This document shows positions 1-45,251 of a DNA stretch of 45,251 nucleotides, in pieces (positions within the stretch are counted from its first letter, which is position 1; each line of letters begins with the position of its first letter). A model generated the notes under the pieces. That model was not told where the DNA came from. It was given only the letters and a program-made list of their open reading frames with translations, and ran no database searches. Both the position numbers and the translations under genes were made by a program. Source of the stretch: Deltaproteobacteria bacterium (GTDB lineage: Bacteria; Desulfobacterota; Deferrimicrobia; Deferrimicrobiales; Deferrimicrobiaceae); NCBI GenBank assembly GCA_021824125.1, contig JAKALO010000006.1:1-45251 (forward strand), given 5' to 3'.

Positions 1-1
1 T

Positions 2-865
2 CCCCGTCCGGAGCTCTTTTTCCGCCGATCGGACGGTGCGGAGATCTTCCTGGGGTTTTCCTCCTCCCCCTTGAAGGACACGGAGGGCAAGGTGATCGGA
101 AGGGTAGTGATCTTCCAGGACCTGACGCCGGTTAAGCAGATGGAGGAGCGGATTCGCATCGCCGACCGGCTGGCGGGGGTGGGGGAGCTTGCCGCCGGGC
201 TTGCCCACGAAGTCCGGAACCCTCTCGCGTCCATCGCGGGATCCTCGCAGATGCTGAGGGAGTCGCCGGACATGCCCGACGACGCCCGGGCGCTGCTGGA
301 AATAATCGAGAGGGAGAGCACCCGGCTGAACGGGCTCATCTCGGATTTTCTCGCCTACACGGGCCCCTCCCTGCGGAACGTGGGGCCCGTGAACATGGCG
401 GACCTCATCTGGGAGATCACCGAGGCCGTGCGCGCGGGGGAAGCGCGTGAAAGGGGCGTGGAGCTGGAGAAGCTTGCGCTGAGGAATCTTTTCGTGGACG
501 GAGACCCGGAACAGCTGAAGCAGGTCCTCTGGAACCTGGTGAGGAACGCCGTCCAGGCCACCCTTCCCGGGGGGAGTGTGCGGCTCGACCTTTTCCCCCA
601 GGTGCGCCACGGGGAACGGTATGCGGTCACCACGGTGACCGACAACGGGAAGGGGATCGAACAGGCGTTCACCGCGAAGATCTTCAACCCCTTCTTCACG
701 ACGAAGGAGGGAGGAACGGGGTTGGGGCTCGCCATATCCCAGCGGATAGTCCAGATTCACCGGGGATTCATCGAGGTGCGGTCCGAGCCCGGGCACGGGA
801 GCACCTTCTCCGTTTTCCTCCCCGAGAGGAAGGTTAACGTCGATGACGGCGGCGCCTCGTCGTGA
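2..865 (+). CDS. PAS-containing sensor histidine kinase, 5'-truncated by window edge
   Basis: Frame is open to the window edge (PELFFRRSDGAEIFLGFSSSPLKDTEGKVIGRVVIFQDLTPVKQMEE = end of PAS); H-box LAAGLAHEVRNPLASI; N-box NLVRNAVQA; G boxes DNGKGI, GGTGLGLAI, GHGSTFSVFLP. Confidence 0.93.
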   Translation, partial: PRPELFFRRSDGAEIFLGFSSSPLKDTEGKVIGRVVIFQDLTPVKQMEERIRIADRLAGVGELAAGLAHEVRNPLASIAGSSQMLRESPDMPDDARALLEIIERESTRLNGLISDFLAYTGPSLRNVGPVNMADLIWEITEAVRAGEARERGVELEKLALRNLFVDGDPEQLKQVLWNLVRNAVQATLPGGSVRLDLFPQVRHGERYAVTTVTDNGKGIEQAFTAKIFNPFFTTKEGGTGLGLAISQRIVQIHRGFIEVRSEPGHGSTFSVFLPERKVNVDDGGASS

Positions 866-2189
866 TGTCGGCGTCACCGTCGTTGGGGCGGGGCTCGCGG
901 GTTCCGAGGCGGCGCTCGTCCTCTCGGCCGCCGGCATCCCCGTGGACCTGGTGGAGATGCGGCCAGGGGTCTCTTCCCCCGCGCACCTGACGTCCTGGTT
1001 CGCGGAGCTGGTCTGCAGCAATTCCCTGGGCTCGGAGGAGAGCGAATCCGGCAAGGGGCTGCTGAAGGCGGAGCTCCGGCTTCTCGGGTCGAACCTCCTG
1101 TTCCTGGCGGACCGAGCGCGCGTCCCGGCCGGAAAGGCGCTGGCGGTGGACCGGGAGGCGTTCGCCAGGTCGGTGACCGACTCCGTGCGGACGCGACCCG
1201 GCATACGGGTGGTCGAGGGGGAAGCCAGGGAGATACCAGGCGTGCCGCTGGTGATCCTTGCGTGCGGGCCGCTTCCATCCGAGGCGATGTCCTCCTCGAT
1301 CCGGTCGCTGCTGGGCGACGACGGGTTCTACTTCTACGACGCCATATCACCCATCGTGGACGCTTCCACTATCGACTTTGACGCCGCCTACTTCGCGGAC
1401 CGGTACGGCGCCGGGGGCGGGGATTACCTGAACCTTCCGATGTCGCGTGAGCGGTACGAGACCTTCCTCTCCGAGCTGCTCGCCGCGCGAGTGGTTCCCG
1501 CGCGGGAATTCGAGCAGGAGCGGTACTTCGAGTCCTGCATGCCCATCGAGGCGATCGCCGGGCGGGGGCCCGACACGCTCCTGTTCGGACCCTTAAGGCC
1601 CGTCGGGCTGCGCGACCCCCGCACGGGGAGGATTCCCCACGCCGTCGTCCAGCTGCGCAAGGAAAACGCCGCGGGGACGATGTACAACATCGTAGGGTTC
1701 CAGACCCGTCTTGCCTACCCGGAGCAGGAGCGTGTGTTCTCCCTGATCCCTGGCCTCTCGCGCGTGAAGTTCCTGCGCCACGGGTCCGTCCACCGGAACG
1801 GCTTCATAGATGCGCCGCGCCATCTTCATCCATGGATGGAATCACGGAGCCGCCCCGGACTCTTCTTCGCCGGACAGATATCGGGAGTGGAGGGGTATGT
1901 CGAATCGATCGCGTCGGGATTCGTTGCCGCGCTCTCGGCGGCGGCGGTCGCGATGGACGAAAGGCCCCTTACGTTCCCCGGGGAATCGATGATCGGCTCG
2001 CTGATGCGCCACATCGCTACTCCCCGGCCGGCCGCCTTCCAGCCGATGAACGCCAACTTCGGCCTCCTGCCGGAGCCGGCTCCCGGGAAAAAGCGCGAGC
2101 GGAGGGCAAGACAGGCGGCAGCGGCGCTTTCCGCGACGGCGGAATTACGCAGAAGTTTCTTTAAATATAACCCCTTGTGTGTTAAATAA
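843..2189 (+). CDS. trmFO: Methylenetetrahydrofolate--tRNA-(uracil-5-)-methyltransferase TrmFO
   Basis: N-terminal FAD motif VTVVGAGLAGSEAAL, VEMRP, LVCSNSLGSE, FAGQISGVEGYVES; typical TrmFO length. Confidence 0.96.
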   Translation: MTAAPRRDVGVTVVGAGLAGSEAALVLSAAGIPVDLVEMRPGVSSPAHLTSWFAELVCSNSLGSEESESGKGLLKAELRLLGSNLLFLADRARVPAGKALAVDREAFARSVTDSVRTRPGIRVVEGEAREIPGVPLVILACGPLPSEAMSSSIRSLLGDDGFYFYDAISPIVDASTIDFDAAYFADRYGAGGGDYLNLPMSRERYETFLSELLAARVVPAREFEQERYFESCMPIEAIAGRGPDTLLFGPLRPVGLRDPRTGRIPHAVVQLRKENAAGTMYNIVGFQTRLAYPEQERVFSLIPGLSRVKFLRHGSVHRNGFIDAPRHLHPWMESRSRPGLFFAGQISGVEGYVESIASGFVAALSAAAVAMDERPLTFPGESMIGSLMRHIATPRPAAFQPMNANFGLLPEPAPGKKRERRARQAAAALSATAELRRSFFKYNPLCVK

Positions 2190-2204
2190 ACCTTTTCCTT
2201 TTAC

Positions 2205-3155
2205 GTGAAGGCGCGGGGGCAGGAAGTGGGTTCCGCCATCGACCAGTTCTCGAAATATCTCTGTTCGGAGAGGAACGCGTCGCCGGCGACGGTACGGGCC
2301 TACGTGCGCGAGGTTTCGGGTCTGCGCGCCTTCCTCTCGAAGACGGAGGGGCGGGATCCCGAGTCGGGCAAGGGCGGCTGGAAATCGGTAACCACGGCCG
2401 ACCTGCGCCGGTTCTTTTCCTCCGGATTCCCGGGGCTTTCAAAGTCCGCGATGGCGAGGAAGATTTCGGCCATCCGGTCGTTTTTCACGTTCCTGGCCGG
2501 CCAGGGGGTTCTCAAGGAGAATCCCGCCGCCCCCATCGCGGCTCCGCGCGGGGAGATTCGGCTGCCGGAGTTCCTTCCCGTCGACGAGATGATGGACCTG
2601 CTCCGCTCCCTTCCCTCGGGAGGCGAAAGACACGCGCGTGACGCGGCGATCCTGGAGCTGCTTTACTCTTCCGGCCTCCGCGTCGGGGAGCTGGTCTCTC
2701 TCCGTTGTGAGGACCTGTCGCTCGACGAGGGGACGGTCCGCGTGACGGGGAAGGGGCGAAAGGTTCGTGTCGTGCCGGTGGGAGGGAAGGCCGCCGACGC
2801 TTTGAGGGGATACCTTGCAACGCGGGCGTCGCGGTCGCCCTTGTCCGGGAGCCCGACGTCGGGGGCTCTCTTCCGGAACATGAGGGGCGGCCCCCTGACG
2901 GCCCGAAGCGTGGCGCGGATTCTATCGGCGTCGCTGCAACGCGCGTGCATCGGGCGGCACCTGTCCCCCCACGGCATCCGGCATACGTTCGCTACCCACC
3001 TTCTGGAGTCCGGCGCGGACCTCCGGGCGATCCAGGAAATGCTGGGGCATGCCTCGCTTTCCACGACGCAACGGTACGCGAGGGTCAACGTCAGCCACCT
3101 CGTACGGGCCTACGAGGCGGCTCACCCGCTGACGCGGGGGGGGAGGCGGCCTTGA
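2205..3155 (+). CDS. xerC: Tyrosine recombinase XerC
   Basis: N-terminal SAM-like core-binding domain and catalytic motifs [55 protein letters not shown] start. Confidence 0.94.
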
Positions 3156-3694
3156 CGGAAACCAGGGGAACAACGATCCTGGCGGTTTCCCGCGACGGGC
3201 GCGTGGCGATGGCGGGGGACGGGCAGGTGACCATGGGAAACACCATCCTCAAATCCGGCGCGCGTAAAATCCGCCGGCTGCACGAGGACCGGGTCCTTGC
3301 GGGGTTCGCAGGGGCGACGGCGGACGCCATGACGCTGTTCGAGAAGTTCGAGGGAAAGCTGTCCGAGTTCCGGGGAAACCTACGGCGGGCGGCGGTGGAG
3401 CTCGCGAAGGAGTGGAGGACCGACCGGGTTCTGCGCCGGCTGGAGGCCGTCATGGTCGTTACCGACGGGCGGGACCTGATGCTCCTGTCGGGGAACGGCG
3501 ACGTGGTGGAACCGGACGACGGGGTGATCGGAGTGGGATCCGGGGGCCCGTTCGCACTGGCCGCGGCACGCGCCATGCTTCTCCACACGGACCGGCCCGC
3601 GCTGGAAATCGCGCGCGAGTCGCTCCGGATCGCGGCCGGGATCTGCATATACACCAACGACAACGTGGTGGCGGAGGAGATCACCGCGCCATGA
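3152..3694 (+). CDS. hslV: ATP-dependent protease subunit HslV
   Basis: [37 protein letters not shown]; inferred TTG start overlapping the xerC stop (TTGA); the 249-aa ORF in the track is an N-terminal over-extension. Confidence 0.93.
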
Positions 3695-5073
3695 CGCCCG
3701 GCGCGAAGGGATACAAGGACGCGCGGCCCCTGGTCCCCGGGGAGATAGTGAAGGAGCTCTCCCGGCACATCGTGGGGCAGCATAAGGCCAAGCGCGCGGT
3801 GGCGATCGCCCTCCGGAACCGGTGGCGCAGGCAGCAGGTGCCGGAAGAGCTGCGGGAGGAGATCGCGCCGAAGAACATCATCATGGTCGGCCCGACCGGC
3901 GTGGGCAAGACCGAGATCGCGAGGCGGCTGTCGCGACTGGCGCAGGCGCCGTTCATCAAGGTCGAGGCGTCCAAGTTCACGGAGGTCGGCTACGTCGGCC
4001 GGGACGTGGAGTCCATCATCCGCGACCTCGTGGAGATCGCGGTGCACATGGTCAGGATGGAGGAAATGGACAGGGTTGCGGGCAAGGCGCGCGCCGGCGC
4101 CGAGGAGCGGCTCCTCGATCTCCTGCTTCCCGGCCCTCCCGCGCGGACGGGAGAGCCCCGGGCCGGGGAGGGTGAGCCGGCGGTCTCCGAGTCCCGCGAA
4201 CGCCTTCGCGCGATGCTGCGGGAGGGGAAGCTCTCGGACCGCTCGGTGGAAATAGAGGTGAGGGAGAACACCATCCCCGCGATCGACCTGATCGGGGTCT
4301 CCGGGGGGGGCGGGGTCGAGGGGATCGAGGGAAACCTCCAGGAGATGCTCGGCAATCTCTTCCCGAAGAAGACCCGCCGGAAGCGGGTCCGGGTGCCGGA
4401 GGCGATCTCCTTTCTCGAAAAGGAGGAGGCCGCCCGGATGGTCGACATGGACCAGGTGAAGCGGATGGCGATCGATCGCACGGAGAACGCGGGGATCGTC
4501 TTCCTCGACGAGATCGACAAGATCGCGGGGAGGGAATCTTCCCACGGCCCGGATGTGTCCCGGCAGGGGGTGCAGCGCGACCTTCTGCCGATCGTCGAGG
4601 GTTCGAACGTGAACACCAAGCACGGTATGGTACGGACCGACCACATACTCTTTATCGCGGCGGGCGCCTTCCACAATGCGAAGCCGTCCGACCTGATACC
4701 CGAGATGCAAGGCCGGTTCCCGATCCGCGTGGAGCTCGACTCGCTGACGAAGGAGGATTTCGTGCGGATCCTGACCGAGCCGCATGGGGCCCTGACCCGG
4801 CAGTACGCGGAGCTTCTGAAGACCGAGGGGGTTCGGCTGACCTTCACCCCCGGGGCCGTGGAACGGATCGCGGAGATGGCCTGCGAGGTGAACGACCGCA
4901 CGGAGAACATAGGGGCGAGGCGTCTCTACACGATCATGGAGAAGCTCCTCGAGGACCTTCTCTTTTCGGCGCCGGATATCGGCGAGCAGGAAATAGTCAT
5001 CCGGAAGGAATACGTTGACGAGAGGCTCTCCGACGTTGTCCGCAACGTCGACATGAGCCGCTACATACTTTAG
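3691..5073 (+). CDS. hslU: ATP-dependent protease ATPase subunit HslU
   Basis: [34 protein letters not shown], Walker [15 protein letters not shown], Walker [14 protein letters not shown]-terminal [16 protein letters not shown] overlaps hslV stop. Confidence 0.97.
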
Positions 5074-5086
5074 CCGGGGACCGGGG

Positions 5087-5968
5087 ATGAAAGGATACAT
5101 CCAGAAGGCCGAGACGCTCATCGAGGCGCTTCCGTACATCAGGGAGTTCTTCGGAAAGGTCGTGGTGGTCAAGTACGGCGGCGCGGCGATGGAGAGCGAC
5201 GAGCGGATGGCGTCCTTCGCCGAGGACATCGTCCTGCTCCAGTACGTGGGGATGCGTCCGGTCATCGTCCACGGCGGCGGACCGCAGATAGACAGCGTTC
5301 TTGCGCGCCTCTCGATCCCGTCCGAGCGGAGGGAAGGGCTGAGGGTGACTTCCCCCGCCGCGATGGAGGTCGTGGAGATGGTACTGGGCGGCACCGTGAA
5401 CAAGAAAATCGTGGCGCTCGTCAACCGGTTCGGCGGTAAGGCGGTCGGGCTGACGGGCAAGGACGGCGGGTTGATCCGGGCAAGGAAGTACTCGGCACCC
5501 GGCAGGGACGGCGCCCCGCTCGACCTGGGCCTGGTGGGGGAGGTCACGGGCGTCGACCCCGGCGTTCTCAAGAGCCTGGAGCGGGACGGCTTCGTCGCCG
5601 TGATCGCGCCCATCGGGGTCGGGCCGGAGGGCGAGGCGTACAACATCAACGGGGACACCGCCGCGGCGGAGGTGGCGGCCGCGGTGTCCGCCGAGAAGTT
5701 CATCCTCCTTACGGACGTTCCGGGTGTCCTTGACCGGAAAGGCGACCGTATATCCACAATGACGGTCGATGAGGCCGCGGCGGGGATCCGGGACGGCCTG
5801 ATCACGGGGGGGATGATCCCCAAGGTGGAGTGCGGATTGACCGCCCTGCGGAAGGGCGTGAAAAAGATCCACATCCTGGACGGCAGGGTCCCGCACAGCG
5901 TCCTCCTCGAGATATTCACCGACGCGGGGATCGGGACCGAGATCACGCGACCGGACGGAGAAAGGTGA
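5087..5968 (+). CDS. argB: Acetylglutamate kinase
   Basis: VVVVKYGGAAM, VIVHGGGPQI, YNINGDTAAAEVA, GGMIPKVECGLTAL. Confidence 0.96.
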   Translation: MKGYIQKAETLIEALPYIREFFGKVVVVKYGGAAMESDERMASFAEDIVLLQYVGMRPVIVHGGGPQIDSVLARLSIPSERREGLRVTSPAAMEVVEMVLGGTVNKKIVALVNRFGGKAVGLTGKDGGLIRARKYSAPGRDGAPLDLGLVGEVTGVDPGVLKSLERDGFVAVIAPIGVGPEGEAYNINGDTAAAEVAAAVSAEKFILLTDVPGVLDRKGDRISTMTVDEAAAGIRDGLITGGMIPKVECGLTALRKGVKKIHILDGRVPHSVLLEIFTDAGIGTEITRPDGER

Positions 5969-7173
5969 GTGAATTGGGAACCGCGGATGTAATAGCGCTT
6001 ACCGGGAAGTACCAGATGGGGAACTACACGCGCCACCCGGTGGCGTTCGTGCGTGGTGAAGGTGCGAGGCTCTTCGACGCGGAAGGTCGGGAGTACCTCG
6101 ATTTCCTTGGCGGCATCGCGGTGACCCCTCTCGGGCACACGCATCCCGAGGTTACGCGCGCGGTTACGGTTCAGGCGAGGAACCTTCTCCACGTTTCCAA
6201 CCTTTTTCACGTGCCGGTCCAGTCGGAGGCGGCGCGGCTGCTCTCGAAATCCGTGTTCGGCGGGAAGGTGTTCTTCTGCAACAGCGGGACCGAGGCGAAC
6301 GAGGCGGCGATCAAGCTGGCCAGGAAGTGGGCGGCCGATCAGGGAAAGACCGGTGTCCACGAATTCGTCGTCCTCGAGGGGTCGTTCCACGGAAGGACGT
6401 ACGGCGGTCTCTCCGCCACGGGGCAGCCAAGGTTCCACAAGGGGTTCGAGCCGATGCTCCCCGGATTCGTGATGGTCCCTTTCGGGGACATCGCCGCCCT
6501 CGACGACGCGCTTACGGAGAAGACGTGCGCATTCCTTGTCGAGCCCATCCAGGGGGAAAGCGGCGTCCGGATGCATCCACCCGGGTATCTTAAGGAGGCC
6601 GAGCGTCTGTGCCGGCAGAAGGGCATCCTCCTCGTGGTCGACGAGATCCAGACGGGGCTCGGGCGCACCGGCGCGATGCTCGCGAGCGAGAGGTTCGGCC
6701 TGCTGCCCGACGTCGTAACCCTGGCGAAGGGGCTCGCCAACGGGCTCCCCCTGGGCGCCGTGGTGGCCCGCGATGAAGTGGCGGCGGCATTCGGGCCCGG
6801 CTCGCACGGGAGCACCTTCGGGGGCAATCCCGTCTGCTGCGCGGCCGCGAAGGTCGTCCTGGAGACGCTGCGTTCGCCGGGTTTCCTCGAGGAGGTCGTT
6901 CGGAACGGAGATATCCTGCGCAACGGCCTTTCCGAATTGGCGGCCGGACGGACCGACGTACGCAAGGTGCGGGGGCTGGGCCTGATGCTCGCGATGGAGA
7001 TGGAGGTCGAAACGAAGGAGATAGCGAACCGGTGCCTGCAGAACGGTCTCGTCGTGAACGCGACCTCGGGAAACGTCCTCCGGTTCCTTCCCCCGCTGAT
7101 TGTGAACACGGGCGAGATCCGGCACGCGCTGGAGCTGCTGGACTCATCCTTGCCCGCGGAGGGGCGGAAGTGA
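5965..7173 (+). CDS. argD: Acetylornithine aminotransferase
   Basis: Class III PLP aminotransferase: FFCNSGTEANEAAIKLAR, GSFHGRTYGGLSATGQ, LVVDEIQTGLGRTG, TLAKGLANGLPLGAV. GTG start overlapping argB stop. Confidence 0.95.
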   Translation: MSELGTADVIALTGKYQMGNYTRHPVAFVRGEGARLFDAEGREYLDFLGGIAVTPLGHTHPEVTRAVTVQARNLLHVSNLFHVPVQSEAARLLSKSVFGGKVFFCNSGTEANEAAIKLARKWAADQGKTGVHEFVVLEGSFHGRTYGGLSATGQPRFHKGFEPMLPGFVMVPFGDIAALDDALTEKTCAFLVEPIQGESGVRMHPPGYLKEAERLCRQKGILLVVDEIQTGLGRTGAMLASERFGLLPDVVTLAKGLANGLPLGAVVARDEVAAAFGPGSHGSTFGGNPVCCAAAKVVLETLRSPGFLEEVVRNGDILRNGLSELAAGRTDVRKVRGLGLMLAMEMEVETKEIANRCLQNGLVVNATSGNVLRFLPPLIVNTGEIRHALELLDSSLPAEGRK

Positions 7174-8101
7174 GAAAGGGCCTGCTCCGGATTCTCGACC
7201 TGAACGCGAAGGAGCTCATGGCCCTTCTCGCGTCCGGCCGGGAATGGAAGCGGAAGGGGAAGCTGCGGAACCCCCCGCGTCCCCTCGAGGGAAAGACACT
7301 GGCGCTGGTCTTCCAGAAGGCATCCACCCGCACCCGGGTTTCTTTCGAGGTCGGGATGACCCGCCTGGGCGGGCACTCCCTTTTCCTGTCCCCGGCGGAC
7401 ACCCAGATCGGCCGTGGGGAGCCGATCCGCGACACCGCGCGCGTGCTCTCCCGTTACGTCGACGGCATCGTGATCCGGACGTTCCTCCAGGAGACCGCGC
7501 GGGAGATGGCCGAATGGGCGGACGTTCCCGTGATCAACGGGCTGACCGACGAGCATCACCCGTGCCAGGTGCTGGCCGACCTGATGACGGCGCAGGAACG
7601 GGGGATCCGGCTGCGAGGGATGAAGGTCGCCTTCATAGGCGACGGGAACAACGTGGCGAATTCGTGGGTGGAGGCTGCGCACATCCTGGGGTTCTCACTG
7701 CTGCTGGCGTGCCCCGGGGGGTTCGAGCCGGACGCGCGGGTGATGGCCGAGGCCGGGGCGCTCGGGCGGGGCGACGTCCGCATCGTGCGCGACCCGGCCG
7801 AGGCGGCCAGGGGCGCCGACGTCCTCTACACGGACGTGTGGACCAGCATGGGGCAGGAAAAGGAGCGAAAGGCGAGACTCGCGGCGTTCCGCGGCTATCG
7901 CATCGACGCGGCGCTGCTCCGGAAGGCCGCGAAGGGAGCGATCGTCATGCACTGCCTGCCCGCGCATCGGGGGGAGGAGATCACGGAAGAGGTGATGGAA
8001 GGGCCGCACTCGGCCGTCTTCGACGAGGCGGAAAACCGCCTGCACATCCAGATGGCTCTCCTTGTTAATCTCATCACACATCAACGACGGAGGAGAAAAA
8101 C

Positions 8102-8105
<4 letters not shown>
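7170..8105 (+). CDS. argF: Ornithine carbamoyltransferase
   Basis: [59 protein letters not shown] start overlapping argD stop. Confidence 0.96.
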
Positions 8106-9310
<1,205 letters not shown>

Positions 9311-9314
9311 CGCG

Positions 9315-10688
9315 ATGGCGAAAAAAAAGGCATGGGGGGGGAGGTTCGACGGAGGGACCGACCGTTTCGTCGAGGAGTTCACCGCTTCCATACCGTTCGA
9401 CATCCTTCTCTACCGGCAGGACATCGCGGGGAGCATCGCGCACGCGCGGATGCTGGGCCGCCGGAAGATCATCACCCGGAAAGAGGCCGACATGATCGTC
9501 AAGGCCCTTTCCGGGATCCGGGCTGATATCGAGAGCGGGAAGGTCTCCTTCGGCATCTCGCAGGAAGATATCCACATGGCCGTGGAGCAGCTCCTCGTCC
9601 GGAGGGTCGGCAGGATCGGGGGGAAGCTCCACACGGGCAGGAGCCGGAACGACCAGGTCGCGCTGGACCTGCGCCTCTACCTGCGCGAGGAGATCGACGG
9701 GATACTCGTCCTCCTTTCCAGGGTCAAGGACCGGATCCTGCTCCGCGCCGAGGAATGCTTCGGCGTGGTGATGCCGGGCTACACCCACATGCAGCGCGCA
9801 CAGCCGGTGCTCTTCTCGCACCACCTGCTTGCTTATCACGAAATGTTCACGCGCGACGAGGACCGGTTCCGGGACGCCCGCCGCAGGACGAACGTCTCCC
9901 CGCTCGGCGCGGGGGCGCTGGCCGGGACCACTTTTCCCCTTGACCGGGAGTCCGTGGCGGTCGAGCTCGGTATGGACGGGGTGTGCGAAAACAGCATCGA
10001 CGCCGTTTCGGACCGCGATTTCGCCGCCGAGTTCCTGTTCGCCTCGGCGGTGACCATGATGCACCTGTCTCGACTTTCCGAGGAGATGGTCATGTGGTCC
10101 TCCTCGGAGTTCGCCTTCGTTTCCCTCCCCGACGCGATGTGCACGGGGAGCAGCATCATGCCGCAGAAGAAGAACCCCGACGTCCCCGAGCTGATCCGCG
10201 GGAAGGCGGGGCGCGCCTTCGGGAATCTCATGAGTTTGTTGACCATGATGAAAGGACTGCCGCTTTCCTACAACCGGGACATGCAGGAGGACAAGGAGCC
10301 GGTGTTCGACTCGGCGCGCACGGTAAAGGAATGCCTGGTCGCCGCCGCCCTTCTCGTCGAGGGGATGGCGGTGAACGAGGAGCGGATGCGGGCCGCGTGC
10401 GACGACGGTTTCCTCACGGCGACCGACCTCGCCGACTACCTGGCCCGCAAGGGAGTGCCGTTCCGCAAGTCGCACGAGATCGCCGGGCGGATCGTCCGCT
10501 ACTGCGAGGCCAAGGGGAAGCGTCTTAAGGATTTGAGCCTGGAGGAACTCCGGTCGTTCCACGCGCGGATCGGCGAGGACGCGCGGGACGCGATCTCCCT
10601 GTCGAACTCCGTGCGCCTACGCAACACGCGGGGGGGGACCGGGCCTGAAAAGGTGCGGGGCAGGCTGGCCGGGCTTAAGAAGAAATGA
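9315..10688 (+). CDS. argH: Argininosuccinate lyase
   Basis: KAWGGRF, HTGRSRNDQVALDLRLY, GSSIMPQKKNPDVPELIRGK signature. Confidence 0.97.
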   Translation: MAKKKAWGGRFDGGTDRFVEEFTASIPFDILLYRQDIAGSIAHARMLGRRKIITRKEADMIVKALSGIRADIESGKVSFGISQEDIHMAVEQLLVRRVGRIGGKLHTGRSRNDQVALDLRLYLREEIDGILVLLSRVKDRILLRAEECFGVVMPGYTHMQRAQPVLFSHHLLAYHEMFTRDEDRFRDARRRTNVSPLGAGALAGTTFPLDRESVAVELGMDGVCENSIDAVSDRDFAAEFLFASAVTMMHLSRLSEEMVMWSSSEFAFVSLPDAMCTGSSIMPQKKNPDVPELIRGKAGRAFGNLMSLLTMMKGLPLSYNRDMQEDKEPVFDSARTVKECLVAAALLVEGMAVNEERMRAACDDGFLTATDLADYLARKGVPFRKSHEIAGRIVRYCEAKGKRLKDLSLEELRSFHARIGEDARDAISLSNSVRLRNTRGGTGPEKVRGRLAGLKKK

Positions 10689-10840
10689 TGGGGAGGCTGG
10701 CCCGGGTGGCGCTGTCGGTGTTGCTGCTCACGCTGGTTCTGACCGCGGCGGGCGCGTGCGGCCGCAAGGCCACGCCGGAGCCGCGGAGAAGCGCCGCAGC
10801 CGTTTCCTTTCATTCCCCTATTATCATTCGGTCGAGGTGA
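10685..10840 (+). CDS. Small LptM/YifL-like lipoprotein (51 aa), absent from the supplied ORF track
   Basis: Hand translation: [51 protein letters not shown]; basic N-terminus, hydrophobic core, Cys after a weak lipobox (AGAC), CGRK..PEP like LptM CGQKGPLYLP; ATG overlaps argH stop, directly upstream of lysA. Confidence 0.6.
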
Positions 10841-10844
10841 GTCG

Positions 10845-12137
10845 ATGCATCATTTCCAGGTGAAACGGGGGGAACTGTGCTGCGAGGGCGTGCCCCTGCG
10901 CCGGGTCGCGGAAGTCTCGGGGACACCGGCGTACGTGTACAGCCACGCCACGCTCTCCCACCATTACACGGTTTTCGACGAGGCGTTCGGGGGTATCCCG
11001 CACGTGATCTGTTACTCGATGAAGGCCAACTCGAACGGGTCGGTGATCCGCACGTTCACGAACCTCGGCGGCGGCGTCGACATCGTTTCGGGGGGAGAAC
11101 TCGCCCGGGCGCTCGCGGCGGGAGCGCCGCCCTCGAAAATCGTCTATTCCGGGGTCGGCAAGCAGGTCTGGGAGATCGAGGAGGCGCTTCGCGCGGGGAT
11201 CCTCATGTTCAACGTGGAATCCCGCGGCGAGCTCGAGACGATCGACGCGGTGGCGGGGCGTATGCGCAAGCGCGCGCCCGTTTCCCTGCGCGTGAACCCG
11301 GACGTCGACCCGAAGACCCACCCCTACATCTCGACCGGGTTGAAGAAGAACAAGTTCGGTATCCAGATCGCCCAGGCGGTCCGTGATTACGAGTGGGCCG
11401 CGGGGCGGAAAAACATAGAAGTCGTCGGCGTCGACTGCCACATAGGCTCGCAGCTCACGGAGCTATCGCCCTTCGTCGACGCCGCGGGGAGGATACGGAC
11501 GCTGGTCGAGCGGCTCGTCCGCAAGGGGATGCCGATCCGCATGGTCGACATCGGGGGCGGCCTCGGGATCACCTACGACGACGAACTCCCTCCTCACCCG
11601 AGGCAATACGCGGACGCGATCGTGCGCGCCTTTTCGGGCCTCGACGTCACGCTCGTTCTCGAGCCTGGCCGGGTGCTGGTGGGCAACGCCGGTGTCCTGT
11701 TGACCCGCGTGCTGTACACGAAGGAGTCTTCCGCGCCCGGGGGGAAGGGGAAAAAGCGCTTCTTCATCGTGGACGCCGCGATGAACGACCTGGCGAGGCC
11801 CTCCCTGTACGGCTCTTATCACGGCATCCTCCCCGTCGGACGGGCGCCCAGGGGCAAGGTGAACGCGGACGTCGTCGGGCCGATATGCGAGTCGGGGGAT
11901 TTCCTCGCCAGGGACAGGAGGCTCCCCTCCTTCTCCCCGGGCGACCTGCTCGCGGTCATGAGCGCCGGCGCGTACGGCTACTCGATGTCCTCCAACTACA
12001 ACTCCAGGACCCGGGCGGTGGAGGTGATGATCTCCGGTTCGAGGATGGAAGTGGTACGGGAGCGGGAAACCTTGCGGGACCTGGCTCGCGGCGAGAGGAC
12101 CGCATCGTTTCTCTCCCCCCGGAAACCGGGAAGGTAG
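10845..12137 (+). CDS. lysA: Diaminopimelate decarboxylase
   Basis: [64 protein letters not shown]. Confidence 0.96.
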
Positions 12138-12206
12138 CGGGGGCCGTGCACGGGTCCCGGGGGTTCTGGTAAAATGGCGGCATAACGGAAGGCGGACGGG
12201 GGTCGG

Positions 12207-13034
12207 ATGGAGAAGGGAATTCCGTTTTCGAAGCTCAACGGCAGCGGCAACGATTTCCTGCTGATCGACGACCGGCCGGGGATCATGCGCGGGCTCGACC
12301 TTCCGGGGTTCGTGGGCAAGGTCTGCGACCGCTCCCGGTCCGTCGGCGCCGACGGCGTGATCCTCATCGGGAAGTCGCGTCGCGCCGATTTCCGCTGGCG
12401 GTTCTACAACGCGGACGGGTCCCGCGCCGAAATGTGCGGGAACGGCGGCAGATGCGCCGCGCGGTTCGCCGTCGAGCGTAAGATCGCCCGTTCCCCGCTC
12501 AGCTTCGAAACGGATGCGGGGATCATACGGGCCGAAGTCAGGGGACGCCGTGTCAAGCTGCAGATGACCGCCCCGCGCGGGCTTGCGCTTTCGAAATCGC
12601 TCACGCTGCGCGGGAAGAAAATCGAATATTCATTCCTCGACACCGGGGTCCCGCACGTGGTCCTTTTCGTGCCCGACCTGGACAGGATAGATTTGCAGGG
12701 TACAGGCAGGGGGATCAGGACGCACCGGGCGTTCGCGCCGCGCGGGACGAACGTCAATTTCGTCCAGGTGAAGGACGGCGCAGTGCGGATCCGCACCTAC
12801 GAACGGGGTGTGGAAGGAGAGACGCTCGCCTGCGGGACCGGGGCCGTGGCGGCAGGCATCCTCTCCTTCCTCCATGGCCGGGTCAGCCCGCCGGTCACGG
12901 TGCGGACGCGCGGAGGGGAAACGCTGATAATCCATTTCGATCCGGAAGAAAAAGGGTTCGGGGAGGTATGCCTGGAAGGGGACACCTCCTGGTCCTGCGA
13001 CGGCAAGATTTTCAGGGAAGCGTACCGCTATTAG
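12207..13034 (+). CDS. dapF: Diaminopimelate epimerase
   Basis: FSKLNGSGNDFLLID, NADGSRAEMCGNGGRCAARF, RTYERGVEGETLACGTGAVA. Confidence 0.97.
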   Translation: MEKGIPFSKLNGSGNDFLLIDDRPGIMRGLDLPGFVGKVCDRSRSVGADGVILIGKSRRADFRWRFYNADGSRAEMCGNGGRCAARFAVERKIARSPLSFETDAGIIRAEVRGRRVKLQMTAPRGLALSKSLTLRGKKIEYSFLDTGVPHVVLFVPDLDRIDLQGTGRGIRTHRAFAPRGTNVNFVQVKDGAVRIRTYERGVEGETLACGTGAVAAGILSFLHGRVSPPVTVRTRGGETLIIHFDPEEKGFGEVCLEGDTSWSCDGKIFREAYRY

Positions 13035-13056
13035 CGGCGGAAGGGGGTAGGACACA

Positions 13057-13929
13057 ATGTTTAACGGGGCCATCGTCGCGACGATCACTCCATTTCTGAA
13101 CGGGAAGCTGGACAGGAAAGGGCTCAGGAAACTGGTGGAGTTCCAGATCAGGAACGGCACGGACGGGATCGTCCCGTGCGGGACGACCGGGGAGTCGGCG
13201 ACCCTGTCCTTCGACGAGCACGAGGCCGTCATCGACACCGTCATCGAGGCCGCCGCGGGACGAGTGCCAGTGATCGCGGGGACGGGGTCGAACAACACCA
13301 AGGAGGCGATCACCCTCACCCGGTATGCGAAAAAGGCGGGGGCCGACGCGGCGCTGGTCATCACGCCGTACTACAACAAGCCGACCCAGGAAGGGCTCTT
13401 CCTGCACTTCCGGGCCGTGGCCGAGGCGGTCGACATCCCGATCATCCTCTACAACGTGCCGGGCCGCACGGGGGTGAACATGGCGGCGGAAACGGTCGCC
13501 CGCCTGGCCGAGGTGAAGAACATCGTTGGGGTTAAGGAGGCCTCGGGGAACCTGGCGCAGGTGTGCGACATCATCCGGATGACCCCCAGGAAGTTCTGCC
13601 TGCTCTCCGGCGACGACGGCATCTTCTTTCCGATGATGGCGCTGGGCGCGAAGGGCGTCATTTCCGTTACCTCGAACGTCGCGCCGCGCGCGATGGCGGA
13701 CCTGTACGACGCGTTCGTCCTGGGAGAGCTTTCGAGGGCGCGGGAGATCCACTACCGCCTGTGGCCGCTGTTCCACGTCCTCTTCATCGAGACCAACCCG
13801 ATCCCGGCGAAGACCGGCCTTGCGATGATGAAGATGATCCGGGAAGAGTTCCGCCTCCCGCTTTGCCCGATGTCGGACGCGAACCGGAAGAAGCTTGCCA
13901 AAGTGCTTTCCGACCTGAAGCTGGCGTAG
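13057..13929 (+). CDS. dapA: 4-hydroxy-tetrahydrodipicolinate synthase
   Basis: FNGAIVATITPF, GTTGESATLSFDEH, YYNKPTQEGLFLHF, ILYNVPGRTGVNM, GVKEASGNLAQ. Confidence 0.97.
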   Translation: MFNGAIVATITPFLNGKLDRKGLRKLVEFQIRNGTDGIVPCGTTGESATLSFDEHEAVIDTVIEAAAGRVPVIAGTGSNNTKEAITLTRYAKKAGADAALVITPYYNKPTQEGLFLHFRAVAEAVDIPIILYNVPGRTGVNMAAETVARLAEVKNIVGVKEASGNLAQVCDIIRMTPRKFCLLSGDDGIFFPMMALGAKGVISVTSNVAPRAMADLYDAFVLGELSRAREIHYRLWPLFHVLFIETNPIPAKTGLAMMKMIREEFRLPLCPMSDANRKKLAKVLSDLKLA

Positions 13930-13938
13930 GCGAAAGCC

Positions 13939-14751
13939 ATGGCTCGCGTGGTCGTGTGCGGTGCGATGGGGAGGATGGGGCGGGCCATACTGGGCGCGCT
14001 AAGGGAGCGGCCTCACGGCCTGACGCTCTCCGGGGCGCTCGAGGTCACCGGGCACCCGCTTCTCGGGCAGGACGCCTTCGAGGCTGCCGGTGTCGGGAAG
14101 GCGGGGGTCGCGGTCACCGACGACTTTTCCGGGGCGATCGCCGGGGCGGACGTGGCGATCGATTTCTCCCACGCCGCATCCTCCGTGGAGCACGCGCGGA
14201 ACGCGTCCGCGGCGGGGAAGCCTATCGTCATCGGCAGCACGGGACTTGCGCCCGGGCAGGTCGACCAGGTGAAGGCCGCGGCGAAGGGGATCCCGTGCGT
14301 CCTTTCCCCCAACATGAGCGTCGGCGTGAACCTGATGTTCAAGGTGGCCGCCGACGTGGCGCGCGTCCTCGGGGACGACTATGACGTGGAGATCGTCGAG
14401 GTCCACCACCGGTTCAAGAAGGACTCCCCCTCCGGCACGGCGGTGAAGCTGGCCGACGTGGTGGCCGGGGCGCTCGGCAGGGAGATGAGGGAAGCGGGGG
14501 TCTACGGGCGGAAAGGGATCGTCGGCGAGCGGACGCGGAAAGAGGTCGGGGTGTTCGCGGTGCGCGCGGGCGACGTGGTCGGGGAGCACACGCTGATATT
14601 CGGCGGCCTGGGGGAACGCTTCGAGATCACCCACCGCGCCCACAGCCGTGAGACGTTCGCCCGTGGAGCCGTACGCGCCGCCGCCTGGGTGTTGGGGAAG
14701 CCCAACGGGCTCTACGACATGCAGGACGTCCTGGGATTATCGAAGACGTGA
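13939..14751 (+). CDS. dapB: 4-hydroxy-tetrahydrodipicolinate reductase
   Basis: VVVCGAMGRMGRAI, IVIGSTGLAPGQ, SPNMSVGVNLMF, EIVEVHHRFKKDSPSGTAVKLAD. Confidence 0.96.
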   Translation: MARVVVCGAMGRMGRAILGALRERPHGLTLSGALEVTGHPLLGQDAFEAAGVGKAGVAVTDDFSGAIAGADVAIDFSHAASSVEHARNASAAGKPIVIGSTGLAPGQVDQVKAAAKGIPCVLSPNMSVGVNLMFKVAADVARVLGDDYDVEIVEVHHRFKKDSPSGTAVKLADVVAGALGREMREAGVYGRKGIVGERTRKEVGVFAVRAGDVVGEHTLIFGGLGERFEITHRAHSRETFARGAVRAAAWVLGKPNGLYDMQDVLGLSKT

Positions 14752-15515
14752 AAGTCCTCCGCTTCGTGACGGCGGGGAAGACCGCCTGGGGGGTGCTGGG
14801 CACGGACGCCGGGGAGATCCGGGAGGTGGAGGGCGCGCCGTTCGGGGAAATCCGGTTCACGGGGGACACCCATCGGCTGGCGGATGTGCGGCTCCTTGCG
14901 CCATCCGTCCCGTCCAAGATCGTGGCGGTGGGGCTGAACTACAAGGACCACGCCCGCGAGATGGGAAAAACCATTCCCGACGAACCGCTGATCTTTCTGA
15001 AGGCCCCCTCGGCGCTGAATCACCCCGGCGGGGACGTGGTGTACCCCGGGGCGACCCGGCGGCTTGACCACGAGGCCGAGCTTGCGGTGGTCATGGGTTC
15101 GACGGCCAGGGACGTGAAGGAGCGGGACGCATCGTCGGCGATCTTCGGGTACACCTGCATCAACGACGTCACCGCCCGCGATCTCCAGGTCAAGGACGGG
15201 CTGTACGCCAGGGCGAAAGGGTTCGACACGTTCGCCCCGATCGGCCCCTGGATCGAGACGGAGATCGACCCGTCCGCGCTCCGGGTACGGTGCCTTGTGA
15301 ACGGAGAGGCAAGGCAGGACGGGAACACCCGGGAGATGGGGGCGTCAGTCTTCCGGCTGGTGGAGTTCATCTCGCACATAATGACCCTGTACCCGGGAGA
15401 CGTGATCGCCACCGGGACCCCCCCGGGAGTCGGGCCGGTGAAGGTGGGGGACTCGATGACGGTCGAGATCGAGGGGATCGGTTCACTGACCAACCGGGTC
15501 GTGGCACCGCAATAA
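14748..15515 (+). CDS. Fumarylacetoacetate hydrolase (FAH) family protein
   Basis: KIVAVGLNYKDHAREMG, LIFLKAPSAL, DHEAELAVVMG, GYTCINDVTARDLQ, KGFDTFAPIGPWI, GDVIATGTPPGVGPVKVGD. GTG start overlapping dapB stop. Confidence 0.93.
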   Translation: MKVLRFVTAGKTAWGVLGTDAGEIREVEGAPFGEIRFTGDTHRLADVRLLAPSVPSKIVAVGLNYKDHAREMGKTIPDEPLIFLKAPSALNHPGGDVVYPGATRRLDHEAELAVVMGSTARDVKERDASSAIFGYTCINDVTARDLQVKDGLYARAKGFDTFAPIGPWIETEIDPSALRVRCLVNGEARQDGNTREMGASVFRLVEFISHIMTLYPGDVIATGTPPGVGPVKVGDSMTVEIEGIGSLTNRVVAPQ

Positions 15516-15531
15516 TTTCCAGGGGGAACCC

Positions 15532-16701
15532 ATGGGCCGATTCACGCTTTCCCGCCGGATCCAGGCGCTGCCGCCTTACCTTTTCGCCGAGCTCGACCGC
15601 AAGAAGCAGGAGGTCCGGTCGAAGGGAATGGACATCATCGACCTGGGAGTTGGGGACCCGGACCACCCGACGCCGGATTTCATCGTGGATGCGATGAAGC
15701 GCGAGGCGGAAGTCCCCGCCAACCACCAGTACCCCTCCTACGAGGGGCTGCCGGAGTTCCGGGCCGCCGCCGCGCGGTGGTACAAGGAGCGCTTCGGCGT
15801 GGCGCTCGACCCGGGGAACGAGGTCGTCGCGCTGATCGGGTCCAAGGAGGGGATCGCGCACTTCCCCCTGGCGTTCGTCGATCCCGGGGACGTGGTGCTC
15901 GTTCCCGACCCGGGCTACCCGGTCTACCACATCGCCACGATGTTCTCGGGGGGGAAGTCCCACTTCATGCCCCTGCTTCGTGAAAACGGGTTCCTTCCCC
16001 GGCTGGACCGCATCCCCGGGGGCGTCCTCGCGAAGGCGAAGATCCTTTTCCTCAACTACCCGAACAACCCCACCTCCGCGATCGCGGACCGGAAGTTCTA
16101 CCGGAATGTTCTTGCCTTCGCGGAGGAGCACGATCTCATCGTCGCCCACGACGTGGCGTACACGGAAATCTACTTCGACGGCGTCAAGCCGATGAGCATC
16201 CTCGAGCTTCCAGGGGCGAAGAAGCGATGCATCGAGTTCCACTCGCTCTCCAAGACCTACAACATGACCGGGTGGCGGATCGGCTTCGCGGTGGGCAATA
16301 CCGAACTCGTCGGCGGGTTGGGAAAGGTCAAGACGAACGTGGACAGCGGCGTCTTCCAGGCCGTCCAGGGAGCTGCGATCGCCGCGCTCGGGAGCGGGGA
16401 GAGCGCGACGCGGGAAATCCGGCGCACGTACCAGGAGCGCAGGGATGTGCTTTTACCGGGGCTGCGCGCGCTCGGGCTGGACCCCGTGACTCCCGCGGCG
16501 ACCTTCTACGTGTGGATCCCCGTGCCGGAAGGCTACACATCCGCGTCCTTCTGCACCCACCTGCTTACGAAGGCGGGGATCGTGACGACTCCCGGGAACG
16601 GGTTCGGGAAAAGCGGGGAAGGATATATCCGGATCGCCCTGACCAAGGAGAAGGAGCGGATACGGGAAGCCCTGGACAGGATGAGGCGGATCGGCTTCTG
16701 A
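15532..16701 (+). CDS. dapL: LL-diaminopimelate aminotransferase
   Basis: Class I/II aminotransferase: IIDLGVGDPDHPTP, NHQYPSYEGLPEFR, LFLNYPNNPTSAIAD, HSLSKTYNMTGWRIGFAVGN; sits in a dapF/dapA/dapB/lysA cluster. Confidence 0.88.
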   Translation: MGRFTLSRRIQALPPYLFAELDRKKQEVRSKGMDIIDLGVGDPDHPTPDFIVDAMKREAEVPANHQYPSYEGLPEFRAAAARWYKERFGVALDPGNEVVALIGSKEGIAHFPLAFVDPGDVVLVPDPGYPVYHIATMFSGGKSHFMPLLRENGFLPRLDRIPGGVLAKAKILFLNYPNNPTSAIADRKFYRNVLAFAEEHDLIVAHDVAYTEIYFDGVKPMSILELPGAKKRCIEFHSLSKTYNMTGWRIGFAVGNTELVGGLGKVKTNVDSGVFQAVQGAAIAALGSGESATREIRRTYQERRDVLLPGLRALGLDPVTPAATFYVWIPVPEGYTSASFCTHLLTKAGIVTTPGNGFGKSGEGYIRIALTKEKERIREALDRMRRIGF

Positions 16702-16730
16702 CGCATGCGGGCCCCCTTTCGGCGGACGAG

Positions 16731-17198
16731 GTGATCCTTCTCCTCGGGTGCAACGTCGGGGATTGCCCGAGGCGGCTCCGGGAAGGCCTGGAACATCTTT
16801 CACGGAAGATGGAAGTGGTCCGGGTCTCCCGCACCTATGCGGGGAAAGCATGGGGTAAAGCGGACCAGCCGAGGTTCCTTAATCTGGCGGCGCGCGCGAA
16901 ATGCCTCCTTACGCCCGATGAATTGCTGGCGTTCGCCAAGGATGTGGAGGCAGCCGCCGGGAGGGTGCCGAGGGGCCGGTGGGGGCCGCGCGAGCTGGAC
17001 GTCGATATCGTGCTGATGGGGGAGAAGGTCGTGCGGGAGCCCCACCTGGTCATCCCGCACCCACTCCTCGCGTTCCGCCGGTTCTGCCTGGCGCCGGTTT
17101 CCGAGATCGCCCCCGGGGCCGTCGTTCCCCCCGGGGGAAAAACCATCCGGGATCTCCTGAATGCGTGCGGGGATCCGCTCGAGGTGTATCCGACATGA
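16731..17198 (+). CDS. folK: 2-amino-4-hydroxy-6-hydroxymethyldihydropteridine diphosphokinase
   Basis: LLLGCNVGDCPRRLREGLEHL, QPRFLNLAARA, GRWGPRELDVDIVLMG, HLVIPHPLLAFRRFCLAPVSEI. Start inferred (GTG); could begin slightly upstream. Confidence 0.9.
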   Translation: MILLLGCNVGDCPRRLREGLEHLSRKMEVVRVSRTYAGKAWGKADQPRFLNLAARAKCLLTPDELLAFAKDVEAAAGRVPRGRWGPRELDVDIVLMGEKVVREPHLVIPHPLLAFRRFCLAPVSEIAPGAVVPPGGKTIRDLLNACGDPLEVYPT

Positions 17199-17785
17199 AA
17201 CGAGACGGCAAGAAAACATCCATCTGCCGGAAGCTTGTGGCGATGGCGACGCTGGCGATTCTCCTGGCCGTTCCCGCGGGGTGCCGCAAGAAAGAAGCAC
17301 CGCCGGCGGGGGGGGGGGAGGGAGAGACCATAAACCTCGACGCCCTTTCCCAGATCGAGAACTACAAGGAGATACTTAAGAAGGACCCGAACAACCTGCA
17401 GGCGCTGGTAAACATCGGGAACCTCTACTTCGACACGAGGCAGGACCTCCTCGCGATCGAGCATTACCGGAAGGCGCTGGCTATGGACCCGCGGAACGTG
17501 AACGTGAGGACCGACATGGCGGTCTGTTTCCGCCGGGCCGGCAACCCGGACCGTGCGGTCGAGGAATTGAAAAAGGCGATCTCGATGGACCCGCGGCACG
17601 CACAATCACGGTACAACCTGGGAATAATCCTGATCAACGACAAAAACGACGTCGAGGGCGGAATCCGCGCGTGGGAAGCGCTCCTTGATAACATACCGAA
17701 TTACCCGTACCGCGATTCACTCCGCGGCGAGATCGCCCGGATGCGAGGCGGTCAAGCCCCCGCCGCCCCGCCGAAATTCAAGTGA
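17195..17785 (+). CDS. TPR-repeat lipoprotein
   Basis: Signal peptide with lipobox LAVPAGC at the N-terminus; TPR units NLQALVNIGNLYFDTRQDLLAIEHYRKALAMDPR, NVNVRTDMAVCFRRAGNPDRAVEELKKAISMDPR. Confidence 0.88.
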   Translation: MKRDGKKTSICRKLVAMATLAILLAVPAGCRKKEAPPAGGGEGETINLDALSQIENYKEILKKDPNNLQALVNIGNLYFDTRQDLLAIEHYRKALAMDPRNVNVRTDMAVCFRRAGNPDRAVEELKKAISMDPRHAQSRYNLGIILINDKNDVEGGIRAWEALLDNIPNYPYRDSLRGEIARMRGGQAPAAPPKFK

Positions 17786-17916
17786 AAACCATTTTATTTT
17801 CCTCGGGATAAGGCGGTCAGCAGGGATAATCTCCGCGATTTGTCCTGGCGTTTTCCCTTGTGTTATTAAGAATAAACACCGGATTTCACCTCCGGAAAGG
17901 ACGTTATAATTTTCTG

Positions 17917-17945
17917 TTGACACCCTTTGTCATATGGAATATATG
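17917..17945 (+). promoter_or_regulatory. Sigma70-type promoter with overlapping inverted repeat, upstream of the iclR-family gene
   Basis: TTGACA (17917-17922), 17-nt spacer, TATATG (17940-17945); CATAT-GGAAT-ATATG inverted repeat (17931-17945) overlaps the -10. Confidence 0.55.
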
Positions 17946-17993
17946 TAACATTGTTTTGTTATCCCTCCCTTTAACCTGCACGGAGGATCGAAT

Positions 17994-18773
17994 ATGGTCA
18001 GACGGGATAAGTCGAATTACATAATCCAGTCGGTCGCGCACGCACTCGACGTGCTCGAGGAGTTCCGGGGCGAAATGGACGAGCTGGGCGTGACGGAACT
18101 CAGCAAAAAGTTGAAATTGCATAAAAACAATGTCTTTCGCATACTTGCCACGCTGCAGTCCAGGAACTACATCGAGCAGAACAAGACGAACGACAATTAC
18201 CGGCTCGGGATCAAGTGTCTCGAGCTCGGGCAGACGTTTGTCCAGCAGAGAGGGCTTCTCAAGCAGGCACAGCCGATCCTGCGTGAGCTCGCCGAAAGTT
18301 CCGGTGAGACCAGCTATCTCTCCATCCTGCGGGGGAACGAGGTCGTGTATCTCGATTCCGTGGAAACCACTTCCACGGTGCGGGTCATCTCACGCGTCGG
18401 TCTCCACATGCCGGCCCACGCCACGGCGGCGGGCAAGGCCCTGATCGCGTTCGAGTCGGAAGAGGAGTTGAGGAAGCGTTTTCCCCCAGAGCTTTCGAAA
18501 TTCACGAATCACACCATATTGACGCCGGAAGACATCCTGAAGAACCTGGAGAAGGCCCGGGAGACGGGTTACGCGACGGACCTCGAGGAGTTCGAGGATG
18601 GGTTGCGCTGCATCGCCGCCCCGATCCGCGATTACACAAGGAAAGTCATAGCTGCGATAAGCGTGTCCGGCCCGGCCCACAGGCTCTCCGACGAGAAGAT
18701 CGAACAGTCGATCGGCCCCGAGGTTTCACGCTGCGCCAGGGCGCTGTCCACGCGTCTCGGCTGCCGCGAATAA
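17994..18773 (+). CDS. IclR-family transcriptional regulator
   Basis: N-terminal wHTH (IIQSVAHALDVLEEF...LGVTELSKKLKLHKNNVFRILATLQSRNYIEQN) and IclR effector domain (HMPAHATAAGKALIAF, GYATDLEEFEDGLRCIAAPIRD). Confidence 0.95.
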   Translation: MVRRDKSNYIIQSVAHALDVLEEFRGEMDELGVTELSKKLKLHKNNVFRILATLQSRNYIEQNKTNDNYRLGIKCLELGQTFVQQRGLLKQAQPILRELAESSGETSYLSILRGNEVVYLDSVETTSTVRVISRVGLHMPAHATAAGKALIAFESEEELRKRFPPELSKFTNHTILTPEDILKNLEKARETGYATDLEEFEDGLRCIAAPIRDYTRKVIAAISVSGPAHRLSDEKIEQSIGPEVSRCARALSTRLGCRE

Positions 18774-18835
18774 TTCGAGGCGCCTCCCGGCTCACCCCGC
18801 AACACCCGATTCATCGCACCCGCCTTCCCGGGCTC

Positions 18836-18888
18836 TTGACACGGGCCCGTCCCGGATGGTATTCATATTATGAATGATTGTTCATTCA
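18836..18888 (+). promoter_or_regulatory. Promoter and FadR-type operator of the downstream TetR gene
   Basis: TTGACA at 18836-18841, weak -10 TATTCA at 18860-18865, then dyad TGAATGA-TTGT-TCATTCA at 18871-18888 (perfect 7-bp arms) just upstream of the Shine-Dalgarno (GGGAGGGG) of the gene starting at 18901. Confidence 0.75.
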
Positions 18889-18900
18889 ACGGGAGGGGCG

Positions 18901-19530
18901 ATGGCCAGGCGTGGGCCTCAAGGCGGCGGGGCGGCCAAGCGGGACCGCATTCTTCGTGCTGCGATCAGGATTTTTTCCCAGAAAGGCTACTTCAATTCCA
19001 GGATCTCGGAGATCGCGCGCCTTGCCGGAGTAGCCGACGGGACGATCTACCTCTACTTCAAGAACAAGGACGACCTTCTGATCTCCCTCTTCGAGGAAAA
19101 GATGGGGGAGGTGGTGTCCGATGTCCGCGCGCGCGTCGCAGAGGGAGGAGACGCACTCTCGCGCCTGCGGATCTTCATCGGGAACCACATGGACCTGCTC
19201 GTTCGCGAGGCCGGGCTCATCGAGGTCATCCAGGTGGAACTGCGGCAGAGCAACAAGTTCATGAAGGAGTACGTACCGGTGAAGTTCCTGGAGTACCTGG
19301 ACGTTCTTGGCGGGATCCTGGATGCCGGGAAGCTCGAGGGTATTTTCCGACCCGACCTGAACGTCACCCTGGCGCGCCGGGCCATCTTCGGCGCACTGGA
19401 CGAGATCTCACTTGCCTACGTGCTCTCCAGGAAACGGAAATACGACCCCGCCGAGGCGGCGGACGAGATCTACCGGATTTTCGCCGTGGGACTCCGGGGC
19501 CAGGCCCCGACGATGGGAGGTAAGCCATGA
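18901..19530 (+). CDS. TetR/AcrR-family regulator resembling Bacillus FadR (YsiA)
   Basis: KRDRILRAAIRIFSQKGYFNSRISEIARLAGVADGTIYLYFKNKDDLLISLFEEKMGEV, VELRQSNKFMKEY, ARRAIFGALDEI; ATG at 18901 chosen over the track start at 18874 because of the SD at 18891-18898. Confidence 0.9.
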   Translation: MARRGPQGGGAAKRDRILRAAIRIFSQKGYFNSRISEIARLAGVADGTIYLYFKNKDDLLISLFEEKMGEVVSDVRARVAEGGDALSRLRIFIGNHMDLLVREAGLIEVIQVELRQSNKFMKEYVPVKFLEYLDVLGGILDAGKLEGIFRPDLNVTLARRAIFGALDEISLAYVLSRKRKYDPAEAADEIYRIFAVGLRGQAPTMGGKP

Positions 19531-20669
19531 TAGGGTTCGATCTCACAGAAGAGCAGATCGCGTTGCAGGACATGGCCCACAAGTTCGCGGCGAACGAAAT
19601 CCGCCCGAAGGCCGCCGAGTGCGACCAGACCGGGACATTCCCCATGGAGATATTCCGGAAGGCGTTCGACCTGGGGCTCATGACCGGTTTCATACCGGAG
19701 GCGCTCGGGGGGCTTGGACTCGGATCTCTTGAATCGTGCCTCATCGAGGAGGAACTGGCGTGGGGCTGCGCCGGCATCACCACTTCGATGACCTGCAACG
19801 GCCTGGCGCTGACTCCGATTATCCTCGCCGGGACCGAAGACCAGAAAAAGCAATTCGTCGTCCCCTTCGGGACGGAATTCGGGTTCGCGTCCTTCTGCCT
19901 CACGGAGCCGGGCGCGGGCTCGGACGCCGGCGGGATCGCGACCACGGCCAGGAAGGACGGCGACGTCTACGTAATGAACGGCAGGAAGTGCTTCATCACC
20001 AACGGGACCCATGCCTCCCAGTACACGGTGTTCGCCTCCACGGACCGCTCCAGGGGCCACAAGGGGCTCTCCGCGTTCATTGTCCCCCGGTCCCTCCCGG
20101 GAGTCTCCCCCGGCAAGAAAGAGGACAAGATGGGGCAGCGCGCCTCCGACACTTCCGACGTGCTGTTCGAGGAGGTACGCGTCCCGGCGGCGAACCTCCT
20201 GGGGAAGGAAGGCGAAGGTTTCAAGATCGCCATGAAGACGCTGGATTATGCGAGGCCCTCGGTGGCTTCGATGTCGGTCGGGGTGGCCCGGGCGGCGCTC
20301 GAGCTGGCGATGCAGTACTCCAAGGAGCGCGTGCAGTTCGGCGCGCCGATCGCGATGAACCAGGCGATCCACTTCCTGCTGGCCGACATGGCGATGGACA
20401 TCGAGGCGGCGCGCCTGCTCACCCTCAAGAGCGCCTGGCTGCTCGACCAGGGCAGGCGCTGCACGAAGGAATCCTCGTTCGCCAAGGCGTTCGCGGCGGA
20501 CCTGGCCATGCGCGTCACCACGGACGCGGTCCAGATATTCGGCGGGTACGGATACATGAAGGATTACCCGGTTGAGAAGCTGATGCGGGACGCGAAGCTC
20601 TTGCAGATCTACGAGGGTACCAGCCAGATCCAGCGGCTGGTCATCGCCAAGGAGATCATGATGCGGTAG
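19527..20669 (+). CDS. Acyl-CoA dehydrogenase
   Basis: FDLTEEQIALQDMAHKFAANEI, FCLTEPGAGSDAGGIATTA, VYVMNGRKCFITNG, VQIFGGYGYMKDYPVEKLMRDAKLLQIYEGTSQIQRLVIAKEI. Confidence 0.96.
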   Translation: MIGFDLTEEQIALQDMAHKFAANEIRPKAAECDQTGTFPMEIFRKAFDLGLMTGFIPEALGGLGLGSLESCLIEEELAWGCAGITTSMTCNGLALTPIILAGTEDQKKQFVVPFGTEFGFASFCLTEPGAGSDAGGIATTARKDGDVYVMNGRKCFITNGTHASQYTVFASTDRSRGHKGLSAFIVPRSLPGVSPGKKEDKMGQRASDTSDVLFEEVRVPAANLLGKEGEGFKIAMKTLDYARPSVASMSVGVARAALELAMQYSKERVQFGAPIAMNQAIHFLLADMAMDIEAARLLTLKSAWLLDQGRRCTKESSFAKAFAADLAMRVTTDAVQIFGGYGYMKDYPVEKLMRDAKLLQIYEGTSQIQRLVIAKEIMMR

Positions 20670-22320
20670 AAGAGCCTCCCTTGTCGGGATCGCGGCGGGC
20701 CAGCGAGACAAGCTCGTCCGCAGCCGCCGCAAGCTCCTCCCTCCACGGCAGGTTCTCCAGGAAGCGATCGGGTATCGCGGAAGCGCCGAGGTAGGCGCCG
20801 CACAGGCTGCCGGTCATCGAGGCGATGTTTTCCGCGTCGTTGCCGAGGTTCACCGCCGGCAGGACCGCATCGGCGAAGTCCTCCGGGGAGTGGAGGAAGC
20901 AGGCCCAGGCGAACGGCAGCCCCTCCTGGACGGCGCCGCCGTTACCGAGCGCCTCCCGGATCTCCTCGATTCCGGCGCGACGCAGGAGGAGTGCCGCCAG
21001 CTCGGTTCCCACCTTGCGGGAGAGCGTCGGGGACTGCCTGCCCTGGCGGCTGCGTGCCGCGCGATCCGGTTCTATCCCGGTGATCGCCGGCGAGATCCCC
21101 CTGGCGAACCCCAGTACGTCCAGTGTGCCGCAGGGAGTGTGGAGCATCCGGGCGATGGCGGTCGCCTGCACGATTGCGCCCGCGATGGCGGCCGGGTTCG
21201 GATGCGTGATGGCCGCGACTATACCCGCCTCCAGCTTCATCCGCCGGAAGTCGACCGACCGCAGCAGCGAAAGAGGGGTGATCCGGGCCGCCGGCGCGCT
21301 TTCCGGGGAATTGACACCCGCCTCGAACCAGGGGTAGCCGCGGTCGGTCAGGTTCCCGGCGAATTCCGCCTCGGATCCGCCGCGGTGGTGGCCCGAAGCC
21401 GTGGCGATCAGGACGGCGATCTCTTCCGGGTCGACCTTTCCCTGACGGAGCAGCGCCCGGCAGAGAAGGAGGGATGCGGGAGGGGAATCCGTTGCTTCGT
21501 GCTTCCTTCCGTGCTTGCGGAGGGGAGAGTACCCGTCGATCCGACCGTAAAGTTCCCCCACGTCCCGCGGAGAAAGTCCCTGCGCGGACCTTCCCAGCGC
21601 TTCACCTATAGCCGCGCCCGTAAGGGCGCCACGGAACCGGTCGGCGTAGTCGATCCCGGGAACGAAGGAAAGCGGGACGTGCTCCCCCTTGGAAAGGTAG
21701 GCGGGGATCTTCGATCTTCGCACAAGGAACTGGTAGATCGGTTCCGGTTCCTTTCCGAAGAGGAGGGGCTGGTCTTCCCTCCTGCGAGCGAGATCCTTCG
21801 CTTTACGTTCGACGATGGTCGTGATGTGCCGGACGATTTCCCATAGGTCTTCGTTCCCCTGGAGGGGAATCTTAGCGAGGGACCTCGACAGGCAGGAGGA
21901 GATTTCCGAGGGGTCGTGGAGGGTCAGGGCAGTCGCCTGGCGCTCGCCCTCACCCGGCAACGACGCCTGCGCGGAAACGTCCGCAAGCGCGTCACCCACG
22001 CCATCAGGCGTCGCAGGTGGTCCTTCATCGGAAGGATCGGGACTCGCAGCGGTCGGGAGGTCCTCCTGCGGAATATATCCCCGGTAGTGCATCTCCATGA
22101 TCTTTCTTGATTGTGAAGGCGAAAATCGCATTGCCTGCAGAATCTTAAGCAGTGTTTCGCTCCTTGGGATCCTTCCTTTGTAGACCACCTGGCGGAGAAG
22201 TTCGTAGCTGAGCCCCAAATCATTCCGGTCCGAGGCGAATTTTTTTAAGGAGGAATAGCCGAGTGTTTCAATCCGTTTCTTCAGTATTTTCGATAGCAAG
22301 TTTACCGAATTGACAACCAT
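20656..22320 (-). CDS. N-terminal HTH domain fused to ADP-ribosylglycohydrolase (DraG/ARH)-like domain
   Basis: HTH-like N-terminus (LSKILKKRIETLGYSSLKKFASDRNDLGLSYELLRQVVYKGRIPRSETLLKILQAM); ARH-like RFRGALTGAAIGEALG, EATDSPPASLLLCRALL, AAITHPNPAAIAGAIVQATAIA, GNDAENIASMTGSLCGAYLGASAIP. Start placed at MVVNSVNLLSK. Confidence 0.78.
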   Translation of the reverse strand: MVVNSVNLLSKILKKRIETLGYSSLKKFASDRNDLGLSYELLRQVVYKGRIPRSETLLKILQAMRFSPSQSRKIMEMHYRGYIPQEDLPTAASPDPSDEGPPATPDGVGDALADVSAQASLPGEGERQATALTLHDPSEISSCLSRSLAKIPLQGNEDLWEIVRHITTIVERKAKDLARRREDQPLLFGKEPEPIYQFLVRRSKIPAYLSKGEHVPLSFVPGIDYADRFRGALTGAAIGEALGRSAQGLSPRDVGELYGRIDGYSPLRKHGRKHEATDSPPASLLLCRALLRQGKVDPEEIAVLIATASGHHRGGSEAEFAGNLTDRGYPWFEAGVNSPESAPAARITPLSLLRSVDFRRMKLEAGIVAAITHPNPAAIAGAIVQATAIARMLHTPCGTLDVLGFARGISPAITGIEPDRAARSRQGRQSPTLSRKVGTELAALLLRRAGIEEIREALGNGGAVQEGLPFAWACFLHSPEDFADAVLPAVNLGNDAENIASMTGSLCGAYLGASAIPDRFLENLPWREELAAAADELVSLARRDPDKGGSSTAS

Positions 22321-22373
22321 CGGTTGATTCTCCCTGGCATGGGTTGCCCTGTCTTTGGAAATATATAAACAAC

Positions 22374-22434
22374 TAAAATTGTACAATAGCAAAAAATAAT
22401 GTCAACAATAAATGTATAATTGTACTATTGCAAA
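22374..22434 (-). promoter_or_regulatory. Promoter of the HTH-ADP-ribosylglycohydrolase gene with duplicated operator-like element
   Basis: On the minus strand TTGACA (22400-22405), 16-nt spacer, TACAAT (22378-22383); direct repeats TTTGCTATTGTACAATTTTA (22374-22393) and TTTGCAATAGTACAATTATA (22415-22434), 17/20 identical, 41 bp apart. Confidence 0.72.
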
Positions 22435-22464
22435 TAACGTTGCGGGATAGTTGTGTCCGTTGGT

Positions 22465-24483
22465 TTAAAGCGAATCGGCGATTATTTCCGCGATGTCTTT
22501 CGTCTGCACCGATTCGTCCAGGTTGTTGAACTTGGCGGCGTCGTCGAACATGATGAGGCAGTATGGGCAGGATGAGCCGACCGCGTCTGCGCCCGTGCGC
22601 ATCGCCTGGCTGAACCTCAGGTGATTGATGCGTTTCCCCGGCATCTCGAGCCACATCCCTCCGCCACCCCCCCCGCAGCAGAATCCACGCTCGCGGCGCT
22701 TTTCCATCTCCTTGATCGCGATCCCGGGGACCGATCCGATAGCCTCGCGGGGGGCGTCGTAGATGTCGTTGTGCCTGCCCAGGTAGCACGGGTCGTGGAA
22801 CGCCACGGAACGGTTGAACGGCTTCGAGGGCGAGAGCCTTCCCTGCGCGATAAGGTCCCGGAGGAGGACGGTGTGATGGATCGCCTCCACGTTCACCCCG
22901 AATTGCGGGTACTCCTTGCGGAAGGTGTTGAAGCAATGGGGGCACTGCGTGATCACCTTCCTGACTTTGTGGGAGGCGAAGATCTCCTTCACCATCTCGA
23001 CCATGCCGAGCTGGAATAGCCCTTCCTCGCCCATCGGGCGGGCGAATGCCCCGCAGCAGGTCTCCTCGAGCCCGAGCACGGCGTAATTCACCCCCGCACG
23101 GCCCAGCAGCGAGGCGATCGTCCGGGTCACCTTCTGGTTCCGGGGGTCGTAGGACCCGGCGCACCCGGGCCAGTAAAGGTACTCGAACTCCTTTTTGTCC
23201 GCGGCGACGGGCACGTCCAGCCCCTCGGCCCACCGGATGCGGTCGTCTTGCGGAAGCCCCCAGGGGTTCCCCGTGTCGCCCATTTTCTTCAGGGCGGTCC
23301 GCGCGCCGTCCGGTATCTTCGAATTGGAGACATAGCCGCGGCGGACGTCGACGATCATGTCTATATGCTCGACGAGCACCGGGCAGGCCTGCATGCAGGC
23401 CCGGCAGGTGGTGCAGGACCAGATCTCGTCGGGGGAAAGGATTCCGAACGCGAATGGCGTGACGACCGGCTTCCCCGTCTTCCCGTCCACCGCCGCGGTC
23501 GACGGGACCAGGCTCCGGTAGATGTCGCGGCACGCCTGATCCCGGGTCTTGAGTACGACGTCCCTTGGCGAGAGAGGCATCTCGGCGGCGTGGGCCGGGC
23601 ACTCGTCCTGGCACCTGCCGCACTTCGTGCATGCGTCCGACGAGAGGAGCTGCTTCCATGTGAAGTCCAGGACGTCGCTTACCCCGATCTTCTCCTCGTC
23701 CTCGATGTTGGGGATCGGCTGCAGGGCGCCCTTGGGGCGGGAGGTCCGCAGGAATATGTTCGCCGTCCCGGTCGCCATGTGGAACATCTTGGACATCGGG
23801 ATGCAGGCGAGAAAGCCGAAGGCGAGCAGGAGGTGCGTCCACCAGAGCGCGCGGTGCGCGGCAAGGAGGTCTCCCATGGGAACGCCCGCGAAGAGGGGGG
23901 CTATCGCGTTGCTTACGTAGGACACCGGGGCCGCGCCGGGCTTCGTCGCGGCGAGACGGACCGCCTCGATGAGGAAGCCGGTGACCCCTATGGCGAGGAT
24001 GAGGAAGAGCTGGAGGAGGTCGTCTCCGTCTTTCGTAAGCCCTTCCGGCCGGAAAAGGGACCGCCGCGCGAGGGCGACGAGGACCCCCGCCAGGAGGACG
24101 AGGCCGAAGGTGTTCGCGAACAGCTTGAAGGCGAGGTAGAAATCGCCGTCCAGGATACGTACGCCGAAGTCGAATTCGACCGCGACGAGGCAGGTTGCGA
24201 TGAAAAGGACGATGAATGCGGAGTAGATCGCGAGGTGCATGAGGCCGCCGAACTTCGTTTCGAGGACCTTCCGCTGACCGATCCCGATCCGGAGGGCGTC
24301 CAGCGTGCGGCCCCACAGGTTGTCCAGTCGGTCTTCCCTCTCGGCGCGCCCGCTACGGTATGCCCCCACCTTCTGCCAGACCCCCCAGGCGAAGACGAGG
24401 GCCACCACGCAGAAAAGGGAATACATGATCGTCGCCGCCGGGGGATGAAGATTCCACATGATCTCGCGGCCGCTGGTTTTCAA
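22465..24483 (-). CDS. Membrane-anchored Fe-S oxidoreductase (HdrD/GlpC-like, probable ETF:menaquinone oxidoreductase type)
   Basis: N-terminal membrane domain (NarI/HdrE-like), two [4Fe-4S] motifs CTKCGRCQDECP and CTTCRACMQACP, two CCG domains (LEETCCGAFARP; HDPCYLGRHNDIYD...GFCCGGGGGGMW). Confidence 0.85.
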   Translation of the reverse strand: MKTSGREIMWNLHPPAATIMYSLFCVVALVFAWGVWQKVGAYRSGRAEREDRLDNLWGRTLDALRIGIGQRKVLETKFGGLMHLAIYSAFIVLFIATCLVAVEFDFGVRILDGDFYLAFKLFANTFGLVLLAGVLVALARRSLFRPEGLTKDGDDLLQLFLILAIGVTGFLIEAVRLAATKPGAAPVSYVSNAIAPLFAGVPMGDLLAAHRALWWTHLLLAFGFLACIPMSKMFHMATGTANIFLRTSRPKGALQPIPNIEDEEKIGVSDVLDFTWKQLLSSDACTKCGRCQDECPAHAAEMPLSPRDVVLKTRDQACRDIYRSLVPSTAAVDGKTGKPVVTPFAFGILSPDEIWSCTTCRACMQACPVLVEHIDMIVDVRRGYVSNSKIPDGARTALKKMGDTGNPWGLPQDDRIRWAEGLDVPVAADKKEFEYLYWPGCAGSYDPRNQKVTRTIASLLGRAGVNYAVLGLEETCCGAFARPMGEEGLFQLGMVEMVKEIFASHKVRKVITQCPHCFNTFRKEYPQFGVNVEAIHHTVLLRDLIAQGRLSPSKPFNRSVAFHDPCYLGRHNDIYDAPREAIGSVPGIAIKEMEKRRERGFCCGGGGGGMWLEMPGKRINHLRFSQAMRTGADAVGSSCPYCLIMFDDAAKFNNLDESVQTKDIAEIIADSL

Positions 24484-24540
24484 GTAAGGGCTCCTTTTCC
24501 GGTGCGTGATGGTTTCCGCGGATGTTTCTATCAGAGCATA

Positions 24541-24556
24541 TCTTGACGCCTCAAGA
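24541..24556. promoter_or_regulatory. Perfect dyad TCTTGA-CGCC-TCAAGA in a divergent intergenic region
   Basis: 6-bp inverted arms with 4-nt spacer between the minus-strand Fe-S oxidoreductase (start 24483) and the plus-strand hydrolase (start 24615). Confidence 0.45.
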
Positions 24557-24614
24557 CAATTATTGACGAATCCGCCGCCGGATATTGGATATACTGTGCG
24601 AGGAGGTTGCCGGG

Positions 24615-25379
24615 ATGTCCGAGATATCGGTCCAGGGAACCGGGGTGCACTGCCAGGACACGCTTAAGCGCCTGCCCCGCACGATCGTGTTCCTCCACGG
24701 TGCGGGGGGGTCGCACCACACCTGGCGGGACCAGTGGGCGGGCCTCAAGGGCGCGGCGCGCCTCGTCATTCCGGACCTTCCGGGTCACGCGGAATCATCC
24801 GGGAGGCCGAAGGAAACGGTGGAGGCGTACGCGGACTGGCTCGCCGAATTCGTCAGGGAAGCCGGGATGGGTAAGTTCATCCTGGCCGGCCACTCGATGG
24901 GGGGAGCCATCGCGCTTCAGGCGGCGATTTCCCGGATCGCCGGCCTGGAGGCGTTGATCCTTGCCGGGACCGGCGCCAAGCTCAAGGTCAGCCCGGTGAT
25001 CCTCGACGGGATCGCCGGCCGGTTCAAGGATTTCGCGCCGGAGCTGGTCGATTGGATGATGGCCAGGTCGAGCGATCACCTGCTGCGGGAAGACATCACG
25101 AGGGACGTCCTGTCAACGAAGGCGTCCACGTTCGCGACCGACTTCCGGGCGTGCGACGCGTTCGACGTGCGGGGACGCCTCGGCGAGATCGGGGTCCCCG
25201 CGCTGGTGGTCGTCGGCGACGACGACCGCCTGACGCCGCTCAAATATTCCGAGTTCCTCGCCACCAACATCCGCGGCGGCGTGCTCAAGATCATCCACGA
25301 CGCGGGGCACGTCGCGATGCTGGAGAAGCCCACCGAGATGAACAACGTCATCGCCTCGTTCGTCCACTCCCTGGAGTAG
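24615..25379 (+). CDS. Alpha/beta-fold hydrolase
   Basis: TIVFLHGAGGSHHTWRDQW, VIPDLPGHAESSG, nucleophile elbow LAGHSMGGAIALQ, C-terminal DAGHVAMLEKP. ATG 24615 has GAGGAGG SD. Confidence 0.92.
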   Translation: MSEISVQGTGVHCQDTLKRLPRTIVFLHGAGGSHHTWRDQWAGLKGAARLVIPDLPGHAESSGRPKETVEAYADWLAEFVREAGMGKFILAGHSMGGAIALQAAISRIAGLEALILAGTGAKLKVSPVILDGIAGRFKDFAPELVDWMMARSSDHLLREDITRDVLSTKASTFATDFRACDAFDVRGRLGEIGVPALVVVGDDDRLTPLKYSEFLATNIRGGVLKIIHDAGHVAMLEKPTEMNNVIASFVHSLE

Positions 25380-25484
25380 CGGCCGATCTGCCATCGCTTG
25401 CCGGGCGGCGTGCGTGCACACGGTACAGGCTGCGCCCCCCCTCCGAGGCAGCGAAGCCGTCGATCAGCGTGGTAAACTGTTACG

Positions 25485-26876
25485 ATGGACGAACGCGCGA
25501 TTTCCGCCCTCCGGGAGATCTTCGGGGAGCGGCTGAAGGATTCCCTCGAGGACCGCATCTGCTACTCCTTCGACGCGACGGGGAAGGAGTTCCTGCCCGA
25601 CGCCGTCGCTTTCCCCCTGACCGCCGAGGAAGTGCGCCGGACGGTTCTCCTCGCCAACGAGTTCCGGTTTCCAGTAATACCCCGGGGCGCCGGGTCCGGT
25701 TTCTCCGGGGGATCTCTTCCTGTCCGGGGCGGGGTCGTCCTTTCCCTCGAGCGGATGGACCGGATCCTTTCGATCGACACGGAGAACCTGGTCGCGGTCG
25801 TCGAGCCCGGCGTGGTCACCGAAACGCTGAAGGAGGAAGCGAAGAAGAGAGGCCTGTTCTACCCCCCCGACCCGGCTTCACTGAAATTCTGCACCATCGG
25901 CGGGAACCTCGCGGAGTGCGCGGGCGGGATGTGCGCGGTCAAGTACGGTGTTACCAGGGACTACGTCCTGGGCCTGGAGGCCGTCCTTGGCACCGGGGAA
26001 CTCTTGCGGACCGGCGTTTACACGGTAAAAGGCGTCGTCGGCTACGACCTCACCCGGATGCTGGTCGGATCCGAGGGGACCCTGGGGATCATCACGAAGG
26101 CCACGCTCAAGCTGATCCCCCTGCCGGAGTCGGCGGCGACGCTCCTCGCTTTTTTCCGGACGAACGGAGAGGGGGCGCGCGCCGTGGCCGGGATCGTGGA
26201 GGAGCGGATCACCCCCTGCGCGATGGAGATGATGGACCGCACCGCGATCGACTGCGTCCGGGAGATCGCCGACCTGCCGGTGCCGGGGGATGCCGGGTGC
26301 GCGCTTCTCATCGAGGTCGACGGGCCGGAGGCTTCCGTGTCGCAGGAAGCCGGCCGCGTCCGGGCGGCGTGCAGCCGGTTCGGCGCTACGGAAGTGCGGC
26401 TCTCCACGGACGCCGCCGGGAGGGAAAAGCTGTGGGAGCTGCGACGGTCGATCTCGCCGGCGATCCGGCGGGTGAACCCGGTCAAGATCAACGAGGACAT
26501 AGTTGTCCCACGAAGCCGTCTCCCCGTGATGTACGACTTCCTGTCGGACCTGGCCGCCCGCAAAAACCTCAAGATCGTGAATTTCGGACACGCGGGTGAC
26601 GGGAACATCCACGTGAACATCATGATTTCCGGGAAGGACGAAGATGAACGGCGCCGTGCCGACGATGCGGTGGAGGAGGTTTTCCGCAAGACGGTGGAGC
26701 TCGGCGGCACGATCTCGGGGGAGCACGGCATCGGGATCGCCAAGGCGCCGTTCCTCGAGATGGAGGTCGGCCCACTCGGCGTCTCGGTGATGAAGCGGCT
26801 GAAGGACTGCTTCGACCCCAACGGGATCCTCAACCCGGGGAAAATCTTCGTTTCCGAGTCCGCGGCGCGGCCATGA
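25485..26876 (+). CDS. glcD: FAD-linked oxidase, glycolate/D-lactate dehydrogenase GlcD-type
   Basis: VIPRGAGSGFSGGSLPVRGGVVLSLERM, GGNLAECAGGMCAVKYGVTRDYVLGLEAV, NFGHAGDGNIHVNIM, ISGEHGIGIAKAPFL. Confidence 0.88.
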   Translation: MDERAISALREIFGERLKDSLEDRICYSFDATGKEFLPDAVAFPLTAEEVRRTVLLANEFRFPVIPRGAGSGFSGGSLPVRGGVVLSLERMDRILSIDTENLVAVVEPGVVTETLKEEAKKRGLFYPPDPASLKFCTIGGNLAECAGGMCAVKYGVTRDYVLGLEAVLGTGELLRTGVYTVKGVVGYDLTRMLVGSEGTLGIITKATLKLIPLPESAATLLAFFRTNGEGARAVAGIVEERITPCAMEMMDRTAIDCVREIADLPVPGDAGCALLIEVDGPEASVSQEAGRVRAACSRFGATEVRLSTDAAGREKLWELRRSISPAIRRVNPVKINEDIVVPRSRLPVMYDFLSDLAARKNLKIVNFGHAGDGNIHVNIMISGKDEDERRRADDAVEEVFRKTVELGGTISGEHGIGIAKAPFLEMEVGPLGVSVMKRLKDCFDPNGILNPGKIFVSESAARP

Positions 26877-28141
26877 GGGACGAGGAGCTGCGCAACCTGG
26901 CTGCCGCCTGCGCAAAGTGCGGCACCTGCCGGACGGTCTGCACCCTCTACCCCGAGAGGAAGGCGGAGATCTCGGTCGCGCGCGGAAAGATCGCGCTGAT
27001 CGACGCGGCCCTTTCGGGCAGGGACGGAAACCTCGGGGCGATCGAGGGGGCGCTCTCCGACTGCCTCCTGTGCGGGCGGTGCGAGCGCGCCTGTCCCAAC
27101 CAGGTCCTCGTCGAGGAGATCCTCATGAAGGGGAGGGCCGACATCGCGAAGGAGATCGGCCTGCCCGCCTGGAAGCGGCTCCTCTTCGGGAAGGTGATGC
27201 CGTCACCGGGGATAAGGGCCGCCGCGACGGCCGCCGCGACGGCCGCGCAGAGATTACTCGCGAAGAGCATACCGACCGGGAGCGGCCTCCATTACCGGTT
27301 CCCCGAGGCGTTCGGACTGTCGGGCCGCACGCTCCCCGGGTTTTCCGCCAAGGGGTTCATCGCCTCCCTCGCGCCCGGGGAGGCCGCCACGGGGGACGTG
27401 ATGCTCTTCGTCGGGTGCGTCTTCGACCACGTTTACCCGCAGATCGGAAGGGCCTCCTACGAAACGATGAAGGCATCCGGAAAAGAGATCGCCGTGTTCC
27501 GGGACGCCGCATGCTGCGGTCTCCCCGCGATGGCGTCCGGCGACCGGGATTCCGCGCTCCGGTGCGCCGAGGAGAACGTCCGCAGGCTGCGCGCCGCGGC
27601 GCCGTCCAGCGTCGTCTTCCCCTGCGGTTCCTGCCTGGTCATGTTCCGTCGGAACCTGCTCACCCTCATCCCCGAGACACACCCGCTGCGCGGTGACGCC
27701 GCGTGGGTTTCCGGCCGTTGCATCGATTACGCGAGCTTCATCCTCGATTCGGGGGTCGCCGAAAGCCTCCCCGATCCATCCGGAAGCGGGGGTGACGGGA
27801 AGATCGGGTACCACGACTCGTGCCACCTCTCCGGCACCCTCGGCAAGGGGCGCGAGGCCCGGGAGGTGCTCCGGGCGGCTGCCGGCCCGGCATTCGCGGA
27901 GATGCCGGGCGCCGATCTTTGCTGCGGGTACGGGGGCGCGTTCAACGTCCGGGACTACGCCACCTCCTCCCGGATCGGGGAAAACAAGGTTTCGCTCGCG
28001 GCGAGGGGGGGCACGGGCGTCATCGCCACCGCCTGTTCGGGCTGCATACTCCAGATGCGCGACATGGCCGCACATGTCCAACCCTCAATGCGCGTCGCCC
28101 ACATCGCCGAGTTGGTTTTCGCTTCCCTTTCCCGTCGTTGA
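26873..28141 (+). CDS. glcF: Fe-S subunit, glycolate/lactate oxidase GlcF-type
   Basis: [31 protein letters not shown], two CCG domains ([25 protein letters not shown]...[11 protein letters not shown]); start overlaps glcD stop. Confidence 0.88.
27218..27241 (+). repeat. Two tandem copies of 12-bp GCCGCCGCGACG inside glcF
   Basis: gccgccgcgacg gccgccgcgacg followed by gccgc; encodes Ala-Ala-Thr type repeats (AAATAAATAA). Confidence 0.85.
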
Positions 28142-28167
28142 CATCCTTCTCCGCGGGATGGTATGAA
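28138..28167 (+). promoter_or_regulatory. Sigma70-like promoter for the acyl-CoA carboxylase/mutase operon
   Basis: TTGACA (28138-28143), 18-nt spacer, TATGAA (28162-28167), overlapping the glcF stop; first gene starts 28207. Confidence 0.55.
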
Positions 28168-28206
28168 AATCAATCACCGTTTTGCATCCAGGCGCAGGAG
28201 GGGGGA

Positions 28207-29751
<1,545 letters not shown>

Positions 29752-29761
29752 GAGGAAGACC

Positions 29762-31273
29762 GTGTTCAAGAAAATCCTGATCGCGAACCGCGGCGAGATC
29801 GCCATACGCGTGGTGCGCGCCTGCCGGGAAATGGGGATCCGGTCCGTGGCGGTCTTTTCGGAGGCCGACCGTCGGGCGCTCCACGTCCGGTACTCCGACG
29901 AGGCGCACTTCATCGGGCCGTCTCCCGCGTCGGAGTCGTACCTGGTCATCGACAAGATCATCGACGTGGCGAGGAAGAGCGACGCCGAGGCCATCCACCC
30001 CGGGTACGGCTTCCTGGCCGAGAATCCCAGGTTCGCGGACCGCTGCGAGAAGGAAAAGATCAAGCTCATCGGCCCCTCGGCGTACGCGATGCGCACGATG
30101 GGATCGAAGACGCTCGCCAGGAAGACCGTGCAGGCGGCGGGGGTTCCGGTGGTTCCCGGCACGGTCGAGCCGATCGCGTCCGAGGAGGAAGTCCTCCGTG
30201 TAGCCCGGGAAATCGGGTTCCCGGTGATGCTCAAGGCGACCGCGGGAGGCGGAGGCAAGGGCCTCAGGCTGGTCCGGGAGGAGGAGGAACTCCGCTCCTC
30301 GCTGCGGATGGCGAAGTCCGAGGCGAAGTCCGCCTTCAGCGACGATTCCGTCTACGTCGAGAAATACATAGAAAATCCCCGCCACGTGGAGATCCAGATC
30401 CTGGGGGACGGCCACGGGAACTACGTCCACCTCTTCGAGAGGGAATGCTCGATCCAGAGACGGCACCAGAAGGTGATAGAGGAGTCGCCGTCGGTGATCG
30501 TGACGCCCGCGATGCGGGCCGCGATGGGGAAGGTTGCGATCGAGGCGGCTCGCGCCGTCAAGTACGAGGGCGCCGGCACCTGCGAGTTCCTCGTGGACAG
30601 GAACCGGAACTTTTTCTTCCTCGAGATGAACACCAGGCTCCAGGTCGAGCACCCGGTCACGGAGAGGGTTACGGGCGTCGACATCGTCAAGGAGCAGATC
30701 CTGGTGGCCGCCGGCGAGAAACTCTCCATACGGCAGGACAATGTCTCGCAGGCGGGACACGCCATCGAATGCCGCATCTACGCGGAGGACCCCGACAGGA
30801 ACTTCTTCCCGTGCCCGGGGCTCATCACTTCCCTGCGGACCCCGGGCGGGCCGGGCGTGCGGGACGACTCCGGCGTCTACGAGGGATTCGAGATCCCCAT
30901 CTACTACGACCCGATCATCTCGAAGCTCGTCGCCTGGGGAAAGGACCGTACGGAGGCGATCGCCCGGATGAAGCGGGCGCTCACCGAGTACGTGGTCACC
31001 GGGGTCAAGACGACGATCCCGTTCCACATCCGGGTGATGAACAACCGGCACTTCATCGAGGGGAACTTCGACACCGACTTCATCGACAAGGTGTTCTTCA
31101 AGGAGGAGCAGGAGCGGGAGTTGAAGCACGGGGACGTCGCCGTGATCACCGCGGCGATCCAGCTGTTCCTCGGGGAGCGTAAGAGGGCGATGGCGCAGAA
31201 ATCCGTCGAGGGCGAAGGCCAGGTCTCGATGTGGAAATACTCAACGCGGCCGGGCATCAGGAAACTCGGTTAG
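29762..31273 (+). CDS. Acyl-CoA carboxylase, biotin carboxylase subunit
   Basis: [87 protein letters not shown] start. Confidence 0.96.
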
Positions 31274-31281
31274 GAGCGGAC

Positions 31282-31782
31282 ATGAGCTACGTCGGGACGA
31301 TCGGGGAGAAGGAAGTGAAGATCGGCGTGCAGGAGGCGGGCGTCGGCCGCTACCGGGTCACGATCGACGGGCAGGAGCACATGGTGGACGCCTGCCAGGT
31401 GATGAGCACCGTCTGGTCCGTCCTTTACGGGACCACCTCTTTCGAGGTGGATGTCCAGGGAAAGGACGAGGAGTTCGAGGTGCTGATCTCCGGCGACTGC
31501 TACAAGTTCACGCTCATGAACGAGCAGCGCAAGGCGCTGATGCGCGCCGGGGGGAAGGGCTCGGTCGGAAAGGCGATGCTCACCTCTCCGATGCCGGGGA
31601 AGGTGGTGAAGCTCCTGGTCGCCGAGGGGGAAGAGGTCAAGGCGGACCAGGGGGTCATCGTGGTCGAGGCGATGAAGATGGAGAACGAGCTCAAGACCGC
31701 CGTCACGGGAAAGGTGAAGGAAATCTTCGTGAAGGAAGGCGAGATCGTCGAATCGGGGGCGAAACTGCTGCTGGTGGAGTAG
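31282..31782 (+). CDS. Biotin carboxyl carrier subunit of acyl-CoA carboxylase
   Basis: Biotinyl domain [66 protein letters not shown] with AMKM biotinylation motif. Confidence 0.94.
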
Positions 31783-31793
31783 GGGAGACGGGG

Positions 31794-33485
31794 ATGGCAC
31801 ACGGGAAGCCGAAGCGGGCCGGAAGCCCGCGCGAACGCGCGGCGAGGGAAGAGTGGGTTCGGGACGTGCTCTCCCCGGCGTTGTCGAAGTCGCCGGAGCG
31901 CAAGGAGCGGTTCGAGAGCACCTCCGGGGCCGCGATCGAACGGCTGTACACCCCCGATCTTCCCGGGGGATTCGACTACCTTGGGGACCTCGGGTTTCCC
32001 GGGGCGTTTCCGTTCACCCGCGGGGTGCAGCCCACGATGTACCGCGGCCGGTTCTGGACGATGCGGCAGTACGCGGGCTTCGGCGACGCCCGGGAGTCGA
32101 ACAGGCGGTATCGATACCTGCTCGAACAGGGACAGACCGGCCTGTCGGTCGCCTTCGACCTGCCCACGCAGATGGGGTACGACTCCGACAACCCGATGGC
32201 GTTGGGCGAGGTCGGAAAGGTGGGGGTCGCGATCGATTCCCTCGCCGACATGGAGGCGCTCTTCGACGGGATCCCGCTGGGGGAAGTCTCCACCTCGATG
32301 ACGATCAACTCCACGGCGGCGGTCCTGCTCGCGATGTACGTTGCGGTCGGCGAGAAGCAGGGCGTTTCCGCGGACCGGCTCAACGGCACCATCCAGAACG
32401 ACATCCTAAAGGAATACATCGCGCGGGGGACGTACATCTTCCCGCCGGTCCCGTCGATGCGGGTGATCACGGACATCTTCGCCTTCTGCAAGGACGGCGT
32501 TCCACGGTGGAACACGATCAGCATATCCGGCTACCACATCCGCGAAGCCGGCTCCACGGCGGCGCAGGAGGTCGCCTTCACGCTGGCCAACGGCATCGCC
32601 TACGTCCAGGCCGCGGTCGACGCCGGGATGACGGTCGACTCCTTCGCCTCGCGCCTGGCGTTCTTCTTCAACGCGCACAACACGTTCCTGGAAGAGGTCG
32701 CCAAGTTCCGCGCGGCGCGTCGGCTTTGGGCGAAGATAATGAAGGAGCGTTTCAAGGCGAGGGACCCGCGCTCATGGATGCTCCGGTTCCACACGCAGAC
32801 CGCCGGCTCGGCGCTGACCGCGCAGCAGCCGGACAACAACGTGGTCCGCGTCACCCTCCAGGCGCTGGCGGCGGTCCTGGGCGGCACGCAGTCCCTCCAC
32901 ACCAACTCGCGCGACGAGGCCCTCTCCCTTCCCACCGAGGACTCGGTGCGGATAGCGCTGCGCACCCAGCAGGTGATCGCGCACGAGAGCGGCGCGGGGG
33001 ACACGGTCGACCCGCTCGGGGGGTCCTACTGCGTGGAGGCGCTCACCACCGCCCTGGAGCGGCAGGCCACGGAGTACATCGGGAAGATCGACCGTATGGG
33101 GGGCGTGATACGGGCGATCGACGCGGGGTACATCCAGAGGGAGATCCAGGACGCGGCGTACAGGTACCAGCAGGAGATCGAGCGGAAAGAGCGGGTCGTC
33201 GTCGGGCTGAACGAGTTCACGATGGAGGAGAAGGCCCCGGGGAAGCTCCTCACGGTCGATCCCGGGGTCGAGAAGGAACAGCGGAAGCGGCTGGCGGACG
33301 TGCGCCGCAGGCGCGACGCCAAGACGGTCCGGGAAGCGCTCGAAAAACTCGGAAAGGCGTGCCGCGGGAAGTACAACGTGATGCCGCCGATCCTGACGGC
33401 CGTTCGCGCCTACGCCACGATCGGGGAGATCTCCGACGTGATGCGCGGCGTGTTCGGCGCCTACCGGGGAAAAGTCACGGTCTGA
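31794..33485 (+). CDS. Methylmalonyl-CoA mutase large (catalytic) subunit, lacking B12-binding domain
   Basis: [92 protein letters not shown]; ends at [20 protein letters not shown]. Confidence 0.94.
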
Positions 33486-33572
33486 AGCGGCGCCTGGCCG
33501 ACCCCTGTTCCGCGTGGTTGAAAGGATATATAGTAGGTATGCCCGAAATCAGCCCTTGCGAACGGGAGAAGG

Positions 33573-34550
33573 ATGGCGGAACTGCTCCGGCGGATACTCG
33601 AGGAATGCGAAGGGAGATTCGTGTCCGGCCAGGACATCGGCCGCAGGATGGGAATGTCCCGGGCGGCCGTCTGGAAGCAGGTCCAGGGGTTGCGCCGGCG
33701 GGGTTTCGGCATTGAAGGCGCCCGGGGGGCCGGTTACCGGCTTCTCGGGCGACCCGACGTGATCGAGGAACAGGAACTCTTTTCCCGTCTGTCCCGCACC
33801 GATTTCCGGAAACACTTCGTTTTTTTCCACGTCACCGACAGCACCAACAGCGGCGCGGCGGAGATTGCCGGGAAGGGCGGGGCGCACGGAACGGTGGTGT
33901 GCGCCGACTCCCAGACGGGCGGCCGGGGCAGGCTGGGTCGCAGGTGGGAATCGCCCCCCGGCGTCAACCTATATTTCTCCCTGCTCCTGCGACCCTTTCT
34001 CGACCCCCTGCGCGCCCCGCAGCTGACGCTCGTCGCCGCTATCGCGCTCGCGGCTGCGGTCGAGGAATGTTCGGGGCTCCGGGCGTCTCTGAAATGGCCG
34101 AACGACCTATACCTGGAGGGGAGGAAGGCCGCGGGGATATTGGCGGAGATGTCGGCCGATCCCGACCGTCTCCGACACGTGGTGATCGGGGTCGGGTTGA
34201 ACGTCAACGCGGGGTCACACGACTTCCCGGAGGCGATCCGCGGTAAGGCGACTTCCCTGAAGATCCTGACGGGAAGGACCTTCCGGCGCGTGGAGGTCCT
34301 TGCCCGGTTCCTCGATTCCTTCGCGGATCGCTACGCCGCGTTCCTGTCCGACGGGTTCGGGGCGCTTCTGCCCGAGTGGGCCCGGCGGGACGCGCTTGCG
34401 GGCAAACACGTTTTGTTGCGCTACCGGGAGGAGGAGGCGCGCGGAAAGGCGCTCGGCGTGGACGAGTCCGGGATGTTCCTGTTCCGGAGGGAGGGGTCGG
34501 CACGAACGGAGAAAGTCGTCAGCGGGGAAATACTCGAATTCGGAGGATGA
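33573..34550 (+). CDS. birA: Bifunctional biotin--[acetyl-CoA-carboxylase] ligase / biotin operon repressor
   Basis: N-terminal wHTH (VSGQDIGRRMGMSRAAVWKQVQGLRRRGFGIEGARGAGYRL), DSTNSGAAE, ADSQTGGRGRLGRRWESPPGVNLYFSLLLRP, KWPNDLYLEGRKAAGIL. Confidence 0.95.
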   Translation: MAELLRRILEECEGRFVSGQDIGRRMGMSRAAVWKQVQGLRRRGFGIEGARGAGYRLLGRPDVIEEQELFSRLSRTDFRKHFVFFHVTDSTNSGAAEIAGKGGAHGTVVCADSQTGGRGRLGRRWESPPGVNLYFSLLLRPFLDPLRAPQLTLVAAIALAAAVEECSGLRASLKWPNDLYLEGRKAAGILAEMSADPDRLRHVVIGVGLNVNAGSHDFPEAIRGKATSLKILTGRTFRRVEVLARFLDSFADRYAAFLSDGFGALLPEWARRDALAGKHVLLRYREEEARGKALGVDESGMFLFRREGSARTEKVVSGEILEFGG

Positions 34551-34556
34551 CGCGAT

Positions 34557-35333
34557 TTGCTCCTCGTCATTGACGTCGGAAACACGCACACGGTCCTCGG
34601 TGTCTACGAGGGCGAGAAACTGCTCCACCACTGGCGCGTCTGGACGGACCGCGAGAAGACCAGCGACGAATACGGGATTCTCGTCCGGAACCTTTACGAC
34701 GGCAGCCACTTTTCCTCCCGCGAGATCCACTCGATCGCCATCGCGTCCGTGGTTCCGCCGCTCACCCCGACCATCGTGGAGCTTTGCGTTCGCTACTTCG
34801 GCATCACGCCCATGGTCGTGGGCCCCGGCGTCAAGACCGGCATCTCCATCAAGATGGACAACCCCAAGGAGGTCGGCGCGGACAGGATCGTAAACGCCGT
34901 GGCCGCCTTCGCCATGCACAAGAAGGCCTGCATCGTCGTCGATTTCGGGACGGCGACGACCTTCGACTACGTGTCCGGGAACGGCGATTACATGGGCGGG
35001 GTAATAGCCCCTGGCGCGAACATCTCCGCGGAAGCGCTCTTCCGGCAGGCGTCCAAGCTGCCGCGGGTCGAGATCATGAAACCCCCGACGGTCATCGGCA
35101 AGAACACCGTGGCGGCGATGCAGTCCGGGATCTTCTATGGCTACGTCGCTCTCGTTGAGGGGATCATCGACCGCATAAGGAAGGAGCTCCGGTCGGACCC
35201 CCTGGTGATCGCGACGGGCGGGCTCGCGCGGACCATAGCCTCGGATTCGACCAAAATCCACGTAATAGATGAAAATTTGACTCTCGAAGGGCTGCGTATA
35301 ATATACGAGAGGAACCTCGCGCCGGGGGCCTGA
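34557..35333 (+). CDS. coaX: Type III pantothenate kinase
   Basis: LLVIDVGNTHTVLGVYEG, IVVDFGTATTFDYVSGNGDYMGGVIAPG, VIATGGLARTIA. TTG start. Confidence 0.95.
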   Translation: MLLVIDVGNTHTVLGVYEGEKLLHHWRVWTDREKTSDEYGILVRNLYDGSHFSSREIHSIAIASVVPPLTPTIVELCVRYFGITPMVVGPGVKTGISIKMDNPKEVGADRIVNAVAAFAMHKKACIVVDFGTATTFDYVSGNGDYMGGVIAPGANISAEALFRQASKLPRVEIMKPPTVIGKNTVAAMQSGIFYGYVALVEGIIDRIRKELRSDPLVIATGGLARTIASDSTKIHVIDENLTLEGLRIIYERNLAPGA

Positions 35334-35372
35334 ACCGGGGAGCGATCCATCCATTAGGAGGTACGAAGGAAC

Positions 35373-37457
35373 GTGGATATCCATCAACTCAGAAACGTGG
35401 GAATCATCGCGCACGGAGGCGCGGGAAAGACCACCCTTGCGGAGGCGCTCCTGTTCAACGCCAAGGCGACCGACCGGATGGGACGGGTTGACGACGGGAG
35501 CTCCAATTTCGACTACGATCCCGAGGAGATCCGGCGGAAGATCACCATCAGCACCTCGTTTCACCACTACGGGTGGAACAAGGTGGAGGTGACCCTGGCG
35601 GATACCCCGGGCTATATCAATTTCGAGGCGGACACGCGGGCCTGCCTGCGGATGCTGGACGGCGCCGTGCTGGTGGTGAACGCCGTGTCCGGCGTCGAGG
35701 TCCAGACCGAGAAGATGTGGAAATTCGCCGCCGACTCCGACGTGCCGGTGATCGGGTTCATCTCGAAGATGGACCGGGAGCGGGCGGACTTCGAAAAGTC
35801 GCTCGGGGAGATCTCCGAAATACTCAAGATCAACGCGGTTCCCGTGGTGCTGCCGATAGGAAGGGAAGCCGGGTTCAAGGGCGTCGTGGACCTGTTCCGC
35901 ATGAAGGCGCTCGTCTACAGGGGGGACACGGGCGAGTTCGATGTGGCCGAAATCCCCGCCGACCTCGCGGATGCGGCGAAGAGGGCGCGGGAGAAGCTGG
36001 TCGAGTCGTCCGCCGAGTCCGACGACGCCCTGATCGAGAAATACCTCGAGGGGGCCGAGCTCGGCGAGGACGAGATACGAAAGGGTTTCGCGGCGGGAGT
36101 CGCCGCGAAAAAGTTTCTCCCGGTCCTCTGCGGCTCGGCGCTCCGCAACATCGCCGTCCATCCCCTGCTGGACATGATCAACCAGGTGCTGCCCGACCCC
36201 TCCTACCGGAAGGAGGTCGTCGGCGCCAACCCGAAGACCAAGGCGGCGGAGGCCCGGGCCATCTCCGACAAGGCTCCCTTCTCCGCGCAGGTTTTCAAGA
36301 CCCTTGCCGACCCGTACGCCGGAAAGCTTTCCATCTTCAAGATCTTCTCCGGGACCCTCTCGCCCGACATGTCGCCCCTCAATTCGAGCAAGGGTGCGCA
36401 GGAGCGGATCGGGCAGATCCTGCGCCTCGAAGGCAAGAAGCAGAAGGCCGTCGGATCCGCGTCCGCGGGGGAGATCGTCGCCGTCGCGAAGTTCAAGGAG
36501 ACCTCCACGGGCGACACGCTCTGCGACCCGAAGAACCCGGTCGTGGTCCCGTGCCCCTCCGCGGTCGAACCCGTGATCTCCTTCGCCATCCGGCCGAAGA
36601 CCCGGAACGACGAGGACAAGCTGGGCACGTCCCTCGTGCGGATGATAGAGGAGGACCCCACCATCCGGTTCCGGAAGGAGTCGCAGACCAAGGAGTTCAT
36701 CCTTGCCGGGATGGGGGAGACCCACCTCGAGGTGGTCGTCGAGAAGCTGAAGCGCCAGTACGGCGTCGAAGTCGAGCTTCGCACCCCCAAGATCCCGTAC
36801 CTCGAGACCATAAAGGGGAAGGCCGAGGCGCAGGGCAAGCACAAGAAGCAGACCGGCGGCCGGGGGCAGTACGGGGACTGCTGGATCCGGATCGAGCCGC
36901 TGCCCCGCGGAAAGGGCTTCGAGTACGTCGACGGGATCGTCGGCGGTTCGATCCCGCGGCAGTATATCCCCGCCGTCGAGAAGGGGATCGTCGAGCGGCT
37001 GGCCAAGGGGGTCATAGCGGGGTACCCGGTGGTCGACGTACGCGTCACCGTTTTCGACGGGTCCTTCCACACGGTCGACTCCTCGGAGATGGCGTTCAAG
37101 ATCGCCGGGTCGCTCGCCTTCAAGAAGGCCGCGCTCGAGGCGAAGCCGATCCTGCTCGAGCCCATCGCGGAGATGGAGGTCATCGTACCGGAGGAGAGCG
37201 TCGGGGACATCATCGGCGACCTGAACGGACGGCGAGGCCGGGTGCTCGGCGTGGAAGCCCACGGCAAGAGCCAGGTCGTGAAGGTCCAGGTCCCGCTCGC
37301 GGAGGTGCTCCGGTACTCCTCCGACCTGCGGTCGATCACCTCGGGGAGGGGACAGTTCTCGATGAGGATTTCACACTACGAGGAAATACCCGCGGCGATC
37401 ACGGAAAAGATCATCGCGGAGGCGAAGAAGGAGCTCGGGGAAGAAGAAGAGGAGTAA
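35373..37457 (+). CDS. Elongation factor G paralogue (EF-G-like / FusA2-type)
   Basis: GIIAHGGAGKTTLAEALLF, DTPGYINFEADTRACLRMLDGAVLVVNAVSGVEVQTEKMW, ISKMDRERADF, GGRGQYGDCWIRIEPL, C-terminal GRGQFSMRISHYEEIP. Confidence 0.93.
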   Translation: MDIHQLRNVGIIAHGGAGKTTLAEALLFNAKATDRMGRVDDGSSNFDYDPEEIRRKITISTSFHHYGWNKVEVTLADTPGYINFEADTRACLRMLDGAVLVVNAVSGVEVQTEKMWKFAADSDVPVIGFISKMDRERADFEKSLGEISEILKINAVPVVLPIGREAGFKGVVDLFRMKALVYRGDTGEFDVAEIPADLADAAKRAREKLVESSAESDDALIEKYLEGAELGEDEIRKGFAAGVAAKKFLPVLCGSALRNIAVHPLLDMINQVLPDPSYRKEVVGANPKTKAAEARAISDKAPFSAQVFKTLADPYAGKLSIFKIFSGTLSPDMSPLNSSKGAQERIGQILRLEGKKQKAVGSASAGEIVAVAKFKETSTGDTLCDPKNPVVVPCPSAVEPVISFAIRPKTRNDEDKLGTSLVRMIEEDPTIRFRKESQTKEFILAGMGETHLEVVVEKLKRQYGVEVELRTPKIPYLETIKGKAEAQGKHKKQTGGRGQYGDCWIRIEPLPRGKGFEYVDGIVGGSIPRQYIPAVEKGIVERLAKGVIAGYPVVDVRVTVFDGSFHTVDSSEMAFKIAGSLAFKKAALEAKPILLEPIAEMEVIVPEESVGDIIGDLNGRRGRVLGVEAHGKSQVVKVQVPLAEVLRYSSDLRSITSGRGQFSMRISHYEEIPAAITEKIIAEAKKELGEEEEE

Positions 37458-37930
37458 TGGAAAGCGAACCGCGCAAGATTAAGGTATCCTTGACCGAAGA
37501 TCAGGCGGTGGACGAGTCCGTCCGGGGGTCGCTCCAGACCTATATATCCGGGCTCACCGTGCCGCAGAAGGTGGAACTCGCCATCAAGGGCAACAAGGAA
37601 GTGCGCCAGATCCTCTCCCGGGACCCCAACAAGATGGTGTCGCGGGCGTTGATGGGCAGCCCGCGGCTTACGGAAAACGACGTCATGTCGTTCGTTTCCT
37701 CCCCGCAGACCAACGACGAGGTGCTTCGCCTTATCAGCGATAACCGGGAGCATTCGAGCAACGCCCACGTGGTCCTGATGCTGGTGTCGAACCCCAGGAC
37801 ACCGGTGCCCGTCGCGATGCGGTTTCTCGGTCGTCTCAAGGTGAACGAATTGAACAACCTCTGCCGGAACCGCAGCATCTCGGCGCTCCTCCGGCGGGAG
37901 GCCAAGCGGCTCGCCGTGCGGGCCCGCTGA
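37457..37930 (+). CDS. Conserved helical-repeat (LRV/HEAT-like) protein of unknown function, 157 aa
   Basis: Helical repeats with recurring D/N-P-x-x-V/P pattern (LAIKGNKEVRQILSRDPNKMVSRALMGSPRLTENDVMSFVSSPQTNDEVLRLI...VLMLVSNPRTPVPVAMRFLGRL); ATG overlaps the EF-G stop (TAATG); the track ORF is over-extended. Confidence 0.7.
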   Translation: MESEPRKIKVSLTEDQAVDESVRGSLQTYISGLTVPQKVELAIKGNKEVRQILSRDPNKMVSRALMGSPRLTENDVMSFVSSPQTNDEVLRLISDNREHSSNAHVVLMLVSNPRTPVPVAMRFLGRLKVNELNNLCRNRSISALLRREAKRLAVRAR

Positions 37931-37951
37931 CATTCGCCCAGGGGATACTCG

Positions 37952-39061
37952 ATGGCCCTTTTCAACTATGCGACGCGGGAGCTGAGCGCGAAGGTCGTTT
38001 ATTACGGCCCGGGGCTCTCGGGAAAGACGACCAACATCGAAATGGTCCACCGCATTCTCCGGCCGGAGCAGAAGGGGAGGCTCATCTCCCTTCCCACGGA
38101 GACCGACCGCACGCTTTTCTTCGACTTCCTCCCCGTGGACCTCGGCCACATAAAGGGGTTCAAGGTCCGGTTCCACCTTTACACCGTACCCGGCCAGGTG
38201 TTCTACAACGCAACGCGGCGGCTTGTCCTGCAGGGGGTGGACGGCGTGGTCTTCGTCGCCGACTCACAGAAGGAAATGGCGCAGAGCAACGTGGAGAGCC
38301 TCAAGAACCTGGCGGAGAACCTCGCATCCTACGGCAAGAACCTCGATGAGCTTCCGTTCGTGCTCCAGTACAACAAGCGCGACCTGAAGAACCGGTTCTC
38401 GGTCAAGGAAATGGACGCGCAGCTCAACCCGATGAACGTCCCGGCCATCGAAGGCATAGCCAAGGAAGGCGTCGGTGTTTCGGAGACCCTTGTGACGATC
38501 TCACGGATGGTGTTTTCGAGTCTCCGTAAGACTTTGCTCATGCCCGGGGAGACGGCGGAACACGAGGAAATCGGCGCACTGGCGGACGCGAAGATAGGGG
38601 AATCCTTCGGCAGGAAGGAAGCCGAGCAGCTCGAGGAGATCTCCGAGAGCGAAATGATCCAGGTGGACCAGGAAGCCCGGGACGCGAATGCGTCGCCCGA
38701 GGCGTCTTTCGCGGCCGTGGAGCCCGAACCTCCCGCGGACGCGGATTCCGTTCCGGACGAGATCGAGCTCCTGTCCACCGCGCCCCCGATCGTCGAGGAG
38801 GCCGTTCCGGAGGACCAGGACCCGACGAAGGCGTTCGACGAGATCGAGATCGAGATCCCCGAGCGCCCGCCCGGGCCTCCTTCCGCGCCGAAGGAAGCCC
38901 GCGTAGATATTTCAGTGGAGCCGGAAGACATCGGGCTTACCTTCCTGAAGTTCGAGAACCCATTCTTGTCTCCGGAAGGGCACGCCGTCCTCCCGGCGGT
39001 GTTCCTGGACGGCGGCGGGAACATCCTGCGGCTGCGCGTCCGCATCACGATCGAGGAGTGA
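37952..39061 (+). CDS. MglA-like Ras-superfamily GTPase with long acidic linker and C-terminal beta-rich domain
   Basis: KVVYYGPGLSGKTTNIEMVHRI, FDFLPVDLGHIKGFKVRFHLYTVPGQVFYNATRRLVLQGVDGVVFVADSQ, QYNKRDLKN; residues ~205-310 acidic/Pro-rich. Confidence 0.9.
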   Translation: MALFNYATRELSAKVVYYGPGLSGKTTNIEMVHRILRPEQKGRLISLPTETDRTLFFDFLPVDLGHIKGFKVRFHLYTVPGQVFYNATRRLVLQGVDGVVFVADSQKEMAQSNVESLKNLAENLASYGKNLDELPFVLQYNKRDLKNRFSVKEMDAQLNPMNVPAIEGIAKEGVGVSETLVTISRMVFSSLRKTLLMPGETAEHEEIGALADAKIGESFGRKEAEQLEEISESEMIQVDQEARDANASPEASFAAVEPEPPADADSVPDEIELLSTAPPIVEEAVPEDQDPTKAFDEIEIEIPERPPGPPSAPKEARVDISVEPEDIGLTFLKFENPFLSPEGHAVLPAVFLDGGGNILRLRVRITIEE

Positions 39062-39068
39062 GGGTGGA

Positions 39069-40508
39069 ATGCCTGCAGACTTCGTAAAGAAGGCGGGGGA
39101 GATCCTCCGGTCGGGTAAATCGATCGAGGAGCGGCTCCGCGAATTCACGGCGGCGGTGGGCGCGTTTCTCCCCGGCGGAATCTCGTCGGTCCTGCTGTTC
39201 GATCGCGACACCGATGATTTCTACCTCCGCGCGACGACTCTCCGGATCGCGCCCTCGCAGGAGACGCTCCACTTCTCCTCGGCGGGGACCATCGAGGACC
39301 TGGCCCTTCGGGAGCGCAGGGTCGTGACCCTCTCCGAGATCCACCGGGCGCCCACGAGCCGGCTCAGGGGGGACATGCTGTTCTTCCCCCTGGTCTCATC
39401 CGACCAGCCTCTCGGCGTGCTGGCGATCCAGTCGACGTCGTCCGGCGGGATCGCGCCGGAGCGGGTTGCTGCCGTGGGCGAGGCCTCCGCCCTGCTGTCC
39501 GACTCGGTCGGCGTCTCCCTCCGCGAGGAGTCGACCGCGCTGCGGATGACGAAGATCGCGGCGATCAACGAGGCGGGGATAAACATCATCTCCACGCTGG
39601 ACCTCCAGAGGCTCCTGAAGCTGGTCGCCACGTCGGCATGCCTCATCATGGAGGCGGAATCGTGCGTCATACGCCTGCTGGACGCCCAAACCGGGAAATA
39701 CGCCATCCGCGAGTTCTACGGCATGAAGGCGGAGAGCGACCAGAAGGACCTCTTCCGGATGGACAAGAAGGCGGTCACGAGGATCCTGAAGGGGGAACCG
39801 CCGATCCTGGTCCGGGACGTCGCGGAAGAGAAGGACTGGAACGAGTTCGCCGGCATCGCCCGCACGATGATCTGCTTCCCGTTGAAGTGCGACGGCGAGA
39901 TCATCGGCACGGTGTCGATATTCGACAAGTTCCCGCACAAGACGTTCTACCCCAGTTCGTTCAACAGCGACGACCTGGCTACGCTCGAGAAGTTCATCCG
40001 GTACGTCGAGAAAGCCATCGGTAACGCCATCGCGTTCGAAAGAAACGACCGGCTCAGGAACCTCGACGACGCGACCGGGCTCCCGACGCTGAAATATTTC
40101 CAGGGACGCCTCCTCCACGAGCTCTCCAGGGCGAAGCGGTTCAAGCGCCGGCTGGTCCTCATGATCTGCGAGGTCACCCTCAAGATCCCCGAGAAGGGAT
40201 TCACTGCAGTCGACCGCGGCGATATCGTCATCAAGCGGCTGGCGGGGGTGATGCGCGAGACCCTTCGCGAATACGACGTCGTGGCGCGGATCAGCGAGTG
40301 GAAGTTCGGGATGATCCTTCCCGAGGCCGAGGACGGCCGGATGAACGCCATCCCCCGGATCAAGAAAGCCATCCAGTCCGAGGTGGAGGAGATTCGCAGG
40401 CGCATCAAGGACGTGCGGGTCGACCTCCGCTTCGGGCACGCCTCCTTCCCCGACGACGGGGACGACCACGAGAAGCTCATCTTCAAATCCAACATTCTCA
40501 GGAAGTGA
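39069..40508 (+). CDS. GAF-GAF-(degenerate)GGDEF sensor protein
   Basis: Two GAF-like regions; DDATGLPTLKYFQGRLLHELSRAKRFKRRLVLMIC = GGDEF-domain N-terminus; signature site reads ARISEWKFGMILPEA instead of aRyGGDEFaillp. Confidence 0.82.
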   Translation: MPADFVKKAGEILRSGKSIEERLREFTAAVGAFLPGGISSVLLFDRDTDDFYLRATTLRIAPSQETLHFSSAGTIEDLALRERRVVTLSEIHRAPTSRLRGDMLFFPLVSSDQPLGVLAIQSTSSGGIAPERVAAVGEASALLSDSVGVSLREESTALRMTKIAAINEAGINIISTLDLQRLLKLVATSACLIMEAESCVIRLLDAQTGKYAIREFYGMKAESDQKDLFRMDKKAVTRILKGEPPILVRDVAEEKDWNEFAGIARTMICFPLKCDGEIIGTVSIFDKFPHKTFYPSSFNSDDLATLEKFIRYVEKAIGNAIAFERNDRLRNLDDATGLPTLKYFQGRLLHELSRAKRFKRRLVLMICEVTLKIPEKGFTAVDRGDIVIKRLAGVMRETLREYDVVARISEWKFGMILPEAEDGRMNAIPRIKKAIQSEVEEIRRRIKDVRVDLRFGHASFPDDGDDHEKLIFKSNILRK

Positions 40509-40954
40509 TGGGAGAGCGGCAGGGAAAGGTCGTCGCGGTGTCGGTCGCCGGAAAGAAAGGGGAGAAGAAGACCCCGGTGCCCTCGGCGACACTTGTCGCG
40601 GATCACGGCGTGCGGGATGACGCGCACGCGGGGCCGGGAAAGCGGCAGGTTAGCCTCCTTGCGGCGGAGAGCATCGGGAAGATGCGAGGGAAGGGCTTGC
40701 AGGTCGGCCCCGGGGATTTCGCGGAGAACATCACCGTGGAAGGGTTCGATTTGCCGGGAGTCCGGGTCGGGGAACGGATCCGCGTCGGGGAGGCCTTGCT
40801 GGAGATATCGCAGATCGGGAAGGAGTGCCACGACCGCTGCGCGATCTACATCCAGGCAGGCGACTGCGTGATGCCGCGCGAAGGGGTGTTCGCCCGGGTG
40901 ATACGCGGCGGGAAAGTTTCGCCGGGCGACGTGGTGCGCAAGGAGCGGCCGTGA
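40508..40954 (+). CDS. MOSC-domain protein
   Basis: GVRDDAHAGPGKRQVSLLAAESI, GDFAENITVEGFDL, VGEALLEISQIGKECHDRCAIYIQAGDCVMPREGVFARV. ATG overlaps the previous stop. Confidence 0.92.
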   Translation: MGERQGKVVAVSVAGKKGEKKTPVPSATLVADHGVRDDAHAGPGKRQVSLLAAESIGKMRGKGLQVGPGDFAENITVEGFDLPGVRVGERIRVGEALLEISQIGKECHDRCAIYIQAGDCVMPREGVFARVIRGGKVSPGDVVRKERP

Positions 40955-41463
40955 TCAGGGCCGCCGTCGTGACGGTATCCGACCGTTCCTTCCGTAAGGA
41001 GCGCGCGGACGCCTCCGGCCCGGCCGTTGCGGAAGTCCTGGCGCGCCTCCCCGCGGAAGTTGAGCAGCGGATAGTCGTCCCGGACGAAATACCGTACATC
41101 GGCCGCGCCCTGCGCCACCTCTCCGACGAGCTCGGCGTGGACCTTGTCGTCACCACGGGGGGGACCGGCGTCGACGCGAGGGACGTCACTCCCGAGGCGA
41201 CGCGGGAAGCGATCGACCGCGAGATCCCCGGCATGGCCGAGGTAATGCGGGCCGAGAGCCAGAAGAAGGTGCACACGGCGATGCTGTCGCGGGCGGTTGT
41301 CGGCATCCGCGGGAAGACGCTGATCGTCAACCTGCCCGGCAGCCCCGGGGGCGCCAGGGAAAATCTCGAAGCCATCCTCGCCGTGCTTCCCCACGCGATC
41401 GAAAAGATCCGCGGCGGCGGGGGCGACTGCCAGCCCGAAACGCGGTCGCCGTCAGTGAAATGA
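40951..41463 (+). CDS. Molybdenum cofactor biosynthesis protein MogA/MoaB family
   Basis: AAVVTVSDRSFRKERADASGPAVAEVL, DLVVTTGGTGVDARDVTPEATREAIDREIPGMAEVMR, LIVNLPGSPGGARENLEAIL. Confidence 0.93.
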   Translation: MIRAAVVTVSDRSFRKERADASGPAVAEVLARLPAEVEQRIVVPDEIPYIGRALRHLSDELGVDLVVTTGGTGVDARDVTPEATREAIDREIPGMAEVMRAESQKKVHTAMLSRAVVGIRGKTLIVNLPGSPGGARENLEAILAVLPHAIEKIRGGGGDCQPETRSPSVK

Positions 41464-44400
41464 CCTTCATACTATCGGTCACCGGCGTCCTCCTGTCGGT
41501 CATCGTGATCGTCTCCGCCCTTCTCTTCGGCCGCGAATGGTTCCGTGCCCTGCGGGATTCGATTTTCGCAAGGGAGGTAAAAAGGCATTCGGCCCTGGCG
41601 GCGCGTCTCCGCGAAGGGTCGCCGGAGGAATTCCGGGAAGCGCTCGAAATCCTGCGCGGGATCCGGAACCACGGCGTGCGGGAGTCGCTCCTGGACTCGG
41701 CGCGGGAGGGCGGCTCGCCGGAGTCCGTGGAACGTTTGACACAGGCCTTCGACGACCTCGGGATCACGCATCGCCACATCGAGGAACTGCGAAAAGACTC
41801 CTCCTGGGACCGGCGTGCGATGGCCGCGGAACGGCTCGGAAGGATCGGGTCCGCCAGCGCGGTTCCCCCGCTCCTCGATGTCATCCGGGACGTCAAGGAC
41901 GAGGACGAGGATGTCCGCGGGGCCGCGCTGAGAGCGCTGGGGAGGATCCGGGACCCACGGGCGATCCCGGATCTGATCGGCGCGCTCGGTTTCCCGGAAG
42001 CGTCGCTTCCACCCCGGATAGCCGAGATCCTGGTTCTTTTCGGGAAGGACGCCGTCCTTCCCCTGACCGGGGAGCTCAGGAACATGGGGAGCGACGTCCG
42101 CAGGATGTGGGCCGCGGAAATCCTCGGCTGGCTGGGCGACCCTGACGCCGGCGTTCCCCTCATCGAAGCCCTGGGCGACGTGAGCCCGGAGGTCCGGGCG
42201 AAGGCGGCGGGCTCCCTGGGGAAGCTCAAGGAGCCTCGCGCGATACAAAGGCTTCTGGAGATGGTCCTCTCCGACCCCATCGCGTTCGTCCGGACCCGTG
42301 TTTCCCAGGCCCTGGGTTTCATCGGGCATCCCCGCGTGGTCGACTACCTCATCCAGGTGCTCAAGGACCCCGAATGGTGGGTGCGGATCCGGGCGATCGA
42401 GGCGCTCGAGCAGATCGGGAAACCCGCTTCGGGCGCCCTGCTGGGGGCCCTGGAGGACGAGGACACGGAGGTCGTCCGGCGCGCCGCGACGGCCCTCGAG
42501 CGCATGGGATACATCCACGAGGAAATCGACACCCTTGAACGGGAGGGATTTCGCGCGGACGTGATGAAGGTCCTGCAACTCGTCGGGAAAGCCGGGGTGA
42601 CCGAGGGAATCTTCAGGAGGATCCAGTCGGCGAAGGGGCCTGCACGGAAACTCCTGGTCCGGCTGGCGGGGGACCTGGGGGACCCGTCCGCGGGGAGCAT
42701 TCTCATCCCGCTGCTGTCCCAGGAGCAGGACGCCTCCCTACGCTCGAGGGTCGTCGAGGCCCTCGGTAAACTGTCGTTCCGCGAGGCGATCCCCGAAATA
42801 CTGCCTTGCCTGAAGGATCCGGACGAATGGGTCCGCCGGGCGGCCGTCGTTGCGCTCTCGGCGATGGGCCCGGGGGAGCACGAGGAAGAGCTCCTGCGGC
42901 TGATGAAGGACCCCGCCCCCCAGACCCGGATGGCGGTGTGCATTGTGGCGGCGGGGCTTGGGGATGAGCGGATGTTCGGGGATATCGAGGCTCTGCTCGC
43001 GGACCCCGCGCCGGAGGTCAGGGCGGAGGCGCTGCGCGCCGTGGCGTCCCGGAAACACGCCGGGTGCGAGCCGCGCGTCATCCCTCTCCTGCAGGACAGT
43101 TCCGAAGAGGTGCGGTGCGAGGCGGCCGGCGCGCTGGCGTCCGTCGGCACCGGGGCCGCGGTGGAGCCGCTCCTGCGGGCGGCGCGGGGCGCCTCGGAGA
43201 AGGTTTGCGCGGCGATCGTCGACGCACTGGTGGCCTGCCACAAGGGCGGTTTCGACGAGCTTCGGGCATTACTTTCCGGGGAGGCGTCGCAGGAGCAGGC
43301 GGTGGTGTTGATGGAGATGGCCGCGCGTGGGGCGGGCGAAGGCCGCCTTGCATACATGGAATTATACCTGGCTTCGCCGGTTCCGTCGCTCCGGAAGGCC
43401 GCCGTGTGCGCCCTGCGCGGGGTGGGGGATTCGGCCGAGGTGAGAGGGCACGTTTCGCGGGCGATGGCCGACCCGGATAAAGGCGTCCGGGACGCCGCGG
43501 TCACGGTGGCGGCGCTGGCGGGTGAGCCGGAGTTCTACAGGGATGCCGCGGGGCTCGCGGAAGATCCCGGCGAGGTGATCAGGTTCCACGTGGCGCTCGC
43601 GCTGGGGCTGTCGGGAAAGAGGGAGTTCGCGGACATCCTTCGCAGGCTGGGGGACGACCCGCGTCCGCTCGTCCGGGCGGCGGCGGCGCTGGGGCTTTCG
43701 CTGCTCGACGAGGCGTTTTTCCGCGAGAGCCTGCGGCGGTATGCCGGCGACGAGGACCTGTGCCGGCTCGCAAGGGAGGTCTTCGTCACGGGCTCAAAAG
43801 ACCTGCTTGTGGAGCGGGCGGTGGAAGCCGCCTCGCGCGGCGGGAATCTCGAGACCCGGCTGTTCCTCGGCGTGAGCCGTTTCGCCCTTGAAAAGGAGAT
43901 GGCGCAGCGCGCCCGGGAGGCCCTGTCGGCGGAAGAGCGCGCGCGCGCCCTCGATATCTGCGGGATCGTGGCGACCGGGGTTTCGTACACCGCGGCTCTT
44001 TCCATCCTACGGAACGACCCGTCCCCGGAGGTCCGCACGCGCGCGCTTGACCTGATAGTGAAGATCCGGAAGGACGCCGAGGCGGGAAGGGTCGTCGGAG
44101 GCCTCCTCGCCGATCCCCACCCCGCGGTGCGGGTCAAGGCGGCGAAGATCCTGGGGGAGCTGGAATTCCAGGATGCGATCGAGTCCCTCCTGCATTACCT
44201 GGACACCCCGGACCGGGATCTGCGGGAGGCGGTCACGACGTCCCTTTCCAGGCATCTCCTGGGGGACACGAAAACCGTCGAGAAACTCCTTGCGGAGATC
44301 CCCTCCACGAAGACGCGGAAGCTGGGCCTGGTCTGGCTGCTCGGCAAGACACGCCCGGGAGGAGCGATGAAAACGCTCCTCCGGTACCTCGAGGACGAGG

Positions 44401-44975
44401 ACGGGGAGGTGCGCGCCGCAGCCGTGGGGGCGTTGGCCAAGTTCCGGATGGGAATCGTCGCGAAACATCTCAAGAGGGCGCTCTCGGACCCGAACGGACG
44501 CGTCCGTGCCGCCGCCGTCAACGCCCTGTCGAGGATCCGGCTCCCGGATTGGGAGGATACGATGTCGTCGATGCTGCTGGACCCGGACGTCTACGTTCGC
44601 CAGAGGGCGGCCGTGGCGCTCATCCGGATGGAGTCCGGGGTGGTGCGCGCCCATGCCCGGGGCGTCGCCGGGGAGCCGGAGGAGCTCCGGCCGGTCTGGC
44701 TGGCCGGGGGGGTCCTCACGGGTACCACAGGCCCGGAGGTGGCCTGCCTCCACCCCGAAACCGCGACGTTCCTGCGGGAGTTGTTCCCGGAGGAGGAGGC
44801 CGTGACCGCCTGCCTGGAGTCGATGGACCCCGGGCGCCGCCGGACGGCTTTCCATGTACTGCGGGTGCTGTCCGGCAAGGCGGCCTACGGGGTTGCCAGG
44901 GCCCTTGCGAGCGACCCGGACCCGGACCTTCGCAAGGAGGCTATCGAAGTGCTCGAGGCCGGGGAGACCGGCTGA
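41460..44975 (+). CDS. Large membrane-anchored HEAT/PBS-lyase-repeat protein (1171 aa)
   Basis: N-terminal TM segment (FILSVTGVLLSVIVIVSALLF) followed by many HEAT units (e.g. DPDAGVPLIEALGDVSPEVRAKAAGSLGKLKEPRAIQRLLEMVLSD; EDEDGEVRAAAVGALAKFRMGIVAKHLKRALSDPNGRVRAAAVNALSRI). Confidence 0.93.
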   Translation: MTFILSVTGVLLSVIVIVSALLFGREWFRALRDSIFAREVKRHSALAARLREGSPEEFREALEILRGIRNHGVRESLLDSAREGGSPESVERLTQAFDDLGITHRHIEELRKDSSWDRRAMAAERLGRIGSASAVPPLLDVIRDVKDEDEDVRGAALRALGRIRDPRAIPDLIGALGFPEASLPPRIAEILVLFGKDAVLPLTGELRNMGSDVRRMWAAEILGWLGDPDAGVPLIEALGDVSPEVRAKAAGSLGKLKEPRAIQRLLEMVLSDPIAFVRTRVSQALGFIGHPRVVDYLIQVLKDPEWWVRIRAIEALEQIGKPASGALLGALEDEDTEVVRRAATALERMGYIHEEIDTLEREGFRADVMKVLQLVGKAGVTEGIFRRIQSAKGPARKLLVRLAGDLGDPSAGSILIPLLSQEQDASLRSRVVEALGKLSFREAIPEILPCLKDPDEWVRRAAVVALSAMGPGEHEEELLRLMKDPAPQTRMAVCIVAAGLGDERMFGDIEALLADPAPEVRAEALRAVASRKHAGCEPRVIPLLQDSSEEVRCEAAGALASVGTGAAVEPLLRAARGASEKVCAAIVDALVACHKGGFDELRALLSGEASQEQAVVLMEMAARGAGEGRLAYMELYLASPVPSLRKAAVCALRGVGDSAEVRGHVSRAMADPDKGVRDAAVTVAALAGEPEFYRDAAGLAEDPGEVIRFHVALALGLSGKREFADILRRLGDDPRPLVRAAAALGLSLLDEAFFRESLRRYAGDEDLCRLAREVFVTGSKDLLVERAVEAASRGGNLETRLFLGVSRFALEKEMAQRAREALSAEERARALDICGIVATGVSYTAALSILRNDPSPEVRTRALDLIVKIRKDAEAGRVVGGLLADPHPAVRVKAAKILGELEFQDAIESLLHYLDTPDRDLREAVTTSLSRHLLGDTKTVEKLLAEIPSTKTRKLGLVWLLGKTRPGGAMKTLLRYLEDEDGEVRAAAVGALAKFRMGIVAKHLKRALSDPNGRVRAAAVNALSRIRLPDWEDTMSSMLLDPDVYVRQRAAVALIRMESGVVRAHARGVAGEPEELRPVWLAGGVLTGTTGPEVACLHPETATFLRELFPEEEAVTACLESMDPGRRRTAFHVLRVLSGKAAYGVARALASDPDPDLRKEAIEVLEAGETG

Positions 44976-44976
44976 C

Positions 44977-45251
44977 TTGGAAGTACTGCTCTTTTTCCTC
45001 AACGCGGCGAGCGGGCTTGTCATACTGTATTGCCTGGCCTACAACACCCTCCAGATCGCCTTCGTGGGCATCGCCTTCCGGGAGGTCCGGAGCAGACTCC
45101 GCGCCCGGGCGTACGAGGACCTGGACATCGTGCACGGCTCGCCGTTCACGCCGCCGCTTTCCATCATCGTGCCGGCCTACAACGAGGAAAAAACCATCGT
45201 TGAGACGCTTAACTCGCTCGTGCGGCTGCAGTTCCCGCGGATGGAAATCAT
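44977..45251 (+). CDS. Family-2 glycosyltransferase, 3'-truncated by window edge
   Basis: Hand translation LEVLLFFLNAASGLVILYCLAYNTLQIAFVGIAF...PPLSIIVPAYNEEKTIVETLNSLVRLQFPRMEI; N-terminal TM then GT2 core SIIVPAYNEE; TTG start one base after the HEAT gene stop. Confidence 0.85.
   Translation, partial: MEVLLFFLNAASGLVILYCLAYNTLQIAFVGIAFREVRSRLRARAYEDLDIVHGSPFTPPLSIIVPAYNEEKTIVETLNSLVRLQFPRMEI

Follow-up and report, generated by a model that had tools for sequence, protein, structure and literature searches.

Which protein, if any, reads the repeated AT-rich element that covers the promoter of a gene for a helix–turn–helix (HTH) protein with an ADP-ribosylglycohydrolase (ARH) fold? The element lies in the window, the whole 45,251-nucleotide stretch of deltaproteobacterial DNA analysed here (contig JAKALO010000006.1), within the 144 bp on the minus strand between an Fe–S/cysteine-rich (CCG) oxidoreductase gene (24483–22465) and a co-directional gene with its ATG at 22320, which encodes a protein of 554 amino acids (20656–22320, minus strand), hereafter the regulator. 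The original prediction took two 20-bp direct repeats around this promoter for an autoregulatory operator of the adjacent HTH protein.

A six-half-site array over the promoter

Both copies of the repeat match TTTGCWATWGTACAATTWTA with no mismatch, at 22415–22434 (upstream copy, TTTGCAATAGTACAATTATA) and at 22374–22393 (downstream copy, TTTGCTATTGTACAATTTTA) on the minus strand. As had been described, they are identical at 17 of 20 positions and stand in an exact 41-bp register around a promoter of the form TTGACA-16-TACAAT. They form the best 20-mer direct repeat of the 144-bp intergenic region; in 500 dinucleotide shuffles of this spacer the best repeat reached at most 16/20 (four times) and never 17/20. 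A promoter scan placed the promoter at 22405–22378 (minus strand), with 11 of 12 matches over the −35 hexamer TTGACA (22400–22405) and the −10 hexamer TACAAT (22378–22383). The AT-rich island is equally plain, with a GC content of 0.25 over 22350–22449 compared with 0.62 at 22000–22099 and 0.62–0.68 beyond 22500. No other match to TTTGCWATWGTACAATTWTA was found in the window at up to three mismatches, and the genome-wide motif scan that had been proposed returned no further site for the 17-bp core of the 20-mer within two mismatches in the whole 2.6-Mb genome.

The operator claim held in that the element is real and conserved, but the two 20-bp repeats are fragments of a larger structure. Two flanking half-sites (GCAA, 22443–22440; TTGT, 22372–22369) and a constant N6 spacing had been missed, and with them each 20-bp repeat becomes part of a three-half-site triad. 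The full array, RCAA-N6-TTGY-N6-RCAA-N27-TTGY-N6-RCAA-N6-TTGT, spans 75 bp (22369–22443, minus strand), is matched with no mismatch in its own genome and has a dyad axis near 22406. The A triad, upstream of the −35 hexamer, consists of half-sites A1 (GCAA, 22440–22443), A2 (TTGC, 22430–22433, within the upstream 20-bp copy) and A3 (ACAA, 22420–22423). It is followed by the 27 bp that contain the −35 hexamer, and then by the B triad. As expected of an autoregulatory operator, the B triad overlaps the gene's own promoter: B1 (TTGC, 22389–22392) lies in the promoter spacer, B2 (ACAA, 22379–22382) inside the −10 hexamer (nACAAT) and B3 (TTGT, 22369–22372) over the inferred transcription start, all on the minus strand. 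Because the pattern matches both strands at one place, the array is dyad-symmetric, besides containing the 41-bp direct repeat of A2–A3 and B1–B2. Successive half-sites follow one another every 10 bp, or one turn of the helix, as fits an HTH dimer, and the 41-bp register is about four turns. The oriented half-site has T (81%) or C (19%) as its fourth base and prefers A (64%) as its fifth.

Conservation through the family

A search with the HTH domain recovered one orthologue each in 20 of the 24 family genomes, representing 10 of 11 genera, and the HTH domains of the other orthologues are 40–73% identical to that of the window. Across the 20 upstream regions, TTGY-N6-RCAA occurred 32 times and RCAA-N6-TTGY 30 times, whereas any other gap occurred at most five times; shuffled upstream regions contained a mean of 0.24–0.25 pairs and a maximum of three. 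With one genome per genus (10 genera), there were still 18 and 18 N6 pairs, against a shuffle maximum of two. Anchored on B1 and without gaps, the arrays of 17 orthologues from nine genera aligned over all 75 bp with no indel. The half-site consensus is kept at the same register in all 17 for B1 and B2 (TTGY and RCAA), in 15 for A1 (RCAA) and A2 (TTGY), in 14 for A3 (RCAA) and in 13 for B3, which is missing from the four genomes of genera g4, g7 and g8. Identity between genera, again with one genome per genus, is 0.894 at the half-sites compared with 0.39–0.42 in the N6 spacers and 0.27–0.32 in the flanks, and when the bases of the region were permuted, identity at half-site positions did not exceed 0.37. 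Phylogenetic footprinting, which had been suggested as a check, thus finds the array upstream of 17 of 17 orthologues in nine genera, and reduced forms in the tenth, the opposite of the lack of conservation that had been named as refuting the prediction.

These figures bear on a first alternative, in which there is no operator and the repeats of an ordinary AT-rich promoter arose by chance or from base composition. The island is indeed very AT-rich, its promoter is near consensus, and the −10 hexamer by itself supplies TACAAT. Yet the N6 spacing and the register are fixed over nine genera with unconserved spacers, and the gap counts, shuffles, gap-free alignment and permutation together refute an origin in chance or AT-richness. 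Moreover, the A triad persists in the same register within GC-rich sequence in g4, g7 and g8 (for example, ACAAGGGACGTTGCCTCCCGGCAA in g4), and in genus g6 (L013–L016) most half-sites are kept although the −35 hexamer has decayed to TAAAAA, CTAAAA or ACAAAA; what is conserved is therefore not merely a promoter. We give chance repeats practically no credence. The g6 decay itself suggests either a changed promoter strength or a promoter that depends on an activator. The limit of conservation is genus g2, the most divergent (three genomes, HTH 40–43% identical), which has only part of the array and lacks the 41-bp arrangement.

A second alternative assigns the array to the upstream Fe–S oxidoreductase gene (22465–24483, minus strand), as a terminator or other 3′ element. 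This gene is a conserved neighbour that lies before the array in almost every genome, and in g4, g7 and g8 part of the array sits inside a terminator-like hairpin (for example, ACAAGGGACGTTGCCTCCCGGCAACATCCCTTTTTT), which is apparently common to the array and the end of the preceding Fe–S gene. However, the array keeps a fixed geometry relative to the downstream promoter, with its 16-bp spacer and constant half-site offsets, and most genera have no hairpin at the array. One g2 genome (G011) has no homologue of the Fe–S neighbour and yet retains ACAA-N6-TTGT-N6-ACAA ahead of the regulator gene. A role for the array in the Fe–S gene is thus very improbable, and that gene is probably not a target.

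Some features of individual genomes are recorded here in their own right. The A triad of L020, L021, L022 and L023 (g8, g4 and g7) is embedded in a hairpin, which in most of them resembles a terminator, with a T run after it. In L020 and L022 (g8), about 10 bases separate the end of the −10 hexamer from the ATG, so the g8 transcript may be leaderless; most other genera have a leader of about 50 bases.

Gene order around the array is similarly stable. Most of the family shares divergent FAD oxidase and Fe–S/CCG genes, the Fe–S oxidoreductase, the regulator, a convergent acyl-CoA dehydrogenase, TetR and IclR; because this synteny extends through most of the family, we consider the locus to be vertically inherited. 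In the window, the 3′ ends of the regulator and acyl-CoA dehydrogenase genes overlap by 14 bp (20656–20669). Public records of the relatives carry Deltaproteobacteria MAG labels, such as CSP1-8, FeB_35 and UBA2219. One record, L048 (JAENIX010000012.1), is titled Actinomycetota; its gene order and the 83–90% identity of its neighbouring proteins fit the deltaproteobacterial family, and it is probably mislabelled.

The apparent single target and the encoded protein

At up to three mismatches, the full pattern occurs at exactly one place in each of 18 of the 24 family genomes. That place lies in every case upstream of the regulator gene, and a reversed control pattern gave no match in the same scan. 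Single triads elsewhere in the 24 genomes appear only at about the control frequency, and a search of these genomes for a wider regulon carrying full or half arrays found nothing above control level; these are pattern scans, for which single 14-bp palindromes are too degenerate. Among 395 genomes of the phylum, ten matched at up to two mismatches, all within the family and all at the regulator gene, with no array in the 379+ sampled genomes outside it. Spread to viruses was also considered and dropped: IMG/VR contigs held no exact array match, and neither the array nor a relative of the protein was found in viral contigs. The HTH, too, is single-copy per genome and confined to the regulator gene. 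Given an array unique to its own promoter and a single-copy HTH, the regulator seems, on these comparisons, to have a single strong target, besides which weaker single-palindrome targets may exist. Gene and array are both missing from four family genomes; these are 61–98% complete, and in one of them (G013) the Fe–S gene runs off the contig exactly where the regulator gene would follow, so we give this co-loss no weight.

The regulator consists of an N-terminal HTH (residues 8–78), a linker, a conserved middle segment and an ADP-ribosylglycohydrolase fold (231–519). In an AlphaFold2 model, the HTH domain encoded by the first 85 codons (22066–22320, minus strand) has five helices (residues 4–20, 25–31, 39–47, 54–63 and 68–78; mean pLDDT 83.8), as expected for the Cro/CI (XRE) fold, in which helix 3 is the recognition helix. 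Residues S38, Y39, E40, R43 and Q44, in or beside this putative recognition helix (residues 39–46), are almost invariant, as would be expected if the helix reads an invariant half-site. Foldseek matched the 85-residue domain mainly to XRE proteins, with C.BclI, C.Esp1396I, XRE regulators, HipB and lambda repressor among the most similar; for several XRE proteins the probability was about 1.00 and the TM score 0.61–0.66, but the E-values were weak (best only 0.09). No Pfam HTH profile reached threshold (best E-values 0.068 and 0.12, for HTH_3 and HTH_31), and a sequence search of solved structures with the HTH profile returned nothing. We therefore name the domain Cro/CI-like by predicted fold only, and assign it to no Pfam HTH family. 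The linker (about 86–133) is disordered in the model. Residues about 139–225, which lead to the ARH fold (...KIPxxGNEDxWE...DQPLLFxKEPExIYQFLVR...), are among the best-conserved parts of the protein and have no Pfam match.

The C-terminal domain belongs to the ADP-ribosylglycohydrolase family by profile (PF03747, E = 8.9e-41; 140.9 bits against a curated cut-off of 26.2) and by fold (TM score 0.84 to the structure of MJ1187, normalised to the target). Compared with five canonical enzymes that have the motifs, including two encoded by genomes of this family, all three catalytic features are lost in 19 of 19 full-length orthologues: the catalytic Glu, which is now Q or L, and the TDDT and DxDT motifs. 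The label HTH–ADP-ribosylglycohydrolase that the gene had been given is thus right about the HTH and the fold but not about an enzyme; with three motifs lost, the regulator should not be called an active glycohydrolase, and activity is unlikely judging from these residues. The domain is probably a sensor or an oligomerisation domain. When the fusion was sought outside the family, the 395 genomes of the phylum yielded ARH-domain matches only, and the best match beyond the family, at 2.6e-48 in G281, belongs to a canonical enzyme that retains TDDT and has no such HTH.

Probable autoregulation and related systems

From the comparative evidence, an array at 17 of 17 orthologues that is unique to this gene in each genome, the original inference of autoregulation gains strong support, and the encoded protein very probably controls its own gene. 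We infer that its HTH would read the TTGY half-sites and that dimers would occupy the two three-half-site clusters flanking the −35 hexamer. At 41 bp, or about four helical turns, the equivalent pairs would lie on the same face of the DNA. The proximal cluster overlaps the spacer and −10 hexamer of the promoter as well as the inferred start, and the bound protein, with its large C-terminal domain probably bridging both clusters, would block RNA polymerase such that the gene represses itself. The dead ARH fold would probably sense a ligand or serve oligomerisation and so set the release of repression; an ADP-ribose- or NAD-like metabolite would be a natural guess for the ligand. That the array is a dedicated operator of the downstream gene, with dimers on both triads, bridging and self-repression, is in our judgement a strong likelihood on the sequence evidence. 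Several points weigh against it: any DNA-binding protein that targets only the regulator promoter would leave an equal footprint, a regulator that targets only itself is functionally odd, the three g2 genomes keep only part of the array, and the HTH matches combine weak Foldseek E-values with no Pfam family at threshold.

The first of these points is the core of another reading, in which a different transcription factor binds the array, with the regulator gene as its sole detectable target, and the encoded HTH binds elsewhere. Sequence cannot by itself name the protein that binds the array, and the genome offers the encoded HTH no second array, which holds equally for any other factor. To posit a separate regulator whose only target is six half-sites at the gene of a DNA-binding protein, kept through nine genera, is less parsimonious, and HTH and array occur in the same genomes, each in one copy; we regard a separate factor as improbable. 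Less improbable, if still unlikely, is autoregulation of another sign, as activation or as a dual switch: RNA polymerase would be recruited from the distal triad, and repression from the proximal one would set in when the protein is abundant. A pair of sites, the distal one ahead of the −35 hexamer and the proximal one over the −10, resembles the switches of restriction–modification (R-M) controller (C) proteins (PMC4321490), to which the fold matches also lead, and a decayed −35 hexamer with a retained operator, as in g6, is what an activator-dependent promoter would show. Against such a switch, the near-consensus promoter of most genera (TTGACA, nACAAT, 16 bp) should not need an activator, and invariance is highest at B1 and B2, the half-sites over the promoter (17/17).

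For the preferred reading, self-repression, there are partial precedents. The lambda-type and XRE proteins CI, HipB and SinR are autorepressors that use palindromic half-sites one helical turn apart, with several sites around their own promoter. The regulator differs from them in its TTGY half-site, alternating 3 + 3 array, invariant 41-bp register and pseudo-enzyme C terminus. The controller proteins C.Csp231I and C.Esp1396I share the predicted HTH fold and bind ahead of their own gene at two dimer sites; in C.Csp231I both sites have the form CTAAG-N5-CTTAG, with an extended 18-bp spacer between them whose length matters, and a looped tetramer has been modelled (PMC4321490). C proteins are small and encoded beside R-M genes, whereas the regulator has 554 residues, its two clusters hold three half-sites each and lie 27 bp apart, and its neighbours, none of them R-M genes, are the Fe–S oxidoreductase, acyl-CoA dehydrogenase, TetR, IclR, FAD oxidase and an alpha/beta hydrolase. 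With DraG, ARH3 and MJ1187 it shares the ADP-ribosylglycohydrolase fold and family (PF03747), but unlike them it has an HTH and lacks the catalytic Glu, TDDT and DxDT.

A parallel in principle is the Nudix-related transcriptional regulator NrtR, which likewise joins an HTH to a degenerate metabolite-hydrolase fold. MsNrtR has a degenerate Nudix motif and no detectable activity, represses its own gene and releases DNA in response to ADP-ribose (PMC6800001). NrtR, however, has an N-terminal Nudix fold, a C-terminal HTH and an NAD-biosynthesis regulon, whereas the regulator has no Nudix match, carries its Cro/CI-like HTH ahead of the ARH fold and shows no second target; it may work like NrtR at most by analogy. 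The principle is thus known from NrtR and R-M controllers, which the regulator resembles, and what is new is the fusion, the dead ARH domain and the single-target array, none of which turned up in a literature search. Nor did that search, which covered few subscription papers, find work linking an ADP-ribosylglycohydrolase to autoregulation or to a pseudoenzyme role in transcription.

A bolder combination would make the regulator a single-target repressor, kept throughout the family, with the dead ARH domain as its ADP-ribose/NAD sensor, the triads bridged across the −35 hexamer, and a second, non-transcriptional role for the protein. We hold this for a speculative minority view; if such a role were real, the effect on the cell would come from a protein whose level the circuit sets. 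With its 75 bp, six half-sites and fixed spacing, the array offers a precisely defined DNA target for an HTH–pseudo-ADP-ribosylglycohydrolase architecture that had not been described. Most sampled members of the family, which is known largely from metagenomes, have conserved this architecture. As an ARH-fold counterpart to the Nudix-fold NrtR, it makes the use of dead ADP-ribose hydrolases as transcription-factor sensors a directly testable question, and it indicates that an elaborate operator can persist throughout a family for a regulator with no other detectable target.
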